Shown piece by piece: positions 1 through 32,798 of a DNA stretch of 32,798 nt. The notes under the pieces are model-generated. The model was not told where the DNA came from. It worked only from the letters and a program-made list of their open reading frames with translations, and ran no database searches. The position numbers and the translations under genes were made by a program. Numbering within the stretch: the first letter of the stretch is position 1; the number at the start of each line of letters is the position of its first letter. This DNA is from Bacteriovoracaceae bacterium (lineage in GTDB: Bacteria > Bdellovibrionota > Bacteriovoracia > Bacteriovoracales > Bacteriovoracaceae): contig CANHJD010000013.1 of assembly GCA_947461145.1 (NCBI GenBank), positions 1 to 32,798 of the forward strand, given 5' to 3'.

Positions 1-404
1 ACAACCACCATTAATTTATTACCTTGTGCCAGGTAAAATCCTTGCTTATCTAAAGTCACATCACCAATGGTCCACTCAACATCATTTATCCTAAAATTAA
101 TTGGACTCTTAAAATAATGGCTTCTAGAACCATCAACCAGTTTAATCATTTTTATATTAGAAATCTTTTTTTCGAATTCTTTGAACTGATTGTGAGAAAG
201 TAGACGCCCCGCTGCCCACCATTGATCTTCTCTTCTTTCAGCTTCAACATCGCCCCAACTTATTTTTTTAAATTGATCTACAGTGATTAGATGATCTCTT
301 GTTAGAGACTCTTCAAATTCTTTTGAAGTTTTTCGCTCTTGAAAAAAATAAGTTCCTAGTAAAAGTAAAGAGAGGACACCAAGGAGGTATAGATTCTTTT
401 TCAT
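1..404 (-). CDS. DUF4340-like membrane-anchored protein (3' end outside window)
   Basis: This ORF is absent from the track because it runs off the window edge. I read 134 codons from an ATG at 404. The product starts MKKNLYLLGVLSLLLLGTYFF, an N-terminal membrane anchor or uncleaved signal, followed by a soluble part containing ISWGDVEAERRED and QWWAAGRLLS. It overlaps the stop of the GldG-like gene by 4 bases (ATGA), so it is the last visible member of that operon and probably translationally coupled. In many bacteria a DUF4340 protein follows a GldG-like protein in the same ABC-2 cluster, and the anchor plus beta-rich start fits that family. The assignment rests mainly on context, because the C-terminal two thirds are missing. 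It probably acts at the periplasmic face of the inner membrane with the upstream transporter. Substrate unknown. Confidence 0.7.
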   Translation of the reverse strand, partial: MKKNLYLLGVLSLLLLGTYFFQERKTSKEFEESLTRDHLITVDQFKKISWGDVEAERREDQWWAAGRLLSHNQFKEFEKKISNIKMIKLVDGSRSHYFKSPINFRINDVEWTIGDVTLDKQGFYLAQGNKLMVV

Positions 405-1936
405 AGTAGTCGACGTCTTCTATAAATGAAAATGGCACACCCAAAAAAGATAATTGGGACAAGAAGAATAGCGATAACAAAAATCAAGTGTAAATGTTGT
501 GAGCTTAATATGACAGGAAACTCTTCAATTCCGGGTCGATTAAAAGAGATGATACCTTCATCTTTAATTAACCAAGAAATGGAATTTAAAAACAAGGTGG
601 TATTCCCTGTTTGGTTTTGGTAGGCATTAATTAAAAAAGAACTTGATCCCAATAAAACAAATCGTGATTCCTTGTTTGAAAGTGTTCCCACCCTCTCTCC
701 GACTCCAATAAGGCCAATAGGTCCTTTTATATCCTCTTGCTCTTTGAACTCAGCTCGGCCTTTCGTAATTGCTTTAAGATCCGTTTCGGCCCAGCTACCG
801 GGGAAGCTTGAAGTAAAGGCTAGAATTGTTGCCGTATCATTTCCTTCAATTGTACTTACTGATGAACTAAGAGGAAAAGCAGTTCTTAGGGGGAACTTTG
901 AAGTGATGGGATGATTTTGATCATAAGCACTAATGATAGGAATTGTCGCCTCAGAGCCCTGAACAGTAGAAAGTCTGTCGATCACAACATCTCGACCTAA
1001 TTTCAACCCATAGGGACGTGCCAAGCCAACCAAATTTTCATAGACCTCAGATTTAAATGCCGGAGCGAGAGCAAGAAACAAACTCCCACCAGACTCAAGA
1101 TATTTTTCAATTTGCTTCGCCTCTGATTCAAGAAAACCAGAGACTGGGCCCAGAATCATTATGGCAGAAGCATCTCGAGGAATCTCGGCTACCTTAGTAA
1201 GATCCAAGGGTTTTACTTCGTAGTTTTGAGATTTAAGTTTTAAACAAAGTTCAGAAAGTCCCTCCTGAGCTTTGTCATCGCAAGATAATTCTTCATGTCC
1301 AATAACATTGTATAAAACAATTTTCTCGTCTCGTATCGCCTTGAGAATTCCATTTGTAATTGAAAGCTCATCGCTAATTATAAATTTCGACTCAACATTC
1401 TTGTACTGAATGATCACAGTCCCATTTTGCGTGATATTTTTTGATTTTACTAAATCTGGTCTGACGTCTGTATCAATAGCAGTAATTTGAATTTTCTTAT
1501 TTTTTGCCTCATAAAGCTTTAGAATATCCACCATGGGTTTCCATTCTTCTCTTTTGGCATAAATTGTCATAGTAAGTGGAGACTTTACCATGGCTAAAAT
1601 TTTAATAGTCTGTTCGGTCAGGCTATTTCTTTTCTCCATAGTTAAATCAAACTCGTGATAATTCTTATTCCCAAGATAATTAATTACTCCAACAATTCCA
1701 AGGATAAGAATCGTATTTAAAGTATGATACATTGCTTTTTTAAAAAAATGACTCTTCACGAGAGTTTTTAATTCGTCCCATTTAAAAACACAAAGAAGAA
1801 CACCCAGTGCAACAGCAAAGACTGTAAGGAAAATATTTAGAGTCCGATACTCAGGAGCAGCGATCCACATTCCTAAGACAGACAACGCTACAAGCAAATC
1901 TATAATTACCCAAAGAGGGAAAAGCCACATTTTCAT
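401..1936 (-). CDS. GldG-like auxiliary protein of an ABC-2 transporter
   Basis: A membrane protein of about 511 residues. Three hydrophobic segments lie in the first ~85 residues, then a large extracytoplasmic domain, then one C-terminal membrane span ending in a basic RRRRRLL tail. The segment after the third span (FDLTMEKRNSLTEQT) matches the start of GldG-type domains, where a 'DLT..k..SLs..T' motif precedes a periplasmic Rossmann-like region. The track starts at a TTG at 1942. I prefer the ATG at 1936 because GGAGG lies 8 nt upstream and its A overlaps the permease stop (TAATG). The family works with a GldA/GldF-type ABC exporter. In Flavobacterium the system is needed for gliding, but homologues are widespread in non-gliders, so motility is not implied. 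Cargo unknown. Confidence 0.85.
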   Translation of the reverse strand: MKMWLFPLWVIIDLLVALSVLGMWIAAPEYRTLNIFLTVFAVALGVLLCVFKWDELKTLVKSHFFKKAMYHTLNTILILGIVGVINYLGNKNYHEFDLTMEKRNSLTEQTIKILAMVKSPLTMTIYAKREEWKPMVDILKLYEAKNKKIQITAIDTDVRPDLVKSKNITQNGTVIIQYKNVESKFIISDELSITNGILKAIRDEKIVLYNVIGHEELSCDDKAQEGLSELCLKLKSQNYEVKPLDLTKVAEIPRDASAIMILGPVSGFLESEAKQIEKYLESGGSLFLALAPAFKSEVYENLVGLARPYGLKLGRDVVIDRLSTVQGSEATIPIISAYDQNHPITSKFPLRTAFPLSSSVSTIEGNDTATILAFTSSFPGSWAETDLKAITKGRAEFKEQEDIKGPIGLIGVGERVGTLSNKESRFVLLGSSSFLINAYQNQTGNTTLFLNSISWLIKDEGIISFNRPGIEEFPVILSSQHLHLIFVIAILLVPIIFFGCAIFIYRRRRLL

Positions 1937-2691
1937 TACCAATTCCTCCGCCCCAAACTCTTAACTGTCATAACAGAAAAAATAAAAATAAAGCTCAGGT
2001 AATAAATTATATCTTGAGTCCCCAGCACTCCCCTCAGGAGTCTCTCAAAATGCGAGGTAATTCCGACATAAGTAAATATTTCAGCAACAATGTAATTAGA
2101 ATTTAGATGTCCACCCCAGCTAATCATCCAAAGAAACATGACCCCTAATATAGATAGCAATGCTGCAATGATTTGATTTCCGGATATAGATGAGCAGAAT
2201 AATCCTAGAGAAATATAGGCACAGGCGTTCAAAACGACGGCCAAATAAGAAGACCCCAATAAGTTCAAATCCTTGATCCCGACACCCCAGATAACAAGTG
2301 GGAACACACATGTCATAAGTAATAATGAAAGGACCAGAGTTAAAGCTGACAAATATTTTGCGAAGACAAGTTGCCACTCCTTCATTGGTGATAGCCAATA
2401 AATATCTAGCGTCTCAAGCCTTTTTTCTTCAGAAAAAAGCTTCATCGTTATCAAGGGGATAAAAATGAGAAAAAGAAAGTTCACATTTGCAAAAAACTTC
2501 AATACGACTTCTTCCACAAAAGAAATTTGTTGAGAATATTCAGGAGGTAAAGTCTGAATACCATCAGTATAGGTTACAAGTAGATTAAAGAAGACAATTC
2601 CACTTATAAGAGAGAAGAGGCCAATTAACACATAGGCCAGTGGTGAGGCAAAATAAGATTCTGTTTCTTTTTTCCAAACGTTCCAGATCAT
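1936..2691 (-). CDS. ABC-2 type transporter permease (GldF-like)
   Basis: 251 residues with about six hydrophobic segments. The N-terminus (WKKETESYFASPLAYVLIG) has the 'ELxSYFxSPxaYv' pattern typical of GldF/ABC-2 permeases. It is the membrane subunit for the ATPase encoded just upstream: the two genes overlap by 4 bases (ATGA), and its own stop overlaps the GldG-like start. The continuous overlaps indicate one mRNA with coupled translation. Family knowledge supports export or membrane remodelling powered by the ATPase; the substrate cannot be read from sequence. A possible alternative is a NatB-type Na+ exporter, but the following GldG and DUF4340 genes favour a Gld-type complex. Confidence 0.88.
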   Translation of the reverse strand: MIWNVWKKETESYFASPLAYVLIGLFSLISGIVFFNLLVTYTDGIQTLPPEYSQQISFVEEVVLKFFANVNFLFLIFIPLITMKLFSEEKRLETLDIYWLSPMKEWQLVFAKYLSALTLVLSLLLMTCVFPLVIWGVGIKDLNLLGSSYLAVVLNACAYISLGLFCSSISGNQIIAALLSILGVMFLWMISWGGHLNSNYIVAEIFTYVGITSHFERLLRGVLGTQDIIYYLSFIFIFSVMTVKSLGRRNW

Positions 2692-3617
2692 CGTTGAGTC
2701 TCCGTCATGTGTAAGAAGATATCCTCAAGCTCAGGGAATTCGGCCTGTATGGTCATGAGTTTTAGACCATGAGATAGAATAAATTTTATCAATTCTGAGC
2801 GAATATCTATCTCAGAAACAAAACTTATTATAAATTGTTCTTCATTTGCTAAAGTTGAATGGTGAGTCACTTCATATTTTCCAAAATTAGATAGATCGGG
2901 CAGACTTTCTCCGATCCCGAGTCCAATTTTCAAGACAAGCCCCTGCCTGAATTTGCGATGAATTTCGGTGAGATCTCCAGAGGCCCTTACCTTGCCCTTA
3001 TGTATAATTGTAATTTGATCACAAAGCTGCTCCACCTCACTCAATATGTGAGATGAAAAAAGAATTGTCTTATGAGCTGCCAAACCTTTAATAAAATCTC
3101 TCAGTTCAACAACTGCCTGAGGGTCAAGCCCGTTAGTAGGCTCATCCAGAATCAAAAATGGAGCATCGTAGACAATTGCCTGAGCTAGTCCAACTCTTTG
3201 CTTATAACCTTTGGAAAGGTTTCCAATTAGCCTATTCTTCACTTCAATTAACTTTAGGCTTTCCATCACTTGATCAACCTGGCCTTTAACATTTTTAACC
3301 CCATGTAGCTTGGCCACAAATTGGAGATACTTCTCAACTTTCATATCAAGATATAAAGGCGCATTTTCTGGTAATAAACCAATAAGGTTTTTATGATAAA
3401 GACTATCTGTAGAAATAGTTTCTCCAAATAACTTTATTTGCCCTTGGCTTGTGGGAAGAATTCCCGCAATCATTTTCATGGTGGTAGACTTGCCAGCACC
3501 ATTTGGACCAAGAAAGCCGTGAATGGATCCCTGGTTTACATGAAAGGAGATGTTCGATACGGCCACACGACCGGGGTATTCTTTACTGACACGCTCAACT
3601 TCTAAGATTTTATTCAT
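2688..3617 (-). CDS. ABC transporter ATP-binding protein (GldA/ABC-2 type)
   Basis: 309 residues with a complete nucleotide-binding domain: Walker A GPNGAGKST near residues 37-45, signature LSKGYKQR near 134-141, Walker B FLILDEP near 154-160 and the switch His in SSH at 190. The region normally holding the Q-loop reads GLLPENAPLY, the variant usual for GldA/ABC-2 ATPases. A C-terminal ~80-residue extension with mixed beta/alpha character is also normal for this subgroup. It is the first gene of a four-gene overlapping operon. GGAA lies 6 nt before the ATG as a modest ribosome site. The promoter must lie in the 96-bp region shared with the divergent DHH gene, but I could not pick a convincing one. 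Confidence 0.92.
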   Translation of the reverse strand: MNKILEVERVSKEYPGRVAVSNISFHVNQGSIHGFLGPNGAGKSTTMKMIAGILPTSQGQIKLFGETISTDSLYHKNLIGLLPENAPLYLDMKVEKYLQFVAKLHGVKNVKGQVDQVMESLKLIEVKNRLIGNLSKGYKQRVGLAQAIVYDAPFLILDEPTNGLDPQAVVELRDFIKGLAAHKTILFSSHILSEVEQLCDQITIIHKGKVRASGDLTEIHRKFRQGLVLKIGLGIGESLPDLSNFGKYEVTHHSTLANEEQFIISFVSEIDIRSELIKFILSHGLKLMTIQAEFPELEDIFLHMTETQR

Positions 3618-3713
3618 ATATTTTCCGATTCAGTTTGACCGAGTTGTAGTTTCGGCGACAAAATTGAATGATTCCTCTAGTTTCCTGGCTTATGTGCCGA
3701 AAAGATCATACAC

Positions 3714-4730
3714 ATGATAACTATTTTAGATACTTTTAAGTCAAGAATACAAGCCGCAGATAGGATACTTATCACGACTCACGAATATCCAGATGCAGAT
3801 GGGATTGGAAGTGAGATCGCCCTTTGCCTCGCTCTGCGGGAACTGGGAAAAAAATCCTACTGTGTCAATGAAGAGCCCCTGTTAGATAGATACACCTATC
3901 TTGACCCAGATAAAGTCGTGCTTGGGCTCAAAGACTTTAGCGAGAATCACAAGGATTTTAAACCTGACCTAATCATAGTTGTAGATACTAATACCAAAGC
4001 AAGAATTGGTACAAATTTGGCCAATTTTCTACCAGAATCTATTCAGACCCTATTTATTGATCACCACCCATGCCGTGGCAGAGATCTTTCTAATCACTGC
4101 ATCGATGTAACTGCTGCAGCGACGGGTCAACTTATTGGGGAAATGATTGAGTGTCTTGGAGTCAAATTTACCAAAAAGATAGCTCTTCCAATTTACACAG
4201 CAATTATTATTGATACGAGTTCATTTCGCTATCCGACAGTATCGGCCGCAACACACAGACTTGTTTCAAGACTCATGGATACTGGCATCAATCCACCGGA
4301 AGCCTATAATGGTATCTATGGCACGAAACGAATCATTCATATGCATCTTTTAGCAAAAATTCTAAATACAGCAGAAACCAATCATAATGAAAGTATTGCT
4401 TGGATGCTTTTGAAAAAAACAGATATTGATATTTATAAATCAGATATAGAAGACACTCACGCCTTCATTAATAACTTGTTAGTTCTCAATAATATTAAAA
4501 TTGCTCTGATGTTTAGAGATGATGGAGATCAAGTAAAAATGAGTCTCAGATCATCGGGAGATATTGATGTTGGACTTGTGGCCCAAGCACTGGGTGGAGG
4601 CGGGCACTCCCACTCTGCCGCTACTATTTTGAATCGCACTAATAATGAAACAACTGATCAAATAATCAAAAATACTGTAAAACGTGTAGAAGAAATTCTC
4701 AACAAGCTTGAGTCCGAAGCTCTAACTTAA
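3714..4730 (+). CDS. DHH/DHHA1 phosphoesterase (NrnA-like nanoRNase/pAp phosphatase)
   Basis: 338 residues. The DHH catalytic motifs are present in order: HEYPDADGIGSE near residues 23-34, VVDTN near 94-98, FIDHHPC near 117-123 and IIDTSSFRY near 154-162. The C-terminal DHHA1 substrate-binding domain carries the glycine-rich LGGGGHSHSAA. This layout and length match the NrnA/YtqI group, cytoplasmic Mn-dependent enzymes that degrade 2-5-nt RNAs and, in many members, dephosphorylate 3'-phosphoadenosine 5'-phosphate. Which activity dominates cannot be told from sequence. No clear Shine-Dalgarno precedes the ATG. The gene is monocistronic, divergent from the ABC operon, and its stop is 4 bases from the stop of the convergent small gene. 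Confidence 0.9.
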   Translation: MITILDTFKSRIQAADRILITTHEYPDADGIGSEIALCLALRELGKKSYCVNEEPLLDRYTYLDPDKVVLGLKDFSENHKDFKPDLIIVVDTNTKARIGTNLANFLPESIQTLFIDHHPCRGRDLSNHCIDVTAAATGQLIGEMIECLGVKFTKKIALPIYTAIIIDTSSFRYPTVSAATHRLVSRLMDTGINPPEAYNGIYGTKRIIHMHLLAKILNTAETNHNESIAWMLLKKTDIDIYKSDIEDTHAFINNLLVLNNIKIALMFRDDGDQVKMSLRSSGDIDVGLVAQALGGGGHSHSAATILNRTNNETTDQIIKNTVKRVEEILNKLESEALT

Positions 4731-4734
4731 TTGG

Positions 4735-5121
4735 CTATTGATTCTCAATCACTTTTTTGACAAATGCTGCGAGCATAAGCACCATCACAACGATAAAAAT
4801 TCTTTCGAAATTTTTCATCGTCTTACCAGCTTTAACAGGATCTAATTTTTTCTTCTCCTTGACTGGAGCATCAGAAAAATCTGGAGCTTCCATTTCGGGG
4901 TAAATACCTAGGTTTTCAAGTTTTGCTTTCGCTTGGGCCGGAAGGGAATTGAACTGACCATCATGTATTTCAATTTGATAAAAAGAAGTATCTCCTCTTC
5001 CCCCTTTCATTTTAACTTCAGCGACTCCGCCAGCAGCATCTACATGGTACTGAACTTTGTGCTCGTCCAAAACTTGAGTAATAAGAGTAATTTCGTGTTG
5101 AGATAGGCCTACAGTAATCAT
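4735..5121 (-). CDS. Small tail-anchored protein of unknown function
   Basis: 128 residues, no family recognised. The N-terminal ~75 residues look like a small alpha/beta domain (LITQVLDEHKVQYHVDAAGG, then beta-like VAEVKMK and YQIEIHD). A charged linker rich in Lys follows (KEKKKLDPVKAGKTMKN). A single hydrophobic segment lies near residues 107-122 (FIVVMVLMLAAFVKK), with no N-terminal signal. This predicts a cytoplasmic domain tethered by a C-terminal tail anchor. It overlaps the glycosyltransferase-like gene by 4 bases (ATGA), so it is very likely co-translated with it and is the last gene of the trmFO operon. Function cannot be assigned. Confidence 0.8.
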   Translation of the reverse strand: MITVGLSQHEITLITQVLDEHKVQYHVDAAGGVAEVKMKGGRGDTSFYQIEIHDGQFNSLPAQAKAKLENLGIYPEMEAPDFSDAPVKEKKKLDPVKAGKTMKNFERIFIVVMVLMLAAFVKKVIENQ

Positions 5122-6164
5122 TCGTTTTTATCCAAAAATTTTACCATCCGAGATTTAAATAGACGCTCATTCCACTTAAGACCAAGCCTTCTTAAGGCCC
5201 TGCGGTCATGGGAAAGATAGGATCCCTCTATCTCTGTATGGAGGTTAATAATATCATTTTCACTAAAAGATCTTAAAAAATGAGTACCCTGTGTAAGATA
5301 CTCTCTATTAATTTTATTATCACTTACAACCACAGGTCTACCCGTGCATAAACCACCAAAGGCTTTGGACGGAAAGAAGCTATTTGAGAAATTCCAGACA
5401 GCCTTTGCTTGATGTGAGTACATGGCACTTGTGGCTTCACAGTGATCCCCAGCAAAATCAATTTGCGGAAATTCTTTTCTCACCTCTTGCAAATGAGAAT
5501 CTGGCCCCATAACTCGAACCATTTCTCCTTTAGAAATTAGAACACGCACAAGACTTCTGAAGTCTTGTGGAGTGAGATCATGCGAATAAATGAGATGGTG
5601 CTCAAACAAGAAGTTGTGGTCCTCATCTTTAACGAAAGGATATTCTTCAGTACGAAAAGTCGGATGAATAACCTCAGCATTGGGAAGATGTAGTTCTGAC
5701 TTTAAGACTTCCGAACTAACCGCGACTTTTTTATATCTTGTAAGGGCTTTTTCGCGCCACTCATTAACATAAGGAGCAAAGACTTTTTGCCAACCTAAAT
5801 GACCTTGATCAATCAAATTCCAATCAATGATATAAAGATAACTTTGAATATGAGCGGGGAAATTCAAACCGTGAATGTAGCCCCTCGAAAAGACAATGAC
5901 TTTTTCAATCGACTTATGAAAAGGCATCCCCTTGACAGCAGATGGTAATATCCAAAAATTCTTTTTGAGAACATCTGTTTTTTTTGCCTTATGACTCAGA
6001 AAGCTTGAAACAATAGGGCGAGTTTCAATAGGGCCAAGGATTCCGCCTTGCTTATGAGCAATAGTGTAAATCTCTGCATTTGGAAATAAGTTGAGGGCCA
6101 TTTCCAAGAGAAATGTGGAATCATCGCGAGAGAGAAGTGAGTCAAAACAAAGAGCTACTTTCAT
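5118..6164 (-). CDS. Glycosyltransferase-like protein, GT-B fold (GT4-type)
   Basis: 348 residues. The N-terminus (MKVALCFDSLLSRDDSTFL) has the opening beta strand and loop of GT4-type Rossmann domains. The middle holds a helix-rich acceptor region with KVFAPYVNEWREKALTRYKK and KVAVSSEVLKSEL, typical of the 'set a foothold for the second domain' segment. The C-terminal half contains HQAKAVWNFSNSFFPSKAFGGLCTGRPVV, resembling the 'fgl..lEAma.G.PVV' donor-binding loop. The canonical E-x7-E motif is weak, so donor sugar and activity are uncertain. It starts on the stop of the upstream transporter gene (TAATG) and overlaps the next gene by 4 bases. An envelope or surface polysaccharide role would be usual but is inferred. 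Confidence 0.65.
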   Translation of the reverse strand: MKVALCFDSLLSRDDSTFLLEMALNLFPNAEIYTIAHKQGGILGPIETRPIVSSFLSHKAKKTDVLKKNFWILPSAVKGMPFHKSIEKVIVFSRGYIHGLNFPAHIQSYLYIIDWNLIDQGHLGWQKVFAPYVNEWREKALTRYKKVAVSSEVLKSELHLPNAEVIHPTFRTEEYPFVKDEDHNFLFEHHLIYSHDLTPQDFRSLVRVLISKGEMVRVMGPDSHLQEVRKEFPQIDFAGDHCEATSAMYSHQAKAVWNFSNSFFPSKAFGGLCTGRPVVVSDNKINREYLTQGTHFLRSFSENDIINLHTEIEGSYLSHDRRALRRLGLKWNERLFKSRMVKFLDKNE

Positions 6165-7066
6165 TAATACTTTTTAATCTGAATTATTAAAGAACCAATT
6201 ATCAAAATGGTTCCACCTAATAATTGCCAATCATTTAATTGCTTACCTAAAAAAAACCAATTTACAACTATAGCAAAGAAAGGAAAAAACATCTCCGCAA
6301 TTGCAGTTGTTTTTGCTGAAAGTCTCATGAGCCCTTGATAGTAAAGCCACATTGCAAGGGCGCCAGAAATCAGAACCATAATCAGTATTCGTAAATAATC
6401 TTCGCCTTGTGGGAGTATTAGACTTCGATCCCACTTAACAAAAGGAATGAGAACAATCAAACCAACAAGAAATCTTCCGGCCATAATGGATTTGGTGTCA
6501 AACCCCACATTTGCCAGTCTTTTACCAAAAACAGTCGTAGCACCCCATCCTAAAATGGAAACACCCACGAGTGCATAACCATGAACGGCAGCATCAGATG
6601 TGACTTTCGCAAAATCTGAGCGTAAAAGATCATAAAAACGTACAATGTCCGGTGAGCTGATAAGCAGACCACCAATTAAACAAATCCCGGCCCAAATCAA
6701 AAATTCCTTTTGAATCTCTTCTCTCAAAATAATTGATGAAAGAAGAATGGCCACAATTGGCTGAAATTTTTGCAACAAAATGACAAGAGAGGGATTTAAG
6801 TAATGAAATGACTCAGTAAAGGCAACAGTAGCAACAGCAGAACCTAGCCCACCTATTACAATAAAACTAAAAATGTCTGCAAGCTTTAGCTCCCCGATTC
6901 TCTTAATTTGAGCAATAAGGCCTATTGAGAAAAAAATAACGAGAAGAATATGTTCGTAGAAAACGATAGTAACGGGATGAATTCCCCTTTCTACCAATGG
7001 GTAGCGGATGAGGGTATCCATCCCCCAAAATAAGCACGCCAAAATAACCAGAAATGTGCCTGCCAC
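6164..7066 (-). CDS. EamA/DMT-superfamily transporter
   Basis: 300 residues made of about ten hydrophobic segments in two repeated halves. The first (LVILACLFWGMDTLIRYPLV) and second (ILGWGATTVFGKRLA) repeats each open with the 'WG.n.v' signature of EamA domains. The protein ends shortly after the tenth segment with IIQIKKY. It is an inner-membrane drug/metabolite exporter of unknown substrate. The start is GTG, with AAGGA 6 nt upstream. Its stop overlaps the glycosyltransferase-like start, and trmFO ends only 28 nt upstream on the same strand, so it is probably the second gene of that transcript. Confidence 0.88.
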   Translation of the reverse strand: MAGTFLVILACLFWGMDTLIRYPLVERGIHPVTIVFYEHILLVIFFSIGLIAQIKRIGELKLADIFSFIVIGGLGSAVATVAFTESFHYLNPSLVILLQKFQPIVAILLSSIILREEIQKEFLIWAGICLIGGLLISSPDIVRFYDLLRSDFAKVTSDAAVHGYALVGVSILGWGATTVFGKRLANVGFDTKSIMAGRFLVGLIVLIPFVKWDRSLILPQGEDYLRILIMVLISGALAMWLYYQGLMRLSAKTTAIAEMFFPFFAIVVNWFFLGKQLNDWQLLGGTILIIGSLIIQIKKY

Positions 7067-7094
7067 CTAAATTCCTTGTTTAATTCCTTTAGGT

Positions 7095-8450
7095 TTATAC
7101 TAGCGCGGAATAAAAGCTTTGGAAAACATCTTGTGCCCGTTTTGATACAAGCTCTTTTTTAACTTTCTTACGGTCTTGCTTTCTTTGCTCTTTGGTTAAC
7201 TCTACAGAGGGCAAAAGTCCGAAGTTAATATTTGAAGGGCATGGTTTTTCTATCGTCATAATATAATTAACAAGGGCGCCGATAGCCGTTTCTACCGGGA
7301 ACGAAATAGCTTCAAGCCCCTTAATTCGTCTAAGAATTTGAAAAGCAACGTAGAGCCCTATGGAAGCCGATTCAGTGTAACCCTCAACCCCAGTAATTTG
7401 GCCTGCAAAGTAGAGTTCAGGGAACTTTTTCGTCTTCAGGTCGTTATCAAGAAGTTTTCTGGCATTTAGAAAAGAGTTTCTATGGCAGGATCCAAGATGA
7501 ATGAAGCTTGCCTCAGCAAAACCAGGGATCATTCGGAATACACGAACTTGCTCTTTATAGGTAAGCCGGGTTTGAAAGCCTACAAGATTGTAGGCTGAAC
7601 CTAGAAGGTTTTCTTTTCGTAACTGGACAACAGCATATGGCCATTTTCCATTTATATCCGGTTCAAGACCAATGGGCTTCATACATGAAAATCGGGCCGT
7701 ATCCTTCCCCCTTTCGGCCATTAAATCAATCGGCAGACAAGATTCAAAAAATTTCCAATCTTCAAAATCTTTAGGTGCGACTTTTTCTGCGTTAGATAGT
7801 TCCTCTACAAAAGCGTAGTATTCCTCTTTTGTCATAGGAGAATTTAGGTAATCTCCCCCGGCCTCAATATCCTTGTGACGATCTTTAAAGTACATCTTGC
7901 TCAAATCAAGCGAGTCCGCATCAACCACTGGAGCAATGGCATCATAAAAATAAAAATCATCACCTGAAATTTCTTTTAAAATCCAATCTTCCAAAGATTT
8001 TGTTGTTAAAGGACCAGTCGCAACAATAACAAAATCACAATTAAATTGCGCCTTGAGCTTCATTGGATCATTTGCCTCAAGCTCAACAACCTGGATATTT
8101 GGGTGAGAGCTTAATGATCGGGTGACTTCAGCCGAGAAAAGTTCACGATCGACGGCCAGAGCATCTCCGGCAGGAACAGCATGCTTTTGGGCTGATTCAA
8201 TAATGAATGAACCCATGGATTTCATTTCCGCTTTCAAAAGACCGTGAGCAGAATTTGGATCCAAAGATTTAAGGGAGTTTGTGCAAACAAGTTCCGCAAA
8301 ATTTGGAATTTTTTGAGCAGGATTTAATTTTAAAGTTTTCCCCTCAACTAACACCACCCGCACTCCATTACGGGCAAGATACATGGCCGCTTCTGAACCG
8401 GCCAAACCTGCTCCAATAACTAAGACACGGGCATTTGTGGAATTATTCAT
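7095..8450 (-). CDS. trmFO: Methylenetetrahydrofolate-tRNA-(uracil-5-)-methyltransferase TrmFO
   Basis: 451 residues from the ATG at 8450; the track uses a GTG two codons earlier, but AGAGAG sits well placed for the ATG. The FAD-binding Rossmann motif GAGLAGSEAA opens the protein, and the TrmFO-specific FAELVCTNSLKS with its conserved Cys lies near residue 55. GLEPDINGKWPYAVVQLR, GFQTRLTYKEQVRVF and FAGQITGVEGYTESA are further family blocks. TrmFO makes 5-methyluridine at position 54 of tRNA using methylene-THF and FADH2. Length is normal. It is preceded by a good promoter (TTGACA/TATTAG) and heads the transcript running into the DMT transporter. The enzyme is typical of Firmicutes, Cyanobacteria and former Deltaproteobacteria rather than gammaproteobacteria. 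Confidence 0.96.
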   Translation of the reverse strand: MNNSTNARVLVIGAGLAGSEAAMYLARNGVRVVLVEGKTLKLNPAQKIPNFAELVCTNSLKSLDPNSAHGLLKAEMKSMGSFIIESAQKHAVPAGDALAVDRELFSAEVTRSLSSHPNIQVVELEANDPMKLKAQFNCDFVIVATGPLTTKSLEDWILKEISGDDFYFYDAIAPVVDADSLDLSKMYFKDRHKDIEAGGDYLNSPMTKEEYYAFVEELSNAEKVAPKDFEDWKFFESCLPIDLMAERGKDTARFSCMKPIGLEPDINGKWPYAVVQLRKENLLGSAYNLVGFQTRLTYKEQVRVFRMIPGFAEASFIHLGSCHRNSFLNARKLLDNDLKTKKFPELYFAGQITGVEGYTESASIGLYVAFQILRRIKGLEAISFPVETAIGALVNYIMTIEKPCPSNINFGLLPSVELTKEQRKQDRKKVKKELVSKRAQDVFQSFYSALV

Positions 8451-8497
8451 ATTCACTCTCTTAAGAAAATCATTTTTAAGCTATAGTTAGGATGTCC

Positions 8498-8527
8498 CTA
8501 ATATCCTTTTTTAAGGCACAGTGTCAA
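8498..8527 (-). promoter_or_regulatory. Putative sigma70-type promoter of trmFO
   Basis: On the minus strand a perfect -35 hexamer TTGACA (8527-8522) is followed after 18 bp by TATTAG (8503-8498, 4 of 6 to TATAAT). This predicts a start near 8491 and a leader of about 40 nt before the trmFO ATG. Sequence match only. Confidence 0.5.
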
Positions 8528-8545
8528 GCGAGTGAGACCTAAACA

Positions 8546-10294
8546 ATGAAAACGATTCTCCATTTACATCAAACTCATCATACCGTGGCAGATTTTCATA
8601 CGATTTTTAAATCAGTTACACAGTTATTGACGACTGATGGCCTACATCTGTTTCCTGAACTTTTTTTAACAGGCTATCCTCTTCAGGACCTCGTTTTGCA
8701 AAGATCCTTTATTGATGCCTATGTGGCCCATCAGGGCAGGCTAGATGATTGGGCAAAAAAGCAAAAGGGAAATTGGCGGGCCCTAATGGGTGGACTTTAC
8801 TATGAATTTGAAAGTGAGGGATTGCCCAAAAAAATTCAAAATGTCATTTACGAACTTATACCAGGCCATGGTCTTGTCAAAAAATATACTAAGAGACTAC
8901 TTCCAAATTACGACATCTTTGATGAACAAAAGTATTTTTCTGCTGGCAAAGAGAATTCATTTTATGAGTTTAATGGTGAAATTTTCGGGCTCCAAATTTG
9001 TGAAGATATGTGGGCTTCTAGTTTTCATGAGATTGACCCTTGCCAACTGATGCTTCAAGAAGCAAAAGATAGAAATATTAATATCAAAGCGGTTATTAAT
9101 CTCAGTGCCTCACCTTTTGAAGCAGCAAAAAAATCAAAGCGCATTGAAAGGGCCAGAAATATCTCACTTCTTTTTGGATGCCCTTTCATTTATCTAAATC
9201 GGGTGGGAGGTGAGGACGAAGTACTTTTTGATGGAACTAGCTTTGTTATGGATGGAAAGGATGTTCTGACAGAAATGCCCTCTTTCGTAGCCGCTAGTGA
9301 ATCCCTAGAGTTACCTGTGAAAACTGGTTACAAGGAAGCCCCTCAGTTTCACCATGAGAATACCTGGGAAGGACTATTTGCCCCTCGGATTAGTGAATCC
9401 ACTCATCCCGCCGTTCTCAGATCTTGGGATGAAGATGAGTGTTTCGAAGTCCTTAAGGCGCTCCAATTTGGTCTTCAGGAGTATGCTCATAAAACTGGTT
9501 TTAAAAAATTTCTCATTGCCCTATCAGGTGGAATGGACTCTGCACTTGTTTTGGCGATAACTAAGCTTTGTCTTAAACCGGGTCAAAGTATTGAAGCTAT
9601 TTATATGCCAAGCATTCATTCAGCCACCCTTAGCACTGAGCTTTGTGAAGAAATGTGTCACAAACTGAATATCCCATTGTCTTACTTACCAATTAAATTT
9701 TTGCATTCAGCGATAAGAAATACCTTCACCCAGACTTTTAGTGAGCCCTTTACAGGACTAACTGATGAAAATATTCAGAGCCGCTTAAGAGGAACACTCC
9801 TGTACACAAGATCAAATCAGACCGGTGCCATGGTTATAAACACTTCCAACAAATCAGAGATTGCCGTGGGTTACTCTACCCAATACGGAGACTCTGTTGG
9901 TGCTATTTCTTTGATTGGAGATCTTTATAAAACAGAGGTTTACCAACTCGCTCACTTCATAAATAAGCATTTCGACCAACCAATACCTGCAAAAATTATA
10001 GAGCGTGGCCCCTCGGCTGAACTGAGAGAGAATCAACTAGATCAGGACTCTTTACCCCCATATTCTAGACTGGATACCATCCTTGAGGGAATCTTAAGTT
10101 ATCGCCTAGGAAAAACTCAACTCATGGAACTAGGCTTACCGGAGAAGGAAATAATAAAAGTACTGGAGCTCTATTCAAAATCAGAGTATAAAAGAGCTCA
10201 GTTCTGCCCGATCTTAAAAGTGAAGGCGAAAAGTTTTGGTTTTGGTTATCGAGTGCCGATAAGTAAAAGCCGAAACTTTCAAATTGAATCTTAA
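8546..10294 (+). CDS. nadE: Glutamine-dependent NAD+ synthetase
   Basis: 582 residues with two fused domains. The N-terminal CN-hydrolase glutaminase domain shows the Glu-Lys-Cys triad: E38 in FPELFLTGYP, K116 in YTKRLLPN and C152 in LQICEDMW. The C-terminal ATP-pyrophosphatase domain has the P-loop ALSGGMDSAL near residues 325-334, followed by YMPSIHS and STQYGDSVGAISLIGDLYKTEVYQL. It converts nicotinate adenine dinucleotide to NAD with glutamine-derived ammonia in the cytoplasm. The length is slightly above the common 540-570. No strong ribosome site is visible. The small Lys-rich gene begins 13 bases after its stop and is probably co-transcribed. Confidence 0.95.
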   Translation: MKTILHLHQTHHTVADFHTIFKSVTQLLTTDGLHLFPELFLTGYPLQDLVLQRSFIDAYVAHQGRLDDWAKKQKGNWRALMGGLYYEFESEGLPKKIQNVIYELIPGHGLVKKYTKRLLPNYDIFDEQKYFSAGKENSFYEFNGEIFGLQICEDMWASSFHEIDPCQLMLQEAKDRNINIKAVINLSASPFEAAKKSKRIERARNISLLFGCPFIYLNRVGGEDEVLFDGTSFVMDGKDVLTEMPSFVAASESLELPVKTGYKEAPQFHHENTWEGLFAPRISESTHPAVLRSWDEDECFEVLKALQFGLQEYAHKTGFKKFLIALSGGMDSALVLAITKLCLKPGQSIEAIYMPSIHSATLSTELCEEMCHKLNIPLSYLPIKFLHSAIRNTFTQTFSEPFTGLTDENIQSRLRGTLLYTRSNQTGAMVINTSNKSEIAVGYSTQYGDSVGAISLIGDLYKTEVYQLAHFINKHFDQPIPAKIIERGPSAELRENQLDQDSLPPYSRLDTILEGILSYRLGKTQLMELGLPEKEIIKVLELYSKSEYKRAQFCPILKVKAKSFGFGYRVPISKSRNFQIES

Positions 10295-10307
10295 CTGAGG
10301 AGGATTT

Positions 10308-10721
10308 ATGAGCGAAAAAGAAACACAAGGTCAGAAAGAAAAAGTGATGGGAAAGATCAACGAAATTAAAAAGAACGTTGAATCCTTTATTTCAGATGTG
10401 AATGTAAATGAACTAAAAGAAAGCCTTAACACAATGGTTAAGGACGCTCAGAAAGATCTTAGTAAACTCGTTGATAAAGACTTAGGCAACCTCAAGTCTA
10501 AATACCAAAAAGAAAAATTGGCCCTTGAAAATAAAGCTAAAAAGTTTATTGAAGGGCATAAAAAAGAAATTACAGCCCTCCAGAAAAAATTTGAAAAAAT
10601 GGTCAAAGAAGCGGGAAAAAAACCCGTAGCAAAAAAAGCAGCTCCTGCTCCGAAGAAAAAGGTGAACGCTAAAGTCGCAAAAGTCGTTAAGAAAGCAACG
10701 AAGAAAGTCGCAAAGAAATAA
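10308..10721 (+). CDS. Lys-rich coiled-coil protein with histone-H1-like tail
   Basis: 137 residues, preceded by a strong AGGAGG. Residues ~1-105 are amphipathic helix rich in Lys, Glu and Asp with heptad-like spacing (NELKESLNTMVKDAQKDL, EITALQKKFEKMVKEAG), predicting a coiled coil. The last ~30 residues are a low-complexity Lys/Ala/Pro/Val tail (KKAAPAPKKKVNAKVAKVV), like the C-terminal tail of eukaryotic H1, bacterial HctB-type proteins or AlgP. That tail suggests nucleic-acid binding or charge compaction. A phasin-like or structural role for the coiled-coil part is another possibility. It is neither a standard HU nor an assigned histone. It is followed at once by a bidirectional terminator. 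Confidence 0.85.
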   Translation: MSEKETQGQKEKVMGKINEIKKNVESFISDVNVNELKESLNTMVKDAQKDLSKLVDKDLGNLKSKYQKEKLALENKAKKFIEGHKKEITALQKKFEKMVKEAGKKPVAKKAAPAPKKKVNAKVAKVVKKATKKVAKK

Positions 10722-10727
10722 TTCAAA

Positions 10728-10749
10728 TGGGCCCGCTTAGGTGGGCCTA
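10728..10749. terminator. Bidirectional intrinsic terminator between convergent genes
   Basis: GGCCCGC and GTGGGCC (one G-U) form a 7-bp stem around a TTAG loop, between the stop of the Lys-rich gene (10721) and the stop of the GGDEF gene (10760). The T-tracts on both sides are weak (AATTTAT and CATTTGAATT), so efficiency is uncertain. Confidence 0.6.
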
Positions 10750-10759
10750 ATTTATCAAA

Positions 10760-12094
10760 TCAAGACACCACTTCAGTAATGTGAAAGACCTTACCTCTTC
10801 CAGATTTTTTAGACAAATACATCATTTTATCTGCGAACTCGATAATAGACTTCGCACTGCTGGCATCATTTGGATATTCTGCAATCCCAATTGATAGTGA
10901 TAATTTATACTTAATCTCAGAATCTATTTTGAATTCAGCCGATTTCACCGCCTCAGATATTCTGATCGCAATTTTTTTCGAATCCTCAACGGTTGATGAA
11001 GGCAAAAGGACAATAAATTCATCACCACCATATCGGTAAACGAGATCGTTTGATCTCAATTGAGCTTTTACAACTGTGGCCATATCTACAAGAAGCTGAC
11101 TTCCAACAATATGCCCATACTGATCATTAACATTTTTAAAGTAATCGATATCGATAAAGAGAAGACTAAATCCTTTCTTCTCAATTGAATAACGGGAAAT
11201 ATAGTAACTTAAATCTTCCAAGAGCTTTCTTTGATTGAATAAGCCTGTTACCTCATCGGTAAGAGAAAGATTAAGTATATGCTCTCTTTTCCTTGAATCA
11301 GCAATAATTGAAAGTGAAGTTCTTAAGACATTAGATAAATAATCGGAAATGATTTCGTTGATGGCAAACATTGATTTATTTCTAACTACTAAGTAAGAGA
11401 ATTTATTTTGTCCACCTTTTACGAGGAAATGGAATCTATCCTTCTCAAACCTTAAACCAAAGATTAAACCGGATGAATCTTTTAAGAACCGATTTATCCT
11501 GATTTGACGATGCTGATTCAAATCAAAAATCGACTTAAGATCTTTTGAAATTTCAAATTCTGAACTATATAAAACATGCTTTTCTATCTGGAAAAAAAGA
11601 TCAAGATAATGATTCAAACTCTCTGCGACATCCTCCACAGATAAAAAACTTTCTGGCCGAGAAAAAAAATGCAAAACAGCTCTCTCAGGGCTCCAATCTC
11701 CGGTGTGCATGACTTCGTGTAACTTAAGTCGGTTGATCACTTGACGTAAATTTTCTTGTTCCAAAGGGAGAGATAAAAAATCAAACAATCCAGATCTTAT
11801 AAATTCTACTGCGCCTTGGGAGTCAAACTTGGGTGACAAAAGAATAATCGCAGATCTAGAAAATTTTAGCCCTAATCGTCGCAGATCATGGCAAGTCTTT
11901 TGAGGCTGCTTATTAGAAAAGTAAAAGACAGCATCAATTGTTTTTTTTTGAAAGCCATCAAGATCTTCAATATCATGGAGAAATGAAATACGTCCAACAA
12001 TCCCATTTTCCTTTAGGGATTTTTTTATGGCCTCTATTGAAAATGAGTCAAGGCCAATGGCAAGAATTTCGAATCTCTCTGTTTTATCAATCAT
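10760..12094 (-). CDS. Diguanylate cyclase (GGDEF) with N-terminal pseudo-receiver domain
   Basis: 444 residues. The C-terminal GGDEF domain starts at LTDEVTGLFNQRKL and has an intact active site RYGGDEFIVLLP. An inhibitory I-site RSND lies five residues upstream, so it should make c-di-GMP with product feedback. Residues ~8-125 have the pattern of a response-regulator receiver (strand at EILAIGL, then SAIILLSPKFD and SGLFDFLSLPL). However, the phospho-acceptor Asp position reads VFYFSN and the conserved Lys before Pro is Leu, so phosphorylation is unlikely. A helical/PAS- or GAF-like middle (~150-270) is unassigned. Its ATG overlaps the stop of the upstream acidic coiled-coil gene (TAATG), indicating coupled synthesis and probably a functional pair. 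No EAL domain is present. Confidence 0.92.
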   Translation of the reverse strand: MIDKTERFEILAIGLDSFSIEAIKKSLKENGIVGRISFLHDIEDLDGFQKKTIDAVFYFSNKQPQKTCHDLRRLGLKFSRSAIILLSPKFDSQGAVEFIRSGLFDFLSLPLEQENLRQVINRLKLHEVMHTGDWSPERAVLHFFSRPESFLSVEDVAESLNHYLDLFFQIEKHVLYSSEFEISKDLKSIFDLNQHRQIRINRFLKDSSGLIFGLRFEKDRFHFLVKGGQNKFSYLVVRNKSMFAINEIISDYLSNVLRTSLSIIADSRKREHILNLSLTDEVTGLFNQRKLLEDLSYYISRYSIEKKGFSLLFIDIDYFKNVNDQYGHIVGSQLLVDMATVVKAQLRSNDLVYRYGGDEFIVLLPSSTVEDSKKIAIRISEAVKSAEFKIDSEIKYKLSLSIGIAEYPNDASSAKSIIEFADKMMYLSKKSGRGKVFHITEVVS

Positions 12095-14193
12095 TACATG
12101 TCTATATTTTTCTTTAATGCCTCAAGAGCCGTTTTTTTGTCTGATTCATCCTCTAAAACCGAAATTGCACTACGAAGAGTTTTTATTGCTTTATCAAGTT
12201 TATCTTCCAGTTCGAAACGACTTTCAACTGATTTCTTTTCCTGGACTGAAATAGATTCCATATCAAACTCCATTGAATCCAGTTTACGCTTCAACTCAAG
12301 AATTTTTAAATCCCTATTCCTAATTTGTGCTTCAGAGTCAGACTTAAGGAGTTCCAACTTCTGCTCCAATTCTTTTTCACGAAGCTGTATCTTTTTTATG
12401 TCTATTTTATTTTTCTGAGCAGATTTATCTAACTCCACGAGGAGAATCTTATTTTTCTCCTCTAAGATAAGCTTCTTTTCTTCGAATAACTTAACTCTAT
12501 CTTTTAATTCACCTATTTCATCATTGAGTTTTTTTCTTATTATTGAAAGTTCAATTTTCTTTTCATCTAACTCTGCTCTCATCGTTAATTGCTGACGATT
12601 TTGAATAATTTTCCCTTCCTCCAAATTTTGAATTTTAGTAAGAAGCTCTTCACGATCTAAACGTAAGTTTGAGATTGTCGCCTGCATTCTCTCCATTTCG
12701 CCTGAGTAAGCACCAGATATTTCACGTAACTCCTTACCATAACTTCCATCATAAGATGCCTTCTCTTCTTGAGTCTCTTTTGATTCTTTCGTCTCTTTTG
12801 ATACCTTCTTTTTGGATTTTTCTTCCTTTACAGGGGCTGGAGTCTCTTCAACAGAAAAATCGATACTACCCAAGTCGAGATCATCAGAAACTAACGGGGT
12901 ATCTAAATTATTTTCACTAGAAATTTCGACCTGATCAATTTCTGATAAATTATCATTTAAAGATAGCGACATTAAATCATCATTTAAGTCACTACTTAAA
13001 CTATTTTCACCCAATAAATCGTCACTTAAATTATCCCCACCAAGCAGATCTTCAGAAAATTCTAATGAAGGATCATCAACTGAATTCAGTGAGAGCAAAT
13101 CATCTTCCAATTCCTCTGATAAGCCTTTAGCTGCTTTAATTTCAACCTGTGAAGCATCGAAATCCATTAAAGCATCAATCTCCTTCAACTTCTGCATAGC
13201 TTCATCTGATAGATCTCCATCCTCGACTTCAGAATTGGCATTATTTTCTGAAGAGTTGAAATTTAAATTATCAGAATCCTTGGTATGGTTCTCATTCTCA
13301 TCGCCAAGAGACGGAGGCAATTCACTTTCAGGTTCGTCAAAACTTAGTTCGCCAATATTTTCAATTTGCTCATCTTGATTTTCACCGAGTTCAAGACTCT
13401 CATCACCAAGATCAAAATCCATCCCATCTGAATCTTCCGTATTTAGATCTGGTATTTCACCATCGTCAGATAAATCGAGACTTGAATCATCATCGATTGC
13501 TAAATCAAGGCCCTCTTCCTCTGCACTGTTGGCAGTGATTTCCCCATCTGAACCTAACTCTAAATCTCCGAGGTCATCCAATGATAATTCCTGATCCTTA
13601 TCGCTCATATCAACTCCTAAATCGATTTCATCTGGAACACTTGGGGCAACCTGCCGAGGTGTATCCTTCAAGACTGTTTTAATATTTTTTTTATTTTCAA
13701 AAACCTGTGAAAAAAGAAGTTCAATTTCTTTATTCTCAGGAAGCTCGCATAATTCTTTGAGTGATTTTTCTAACTCAGGATCAAAAGCATTTGAGATTGA
13801 AATTGCCTGTTTAGCAGAAGTATTTTTTGATTCAACCTTAAGCATATTGCCGAGTATTTCAATCAGGCTTTGTTGATCATCTTTGTGCGAAACATAAACA
13901 TCCCCACCGACTGGGGTTGTTTTATGTGATAGCTGATCTATCTGAGCGCTTTCGGCCATGACGTAAATGATTTTAGACGTTTTAAATGAATCCCTAGCTT
14001 GCAAAATGAGCTCATCTAAAGCTTCTGACGTTTTATCTAAATAAACAAAAAACAGTAATTCTTCTTCGCCATTTTCTCTAATTTGAGAAAGACTTTTTTT
14101 ATCACTAACCCAAATAGCATCATCCAGAAAAAAAATTTTCTTCTGGAACTCTTTCATGGGTACGGAATTCAAACTTATTATGTAGTTGGACAT
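12094..14193 (-). CDS. Pseudo-receiver / acidic linker / coiled-coil protein
   Basis: 699 residues, no exact family recognised. Residues 1-120 look like an alpha/beta receiver-like domain (LLFFVYLDKT, SKIIYVMAES, GGDVYVSHKDD). D53 sits roughly where a receiver Asp would be, but the other acidic and Lys markers are poor. Residues ~190-460 are a very acidic Asp/Glu/Ser/Leu-rich low-complexity region with recurring DLGS/DDLLS/ENSL-like units. A Lys/Glu linker follows (KSKKKVSKETKESKETQ), and residues ~490-690 form a long coiled coil. Receiver-acidic linker-coiled coil resembles polarity proteins such as FrzS and RomR of Myxococcus and Bdellovibrio, so a scaffold or polarity role is plausible but inferred. 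It is coupled to the GGDEF gene and divergent from the YkuD/bactofilin operon. Confidence 0.8.
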   Translation of the reverse strand: MSNYIISLNSVPMKEFQKKIFFLDDAIWVSDKKSLSQIRENGEEELLFFVYLDKTSEALDELILQARDSFKTSKIIYVMAESAQIDQLSHKTTPVGGDVYVSHKDDQQSLIEILGNMLKVESKNTSAKQAISISNAFDPELEKSLKELCELPENKEIELLFSQVFENKKNIKTVLKDTPRQVAPSVPDEIDLGVDMSDKDQELSLDDLGDLELGSDGEITANSAEEEGLDLAIDDDSSLDLSDDGEIPDLNTEDSDGMDFDLGDESLELGENQDEQIENIGELSFDEPESELPPSLGDENENHTKDSDNLNFNSSENNANSEVEDGDLSDEAMQKLKEIDALMDFDASQVEIKAAKGLSEELEDDLLSLNSVDDPSLEFSEDLLGGDNLSDDLLGENSLSSDLNDDLMSLSLNDNLSEIDQVEISSENNLDTPLVSDDLDLGSIDFSVEETPAPVKEEKSKKKVSKETKESKETQEEKASYDGSYGKELREISGAYSGEMERMQATISNLRLDREELLTKIQNLEEGKIIQNRQQLTMRAELDEKKIELSIIRKKLNDEIGELKDRVKLFEEKKLILEEKNKILLVELDKSAQKNKIDIKKIQLREKELEQKLELLKSDSEAQIRNRDLKILELKRKLDSMEFDMESISVQEKKSVESRFELEDKLDKAIKTLRSAISVLEDESDKKTALEALKKNIDM

Positions 14194-14265
14194 AAAATTT
14201 CCATATTAATAATGATAACTTAGGAACAGCTCACGAGGCAGTTCCGGCAAAGATTGCTTAAAATG

Positions 14266-14283
14266 AATACTCACAGGAGTATT
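14266..14283. promoter_or_regulatory. Inverted repeat touching the -35 box of the YkuD operon (candidate operator)
   Basis: AATACTC-ACAG-GAGTATT is a perfect 7-bp inverted repeat. Its last two bases are the first two of the TTGCTT -35 element of the rightward promoter. The position suits a repressor or activator site. It could instead form an RNA hairpin if transcribed from elsewhere. Confidence 0.4.
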
Positions 14284-14310
14284 GCTTCATTCTGCGCACC
14301 ATAATACAAT
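14282..14310 (+). promoter_or_regulatory. Putative sigma70-type promoter of the YkuD-bactofilin operon
   Basis: TTGCTT (14282-14287) and TACAAT (14305-14310, 5 of 6 to consensus) are separated by 17 bp. The predicted start near 14317 leaves a leader of about 20 nt with GGGAGG before the GTG start of the YkuD gene. Confidence 0.5.
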
Positions 14311-14336
14311 CAAAGAGCTACTGTTAGGGAGGCAAC

Positions 14337-15314
14337 GTGGGAAAAGTAATTTTAATTGCTATATTTCTGACTTTAACGATCGGGAACGTTTTTGCTGAAG
14401 AATATCTTCCATCAAATATTTTAATGATGGATGATAAGTTTTCTCATCATGTGATCCTTGTTGAGAAAGCTACTCATAAGCTTCATCTTTTTGAGAACTC
14501 AATTACAGCTCCCAAACTAGTTAAGACCTACAATTCTGTTACTGGTAAATTTAAGGGAAATAAATTCATTAATGGTGACCATAAAACTCCTGAAGGGATT
14601 TATACCATTTATGATTTTCTCTCAAAAGAAGAACTCCTCAAACGTCATGGAAAATATGCAGAAATTTATGGCAGTGGTGCCTTTCCAATGAATTATCCCA
14701 ATTTCATAGATGAGAGGGCCGGTAAAACGGGCGGAGGAATTTGGCTCCACTCAACTGACGATGACAGCAGGATCTCCAAAGGCCTAGACTCAAGAGGTTG
14801 TGTGGTTCTTCAAAATGCAGACTTAAAAGATATTTCTCAATATATCGAACTTGAACATACTCCAATTGTGGTGGTTCAGGATGTAACGTTTTTGTCAAAA
14901 ACTACTTGGGAGAGAAATAGAAACGATATTAATGATGCAGTTTCAAAATGGGCAAAGGCTTGGCAAAACAAAGATTTTGCATCATATATTGCGAGTTATG
15001 ACCCTCAACGCTTTCATGACCGCACGAAGGGAAATTACAATTCTTACAAGACCTATAAGCAAGCAGTCTTTTCACGTCCAGACTCACCAAGTATTAAACT
15101 TGATTTTATCTCCATAATGGCAAATTCAGATTATGCTGTTGTTCAACTTCAGCAGGACTATCGCTCCTCAATTATCAATGATACCGGTAAAAAGACTCTC
15201 TACCTACAAAAAGATACAAACTACGATTGGAAAATTGTAGGAGAGCTTTGGACAAGATCACCACAAAGCAACGTAGCCTTCAAGCCAACAATGCGTTTTT
15301 TTAAAGATCAATAA
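14337..15314 (+). CDS. YkuD L,D-transpeptidase/carboxypeptidase with NTF2-like C-terminal domain (Bd1075-like)
   Basis: 325 residues from GTG, with GGGAGG 4 nt upstream. The signal peptide MGKVILIAIFLTLTIGNVFA predicts cleavage after A20 and export to the periplasm. The YkuD domain spans ~35-182 and has the catalytic block H138 S...S-R153-G-C155 (GGGIWLHS then DSRGCVVLQN). Residues ~195-325 (VSKWAKAWQNKDFASYIASYDPQRF) form an NTF2/SnoaL-like domain of the Cds6 type. The same two-domain layout is described for Bdellovibrio Bd1075, an L,D-carboxypeptidase that edits peptidoglycan asymmetrically to curve the cell. Orthology is inferred, and transpeptidase activity is equally possible. It is the first gene of an operon with a bitopic coiled-coil protein and a bactofilin; its stop overlaps the next ATG (TAATG). 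Confidence 0.88.
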   Translation: MGKVILIAIFLTLTIGNVFAEEYLPSNILMMDDKFSHHVILVEKATHKLHLFENSITAPKLVKTYNSVTGKFKGNKFINGDHKTPEGIYTIYDFLSKEELLKRHGKYAEIYGSGAFPMNYPNFIDERAGKTGGGIWLHSTDDDSRISKGLDSRGCVVLQNADLKDISQYIELEHTPIVVVQDVTFLSKTTWERNRNDINDAVSKWAKAWQNKDFASYIASYDPQRFHDRTKGNYNSYKTYKQAVFSRPDSPSIKLDFISIMANSDYAVVQLQQDYRSSIINDTGKKTLYLQKDTNYDWKIVGELWTRSPQSNVAFKPTMRFFKDQ

Positions 15315-16054
15315 TGAAAGAACCTATTCAGCAAAGTGGGCAGGATGTTTCAATTGTCATATACGACGCTCCTCTTCCTCCTCGATATTTAAGATTTTCG
15401 AAGAAATTTATTAAAACTATTTTTTTCGTTATCCCAATAACTCTGGGCCTAATTATTTTGACTCTTATTTTCTTTGGGATTAGTAGACAAATTGAGCAAT
15501 CCCCTTCAAAGATCTTACCTAGCATAGTTAGTGATGAATCAAAATTAGGCGAACTAGAGATTGAATTAAAATCACTTCGTGAAAGTAATGAATTACTCCA
15601 AAATAAATTGGCAACTCAGACAATAAATGAAAATAATCAGGAAGACCCCTATCTTTTGGCCGTTAAAAAGCCATACGGAATGCAGAATTTAATTTCTGAA
15701 AATAAGGTAACTCTTGACCAATTTGAGTTTTCCACAACAACCGATAAGATAAATTTCAAATTTCAAATTATTAACAATGACCCTGAATCAAAAGTTTCAG
15801 GTCATATTATTGTATTTATGATTTCAAAGCTTGGAATTATAGGATATCCAGAAGCTGTTAATGCTGCATTTGGGTCAGGTGTAAAGTTTTCGATGGGCGA
15901 ACCATTTGCAGTATCAAGACTACGTCCAACCAATGCAGAGTTCTTAATAAAACCGTTTGGAGAATCAGTTAAGTTTCTCATCTATATTTTCTCTCGCGAA
16001 GGAGATCTTCTTCAGATGAAAGAAACTGAATCCTACAACCTATCAGGTAAATAA
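15314..16054 (+). CDS. Bitopic membrane protein with coiled coil and periplasmic domain
   Basis: 246 residues, family not recognised. An N-terminal cytoplasmic tail of ~34 residues contains VSIVIYDAPLPPRYLRFSKK. One membrane span follows near 35-57 (FFVIPITLGLIILTLIFFGI). A short coiled coil lies near 74-100 (LGELEIELKSLRESNELLQN). A C-terminal beta-rich periplasmic domain covers ~115-240 (QFEFSTTTDKINFKFQIIN, SGHIIVFMISKLGIIGYPEA). The topology links cytoplasm to periplasm, and the flanking genes encode a periplasmic peptidoglycan enzyme and a cytoplasmic bactofilin. It could therefore connect the two, with the PPRY-containing tail as a possible bactofilin contact. That role is inference. 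It starts on the previous stop, and the next gene begins 2 bases after its own stop. Confidence 0.82.
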   Translation: MKEPIQQSGQDVSIVIYDAPLPPRYLRFSKKFIKTIFFVIPITLGLIILTLIFFGISRQIEQSPSKILPSIVSDESKLGELEIELKSLRESNELLQNKLATQTINENNQEDPYLLAVKKPYGMQNLISENKVTLDQFEFSTTTDKINFKFQIINNDPESKVSGHIIVFMISKLGIIGYPEAVNAAFGSGVKFSMGEPFAVSRLRPTNAEFLIKPFGESVKFLIYIFSREGDLLQMKETESYNLSGK

Positions 16055-16056
16055 TT

Positions 16057-16404
16057 ATGAATGAAACTGATTTCAGAAAATTTAATTATAATGTTCTTGG
16101 AGCGAATTCTTCAATCAAAGGTGACTTAACCCTTACGGGAGATGCAATTATTACATCCAAGATTGAAGGAAGTGTTGAAGTAAAAGAAACTGGAAAACTT
16201 GTTTTGGAACGAGGAAGTCATATTATTGGTAAAGTTAAGGCAATCGACCTCGAAATCTTTGGTCAAGTTGATGGAGAAATTGAGTGTTCAGGGATTGTCT
16301 CTATCAGATCAAGTGCCCATGTTGTTGGCTCAGTGAAATCAGCTCGATTGGTGATCTACCCGGGAGCTGTCGTAGAAATGACTGCCAACTCCCAAGTAGA
16401 ATAG
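16057..16404 (+). CDS. Bactofilin (DUF583 family)
   Basis: 115 residues, a compact single-domain bactofilin. The core from ~14 to 110 is a series of short beta repeats with regularly spaced Gly and hydrophobic residues (ANSSIKGDLTLTGDAIIT, KIEGSVEV, GKVKAIDLEIFGQVDGEIE, VVGSVKSARLVIYPGAVVEM), as expected for the right-handed beta-helix. The N-terminal tail (MNETDFRKFNYNVLG) is short and could bind membrane or a partner; there is no Pro-rich C-tail. Bactofilins polymerise without nucleotides and position cell-wall enzymes. Here the enzyme is encoded two genes upstream in the same operon. AGGT lies 8 nt before the ATG. Its stop is 2 bases from that of the convergent M16 gene, with no terminator between. 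Confidence 0.95.
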   Translation: MNETDFRKFNYNVLGANSSIKGDLTLTGDAIITSKIEGSVEVKETGKLVLERGSHIIGKVKAIDLEIFGQVDGEIECSGIVSIRSSAHVVGSVKSARLVIYPGAVVEMTANSQVE

Positions 16405-16406
16405 AA

Positions 16407-17759
16407 TTAAAGAAATTTTTTATAATCTAAGATTTTGACAGGCCTGATTCGAGAAAGAGTCTTCTCTAGGCTCTTATCTCCAACAACCACAATAGTTAAC
16501 CTCTCCCATGGAAAAGCCTCAAGACTTGCCTGAGAAAGAGCTTCTGGTGTTAGTGCAGCAATAATTTGTGGATATTTTTCAAGTTCACTTAGACTTCTAT
16601 TTTGATGATCATAAATCATTATTTGCGTTAGAAAGGCATTCGTCTCTTCAAATGCAAAAGCAAAGCTTCCAATTTGATGCCCCTGCTGATGCTTAAATTC
16701 CTGAAGATCAATTTTATTAGCACTCAGATCAGTGAAAATATCTCTGACAATAGTAATGGCTTCTGGTGTAGTCTCTGTTTTAGAGAATGTCATTATACCT
16801 GCCCTGCCGTAATCTCTTTGCATTGATACATAGGCACCCGCAGAATAAGTTAATCCCCTTTTCACACGCAATTCTTGGATCAATTTTGAGGTAAACCCTC
16901 CACCTAAAAAGCCAGCAAGGAAACCATAGCTATCATTCTTGCCCAAAATCTCATTCGCTGTTACATATCGCCCAATACGAATCTGTGCCTGATTTGCTCC
17001 ATTTACTGGAACAAGATAAATAGCACTTTGTGTTTCGGGCTTAGTTAATTCTATCTTCTTTAAAGATTTTTCTGAGGACCATGGACAGTTTTTCGAAATA
17101 ACTTCCTTAAGTTTGTAGGCCTCAGCTGGCCCAGAAAGATAAAGCACTTTTCTAGCTTTATTCAATTCATTCAGCCTTTTTTTCAATTTCACTGAATCGA
17201 GTTTATCGAAACTCTCTAAAGTTCCTTCCGCAGATTTTGCAAACGGAGTCCCAGTCAATGTGACCTCTCTAAATACCCTATCAGCCAAAGTGGAATGAGA
17301 ATTAACAATACTTTTAATTTGATTCTTAGAGCGACTAACGTAGGACTTAAGCTCTACCTCAGGAAACTGTGCATCCTTAAACATTTCACAAACTTTTGTA
17401 ACAACTGGAACAATATCTTTTGTTAAACCTTGAATACTATATGTTGAGTATTCGTGAGTGACTGCTCGTCTTAATTTTGTTGCATAGAAATCAAAATATT
17501 CCGCTAATTCTTCTTGAGAATCTTTTGATGTTCCCGAGGACATTTGCTCGAATGAAGCCTGAGTTAGGCCTGAAAACTCTTCGTTTAGAGCCCCGTCCTG
17601 AAAGTAGATAATGGCATTATAACGTGGGAACTTATCATCTTCAATCCAAACGACTTCCAAATCTCCCCATTTATCTCTCTTAACATTATTTAAGAATGAA
17701 GCAGAAAAAGCAGAAATTGATTTAAAAAGAATTAAGGCAAATATTATTTTATTTCTCAT
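16407..17759 (-). CDS. M16-family peptidase-like protein lacking the zinc motif
   Basis: 450 residues from the ATG at 17759, chosen because it gives a clean signal peptide (MRNKIIFALILFKSISAFSA) and GTGAG lies 7 nt upstream. A GTG at 17771 would overlap the previous stop by 4 bases and is possible. The M16 fold is recognisable from GLTQASFEQMSSGT, the mid-domain FLGGGFTSKLIQELRVKRGLTYSAGA and the late half. The HxxEH zinc site is absent: the equivalent place reads LTQASFEQM. It is therefore predicted to be the non-catalytic partner of the neighbouring M16 protein, as in alpha/beta mitochondrial processing peptidase and other bacterial M16B pairs. The location is periplasmic. Confidence 0.88.
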   Translation of the reverse strand: MRNKIIFALILFKSISAFSASFLNNVKRDKWGDLEVVWIEDDKFPRYNAIIYFQDGALNEEFSGLTQASFEQMSSGTSKDSQEELAEYFDFYATKLRRAVTHEYSTYSIQGLTKDIVPVVTKVCEMFKDAQFPEVELKSYVSRSKNQIKSIVNSHSTLADRVFREVTLTGTPFAKSAEGTLESFDKLDSVKLKKRLNELNKARKVLYLSGPAEAYKLKEVISKNCPWSSEKSLKKIELTKPETQSAIYLVPVNGANQAQIRIGRYVTANEILGKNDSYGFLAGFLGGGFTSKLIQELRVKRGLTYSAGAYVSMQRDYGRAGIMTFSKTETTPEAITIVRDIFTDLSANKIDLQEFKHQQGHQIGSFAFAFEETNAFLTQIMIYDHQNRSLSELEKYPQIIAALTPEALSQASLEAFPWERLTIVVVGDKSLEKTLSRIRPVKILDYKKFL

Positions 17760-17767
17760 ATTTAATC

Positions 17768-19114
17768 TCACTTATTTTTATTCCACACAGAAACCAGAAC
17801 GCTTGGTCGGGAGAACGTTTCACGACAAAGACCTTTAACTTCTTGTTCAGAGACTTTGTCAAAAATATCCAGTTCACTCTTATAGAATCTCCAATCCCCA
17901 AAAACGACTTGTCTCTCCCCAAGAAATCCTGCCAGACCTGAATTTGTATCTAGGCCACTATAAAGTAGTGCAAGGTAATTATTTTTAACTTTCTGAATAT
18001 TTTTCGCTGTTATTTCAGTTTCACAAAATGAGATCAATTTTTTTACTAAATCATCTCGAAATTCTTTCAGATTAATACCTTTTATTAATTCGCCTCCAAC
18101 TGAGAAGAACCCCGTTTTTTCCAGAGACTGATGAGAGGCATAGATAGAACTGGCGATAGGTTTTTCAATTAGAACATATTGCTTTACAAGAGATGCGCTT
18201 TTTCCAGAGCCAATAATGGACGCCAAGACATCCAGGCCATAACCTTTTGGGTGGCCAGATTTATAAGTCGTAAAGCCCAACATGAATAATGGGTTAGGAG
18301 ACTCACCTTTTCTAGAAATTATTTGTGACTCTTTCCAATTAGGAATAAAATCACTTTCTTTCAATTCTTTGTGAGCCTTTTCAACAGTTGGTGAAGAAGA
18401 AATCTTTCCAAATTTTTCTTTTATTAAGTCTTTTGCCTTGGTTATATCAATGTCCCCAACAAGTATGATTTTTGCATTATTTGGAGCATAGAAACGCTTG
18501 AAATACTGGTACATCTGGTCTCGGCTAACATTTTTTATGTCTTGAATTTCACCTATCACAGAGCGACCATAGGGTGTGCCCTTGAAAATCGCGGACATCA
18601 TCTCAATATATATCTGCCCTTTGGGAGAATTTTCATAGCGCATCTTTCTTTCTTCAAGAACGACATCTCGCTCTTTATTAAAATCTTCATTGTCTAAAAG
18701 AAGATTCTCCATCCGATCAGCTTCTATATCTAAAATTTGCTCAAGTTCACTTGAAGGCATATTTTCGTAATAAACTGTCATGTCATTCGTAGTATAGGCG
18801 TTAGTAGATCCTCCGCTTCCCTCAATGATGAAATCAATTTTATTTTTCCCATACTTTTTAGCCCCCTTAAACATCATGTGTTCCAGGAGATGACTCGCTC
18901 CAGTGATACCTGGAACTTCATTTTTACTACCAACATTGTAAAAAGTTTGAATTGAAAAAATGGGAAGCTTGGAGTTGCGAACAATTAAAGCAACAAGACC
19001 ATTTTCCAGCTTCAATTCTTCAACATCTATATTTATGCTCTTTGAAAGAGTTGCGGTCTCTTTAACTGTGGAACATCCTAACAGCAAAGCAAATGACAAA
19101 AACCAAATTCTCAT
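17768..19114 (-). CDS. M16-family zinc metalloprotease, lipoprotein
   Basis: 448 residues from the ATG at 19114 (AAGGA 7 nt upstream). The track's earlier TTG start would add residues before the signal peptide. The signal MRIWFLSFALLLGC carries a lipobox LLGC with C14 lipidated, so the protein should be membrane-tethered. The inverted zinc motif HLLEH is at 75-79, and the distal zinc-ligand region VVLEERKMRYE lies near 151-162. The C-terminal half includes FMLGFTTYKSG and ASIIGSGKSASLVKQ. It is an active-site-complete M16B peptidase followed by its zinc-less paralogue. Its start codon is only 14 bp from the start of the divergent metallo-hydrolase gene, so their promoters must overlap coding sequence. 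Confidence 0.92.
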   Translation of the reverse strand: MRIWFLSFALLLGCSTVKETATLSKSINIDVEELKLENGLVALIVRNSKLPIFSIQTFYNVGSKNEVPGITGASHLLEHMMFKGAKKYGKNKIDFIIEGSGGSTNAYTTNDMTVYYENMPSSELEQILDIEADRMENLLLDNEDFNKERDVVLEERKMRYENSPKGQIYIEMMSAIFKGTPYGRSVIGEIQDIKNVSRDQMYQYFKRFYAPNNAKIILVGDIDITKAKDLIKEKFGKISSSPTVEKAHKELKESDFIPNWKESQIISRKGESPNPLFMLGFTTYKSGHPKGYGLDVLASIIGSGKSASLVKQYVLIEKPIASSIYASHQSLEKTGFFSVGGELIKGINLKEFRDDLVKKLISFCETEITAKNIQKVKNNYLALLYSGLDTNSGLAGFLGERQVVFGDWRFYKSELDIFDKVSEQEVKGLCRETFSRPSVLVSVWNKNK

Positions 19115-19128
19115 TGTAGCATCCTTAT

Positions 19129-19923
19129 ATGAACAAGATCTCAATTTTAGGCTCAGGTACGAGTACGGGTGTTCCTATTCTAGGTTGTAAGTGTCGAATT
19201 TGCCAATCAAACGATCCAAGAAATAAGCGCTTGCGAGCTTCTGTATTAATAGAAACAAAAAATTCTAAATCAATTCTTGTTGATACATCCCCAGACCTAA
19301 GAGCTCAACTACTCAATAAAAATATATCATCGTTAGATGGTGTCATTATCACCCACGATCATGCGGATCACACTCACGGAATTGATGATTTACGGCCCTT
19401 TAGCTTTCAAACACAAACTCCTTTACCTATTTTTACAGACAGTGAGACCAGCTTATCACTCACAACAAAGTTCCCTTATATATTCCAAAGAAATAAACCA
19501 ATCATAGGTGGTGGAATTCCACTTTTGGATCTTTATCCAATTAATGAAGGGCCTCAACAAATTCTGGATGAGACTTTTCATTTTTATTTCCTTCCCCATG
19601 GGCATGGAAAATCGTTATGTTTTTTTCACGAAAAATTTGGCTACATTGTAGATTGTCGAGAAATTCTGCCACAAGTCTTAAAGTCGTTTAGAGAGGCAAA
19701 ACTCGATTTGCTTGTGATTGATTGTCTGCGCTATCAACCGCATCAAACTCACCTACATTTAGATTTAACTCTCAAATATATTGAGGAAATCAAGCCAAAG
19801 AAAGCAATTTTGACCCATATGGGTCATGAGATAGAATATTCCGACATTATTAATCAATTAAGCACGCTTGGATATAACTCCATTTTTCCAGCGATTGATG
19901 GACAGACCTTCCTCTATTCTTAA
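19129..19923 (+). CDS. Metallo-beta-lactamase-fold hydrolase (PhnP-like)
   Basis: 264 residues. The start SILGSGTSTGVP is the family's usual N-terminus, supporting the ATG at 19129 even though no Shine-Dalgarno is visible. GCKCRICQS (C20, C22, C25) is the structural zinc cluster typical of PhnP-type enzymes. The catalytic motif THDHADH is at 75-81, with later His ligands in LPHGHGKS, IDCLRY and LTHMGHEIEY. The family hydrolyses phosphodiesters; cyclic ribose phosphate and small nucleotide substrates are known in relatives. There is no phn cluster here, so phosphonate degradation is not implied. Alanine dehydrogenase follows 69 nt downstream on the same strand. Confidence 0.92.
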   Translation: MNKISILGSGTSTGVPILGCKCRICQSNDPRNKRLRASVLIETKNSKSILVDTSPDLRAQLLNKNISSLDGVIITHDHADHTHGIDDLRPFSFQTQTPLPIFTDSETSLSLTTKFPYIFQRNKPIIGGGIPLLDLYPINEGPQQILDETFHFYFLPHGHGKSLCFFHEKFGYIVDCREILPQVLKSFREAKLDLLVIDCLRYQPHQTHLHLDLTLKYIEEIKPKKAILTHMGHEIEYSDIINQLSTLGYNSIFPAIDGQTFLYS

Positions 19924-19992
19924 GGCCAAAATGCTAGTAAAATAGCTCAAATTAAATATCTCTCAAAAATTGCTTTATCAGGAGTTCGTAAA

Positions 19993-21111
19993 ATGAAGAT
20001 CGCTGTTCCTAAAGAAATTAAAAATAATGAAAATCGTGTAGGTCTCGTTCCGAGTGGAGCTCGCCAACTAGTTCAGGACGGGCATGAAGTTTTTGTTCAG
20101 CATAACGCTGGAATGGGTATTGGTATTTCTGATGAGGAATACATAAAGGCGGGGGCGAAAATTGTTCCTACTCTTGAAGAGGCCTATGCTATTGGTGAGA
20201 TGATCATTAAAGTAAAAGAACCTCAGCCGAATGAAATTGCACTTCTGAAGCCCCATCATATTCTTTATACATACCTCCATTTAGCTGCAGACAAGCCACA
20301 AACTGAAGGACTTATGAAGTCAGGTTCAACTTGTATCGCCTATGAAACTATTCAACTTGAAGATAATTCTCTTCCTCTACTTGTTCCTATGTCTGAAGTT
20401 GCAGGTCGTATGTCTGTTCAAGTTGGTGCGACTTACCTTCAACTTGATAAGGGTGGAAAAGGTATTCTTTTAGGTGGAGTACCAGGTGTTAGACGGGCAA
20501 AAGTCACTATCATTGGTTGTGGAATTGCTGGTACAAATGCTGCAAAAATGGCCATTGGAATGGGTGCTGATGTAACGCTTGTTGACCTTTCAACTAAAAG
20601 GCTCGCAGAGCTAGACGACCTTTTTGAAAATAAAGTTTCTACCGTTTTCTCAAATTCACAAAATATTGAAGATGCAGTCATTCATTCTGATCTAGTTATC
20701 GGTGCAGTTCTTGTTCCTGGAGCTAAGGCCCCAAAACTTGTGACTCGAGATATGATTTCTAGAATGCAAAAAGGGTCTGTAGTAGTTGATATTGCTGTTG
20801 ACCAAGGCGGGTGTATTGAGACATGTAAGCCAACAACACATGAAAACCCAACCTTCGTAGTTGATGGTGTTGTCCATTATTGTGTGGCCAATATGCCAGG
20901 CGCCGTAGCAAGAACGTCTACTTTTGCACTTACAAATGTAACTCTTAAATATGCAAGAATGATTGCTCAACATGGGATCGATAAGGCCATAATGAAAGAT
21001 AAACCACTACGTTTGGGAGTAAATATCTACAAGGGCAAGCTTGTCTACGAGCAAGTAGCAAAGGATCTTGAACTCCCATTCACTCCCCTTCAGTTAGATA
21101 AATACCTTTAA
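19993..21111 (+). CDS. ald: Alanine dehydrogenase
   Basis: 372 residues, the normal family length. The N-terminal domain opens with the family block MKIAVPKEIKNNENRVGLVP containing substrate-binding R15. K75 (KVKEPQ) and H96 (YTYLHLAAD) match the known catalytic Lys and His. The Rossmann motif is GCGIAGTNAAKMA, and VVDIAVDQGGCIET is another signature block. It interconverts L-alanine and pyruvate plus ammonia with NAD(H) in the cytoplasm, so it can feed amino-acid carbon into central metabolism. AGGAG lies 8 nt upstream. A strong intrinsic terminator follows. Confidence 0.97.
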   Translation: MKIAVPKEIKNNENRVGLVPSGARQLVQDGHEVFVQHNAGMGIGISDEEYIKAGAKIVPTLEEAYAIGEMIIKVKEPQPNEIALLKPHHILYTYLHLAADKPQTEGLMKSGSTCIAYETIQLEDNSLPLLVPMSEVAGRMSVQVGATYLQLDKGGKGILLGGVPGVRRAKVTIIGCGIAGTNAAKMAIGMGADVTLVDLSTKRLAELDDLFENKVSTVFSNSQNIEDAVIHSDLVIGAVLVPGAKAPKLVTRDMISRMQKGSVVVDIAVDQGGCIETCKPTTHENPTFVVDGVVHYCVANMPGAVARTSTFALTNVTLKYARMIAQHGIDKAIMKDKPLRLGVNIYKGKLVYEQVAKDLELPFTPLQLDKYL

Positions 21112-21132
21112 AACGACCTCAATTACTCAGTG

Positions 21133-21161
21133 AATGCCCGTCTTATGACGGGCATTTTTTT
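21133..21161 (+). terminator. Strong intrinsic terminator after ald
   Basis: AATGCCCGTC and GACGGGCATT form a perfect 10-bp stem with a TTAT loop, followed directly by a T-tract of about seven residues. Confidence 0.93.
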
Positions 21162-21187
21162 ACCTTTTTCTGATATTCACTTCCTCG

Positions 21188-21215
21188 TTGCAGCTACTTT
21201 TCGCCGTGCTATAAT
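21188..21215 (+). promoter_or_regulatory. Extended -10 promoter of the FliL-like gene, leaderless start
   Basis: TGCTATAAT is a perfect extended -10 (hexamer 21210-21215). A -35-like TTGCAG lies 16 bp upstream at 21188-21193. The expected transcription start, about 7 nt after the -10, coincides with the ATG at 21222. No Shine-Dalgarno precedes that ATG, so the mRNA is predicted to be leaderless. Confidence 0.6.
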
Positions 21216-21221
21216 TGATGC

Positions 21222-21683
21222 ATGGACAAGCTTCAAAATATTTTAGTTCTGGCAAATTTGGTTATTGCCCTACTAGGTGCAGGAGTTGTCTATTATTCAC
21301 ATAATATGATCAAGCCTGCTCCAACTGATCAAGCTGCAGAAGCAGAAAATCTCAAGAATTCAGCATTAGAACAAACTCGAGTGAAGCCCATCCCTATTAA
21401 GAAGTTTGCAGTGAATCTTCACTCAAAAAGTTCTAAGCTCCGCTATCTCGATATTGAAATGAACATTTTGCCTTTCAATAATGAACAGGCAGAAATAATC
21501 AAAGCCAATGAGTACATTTTTAAGGACGTTGTTATAGAAATTGCCTCTCAAAATGGGCCAGAGGATCTTGAAACATTATCTGGGAAAATTTTATTGGAAA
21601 ATAAAATAAAAAAACAGGTTAACGCCAAATTGGGTCAACCTGTTATCAAGCAAATTTACTTTTCTGGATTTGTTGTTCAGTAA
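21222..21683 (+). CDS. FliL-like flagellar basal body-associated protein
   Basis: 153 residues. There is one membrane span near residues 8-25 (LVLANLVIALLGAGVVYY), a ~30-residue linker, then a periplasmic FliL/stomatin-like domain. That domain has the family layout KFAVNLHSKSSKLRYLDIE, a central VIEIASQNGPEDLETLSGK, and the terminal KQIYFSGFVVQ matching 'V..VyFt.Fv.Q'. FliL surrounds the flagellar stator and supports torque. This copy stands alone, not in a flagellar operon, so it may be a paralogue with a specialised role. It has its own promoter just upstream. The convergent 57-aa ORF ends 2 bases from its stop. Confidence 0.87.
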   Translation: MDKLQNILVLANLVIALLGAGVVYYSHNMIKPAPTDQAAEAENLKNSALEQTRVKPIPIKKFAVNLHSKSSKLRYLDIEMNILPFNNEQAEIIKANEYIFKDVVIEIASQNGPEDLETLSGKILLENKIKKQVNAKLGQPVIKQIYFSGFVVQ

Positions 21684-21685
21684 GA

Positions 21686-21859
21686 TTACTGAATATTTTT
21701 TACTTCTTCATGATCAAGAGGAACAGCATTCTTAGTCTCATCAGAAAGAGAATCTAAATACTTTTTCACTTCTTCCTTAGAGATTTTACCTTCCGCAAGT
21801 AAACGGTCACGAAGGCGAGCATCCATAAGTTTTTCTTCAAGGGCCAATCTAAGTTTCAT
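21686..21859 (-). CDS. 57-aa conserved-looking small protein (not in ORF track)
   Basis: I translated a 57-residue minus-strand ORF with ATG at 21859-21857 and GAGG 5 nt upstream. It begins MKLRLALEEKLMDARLRDRL and continues with LAEGKISKEEVKKYLDSLSD. This predicts two helices with a charged, soluble, Leu-rich first helix, like short 'LxxxLxxxGxIsxxEvxxyL' regulator-like peptides. No family recognised. The ribosome site, natural codon use and tight convergence with the FliL-like gene support it being real. Function unknown. Confidence 0.65.
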   Translation of the reverse strand: MKLRLALEEKLMDARLRDRLLAEGKISKEEVKKYLDSLSDETKNAVPLDHEEVKNIQ

Positions 21860-21924
21860 AAGTCCTCACTTTTTAACGAGACTCTTTGTACCACTTCAAG
21901 TTGCAAATAGGCAACAATTAACGC
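21860..21924 (-). promoter_or_regulatory. Possible promoter for the 57-aa ORF
   Basis: In the 65-bp gap the minus strand reads TTGCCT, an 18-bp spacer, then TACAAA with an upstream TG (TGGTACAAA). It is a weak match but correctly placed about 25 bases before the small ORF. A GTTGC/GCAAC inverted repeat also lies here. Confidence 0.3.
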
Positions 21925-22644
21925 TCACTGCCAGAATTTTGGTGGTTTTTGATCCTCGTCCTTAACAACGTGGAGGTGACTTCTGCTCCGCTTCTTTTTT
22001 TCAAAGCTAGCATTTAGAACATTTTTTATCAGGGGCTGGGTCTGAAAGCGGATTATTAGATAGCTAATACCCATAGCAAGAAGATGGGCCCATGAAGCAG
22101 CTAAATTAGAAAAAAGCGCCATATAGGCCTCTATGCCCGCCAGAATCCAGCAAAATGTCCGCGATCGCATTGGAAAAATCATCATCATAGACATCTGGCG
22201 ATTAGGGTAAATAAGAGCGTAGGCAATAAGGATGGCGAAATTTATTCCGGTCAAGCCATGGATTGGTGTTGAATAGAAGACTGTTCCATAAAAAAAGAGA
22301 AAGTTCATTAAGGCAAAAATAAGACCTACGCCAACAATATTAATCAAAAGAAACCGAACATAGACTCTGGTTCCCCAAAGGGACTCAAGCTCTGAACCTA
22401 TAAACCAAAGCAATAAAGAGTTAAAAAGAACACCCATTATTTTTACTTCGACAAATGGATAAGTGAGAAGCTGAAAAATCAATCCACTCATTAAGCCCGA
22501 ACTAGATAATCCTAGGATAGACAGTAAATTAAAAGCTCCAACTGCTTCGAGAATTGAATTCAAAAGAAAACAAACTCCTGTTGCGATCAAAATAATTTTA
22601 TTTGTCTTAGAAAGTGGAGGTGCTGAAAATTGGTATTGATTCAT
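21925..22644 (-). CDS. Rhomboid-like membrane protein with Thr at the catalytic Ser position
   Basis: 239 residues from the ATG at 22644. The track's longer start at 22716 would run back through the epimerase gene. It has about six membrane spans. The rhomboid landmarks are QLLTYPFVEVKIMGVLFN, LLLWFIGSELESLWG (the 'lW.fG..lE..wG' block) and a C-terminal span with SWAHLLAMGISYL, where H187 fits the catalytic His. The nucleophile motif GxSG reads GLTG (T132), and the usual His-rich loop before LLFN is missing. It is therefore either a proteolytically dead rhomboid homologue or uses Thr. A basic cytoplasmic tail follows (EKKKRSRSHLHVV). It begins 2 bases after the epimerase stop. Confidence 0.8.
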   Translation of the reverse strand: MNQYQFSAPPLSKTNKIILIATGVCFLLNSILEAVGAFNLLSILGLSSSGLMSGLIFQLLTYPFVEVKIMGVLFNSLLLWFIGSELESLWGTRVYVRFLLINIVGVGLIFALMNFLFFYGTVFYSTPIHGLTGINFAILIAYALIYPNRQMSMMMIFPMRSRTFCWILAGIEAYMALFSNLAASWAHLLAMGISYLIIRFQTQPLIKNVLNASFEKKKRSRSHLHVVKDEDQKPPKFWQ

Positions 22645-22646
22645 AA

Positions 22647-23069
22647 TTATGGTCTCTGTGAAATCTCGATTAGGACGCCCCCAGTGGACTTTGGATGAAT
22701 GAAATTCACCAAACAACCTCCAGCGCCGATTCTGGGTTCAGGATAAATAAACTTATAGCCCTTGGAGCTTAATTCTTTGGTCTTTTCTTTTACGTCTTTT
22801 ACTTTGAAGCACAGGTGATGAATGCCTTCACCTTTCATTTCAATAAACTTATGAATCGCCGATTCCTGCGAAGTTGGTTCGAGTAATTCAATGTGAGCAT
22901 TTTGATCAATTTGAGCAAATGAGGTCAATACTTTTTGCTCTTCAACTTCTTCAATTTTTTTATCAAAAGTTAACCCAAGATCCTCATAGATTTTTTGAGC
23001 GCTGCTTATACTTTTAACGGCAATCGCGATGTGATCGAGAATGCAGTCTTGGCCAATGGGTAAAGACAT
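22647..23069 (-). CDS. mce: Methylmalonyl-CoA epimerase
   Basis: 140 residues, one VOC-fold protein of normal family length. Two beta-alpha-beta-beta-beta modules are visible, with candidate metal ligands H13 (LDHIAIAV), H83/H84 (EGIHHLCFKV) and E134 (GVLIEIS). Family blocks include AHIELLEPTS, KFIEMKGEGIHH and LVNFIHPKSTGGVLIE. It interconverts (S)- and (R)-methylmalonyl-CoA in propionate, odd-chain and branched-chain amino-acid catabolism. The mutase is not in this window. AGGAG lies 9 nt upstream of the ATG. It is co-oriented with the rhomboid-like gene, 2 bases apart. Confidence 0.93.
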   Translation of the reverse strand: MSLPIGQDCILDHIAIAVKSISSAQKIYEDLGLTFDKKIEEVEEQKVLTSFAQIDQNAHIELLEPTSQESAIHKFIEMKGEGIHHLCFKVKDVKEKTKELSSKGYKFIYPEPRIGAGGCLVNFIHPKSTGGVLIEISQRP

Positions 23070-23125
23070 AATTTCTGACTCCTAGAGACATTATTATGCA
23101 CTAGCTTTTGTAACGGGGGCAATGA

Positions 23126-25270
23126 TTAAAAACTTGGTGCCGGCACAGCTCCATCGCAAGCTCCTGGAGCATCAGGATCGAAACTCGGTACAGGAGATTG
23201 ATACGGCATGGTGCATCTGCCTTCTTTACACTCTCCGTATTCATTGGTGGTGTAACATTGTTGACGACAGGTTACATTCCCAAGGGCGTCTGTTCCCGTC
23301 TGAACAACAAGACATGTCACAATCGGTACTTTTTGACACCACTCTCTAGCAATACAGAATTCTCCGATAGGTTTACTACATAGAACATTTGGACTCAGGA
23401 GGGTGTTGTGAGGAGAACATTGGCCAGTAGTGTTGTTGCAGCAGAGACTAGAGCACTCCATGTCTGTTGAGCAACCTTCACCAATTTTTCTGTTACCTTG
23501 AATATTAGATGAATCAAAACACTGAGAAACAAGCTTCTCGTCCCAACAACGATTATTAAAACAGCATTCATTTCCACCACAAGATGCATTTGAAGAACAA
23601 GTTTTAAAATTCGTGAAAAGGACATCGTTACCAGAATCTGAATAATGCTGAATTGGTCTCACGAGCTGAAGTTTAACTTCTCTTGAAAGTGCCACAACAT
23701 ACTCGTTTCCATTTGAATCTTTGGCGAGAATTTCCATAGAGCCAGTGACATTACAAGATCCAATATGTTCAAGCTCTGCATTCTTACTATTTGCCCTAGC
23801 ATTTGAACCATCCATCCAAAGAGTTTTATCAGGAGCCGAAAGAGTTGTTGGTTGTCTCACATCATTCCAATTAGAAGAGCTCAAGTGAGAAACTCCAGCA
23901 GAGAGATTGAGTTTTGTTGCAAGAGGGAAAAGATAAGACTGGTAATGAACTTTCGCCACACTACATTTAGGGGTAATAGTTCCCTGATCACAGTAAAGGC
24001 TCGAGCATTCACGATCTGCCGAGCATGTGGAACCATTAACTTTTGGACTGGCACATGAATTGAGATTTGAATCGCAATATACGCTTACGCATTCAGAATC
24101 TTTTGAACAGCTTGCTCCATTTACTTTTGTGCCAGGGACTGTCGACCCATCAAATCCAGGAACGGCAAGTCTAGGACCATTGTAAGGAAGAGAAGACTTA
24201 AATAATCTTTTTTCTCCTACGAGATCTGCAAATTTAAACTGCCACTCAGCTTTATTCACCAGACGATAAGGACCGCGATAATAGTAATTAGACCCATTAA
24301 TCAGCTTTGCTGCCCAATCGGAGTAATTAGTAAGTGAGTTAAAATTAAGATCTATTGAGTCTGTCGTATTCGCCGGATAGGACAACTCACTAAAGATGAA
24401 GGGACCTAGTGGGTTGTCCACCAGAGGTTTCTTCAGTTGTTCAATCATCTTGTCTTGATAATAAGAACTACCGGCTAAGCTTTTCACTTGTGGCAAAGAA
24501 GGCATTATAGGTACAAGGATGTTAGACTGTGTACTTACGATTTCTTTTACTAATCCTTGATCTAAAACTTTTGCATAAGCATATAAACATTCTTCTGAAG
24601 ACTGAGCTCCATCACAAAGACCAACCCCTGTAAAAGTAGGGTCATCCTCTACTCTGAGCCCTCTGCAAAAAAGTCCCGTATCAAGATTCTCCTGAGTCGG
24701 AGAGGAATCATTAGTATATTCATTGTAATCAAATAAATCGTAAGGCAGGCGAACGTTTCTAAAAGGCTCAGAACGCATATCCATGACTAGGACATGAATA
24801 TTGGTTTGAGGGGTGATTCCTGGTGCCTGAGTGACGACTGCAGGAATTGTAATAGGCTCTCGGCCAACACCAAATTTAAATCTCACCTTAATGTGTCTAT
24901 CAGCAAGCGAAGCAATATTAATGCCCGCCAAATATAATTTACCTGCATAATTTTTGGGTAAGGTTAGTTTACGAACATAACTTCCACCACCTGCATAACC
25001 AGTTCCGGAAGAATAATTTGGATTAGTGGAAAGATTTGGTTCAATAAGATGTCGTATCTCTACTTTGGGAGGAATTGATGATGTACCACTTCCTGAGCCA
25101 GAAGTCGTTGCTCCAGCACCGGCTCCTGAACCAGAAGTACTTTCACCATCAGGAACAGAATTGAATTGCTGACGAGTTGAAGCGACATCTGATGGCAAGC
25201 ACCCAGAGATAGCAAATACCATTGCTATAATTATGCAAAAAGATTTCTTCCCTAAAGTCGAATAGACCAT
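23126..25270 (-). CDS. Large Cys-rich lipoprotein with Dickkopf-like repeats
   Basis: 714 residues. The lipoprotein signal is KKSFCIIIAMVFAISGC (lipobox ISGC), so it should be lipid-anchored. A Gly/Ser/Ala-rich linker follows (STSGSGAGAGATTSGSGSG), which would hold the rest away from the membrane. The middle (~90-370) is beta-rich and unassigned. Two adjacent Cys modules (ASCSKDSECVSVYCDSN, STCSADRECSSLYCDQG) are followed, after a ~130-residue spacer, by further modules (SCGGNECCFNNRCWD, GCSTDMECSSLCCNN and a last diverged set). These resemble the Dickkopf N-terminal cysteine-rich pattern 'C..d.eC....CC....C' seen in surface lipoproteins of predatory and myxobacterial relatives. Many disulfides imply an oxidising location. 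Binding or adhesion is plausible but not shown. Confidence 0.88.
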   Translation of the reverse strand: MVYSTLGKKSFCIIIAMVFAISGCLPSDVASTRQQFNSVPDGESTSGSGAGAGATTSGSGSGTSSIPPKVEIRHLIEPNLSTNPNYSSGTGYAGGGSYVRKLTLPKNYAGKLYLAGINIASLADRHIKVRFKFGVGREPITIPAVVTQAPGITPQTNIHVLVMDMRSEPFRNVRLPYDLFDYNEYTNDSSPTQENLDTGLFCRGLRVEDDPTFTGVGLCDGAQSSEECLYAYAKVLDQGLVKEIVSTQSNILVPIMPSLPQVKSLAGSSYYQDKMIEQLKKPLVDNPLGPFIFSELSYPANTTDSIDLNFNSLTNYSDWAAKLINGSNYYYRGPYRLVNKAEWQFKFADLVGEKRLFKSSLPYNGPRLAVPGFDGSTVPGTKVNGASCSKDSECVSVYCDSNLNSCASPKVNGSTCSADRECSSLYCDQGTITPKCSVAKVHYQSYLFPLATKLNLSAGVSHLSSSNWNDVRQPTTLSAPDKTLWMDGSNARANSKNAELEHIGSCNVTGSMEILAKDSNGNEYVVALSREVKLQLVRPIQHYSDSGNDVLFTNFKTCSSNASCGGNECCFNNRCWDEKLVSQCFDSSNIQGNRKIGEGCSTDMECSSLCCNNTTGQCSPHNTLLSPNVLCSKPIGEFCIAREWCQKVPIVTCLVVQTGTDALGNVTCRQQCYTTNEYGECKEGRCTMPYQSPVPSFDPDAPGACDGAVPAPSF

Positions 25271-25442
25271 AATCCTTGATCCTCTCTAGAATTATCGGAT
25301 CATTTTTATTAAAGACTTAAGCTTATTATGGTCTAAAAATTAGATTTCTAAGGACTTACCCCTTACTGCAATTGTTTTTTCAGTAGGTTAAGAAAGTCTG
25401 AGCTAATAGCTCTTTTATTCTGGTGGCCAATATTGCTGGCAA

Positions 25443-26279
25443 TTATTTTAAATTTTCATTTAAAAGCCATGCAAGGCGAACACCTGCCTTAAATAATCTT
25501 TGCTCAATAATTGGCATGAATTTGTAACTATATTCAAACGAAAGCTTAGGTGCTTCATCTGCCGGAGCCTCTTTCTTACAGTAGCTACGAGAAACTGCAG
25601 GGTCTTGAGTTGGAGAGACTTCTAGTGGATAAACGGTGGGAACTATTTCTTTTGATTCTCGGGCCCAGTCAATCACACTTCCCTGAGTAATCGCTTTTAA
25701 ATCTTTGGCAGACTTTCCTGCTGAAATGAAATTCGCAAGTTCAGTGTAACTGAGCTTTGTAAATTCAATCATCCCTTCATCCCATAGAGAATGTAAATTC
25801 ATCGGCCGTCCATGAAACATCACTTTGCAGAGATTCCCACCTTGATCAGATCCAGTGCCTACGTGAAGAGGCATATGTAAATCACCAATCAAATGCACAA
25901 GAAATCTGAGAGCAAAAATCTTCTGCTCTTTAGTTGCTTTTACATCTTTTAAAACAGTAAGTTGCTCATTAATAGATTTGAGAAGTAATCCTGATTCAGC
26001 ATTTTCATTTGATTCACTATGCTCGCTTGCTTCTTGAGGCCAGGTCGTATAATGCCAATGGAATGTGTGCTGATAGGTTTCAGGCTCCGACTTAATTTCA
26101 TCTGGCCAGGTTGCAGCGCGAGCAAGGCTTTCGCCCTTTAAAAGATCATATAGTTTTTTTTGAGTTTTGATTTCAAGATATTTTGTAGCAACTTCGCCAA
26201 CAGTTCTATGCCCAGTATTACCCCAGGCCAAAACGGAACTTGAAGTCACTAACATCAAAAGTGATAAAAAAAGTTTCAC
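25443..26279 (-). CDS. S1/P1-type nuclease, secreted
   Basis: 278 residues from a GTG that overlaps the previous stop by 4 bases (GTGA). The signal peptide MKLFLSLLMLVTSSSVLA leaves a mature N-terminus WGNTGH. In this family the mature N-terminal Trp itself coordinates zinc, so the cleavage site fits precisely. Further zinc-ligand motifs follow in order: QHTFHWHYTTWP, FLVHLIGDLHMPLHVG and NLHSLWDEGMIE. The enzyme degrades single-stranded DNA/RNA and releases 5'-mononucleotides outside the inner membrane. In a predator or scavenger it would supply nucleotides (inference). It follows an asparaginase-like gene in one operon. Confidence 0.95.
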   Translation of the reverse strand: MKLFLSLLMLVTSSSVLAWGNTGHRTVGEVATKYLEIKTQKKLYDLLKGESLARAATWPDEIKSEPETYQHTFHWHYTTWPQEASEHSESNENAESGLLLKSINEQLTVLKDVKATKEQKIFALRFLVHLIGDLHMPLHVGTGSDQGGNLCKVMFHGRPMNLHSLWDEGMIEFTKLSYTELANFISAGKSAKDLKAITQGSVIDWARESKEIVPTVYPLEVSPTQDPAVSRSYCKKEAPADEAPKLSFEYSYKFMPIIEQRLFKAGVRLAWLLNENLK

Positions 26280-26800
26280 GAATCAGTCTCCTCAAAAGTT
26301 CCAAGCTGCTTATTCTTTCTAAAATGAGGAACTGTAAAAAGTTTTCCATGAAAGGTTACATAATAACCAGGCTTCAGGATCCGAGCAGCAAAGATAGCCT
26401 CAATAACATTTTGGGCAGCATCAGAATCATCAAAGCCTAATGGCTTCATAGCTCCCGTGAAAACAACTGGCACACTAATCTCTTTAAAGTTTTCAGCACA
26501 AAACTTGGAGGTCAGATCCATTGTGTCTGTTCCGTGAAGAACAACGATTGGATTTCCAAAACGAGAGTAAGTTTTAATTGAATCTAGAATTGAGGCCCTG
26601 TCCTTATCATCCATATAAAGCGAATCTTTTGCCATGATTTGCTTTACTTGTATTTCTGTATAGGGAAGTCTCAATTTTTGTAAAATTTTGTTTTTAACAA
26701 TTGTATCTTTATTTTGAAGGGACCCCTCAAATTCATCATAGATTTTTTCTATCGTCCCACCTGTCGTGAGAATAAATAAAGGTAAAATTTCATTTGGCAT
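26276..26800 (-). CDS. Stand-alone asparaginase N-terminal-domain protein
   Basis: 174 residues from the ATG at 26800; the track's TTG two codons earlier is less likely because AGGG is better spaced for the ATG. Both Thr-containing active-site motifs of asparaginase/glutaminase are present: LTTGGTIEKIY and VVLHGTDTMDLT. FTGAMKPLGFDDSDAAQNV is also a family block. The whole C-terminal domain (~150 residues) of normal L-asparaginase is missing, yet the gene ends cleanly with a coupled overlap to the nuclease gene. It is more likely a member of the known short 'asparaginase domain-containing' family than a truncation. Full enzymes need the second domain for the oligomeric active site, so hydrolase activity is uncertain. 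No signal peptide. Confidence 0.87.
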   Translation of the reverse strand: MPNEILPLFILTTGGTIEKIYDEFEGSLQNKDTIVKNKILQKLRLPYTEIQVKQIMAKDSLYMDDKDRASILDSIKTYSRFGNPIVVLHGTDTMDLTSKFCAENFKEISVPVVFTGAMKPLGFDDSDAAQNVIEAIFAARILKPGYYVTFHGKLFTVPHFRKNKQLGTFEETDS

Positions 26801-26811
26801 ATTCAATGACC

Positions 26812-26842
26812 CTTGACGCTTTTATATTCGTTACCATATTAC
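26812..26842 (+). promoter_or_regulatory. Heat-shock (sigma32-like) promoter of htpG
   Basis: CTTGACG (26812-26818), 13 bp, then TACCATAT (26832-26839) resembles the sigma32 consensus CTTGAAA-N13-17-CCCCATNT. A housekeeping reading also exists in the same bases: TTGACG, 18 bp, TATTAC. Either predicts a leader of about 50 nt with GGGAGG before the htpG ATG. Regulation by heat is known for htpG elsewhere; here it is inferred. Confidence 0.5.
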
Positions 26843-26901
26843 TATTTGATTATTACGCGAAAAACCAGATGACGCAACGAAACTAGTTAGGGAGGCTTCC
26901 T

Positions 26902-28779
26902 ATGAATACACGTAAAGGTTCGATTTCAGTAAAAACTAATGACATTTTTCCTATTATAAAAAAATGGCTTTACTCGGAGCACGATATTTTCATCCGAGAG
27001 CTCGTTTCTAACGCCTGTGACGCCATCACAAAAAGGGCTACTATCGCCCGTTCCCAAGGATATGAAATTCCAGAAGGGAAAGTTAAAGTCGAAGTGGATA
27101 AGGCGAATAAAACCATCATTATTTCAGATAACGGAATCGGGATGACGGACTCTGAAGTTGAAAAGTATATTGCCCAGCTTGCCTTCTCAGGTGCCGAAGA
27201 ATTCGTGCAAAAAATGAAAGACATGGGCAACACGACAGCAAAAGATGAAATCATTGGAAAATTTGGCCTTGGTTTTTACTCTGCTTTCATGGTTGCTGAA
27301 AAAGTGGAAGTTGAATCTCTTTCAATGACTCCAGGGTCTGTTGCCACAAAATGGACTTGCCTAGGGGACACTGATTATGAATTCAGTGATTCAACGAAGT
27401 CTGAAACTGGTACGACGATTAAACTTTACATCAGTGCAGACTCAGAGGATTTTCTTGACACTTGGAAACTCAAAGAAACACTAACTCATTACTGTGATTT
27501 CATGCCATATCCAGTTGGTGTGCTAGACCTTTCTCAAGCCGATGCGAGCGAGGAGATTATTAATGAAACCACTCCTCTTTGGAAGAAAGACCCTACAGTC
27601 TTAACTGATGAAGACTATAAAGAATTTTACCGCAAAAAATTCCCAATGGATCAAGAACCATTATTCTGGTTGCATTTAAATGTAGACCACCCCTTTACTC
27701 TTCAAGGTGTTCTCTTTTTTCCAAAATTAAACGCAAATAAACCTGTTCAAGAAAACGGAATTAAACTCTACTGCAAACAAGTCTTTGTTTCTGACAGTGT
27801 CAAAAATGTCGTGCCAGATTTCTTGGGACTTCTTAAAGGAGCCATTGACTCTACAGACATCCCATTAAATGTTTCTCGCTCTGCTCTTCAGGGAGATCCA
27901 AACATCAAAAAAATCTCCAACTACATTATTAAGAAAGTTGCTGAATCATTAAAAAAACTATTTAACACAGATCGTGAGCGCTATGAGAAGGCGTGGGAAG
28001 ATATTGGTCTATTTGTTAAATATGGTTGTATGCAAGATACAAAGTTCGATGAAATAATGAGGAAATATGTCCTCTTCAAAAATTCTGATTCGAAACTTGT
28101 GACTCTTGAGGAGTATCAGGCTTCAATACCAGAAACTTACAAAGAGAAGCTCAAAGAAAAATACGTTTACTTCGAAAAAAACCAAAGTGATGAGTCTTTG
28201 CGCAAGCAACTTCTCTCTGAAGGTATTCATGTGATTGAGACTGATCAATATATTGATCCGCACTTCATGCAACATGCAGAAATGAGTAAACAAGGTGAGC
28301 AAAGTTTCAAATTTTCAGCAATTGATTCCGAAATTGAAAATATTTTGGAAACGATGACAACTACAGCTGATGACATTAAGGTCAAAGATTTTTTCAAACA
28401 TGTCTTAGTTGGAGAAAATAAAGACTTAGAAGCAAAACTTGACGTAGATGTAAAAAACCTTAAAAATGCCTCATCCAGTGCCTACTTTAAAGTTGATGAG
28501 AATATGAAGCGTTTTCAGCAAATGACTAAATCAATGGGCAATTCGGCTTTCTCCATGCCAATAAAAAAGACTCTGGTTGTAAATCCTTCTAATACGCTAA
28601 TTAAGAATGCATTAAAGATATGGGAAAAAGGGGAAAAGAAAGAATTGGCCGAAAAAATTTGTCATCATGTTCAAGACTTAGCTTCACTTTCCTCAGAAGG
28701 ACTTTCTTCAGAAGACAAAGAGAAGTTTGTTACCCGAAGTCAGGCCCTTGTTCAGGAGCTCTCTCAATACATCGTTTAA
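26902..28779 (+). CDS. htpG: Chaperone HtpG (bacterial Hsp90)
   Basis: 625 residues, the usual length. The N-terminal GHKL ATPase domain has EHDIFIRELVSNACDAI, the ATP-lid motifs ISDNGIGM and IGKFGLGFYSAFMVA, and TGTTIKLYI. The middle domain carries PLFWLHLNVDHPF and the catalytic-loop block PLNVSRSALQGDP. The C-terminal dimerisation domain ends at LVQELSQYIV without the eukaryotic MEEVD tail. It is an ATP-driven cytosolic dimer that remodels client proteins. GGGAGG lies 6 nt before the ATG and a heat-shock-like promoter lies upstream. A perfect 10-bp terminator follows, shared with the convergent dksA-like gene. Confidence 0.97.
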   Translation: MNTRKGSISVKTNDIFPIIKKWLYSEHDIFIRELVSNACDAITKRATIARSQGYEIPEGKVKVEVDKANKTIIISDNGIGMTDSEVEKYIAQLAFSGAEEFVQKMKDMGNTTAKDEIIGKFGLGFYSAFMVAEKVEVESLSMTPGSVATKWTCLGDTDYEFSDSTKSETGTTIKLYISADSEDFLDTWKLKETLTHYCDFMPYPVGVLDLSQADASEEIINETTPLWKKDPTVLTDEDYKEFYRKKFPMDQEPLFWLHLNVDHPFTLQGVLFFPKLNANKPVQENGIKLYCKQVFVSDSVKNVVPDFLGLLKGAIDSTDIPLNVSRSALQGDPNIKKISNYIIKKVAESLKKLFNTDRERYEKAWEDIGLFVKYGCMQDTKFDEIMRKYVLFKNSDSKLVTLEEYQASIPETYKEKLKEKYVYFEKNQSDESLRKQLLSEGIHVIETDQYIDPHFMQHAEMSKQGEQSFKFSAIDSEIENILETMTTTADDIKVKDFFKHVLVGENKDLEAKLDVDVKNLKNASSSAYFKVDENMKRFQQMTKSMGNSAFSMPIKKTLVVNPSNTLIKNALKIWEKGEKKELAEKICHHVQDLASLSSEGLSSEDKEKFVTRSQALVQELSQYIV

Positions 28780-28788
28780 TTCAAATAT

Positions 28789-28814
28789 GGAAAGCCCGTT
28801 ATAGCGGGCTTTCC
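28789..28814. terminator. Bidirectional terminator between htpG and the dksA-like gene
   Basis: GGAAAGCCCG and CGGGCTTTCC form a perfect 10-bp stem with a TTATAG loop. The A/T bases at the stem ends provide short U-tracts in either direction. It lies between two convergent stop codons. Confidence 0.85.
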
Positions 28815-28822
28815 TTCTATGA

Positions 28823-29299
28823 TTATCCGACTATATCTTGATAATCCATATGACTGACCTGGAAGTCTGAAGTACTCGTTTCATCTTTATTATATCCCTT
28901 GGCAAGCTTATCGATTGGCAACACTCTTCCTACTTTGGAAGAAGCGCGATTTTTATTCACTAATTGATTTTCCTGCTTTTCCTCTGCCTCCTTGCAATGA
29001 ATACAGAGATCTGCAGTTGGCCGCGCCATAAGTCGATTTGTTGTTATTTCAGATCCACAATCCTCGCACTCACCAAACGTTCCCTCTTCAATCTTTTGCA
29101 ATGATTTTTTAACCTTCTTTAAATAAAGAGCACTTCTGGCCTTTAAACGAAAGTCCATTTGATTCGCTTTTTCAGTCGAAACAATATCCACTTCGTCTCC
29201 TTCAAGACCCGCTGGATAAAGCTTCCCTTCTGAAACTTCTTCCTCTGATAAAATCTCGAGAAAGAGATTCTTGAATTTTTCGATTGTTGCCTTTTCCAT
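28823..29299 (-). CDS. dksA: DksA/TraR-family zinc-finger transcription regulator
   Basis: 158 residues from the ATG at 29299, chosen for AAGGAGA 7 nt upstream; the track start at 29347 lies in the structured leader. An N-terminal helix pair forms a coiled coil whose tip keeps the two acidic residues of DksA (DEVD, D35 and D38). The C4 zinc finger is C78-x2-C81 and C99-x2-C102 (GECEDCGSEIT, ADLCIHCKE). A ~50-residue C-terminal extension beyond the zinc finger (NRASSKVGRVLPIDKLAKG) is longer than in E. coli DksA. It should bind the RNA polymerase secondary channel and modulate stringent-type control with ppGpp. The upstream 300 bp carry an elaborate set of inverted repeats that could form its mRNA leader. 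Confidence 0.9.
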   Translation of the reverse strand: MEKATIEKFKNLFLEILSEEEVSEGKLYPAGLEGDEVDIVSTEKANQMDFRLKARSALYLKKVKKSLQKIEEGTFGECEDCGSEITTNRLMARPTADLCIHCKEAEEKQENQLVNKNRASSKVGRVLPIDKLAKGYNKDETSTSDFQVSHMDYQDIVG

Positions 29300-29474
29300 A
29301 CAGCTCTCCTTAATTATTTTTTCTTCCCTAAAGTTACCCGGTCTCAATCCTTGATACCGGAAGCCAATCCTTGGCGAGATATAAAGGTGACATCCTGTTG
29401 TCTATTGCGATCACTCATCCTTGAGTGACCCCTTACATCTCTTGCGAAACCCATTGAGCATGAATCGTGCCAAG

Positions 29475-29516
29475 TCACCTTCCATTCCTTTTTAAGCAGT
29501 TACGGTTGCTTCCCAT
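29475..29516 (-). CDS. Possible 13-codon leader peptide ORF inside the structured region
   Basis: The minus strand has AAGGAG 5 nt before an ATG that opens MGSNRNCLKRNGR and then TGA. The ribosome site lies in the loop, and the start codon in the 3' arm, of the CATAAC/GTTATG hairpin. The stop lies in the GGTGAC strand of the 8-bp closing stem. This geometry is that of a translated leader controlling RNA folding, but the ORF is so short that chance is a real alternative. Confidence 0.25.
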   Translation of the reverse strand: MGSNRNCLKRNGR

Positions 29517-29540
29517 AACATCTCCTTACAGTTATGAGGG

Positions 29541-29612
29541 GCAGTTTGGCCGGGCCGGAGCCGAAGGGGCCCCAGCAAGGTGTCAGTTGGACCAACCCGG
29601 CCAGCAAACTGC
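29541..29612. repeat. GC-rich 72-nt hairpin
   Basis: GCAGTTT-GGCCGGG (29541-29554) pairs perfectly with CCCGGCC-AGC-AAACTGC (29596-29612), a 14-bp stem with one 3-nt bulge. A second small hairpin lies inside (GGAGCC region; on the minus strand GGGGCC/GGCTCC with a CCTTC loop). It is far richer in GC than any neighbouring sequence, the usual mark of a structured RNA in an AT-rich genome. Confidence 0.85.
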
Positions 29613-29628
29613 GTGTAAATGATTGTAA

Positions 29629-29660
29629 ATTCTACTATGGCCCCTAGAGTCAGAAGTCAA
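29629..29660 (-). promoter_or_regulatory. Possible promoter for the structured RNA / dksA leader
   Basis: On the minus strand TTGACT (29660-29655, 5 of 6) is followed by TAGTAG after 17 bp (29637-29632), or by the better TAGAAT after 20 bp (29634-29629). Transcription would begin just before the GC-rich hairpin and run towards dksA. The -10 choice is ambiguous. Confidence 0.35.
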
Positions 29661-29703
29661 ACTAAGCTAAAAACACTCAAATATTTTTTAGAGGAAATAA
29701 TCT

Positions 29704-30318
29704 ATGAAAAAGGTTTTATTAATCGTGAGTGCTGTAATTTCTTTGAGTTCATTTGCTCAGGAAAGAGTACTCCTGAATGCTGAAAATATTGAAGTAAATG
29801 CTCCTGAAGCCATCTTAGTTCGTACCTCAGAAACTCCTCGAGTCGTAAAGATCACCTTTAATGTTCCAATGAGTAAATCAATCTGTGAAGCTTATAGCAC
29901 ACGTTATGTTTTTGTGACTTCTGGATACCAGTGTGGCTACGATCGAAGAATGACTGGTTATACAACTAGAACGATCTGCACTCGCATGAACCCACAAAAT
30001 GGACAGTGCTTGAGAACAGAGACTCAGCGAGTTCCAGTAATATCTAATTATCCGAGAACCTGTCAGGTTCCAGAGACGTACTGCTCATCTTATGGAACTT
30101 TGACGAACCTTGAATCTGACAAAGTCAAAATCAAATTTAAAAATCTACCTGCTCTTGGCGCTACGGAAGAGGACTCATTTCTAGTGAAGGCAAAACAGAA
30201 GCGTTATGATGGAGTCAACGTCGTATACGAAATCACTCCACAGCAAACTGTGACAGATTATATCGTTTCATCCAGAGGACTTTTAGGATTTGATAGTTTT
30301 ATTGTTAGTGAGAAATAA
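29704..30318 (+). CDS. Secreted six-cysteine protein of unknown function
   Basis: 204 residues with GAGGAAA 7 nt upstream. The signal peptide MKKVLLIVSAVISLSSFAQ predicts cleavage after SFA and export to the periplasm or beyond. The mature protein is beta-rich. It carries six cysteines grouped in the middle third (SICEAY, YQCGYD, TICTRM, GQCLRT, RTCQVP, TYCSSY), enough for three disulfides, and many Tyr/Arg/Thr residues there. The flanks (VVKITFNVPMS, KVKIKFKNLPALG) look like strands of one beta sandwich, with the Cys-rich part as an inserted loop. No family recognised. A perfect palindromic terminator follows. Confidence 0.85.
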   Translation: MKKVLLIVSAVISLSSFAQERVLLNAENIEVNAPEAILVRTSETPRVVKITFNVPMSKSICEAYSTRYVFVTSGYQCGYDRRMTGYTTRTICTRMNPQNGQCLRTETQRVPVISNYPRTCQVPETYCSSYGTLTNLESDKVKIKFKNLPALGATEEDSFLVKAKQKRYDGVNVVYEITPQQTVTDYIVSSRGLLGFDSFIVSEK

Positions 30319-30367
30319 AAAATATCTACAGCGTGGCTGAGCCTGTTTTATAAGAAAATTATATAAT

Positions 30368-30399
30368 AAAAAAAGCCCAGTTTAAACTGGGCTTTTTTT
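30368..30399. terminator. Perfect palindromic bidirectional terminator
   Basis: AAAAAAAGCCCAGTTT is followed directly by its exact reverse complement, giving a GC-core stem flanked by A7 and T7. It terminates both the six-Cys gene (plus) and the convergent small secreted gene (minus). Confidence 0.95.
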
Positions 30400-30403
30400 A
30401 TTA

Positions 30404-30634
30404 TCAATTCTTATTTGGAAGGGTTGGAACGATCCATGGTGGTAACCCTTTACCACCTATTTTTCCGGCCGGTCCAGGATTGGTTGGCCCTGTGGTTGGA
30501 TTTCCTAAACCGTTAGAAGGTGCAACTTTATCTTCAGGTATGGTGGTGAGAGGCTTTAGAGCATCTTTAATAGGGTTACCTGCCATTGCCGAAAACGATA
30601 ATATAACAAGGGCCATTGCTAAAGTGATCTTCAT
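30404..30634 (-). CDS. Small secreted Pro/Gly-rich protein
   Basis: 76 residues, with AGGAG well spaced before the ATG. The signal peptide MKITLAMALVILSFSAMA predicts cleavage after AMA, leaving ~58 residues. The mature part is unstructured-looking: NPIKDALKPLTTIPEDK, then a Gly/Pro/Asn/Thr-rich stretch (GNPTTGPTNPGPAGKIGG) and a hydrophobic end PPWIVPTLPNKN. No cysteines and no known domain. The good signal peptide, ribosome site and terminator argue that it is expressed. Function unknown; a secreted peptide or envelope-surface role is possible. Confidence 0.75.
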   Translation of the reverse strand: MKITLAMALVILSFSAMAGNPIKDALKPLTTIPEDKVAPSNGLGNPTTGPTNPGPAGKIGGKGLPPWIVPTLPNKN

Positions 30635-30778
30635 ACGTGCTCCTAAGTTTTAAACTAAATTCCTTATATCTATTATCGTCTGAATCTAATTTCATACTGA
30701 AATTTATTTTTAAAGAAGATTGCGAAATTGAGAATTTAACCGCCTAAACAATTGGAATTAAATGTAAAGTCTCATTCG

Positions 30779-30841
30779 CTAGACATTGCTGTGGGCTCCA
30801 TCCACCACGAGGTTAGTGCCAATAAAAATTGGATAAGATGT
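30779..30841 (-). pseudogene. Relic of a short-chain dehydrogenase C-terminus
   Basis: Directly after the pcp stop codon the minus strand reads TSYPIFIGTNLVVDGAHSNV and then TAG. The motif GTNLVVDGA at the very end of a protein is the standard C-terminus of SDR-family enzymes ('TG.nl.VDGG'). There is no start codon and no upstream SDR domain: the frame is closed by the pcp TGA itself. This looks like the surviving 3' end of an SDR gene whose 5' part was deleted or replaced. Confidence 0.55.
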
Positions 30842-31405
30842 TCAATCTTTGGTGATGCGGAGTATTTGAAGGATGGACTTAAAAACTAAATCTTTATTAT
30901 CTTTCAGGTGCGGTAAATGAATAAACCCAGCTTTAATGTCGGAATCTTTCAAATAATTCAAAACCTGATACATCAAATAATTGCAAACATAAGTGCCAGC
31001 AGAATAAGACTCCTCAACGAGAAAATCTGTCTTGAGATTTCTCATCTCTTTTAGGGGAAGAGTTGAAAAATAAGCTGCAGGTCCATTTTCAATTACAGGA
31101 CGGTCTAAATAATTGACCCCATCATTATCAGGCACTTTCGAGTGAATGAGATTAATGGCAACTCTTTCAAGGGTAATCGCTGTTCGCTTATCCGCAAGCC
31201 CAAGGCATACAACATAATCAGGATTAAAATTTTCAATTTCCGCTTTTAGGTGATCAAAACATGAACTAAAGGTGACAGGAAGAATAATGCTTCTTATCTC
31301 AAGACCAGGTAGATCAACTTCTTTAAATAATTCAGCGATGATTTGAGAGCTATTTTCGGCATGATTACCAAAAGGCTCAAAACCTGAGATGAGAACTTTC
31401 TTCAA
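30842..31405 (-). CDS. pcp: Pyroglutamyl-peptidase I (peptidase C15)
   Basis: 187 residues, slightly shorter than the usual 200-215. The start is TTG, overlapping the stop of the FliG-like gene by 4 bases (TTGA). It is required to include the family N-terminus KKVLISGFEPFG. The catalytic triad is visible: E80 in RTAITLERVAINL, C141 in AGTYVCNYLMYQ and H163 in GFIHLPH. The enzyme removes N-terminal pyroglutamate from peptides in the cytoplasm. It is last in the hldD operon. Immediately downstream lies a relic SDR C-terminus, so the 3' junction of this gene may be a recombination point. Confidence 0.95.
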   Translation of the reverse strand: MKKVLISGFEPFGNHAENSSQIIAELFKEVDLPGLEIRSIILPVTFSSCFDHLKAEIENFNPDYVVCLGLADKRTAITLERVAINLIHSKVPDNDGVNYLDRPVIENGPAAYFSTLPLKEMRNLKTDFLVEESYSAGTYVCNYLMYQVLNYLKDSDIKAGFIHLPHLKDNKDLVFKSILQILRITKD

Positions 31406-31836
31406 ACAAGCTTCTCCGACTTATCTTTGGAGAGCACAATCTCACCCTTCTCACGTAACTTGAGCACCACGTCCATTATTTTTTTTTGCGCCTCTAAAAC
31501 TTCTGATAAAGGCCGAGGCTTGCCTTTAAGAATATCTTCTATGTCTCGTTTCATTCCAGTTGAAAACATCCCTAGAAGATGATTAGAGACTTCTTTACTA
31601 GAGCCTCTAAGGGCAAGGCCAAGATCATCAAGATTAATTTCCTGGAGTAAGCGCTTCATCATAGAAACAGTCAGATACTGGAGGTCATCGAAGGTCACCA
31701 TGTTTTGCTTGAGTCTAATCGCCATCTCTGGATCTCGACGGGCGATATCAGATAATAGGGCCTGCTGAGCCGCCAGATCTAGCCCCTGAAGCATTTCGAT
31801 GGCTGCCTTTAGTCCGTCAATCTTCTTCCCTTTCAT
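31402..31836 (-). CDS. Stand-alone FliG C-terminal-domain protein
   Basis: 144 residues that align with the last part of FliG. The N-terminal portion (GLKAAIEMLQGLDLAAQQALLSDI, RRDPEMAIRLKQNMVTFDDL) matches the end of the middle domain, where FliG has 'ILn.ld...e..il..l...dPela..i...mf.feDl'. The C-terminal portion (MKRLLQEINLDDLGLALRG and MKRDIEDILKGKPRPLSEVLEAQ) matches the torque-generating helix region. The FliG N-domain that binds FliF is absent. It is therefore not a normal rotor subunit, though it could assemble with one or be an independent scaffold. It overlaps both neighbours by 4 bases, inside an operon with hldD and pcp and no flagellar genes. Confidence 0.82.
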   Translation of the reverse strand: MKGKKIDGLKAAIEMLQGLDLAAQQALLSDIARRDPEMAIRLKQNMVTFDDLQYLTVSMMKRLLQEINLDDLGLALRGSSKEVSNHLLGMFSTGMKRDIEDILKGKPRPLSEVLEAQKKIMDVVLKLREKGEIVLSKDKSEKLV

Positions 31837-32798
31837 TTGCCAGAGACCAGATACTTTTCTTTCATCAGATGATTGCCAACATAGTCAGCAACGGCATCTT
31901 CAAGTTTCATAAATTTAAATTTTGGTAGAGCACGTTTAAATTTATTCATCTCGGCCTGAGTATAGTACTGATACTGATTACGAAGTTCTTCAGGCATATC
32001 AATGAAGGTAATTTTTGGCTTTTTCCCCATGCTTTTAAAAGTTGCCTTCACTAAGTCATGGAAGCTTCTCGCCTCACCAGTGCCAAGATTGTAGATACCA
32101 GAGATTGTCGGCTTTTTCTTTCCAGCTTCAATAAGCTCAACCATCGCCCGGACAACATCTTTCACATAGACAAAATCTCTCAGTTGCTCACCATGCTTAA
32201 AATCTGCACGATGGGATTTAAAAAGTTTAACCTCTCCAACCTGATTAATCTGATTATAGGACTGAAAGACAACCGAACTCATCTTTCCCTTGTGATATTC
32301 TTGAGGCCCAAAAACATTGAAAAATTTAACACCGAACCAAACTTTAGGTTTTTTCTTTTGTTTTAAAATCCACTCATCAGAAAGCTGTTTTGAGTATCCG
32401 TATTTATTAAGTGGCTTAAGATCCTTAATTCCATTGTGATCATCAAAATACCCCTGCTCACCCGCCCCGTAGGTTGCTGCACTTGATGCATACACGATGG
32501 GGATATTCTTATCAGCGGCAAAAGTCAGAAGGGTATTCGTAAATTCGGTATTGTTCTTATATAAGAAGTCCATGTTCATTTCTGTCGTGTCTGAACAGGC
32601 CCCCATGTGATAGATGGCTTTGAAGGGGGCTGGTTTTTTCCATATCGGATGGGTTAATAAATCTTCGACTTGTATAAATGAAGAATATTTTAGATCCCGT
32701 AAGTTTTTCCACTTGTCCTCATGTCCAAAATGGTCACAAAGAATAATATCTTGTTCTCCTAAATCATTTAGGTGCTTAACAATTACACTTCCAATAAA
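31833..32798 (-). CDS. hldD: ADP-L-glycero-D-manno-heptose 6-epimerase (5' end outside window)
   Basis: The track begins at an internal Met (32606), but the frame is open to the window edge: upstream codons read IGSVIVKHLNDLG then AIYHMGACSDTTE. The real start therefore lies beyond 32798; only the first few residues, including the GxxGxxG start of the Rossmann fold, are missing. HldD features include GACSDTTE, YASSAATYG and the catalytic YGYSK. GVKFFNVFGPQEYHKGKM is the heptose-epimerase version of the 'r.fNvyGp.e.hKg.m' block. It makes the L,D-heptose donor for LPS inner core, confirming a Gram-negative outer membrane. It overlaps the FliG-like gene by 4 bases (ATGA). Confidence 0.93.
   Translation of the reverse strand, partial: FIGSVIVKHLNDLGEQDIILCDHFGHEDKWKNLRDLKYSSFIQVEDLLTHPIWKKPAPFKAIYHMGACSDTTEMNMDFLYKNNTEFTNTLLTFAADKNIPIVYASSAATYGAGEQGYFDDHNGIKDLKPLNKYGYSKQLSDEWILKQKKKPKVWFGVKFFNVFGPQEYHKGKMSSVVFQSYNQINQVGEVKLFKSHRADFKHGEQLRDFVYVKDVVRAMVELIEAGKKKPTISGIYNLGTGEARSFHDLVKATFKSMGKKPKITFIDMPEELRNQYQYYTQAEMNKFKRALPKFKFMKLEDAVADYVGNHLMKEKYLVSGK

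Follow-up and report, generated by a model that had tools for sequence, protein, structure and literature searches.

A three-gene operon in the draft genome of a Bacteriovoracaceae bacterium probably encodes a cytoskeleton-to-wall morphogenesis module, a reading to which we assign a probability of about 60%. In such a module, a bitopic protein, hereafter the adaptor, would tether a predicted LD-carboxypeptidase to a bactofilin and thereby change cell shape locally. Whereas bactofilin-M23 modules are already known, our results suggest a new link, that of the Csd6/Bd1075 enzyme class to bactofilin. In the open-access full-text literature, we found neither a description of the adaptor nor a gene-context link of YkuD-NTF2 enzymes to bactofilins.

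RESULTS

Organization of the operon

The window, that is, the whole analysed stretch of 32,798 nucleotides, belongs to a 2.65-Mb draft assembly with a completeness of 86%. The operon occupies positions 14337-16404 of its forward strand and comprises the genes for a YkuD-NTF2 enzyme, the bitopic adaptor, and a bactofilin (Table 1). The enzyme and adaptor genes share one base (TAATG), and two bases separate the adaptor gene from the bactofilin gene; the three overlapping or near-touching genes of a preliminary description were thus located exactly. A divergent gene lies upstream (12094-14193, reverse strand), and a convergent gene (16407-17771, reverse strand) lies two bases past the operon. Flanked in this way, the operon forms a self-contained block of the size of a transcription unit. 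Matches to consensus promoters were not commoner in the window than in shuffled sequence, and terminator-like sites numbered 5 compared with 1.4 in shuffles, yet none was located at the operon end, and neither kind of site was used further.

Table 1. Features of the operon in window coordinates, with residue numbers referring to the respective protein
Feature	Coordinates	Strand	Remarks
YkuD-NTF2 enzyme of the Csd6/Pgp2/Bd1075 type, predicted LD-carboxypeptidase	14337..15314	+	325 aa, GTG start
Sec-type signal peptide MGKVILIAIFLTLTIGNVFA	14337..14396	+	From sequence reading; low AlphaFold2 confidence at residues 1-20
YkuD catalytic domain, residues 38-179	14448..14873	+	Pfam, E 2.8e-16
NTF2-like (Cds6_C) domain, residues 198-303	14928..15245	+	Pfam, E 1.3e-18
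C-terminal tail FKPTMRFFKDQ	15279..15311	+	AlphaFold2: coil, pLDDT 73-83
Bitopic adaptor ('mid')	15314..16054	+	246 aa, ATG start, no named family
Predicted cytoplasmic beta-hairpin, strands 11-16 and 24-29	15344..15400	+	AlphaFold2 pLDDT about 90; candidate bactofilin-docking element
Long helix with transmembrane segment, residues 30-62	15401..15499	+	AlphaFold2 and hydrophobicity
Predicted periplasmic helix or short coiled coil, residues 75-101	15536..15616	+	AlphaFold2
Predicted periplasmic beta-sandwich, residues 132-237	15707..16024	+	AlphaFold2 pLDDT about 95
Bactofilin	16057..16404	+	115 aa, ATG start, PF04519

Divergently from the operon, the region 10760-14193 (reverse strand) encodes a GGDEF protein and a 699-aa acidic, coiled-coil protein that has no Pfam match. 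This gene pair adjoins the place of the operon in most Bdellovibrionota loci, and the coiled-coil gene persists even at loci that lack the enzyme or the entire operon.

The enzyme and the bactofilin

The closest PDB match of the enzyme is Bd1075 (7o21, E 3e-50), with Pgp2 and the secreted protein 4xzz, which we take to be Csd6, ranking behind. Together with the Pfam domains, this match bears out the proposed membership of the Bd1075 family (YkuD plus NTF2). The residues H138, G154, and C155, which include the catalytic histidine and the cysteine of the RGC motif, are invariant in an alignment (A2) of 31 homologues, and W305, just past the NTF2 domain, aligns with W303 of Bd1075, the numbering of which was verified on the HD100 protein. 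On the basis of its sequence, the enzyme is predicted to be an LD-carboxypeptidase. In a quick maximum-likelihood tree of 101 proteins, the Bacteriovoracaceae enzymes do not cluster with the Bdellovibrionaceae clade that contains Bd1075.

A C-terminal tail, FxPSxRFF, is typical of the Bacteriovoracaceae enzymes and missing from Bd1075. It was considered as a docking peptide of operon-linked enzymes and rejected, because two unlinked enzymes of the Bacteriovoracaceae type found in another family (L232 and L156) retain the tail or a close variant; the motif thus marks a clade and not linkage. Two genomes of another family (G142 and G148; loci L231 and L232) harbour an additional YkuD-NTF2 gene of the Bacteriovoracaceae type that adjoins neither an adaptor nor a bactofilin gene, probably as a result of horizontal transfer. 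Further variants of the enzyme's context were observed. Gammaproteobacterial YkuD-NTF2 genes often lie behind a second, divergent YkuD gene as a tandem pair (L189, L190, L195, L203, L206, L217, L219, L226), and in one family (f2) a shortened YkuD enzyme, apparently devoid of the NTF2 domain, still adjoins a bactofilin (L056, L058, L067), as does a 76-aa mini-adaptor in two of these loci (L056, L058).

The third gene product matches PF04519 with an E-value of 3.8e-19, exceeding the curated cut-off, and is one of two bactofilins in the genome. It is predicted to polymerise and to be membrane-associated.

The adaptor and its likeness to LmdC

Searches of Pfam and NCBIfam and a PDB sequence search assigned the 246-aa adaptor to no family. 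The protein has one hydrophobic segment at about residues 35-60, and an AlphaFold2 model built with 40 homologues reached a mean pLDDT of 87.7. The hairpin would lie in the cytoplasm and the beta-sandwich in the periplasm. The analysis supports a conserved three-gene module with the compartments assigned in the preliminary description, namely a periplasmic enzyme, a bitopic protein, and a cytoplasmic polymer. Foldseek retrieved only generic beta-sandwiches for the adaptor, the best being the B. subtilis IPI structure 3isy (TMt about 0.6), and the function of the adaptor was therefore not deduced from its fold.

The N-terminus proved more informative. Outside its own family, a model of this region matched, among the reading frames fetched, virtually no proteins other than LmdC-type M23 peptidases, and the register of the hairpin agrees with the N-terminus of these proteins. 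In all 14 Bdellovibrio-like genomes (g81), the only adaptor match covered residues 3-86 of a frame of about 340 aa (E 1e-6 to 2.5e-5), and each such frame that was fetched encodes an M23 protein. A profile-profile comparison with the LmdC-type N-terminus placed the hairpin and the transmembrane segment in register with a probability of 83%; the hairpin alone, which is too short for significance, gave 6%. Since the cytoplasmic hairpin of LmdC binds bactofilin (PMC10945521), this likeness leads us to propose that the adaptor is an LmdC-like protein lacking an enzyme of its own, in which a docking domain may have replaced the M23 enzyme.

Weak adaptor matches in Bdellovibrio and in families f11 and f27 were discarded as candidate adaptors, since those that were read corresponded to the LmdC-type M23 N-terminus or to transmembrane and coiled-coil matches. 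In Bdellovibrio and a relative (L137, L145), the LmdC-type M23 gene lies behind a gene for a PP2C-like phosphatase and not beside a bactofilin gene.

Conservation and loss in Bacteriovoracaceae

Within the phylum sample, the enzyme and adaptor genes are adjacent in 87 of the 88 Bacteriovoracaceae genomes that have both: 83 by a simple gap rule and four in which the adaptor match was split in two, so that the gap was merely apparent. In the remaining genome, the genes are split over contig ends. Such adjacency indicates that the linkage is not due to chance, and the refuting condition of the preliminary description, rare co-occurrence of the three genes in relatives, clearly fails within this family. 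Wherever the contig continued, the Bacteriovoracaceae loci that were read had a bactofilin next, and among 73 non-redundant, fully read loci, the adaptor is flanked by enzyme and bactofilin in 71, the other two being cut by contig ends.

However, synteny within Bacteriovoracaceae extends to the GGDEF, coiled-coil, and M16 genes that flank the operon. The conservation in this family consequently overstates the selection for linkage, and each adjacency does not count as independent evidence. The conserved flanks also fit a layout that is inherited synteny devoid of functional meaning. We consider this explanation highly improbable, since the same pairings are found amid different neighbours in other phyla and also as fusions, and the three genes were also lost together; recurrence in unrelated neighbourhoods largely refutes it. 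The co-loss occurred in genus g53, whose four genomes (88-99% complete) have no enzyme, no adaptor, and no bactofilin, the second bactofilin included. The operon is absent there between the same flanking genes, with only 94 and 122 bp left in two of the genomes, and the loss of all three genes is one evolutionary event.

Other Bdellovibrionota and Bdellovibrio

At E <= 0.001, the adaptor profile matched 156 of 291 Bdellovibrionota genomes, some of the matches being weak and confined to the N-terminus. With rare exceptions, a single bactofilin is present in Bdellovibrionaceae-like genomes; adaptor-bearing genomes mostly have two. Of 41 adaptor loci from Bdellovibrionota other than Bacteriovoracaceae, 40 have an adjoining bactofilin gene, for the most part in a shared syntenic position, and the enzyme is in most cases unlinked to this pair.

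In the genome that we take to be B. bacteriovorus HD100 (G115), and in its relatives, the profile search detected no adaptor homologue. The YkuD-NTF2 gene of HD100 adjoins two M16 genes with no adaptor gene beside them (L235). Its single bactofilin (L236) is presumably Bd3904, and bd3904 is co-transcribed with parAB (PMC7186360). In HD100 and relatives (L235, L238, L192, L207, L212), the YkuD-NTF2 gene lies near the M16 pair that flanks the Bacteriovoracaceae operon, on the opposite side.

Banks et al. stated that no mechanism is known for the one-sided placement of a wall enzyme (PMC8938487), and the preliminary description had offered the operon as an answer for Bd1075. This suggestion had to be abandoned for Bdellovibrio: HD100 and its relatives lack the adaptor and have a single Bd3904-like bactofilin, the enzyme lies away from the adaptor-bactofilin pair in most other Bdellovibrionota, and the quick tree does not place the window enzyme with the Bd1075 clade. 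Bd1075 is an LD-carboxypeptidase targeted to the convex face, for which W303 at the end of the NTF2 domain is needed (PMC8938487); as it reaches this face in a genus without the adaptor, targeting of this enzyme family is possible in its absence.

These observations also bear on an alternative in which two functional pairs share the operon. Adaptor and bactofilin would then form a membrane-cytoskeleton scaffold, for example one anchoring bactofilin or another wall machine, and the enzyme would localise itself through binding of its NTF2 domain to peptidoglycan. In favour of this alternative, adaptor and bactofilin occur with no linked enzyme in 39 of the 41 other Bdellovibrionota loci, the NTF2 domain of Bd1075 itself directs targeting (PMC8938487), that of Pgp2 reportedly binds fragments of peptidoglycan directly (PMC8938487), and membrane clients can substitute for the membrane anchor of a bactofilin (PMC12448750). 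Nevertheless, we regard it as rather unlikely, owing to the arrangements found beyond the phylum.

Recurrence in other phyla and domain fusions

With the enzyme alignment as query, a scan retrieved full-length adaptor relatives from Desulfobacterales, other 'deltaproteobacteria', KSB1, and others, each encoded immediately after the enzyme. A bactofilin was present in all 14 genomes tested from this set and its relatives, compared with 4 of 14 controls. Across other phyla, which are mostly Desulfobacterota-like, this position of the adaptor is the usual one, and in over 20 loci it occurs with no adjoining bactofilin, which is at odds with two separate pairs. The exact enzyme-adaptor-bactofilin order of the window recurs in two loci (L288 and L298), with enzyme and bactofilin confirmed by Pfam.

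When 297 genomes from one such phylum were searched with an adaptor profile built partly from enzyme-adjacent sequences, the best matches, which alone were read, comprised mostly enzyme-adaptor-M99 clusters and several adaptor-bactofilin pairs, along with the two loci of exact order and fusions of enzyme and beta-sandwich. The M99 neighbours are Csd4-type carboxypeptidases. Since the Csd6-type Pgp2 of Campylobacter produces the substrate of the Csd4-type Pgp1 (PMC10151779), such a cluster is biochemically sensible. One gene row (L198) comprises a Csd6-type enzyme, the adaptor, M99, an LmdC-type M23 protein, and a bactofilin. The description of the module as self-contained therefore holds for the window operon and not for loci elsewhere, where M99 and M23 enzymes join it. 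In 6 of 41 loci of other phyla, no partner lies within 300 bp of the adaptor.

The YkuD and NTF2 domains are also fused to an adaptor-type beta-sandwich in at least three genomes (L194/L272, L278, and L279; L216 is a weak case), a further point against two independent pairs. The L194 fusion protein of 542 aa contains YkuD at residues 95-227, NTF2 at 249-349, and the beta-sandwich at 428-541 (E 6e-21), and its gene lies behind ParA-like and ParB-like genes, named by eye, and a bactofilin gene. The fusions in L194/L272 and L279 adjoin a bactofilin. The three clear fusions cluster in the tree and may thus have a single origin. Together with the recurrence beyond the phylum, the fusions render a physical chain far more probable than the layout by itself.

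DISCUSSION

Overall, functional coupling of the enzyme, the adaptor, and the bactofilin is strongly supported, and circumstantial evidence points to the two interfaces that would connect them, between hairpin and bactofilin and between beta-sandwich and enzyme. In the mechanism that we propose, the bactofilin polymer would form under the inner membrane, and the adaptor would dock on it through the cytoplasmic beta-hairpin, cross the membrane, and present the beta-sandwich in the periplasm. There, the beta-sandwich would recruit or regulate the separately encoded LD-carboxypeptidase, so that tetrapeptide trimming would be concentrated above the filament and could change the shape of the cell locally. 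A role in curvature, and one-sided placement by the operon, may follow; the former is suggested by analogy with the known roles of the enzyme families.

The same module may instead govern general wall maturation, the tripeptide level, division, or cell width. Bactofilins also serve stalk and bud-neck (PMC10945521) and chromosome functions (PMC7186360), and the organism is known from an assembled draft genome alone. However, Csd6, Pgp2, and Bd1075 (PMC8938487), as well as the M99 partner Csd4/Pgp1 (PMC10151779), were found as determinants of curvature or helical shape. We consider a role other than curvature unlikely, though somewhat less so than two separate pairs; it overlaps the module favoured here, so that the probabilities given to the various readings do not sum to one.

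Beyond the window, the adaptor may represent a family of several phyla that connects LD-carboxypeptidases of the Csd6/Bd1075 type, and often M99 carboxypeptidases of the Csd4 type, to bactofilin across the inner membrane, a generalisation for which we see an even chance. If true, it would constitute a general targeting device for curvature enzymes hitherto thought to be independent of bactofilin. The proposed link has short, testable parts, namely a hairpin of about 20 residues, the beta-sandwich, and the C-terminal tail of the enzyme. Moreover, a natural contrast exists between module-bearing Bacteriovoracaceae, genus g53, which lacks the module, and Bdellovibrio, where the enzyme occurs in the absence of the adaptor.

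Comparison with known systems

The closest parallel is BacA-LmdC of Hyphomonas neptunium and Rhodospirillum rubrum (PMC10945521), which modulates curvature in R. rubrum (PMC10945521). Like the adaptor as modelled, LmdC is a bitopic protein with a cytoplasmic beta-hairpin, a transmembrane helix, and a periplasmic coiled coil, and its gene is adjacent to that of a bactofilin. Unlike LmdC, the adaptor has no M23 match in Pfam and carries a beta-sandwich instead, the hydrolase being encoded by the separate YkuD-NTF2 gene. Bd1075 (PDB 7o21; PMC8938487) shares with the window enzyme the YkuD-NTF2 architecture and the W303 position, kept as W305. Its gene, however, is unlinked to bactofilin in a genome without the adaptor, whereas the window enzyme has the extra tail and belongs to another branch of the quick tree.

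The adaptor clusters contain the same enzyme families as the Csd6/Csd4/Csd1/CcmA system of H. pylori and Pgp2/Pgp1 of C. jejuni. The adaptor gene of Desulfobacterota-like genomes lies between those for Csd6-type and Csd4-type enzymes, and one cluster also includes M23 and bactofilin. In H. pylori, Csd6 was reported not to interact with CcmA, Csd5, or Csd7; these data had argued against a link of the Csd6 class to bactofilin, for which the adaptor is now a concrete candidate. Finally, in the BacA-PbpC system of Caulobacter crescentus (PMC12448750), a bactofilin recruits a membrane-bound client via the cytoplasmic N-terminal region of that client, although PbpC is a peptidoglycan synthase, unlike the non-enzymatic adaptor.
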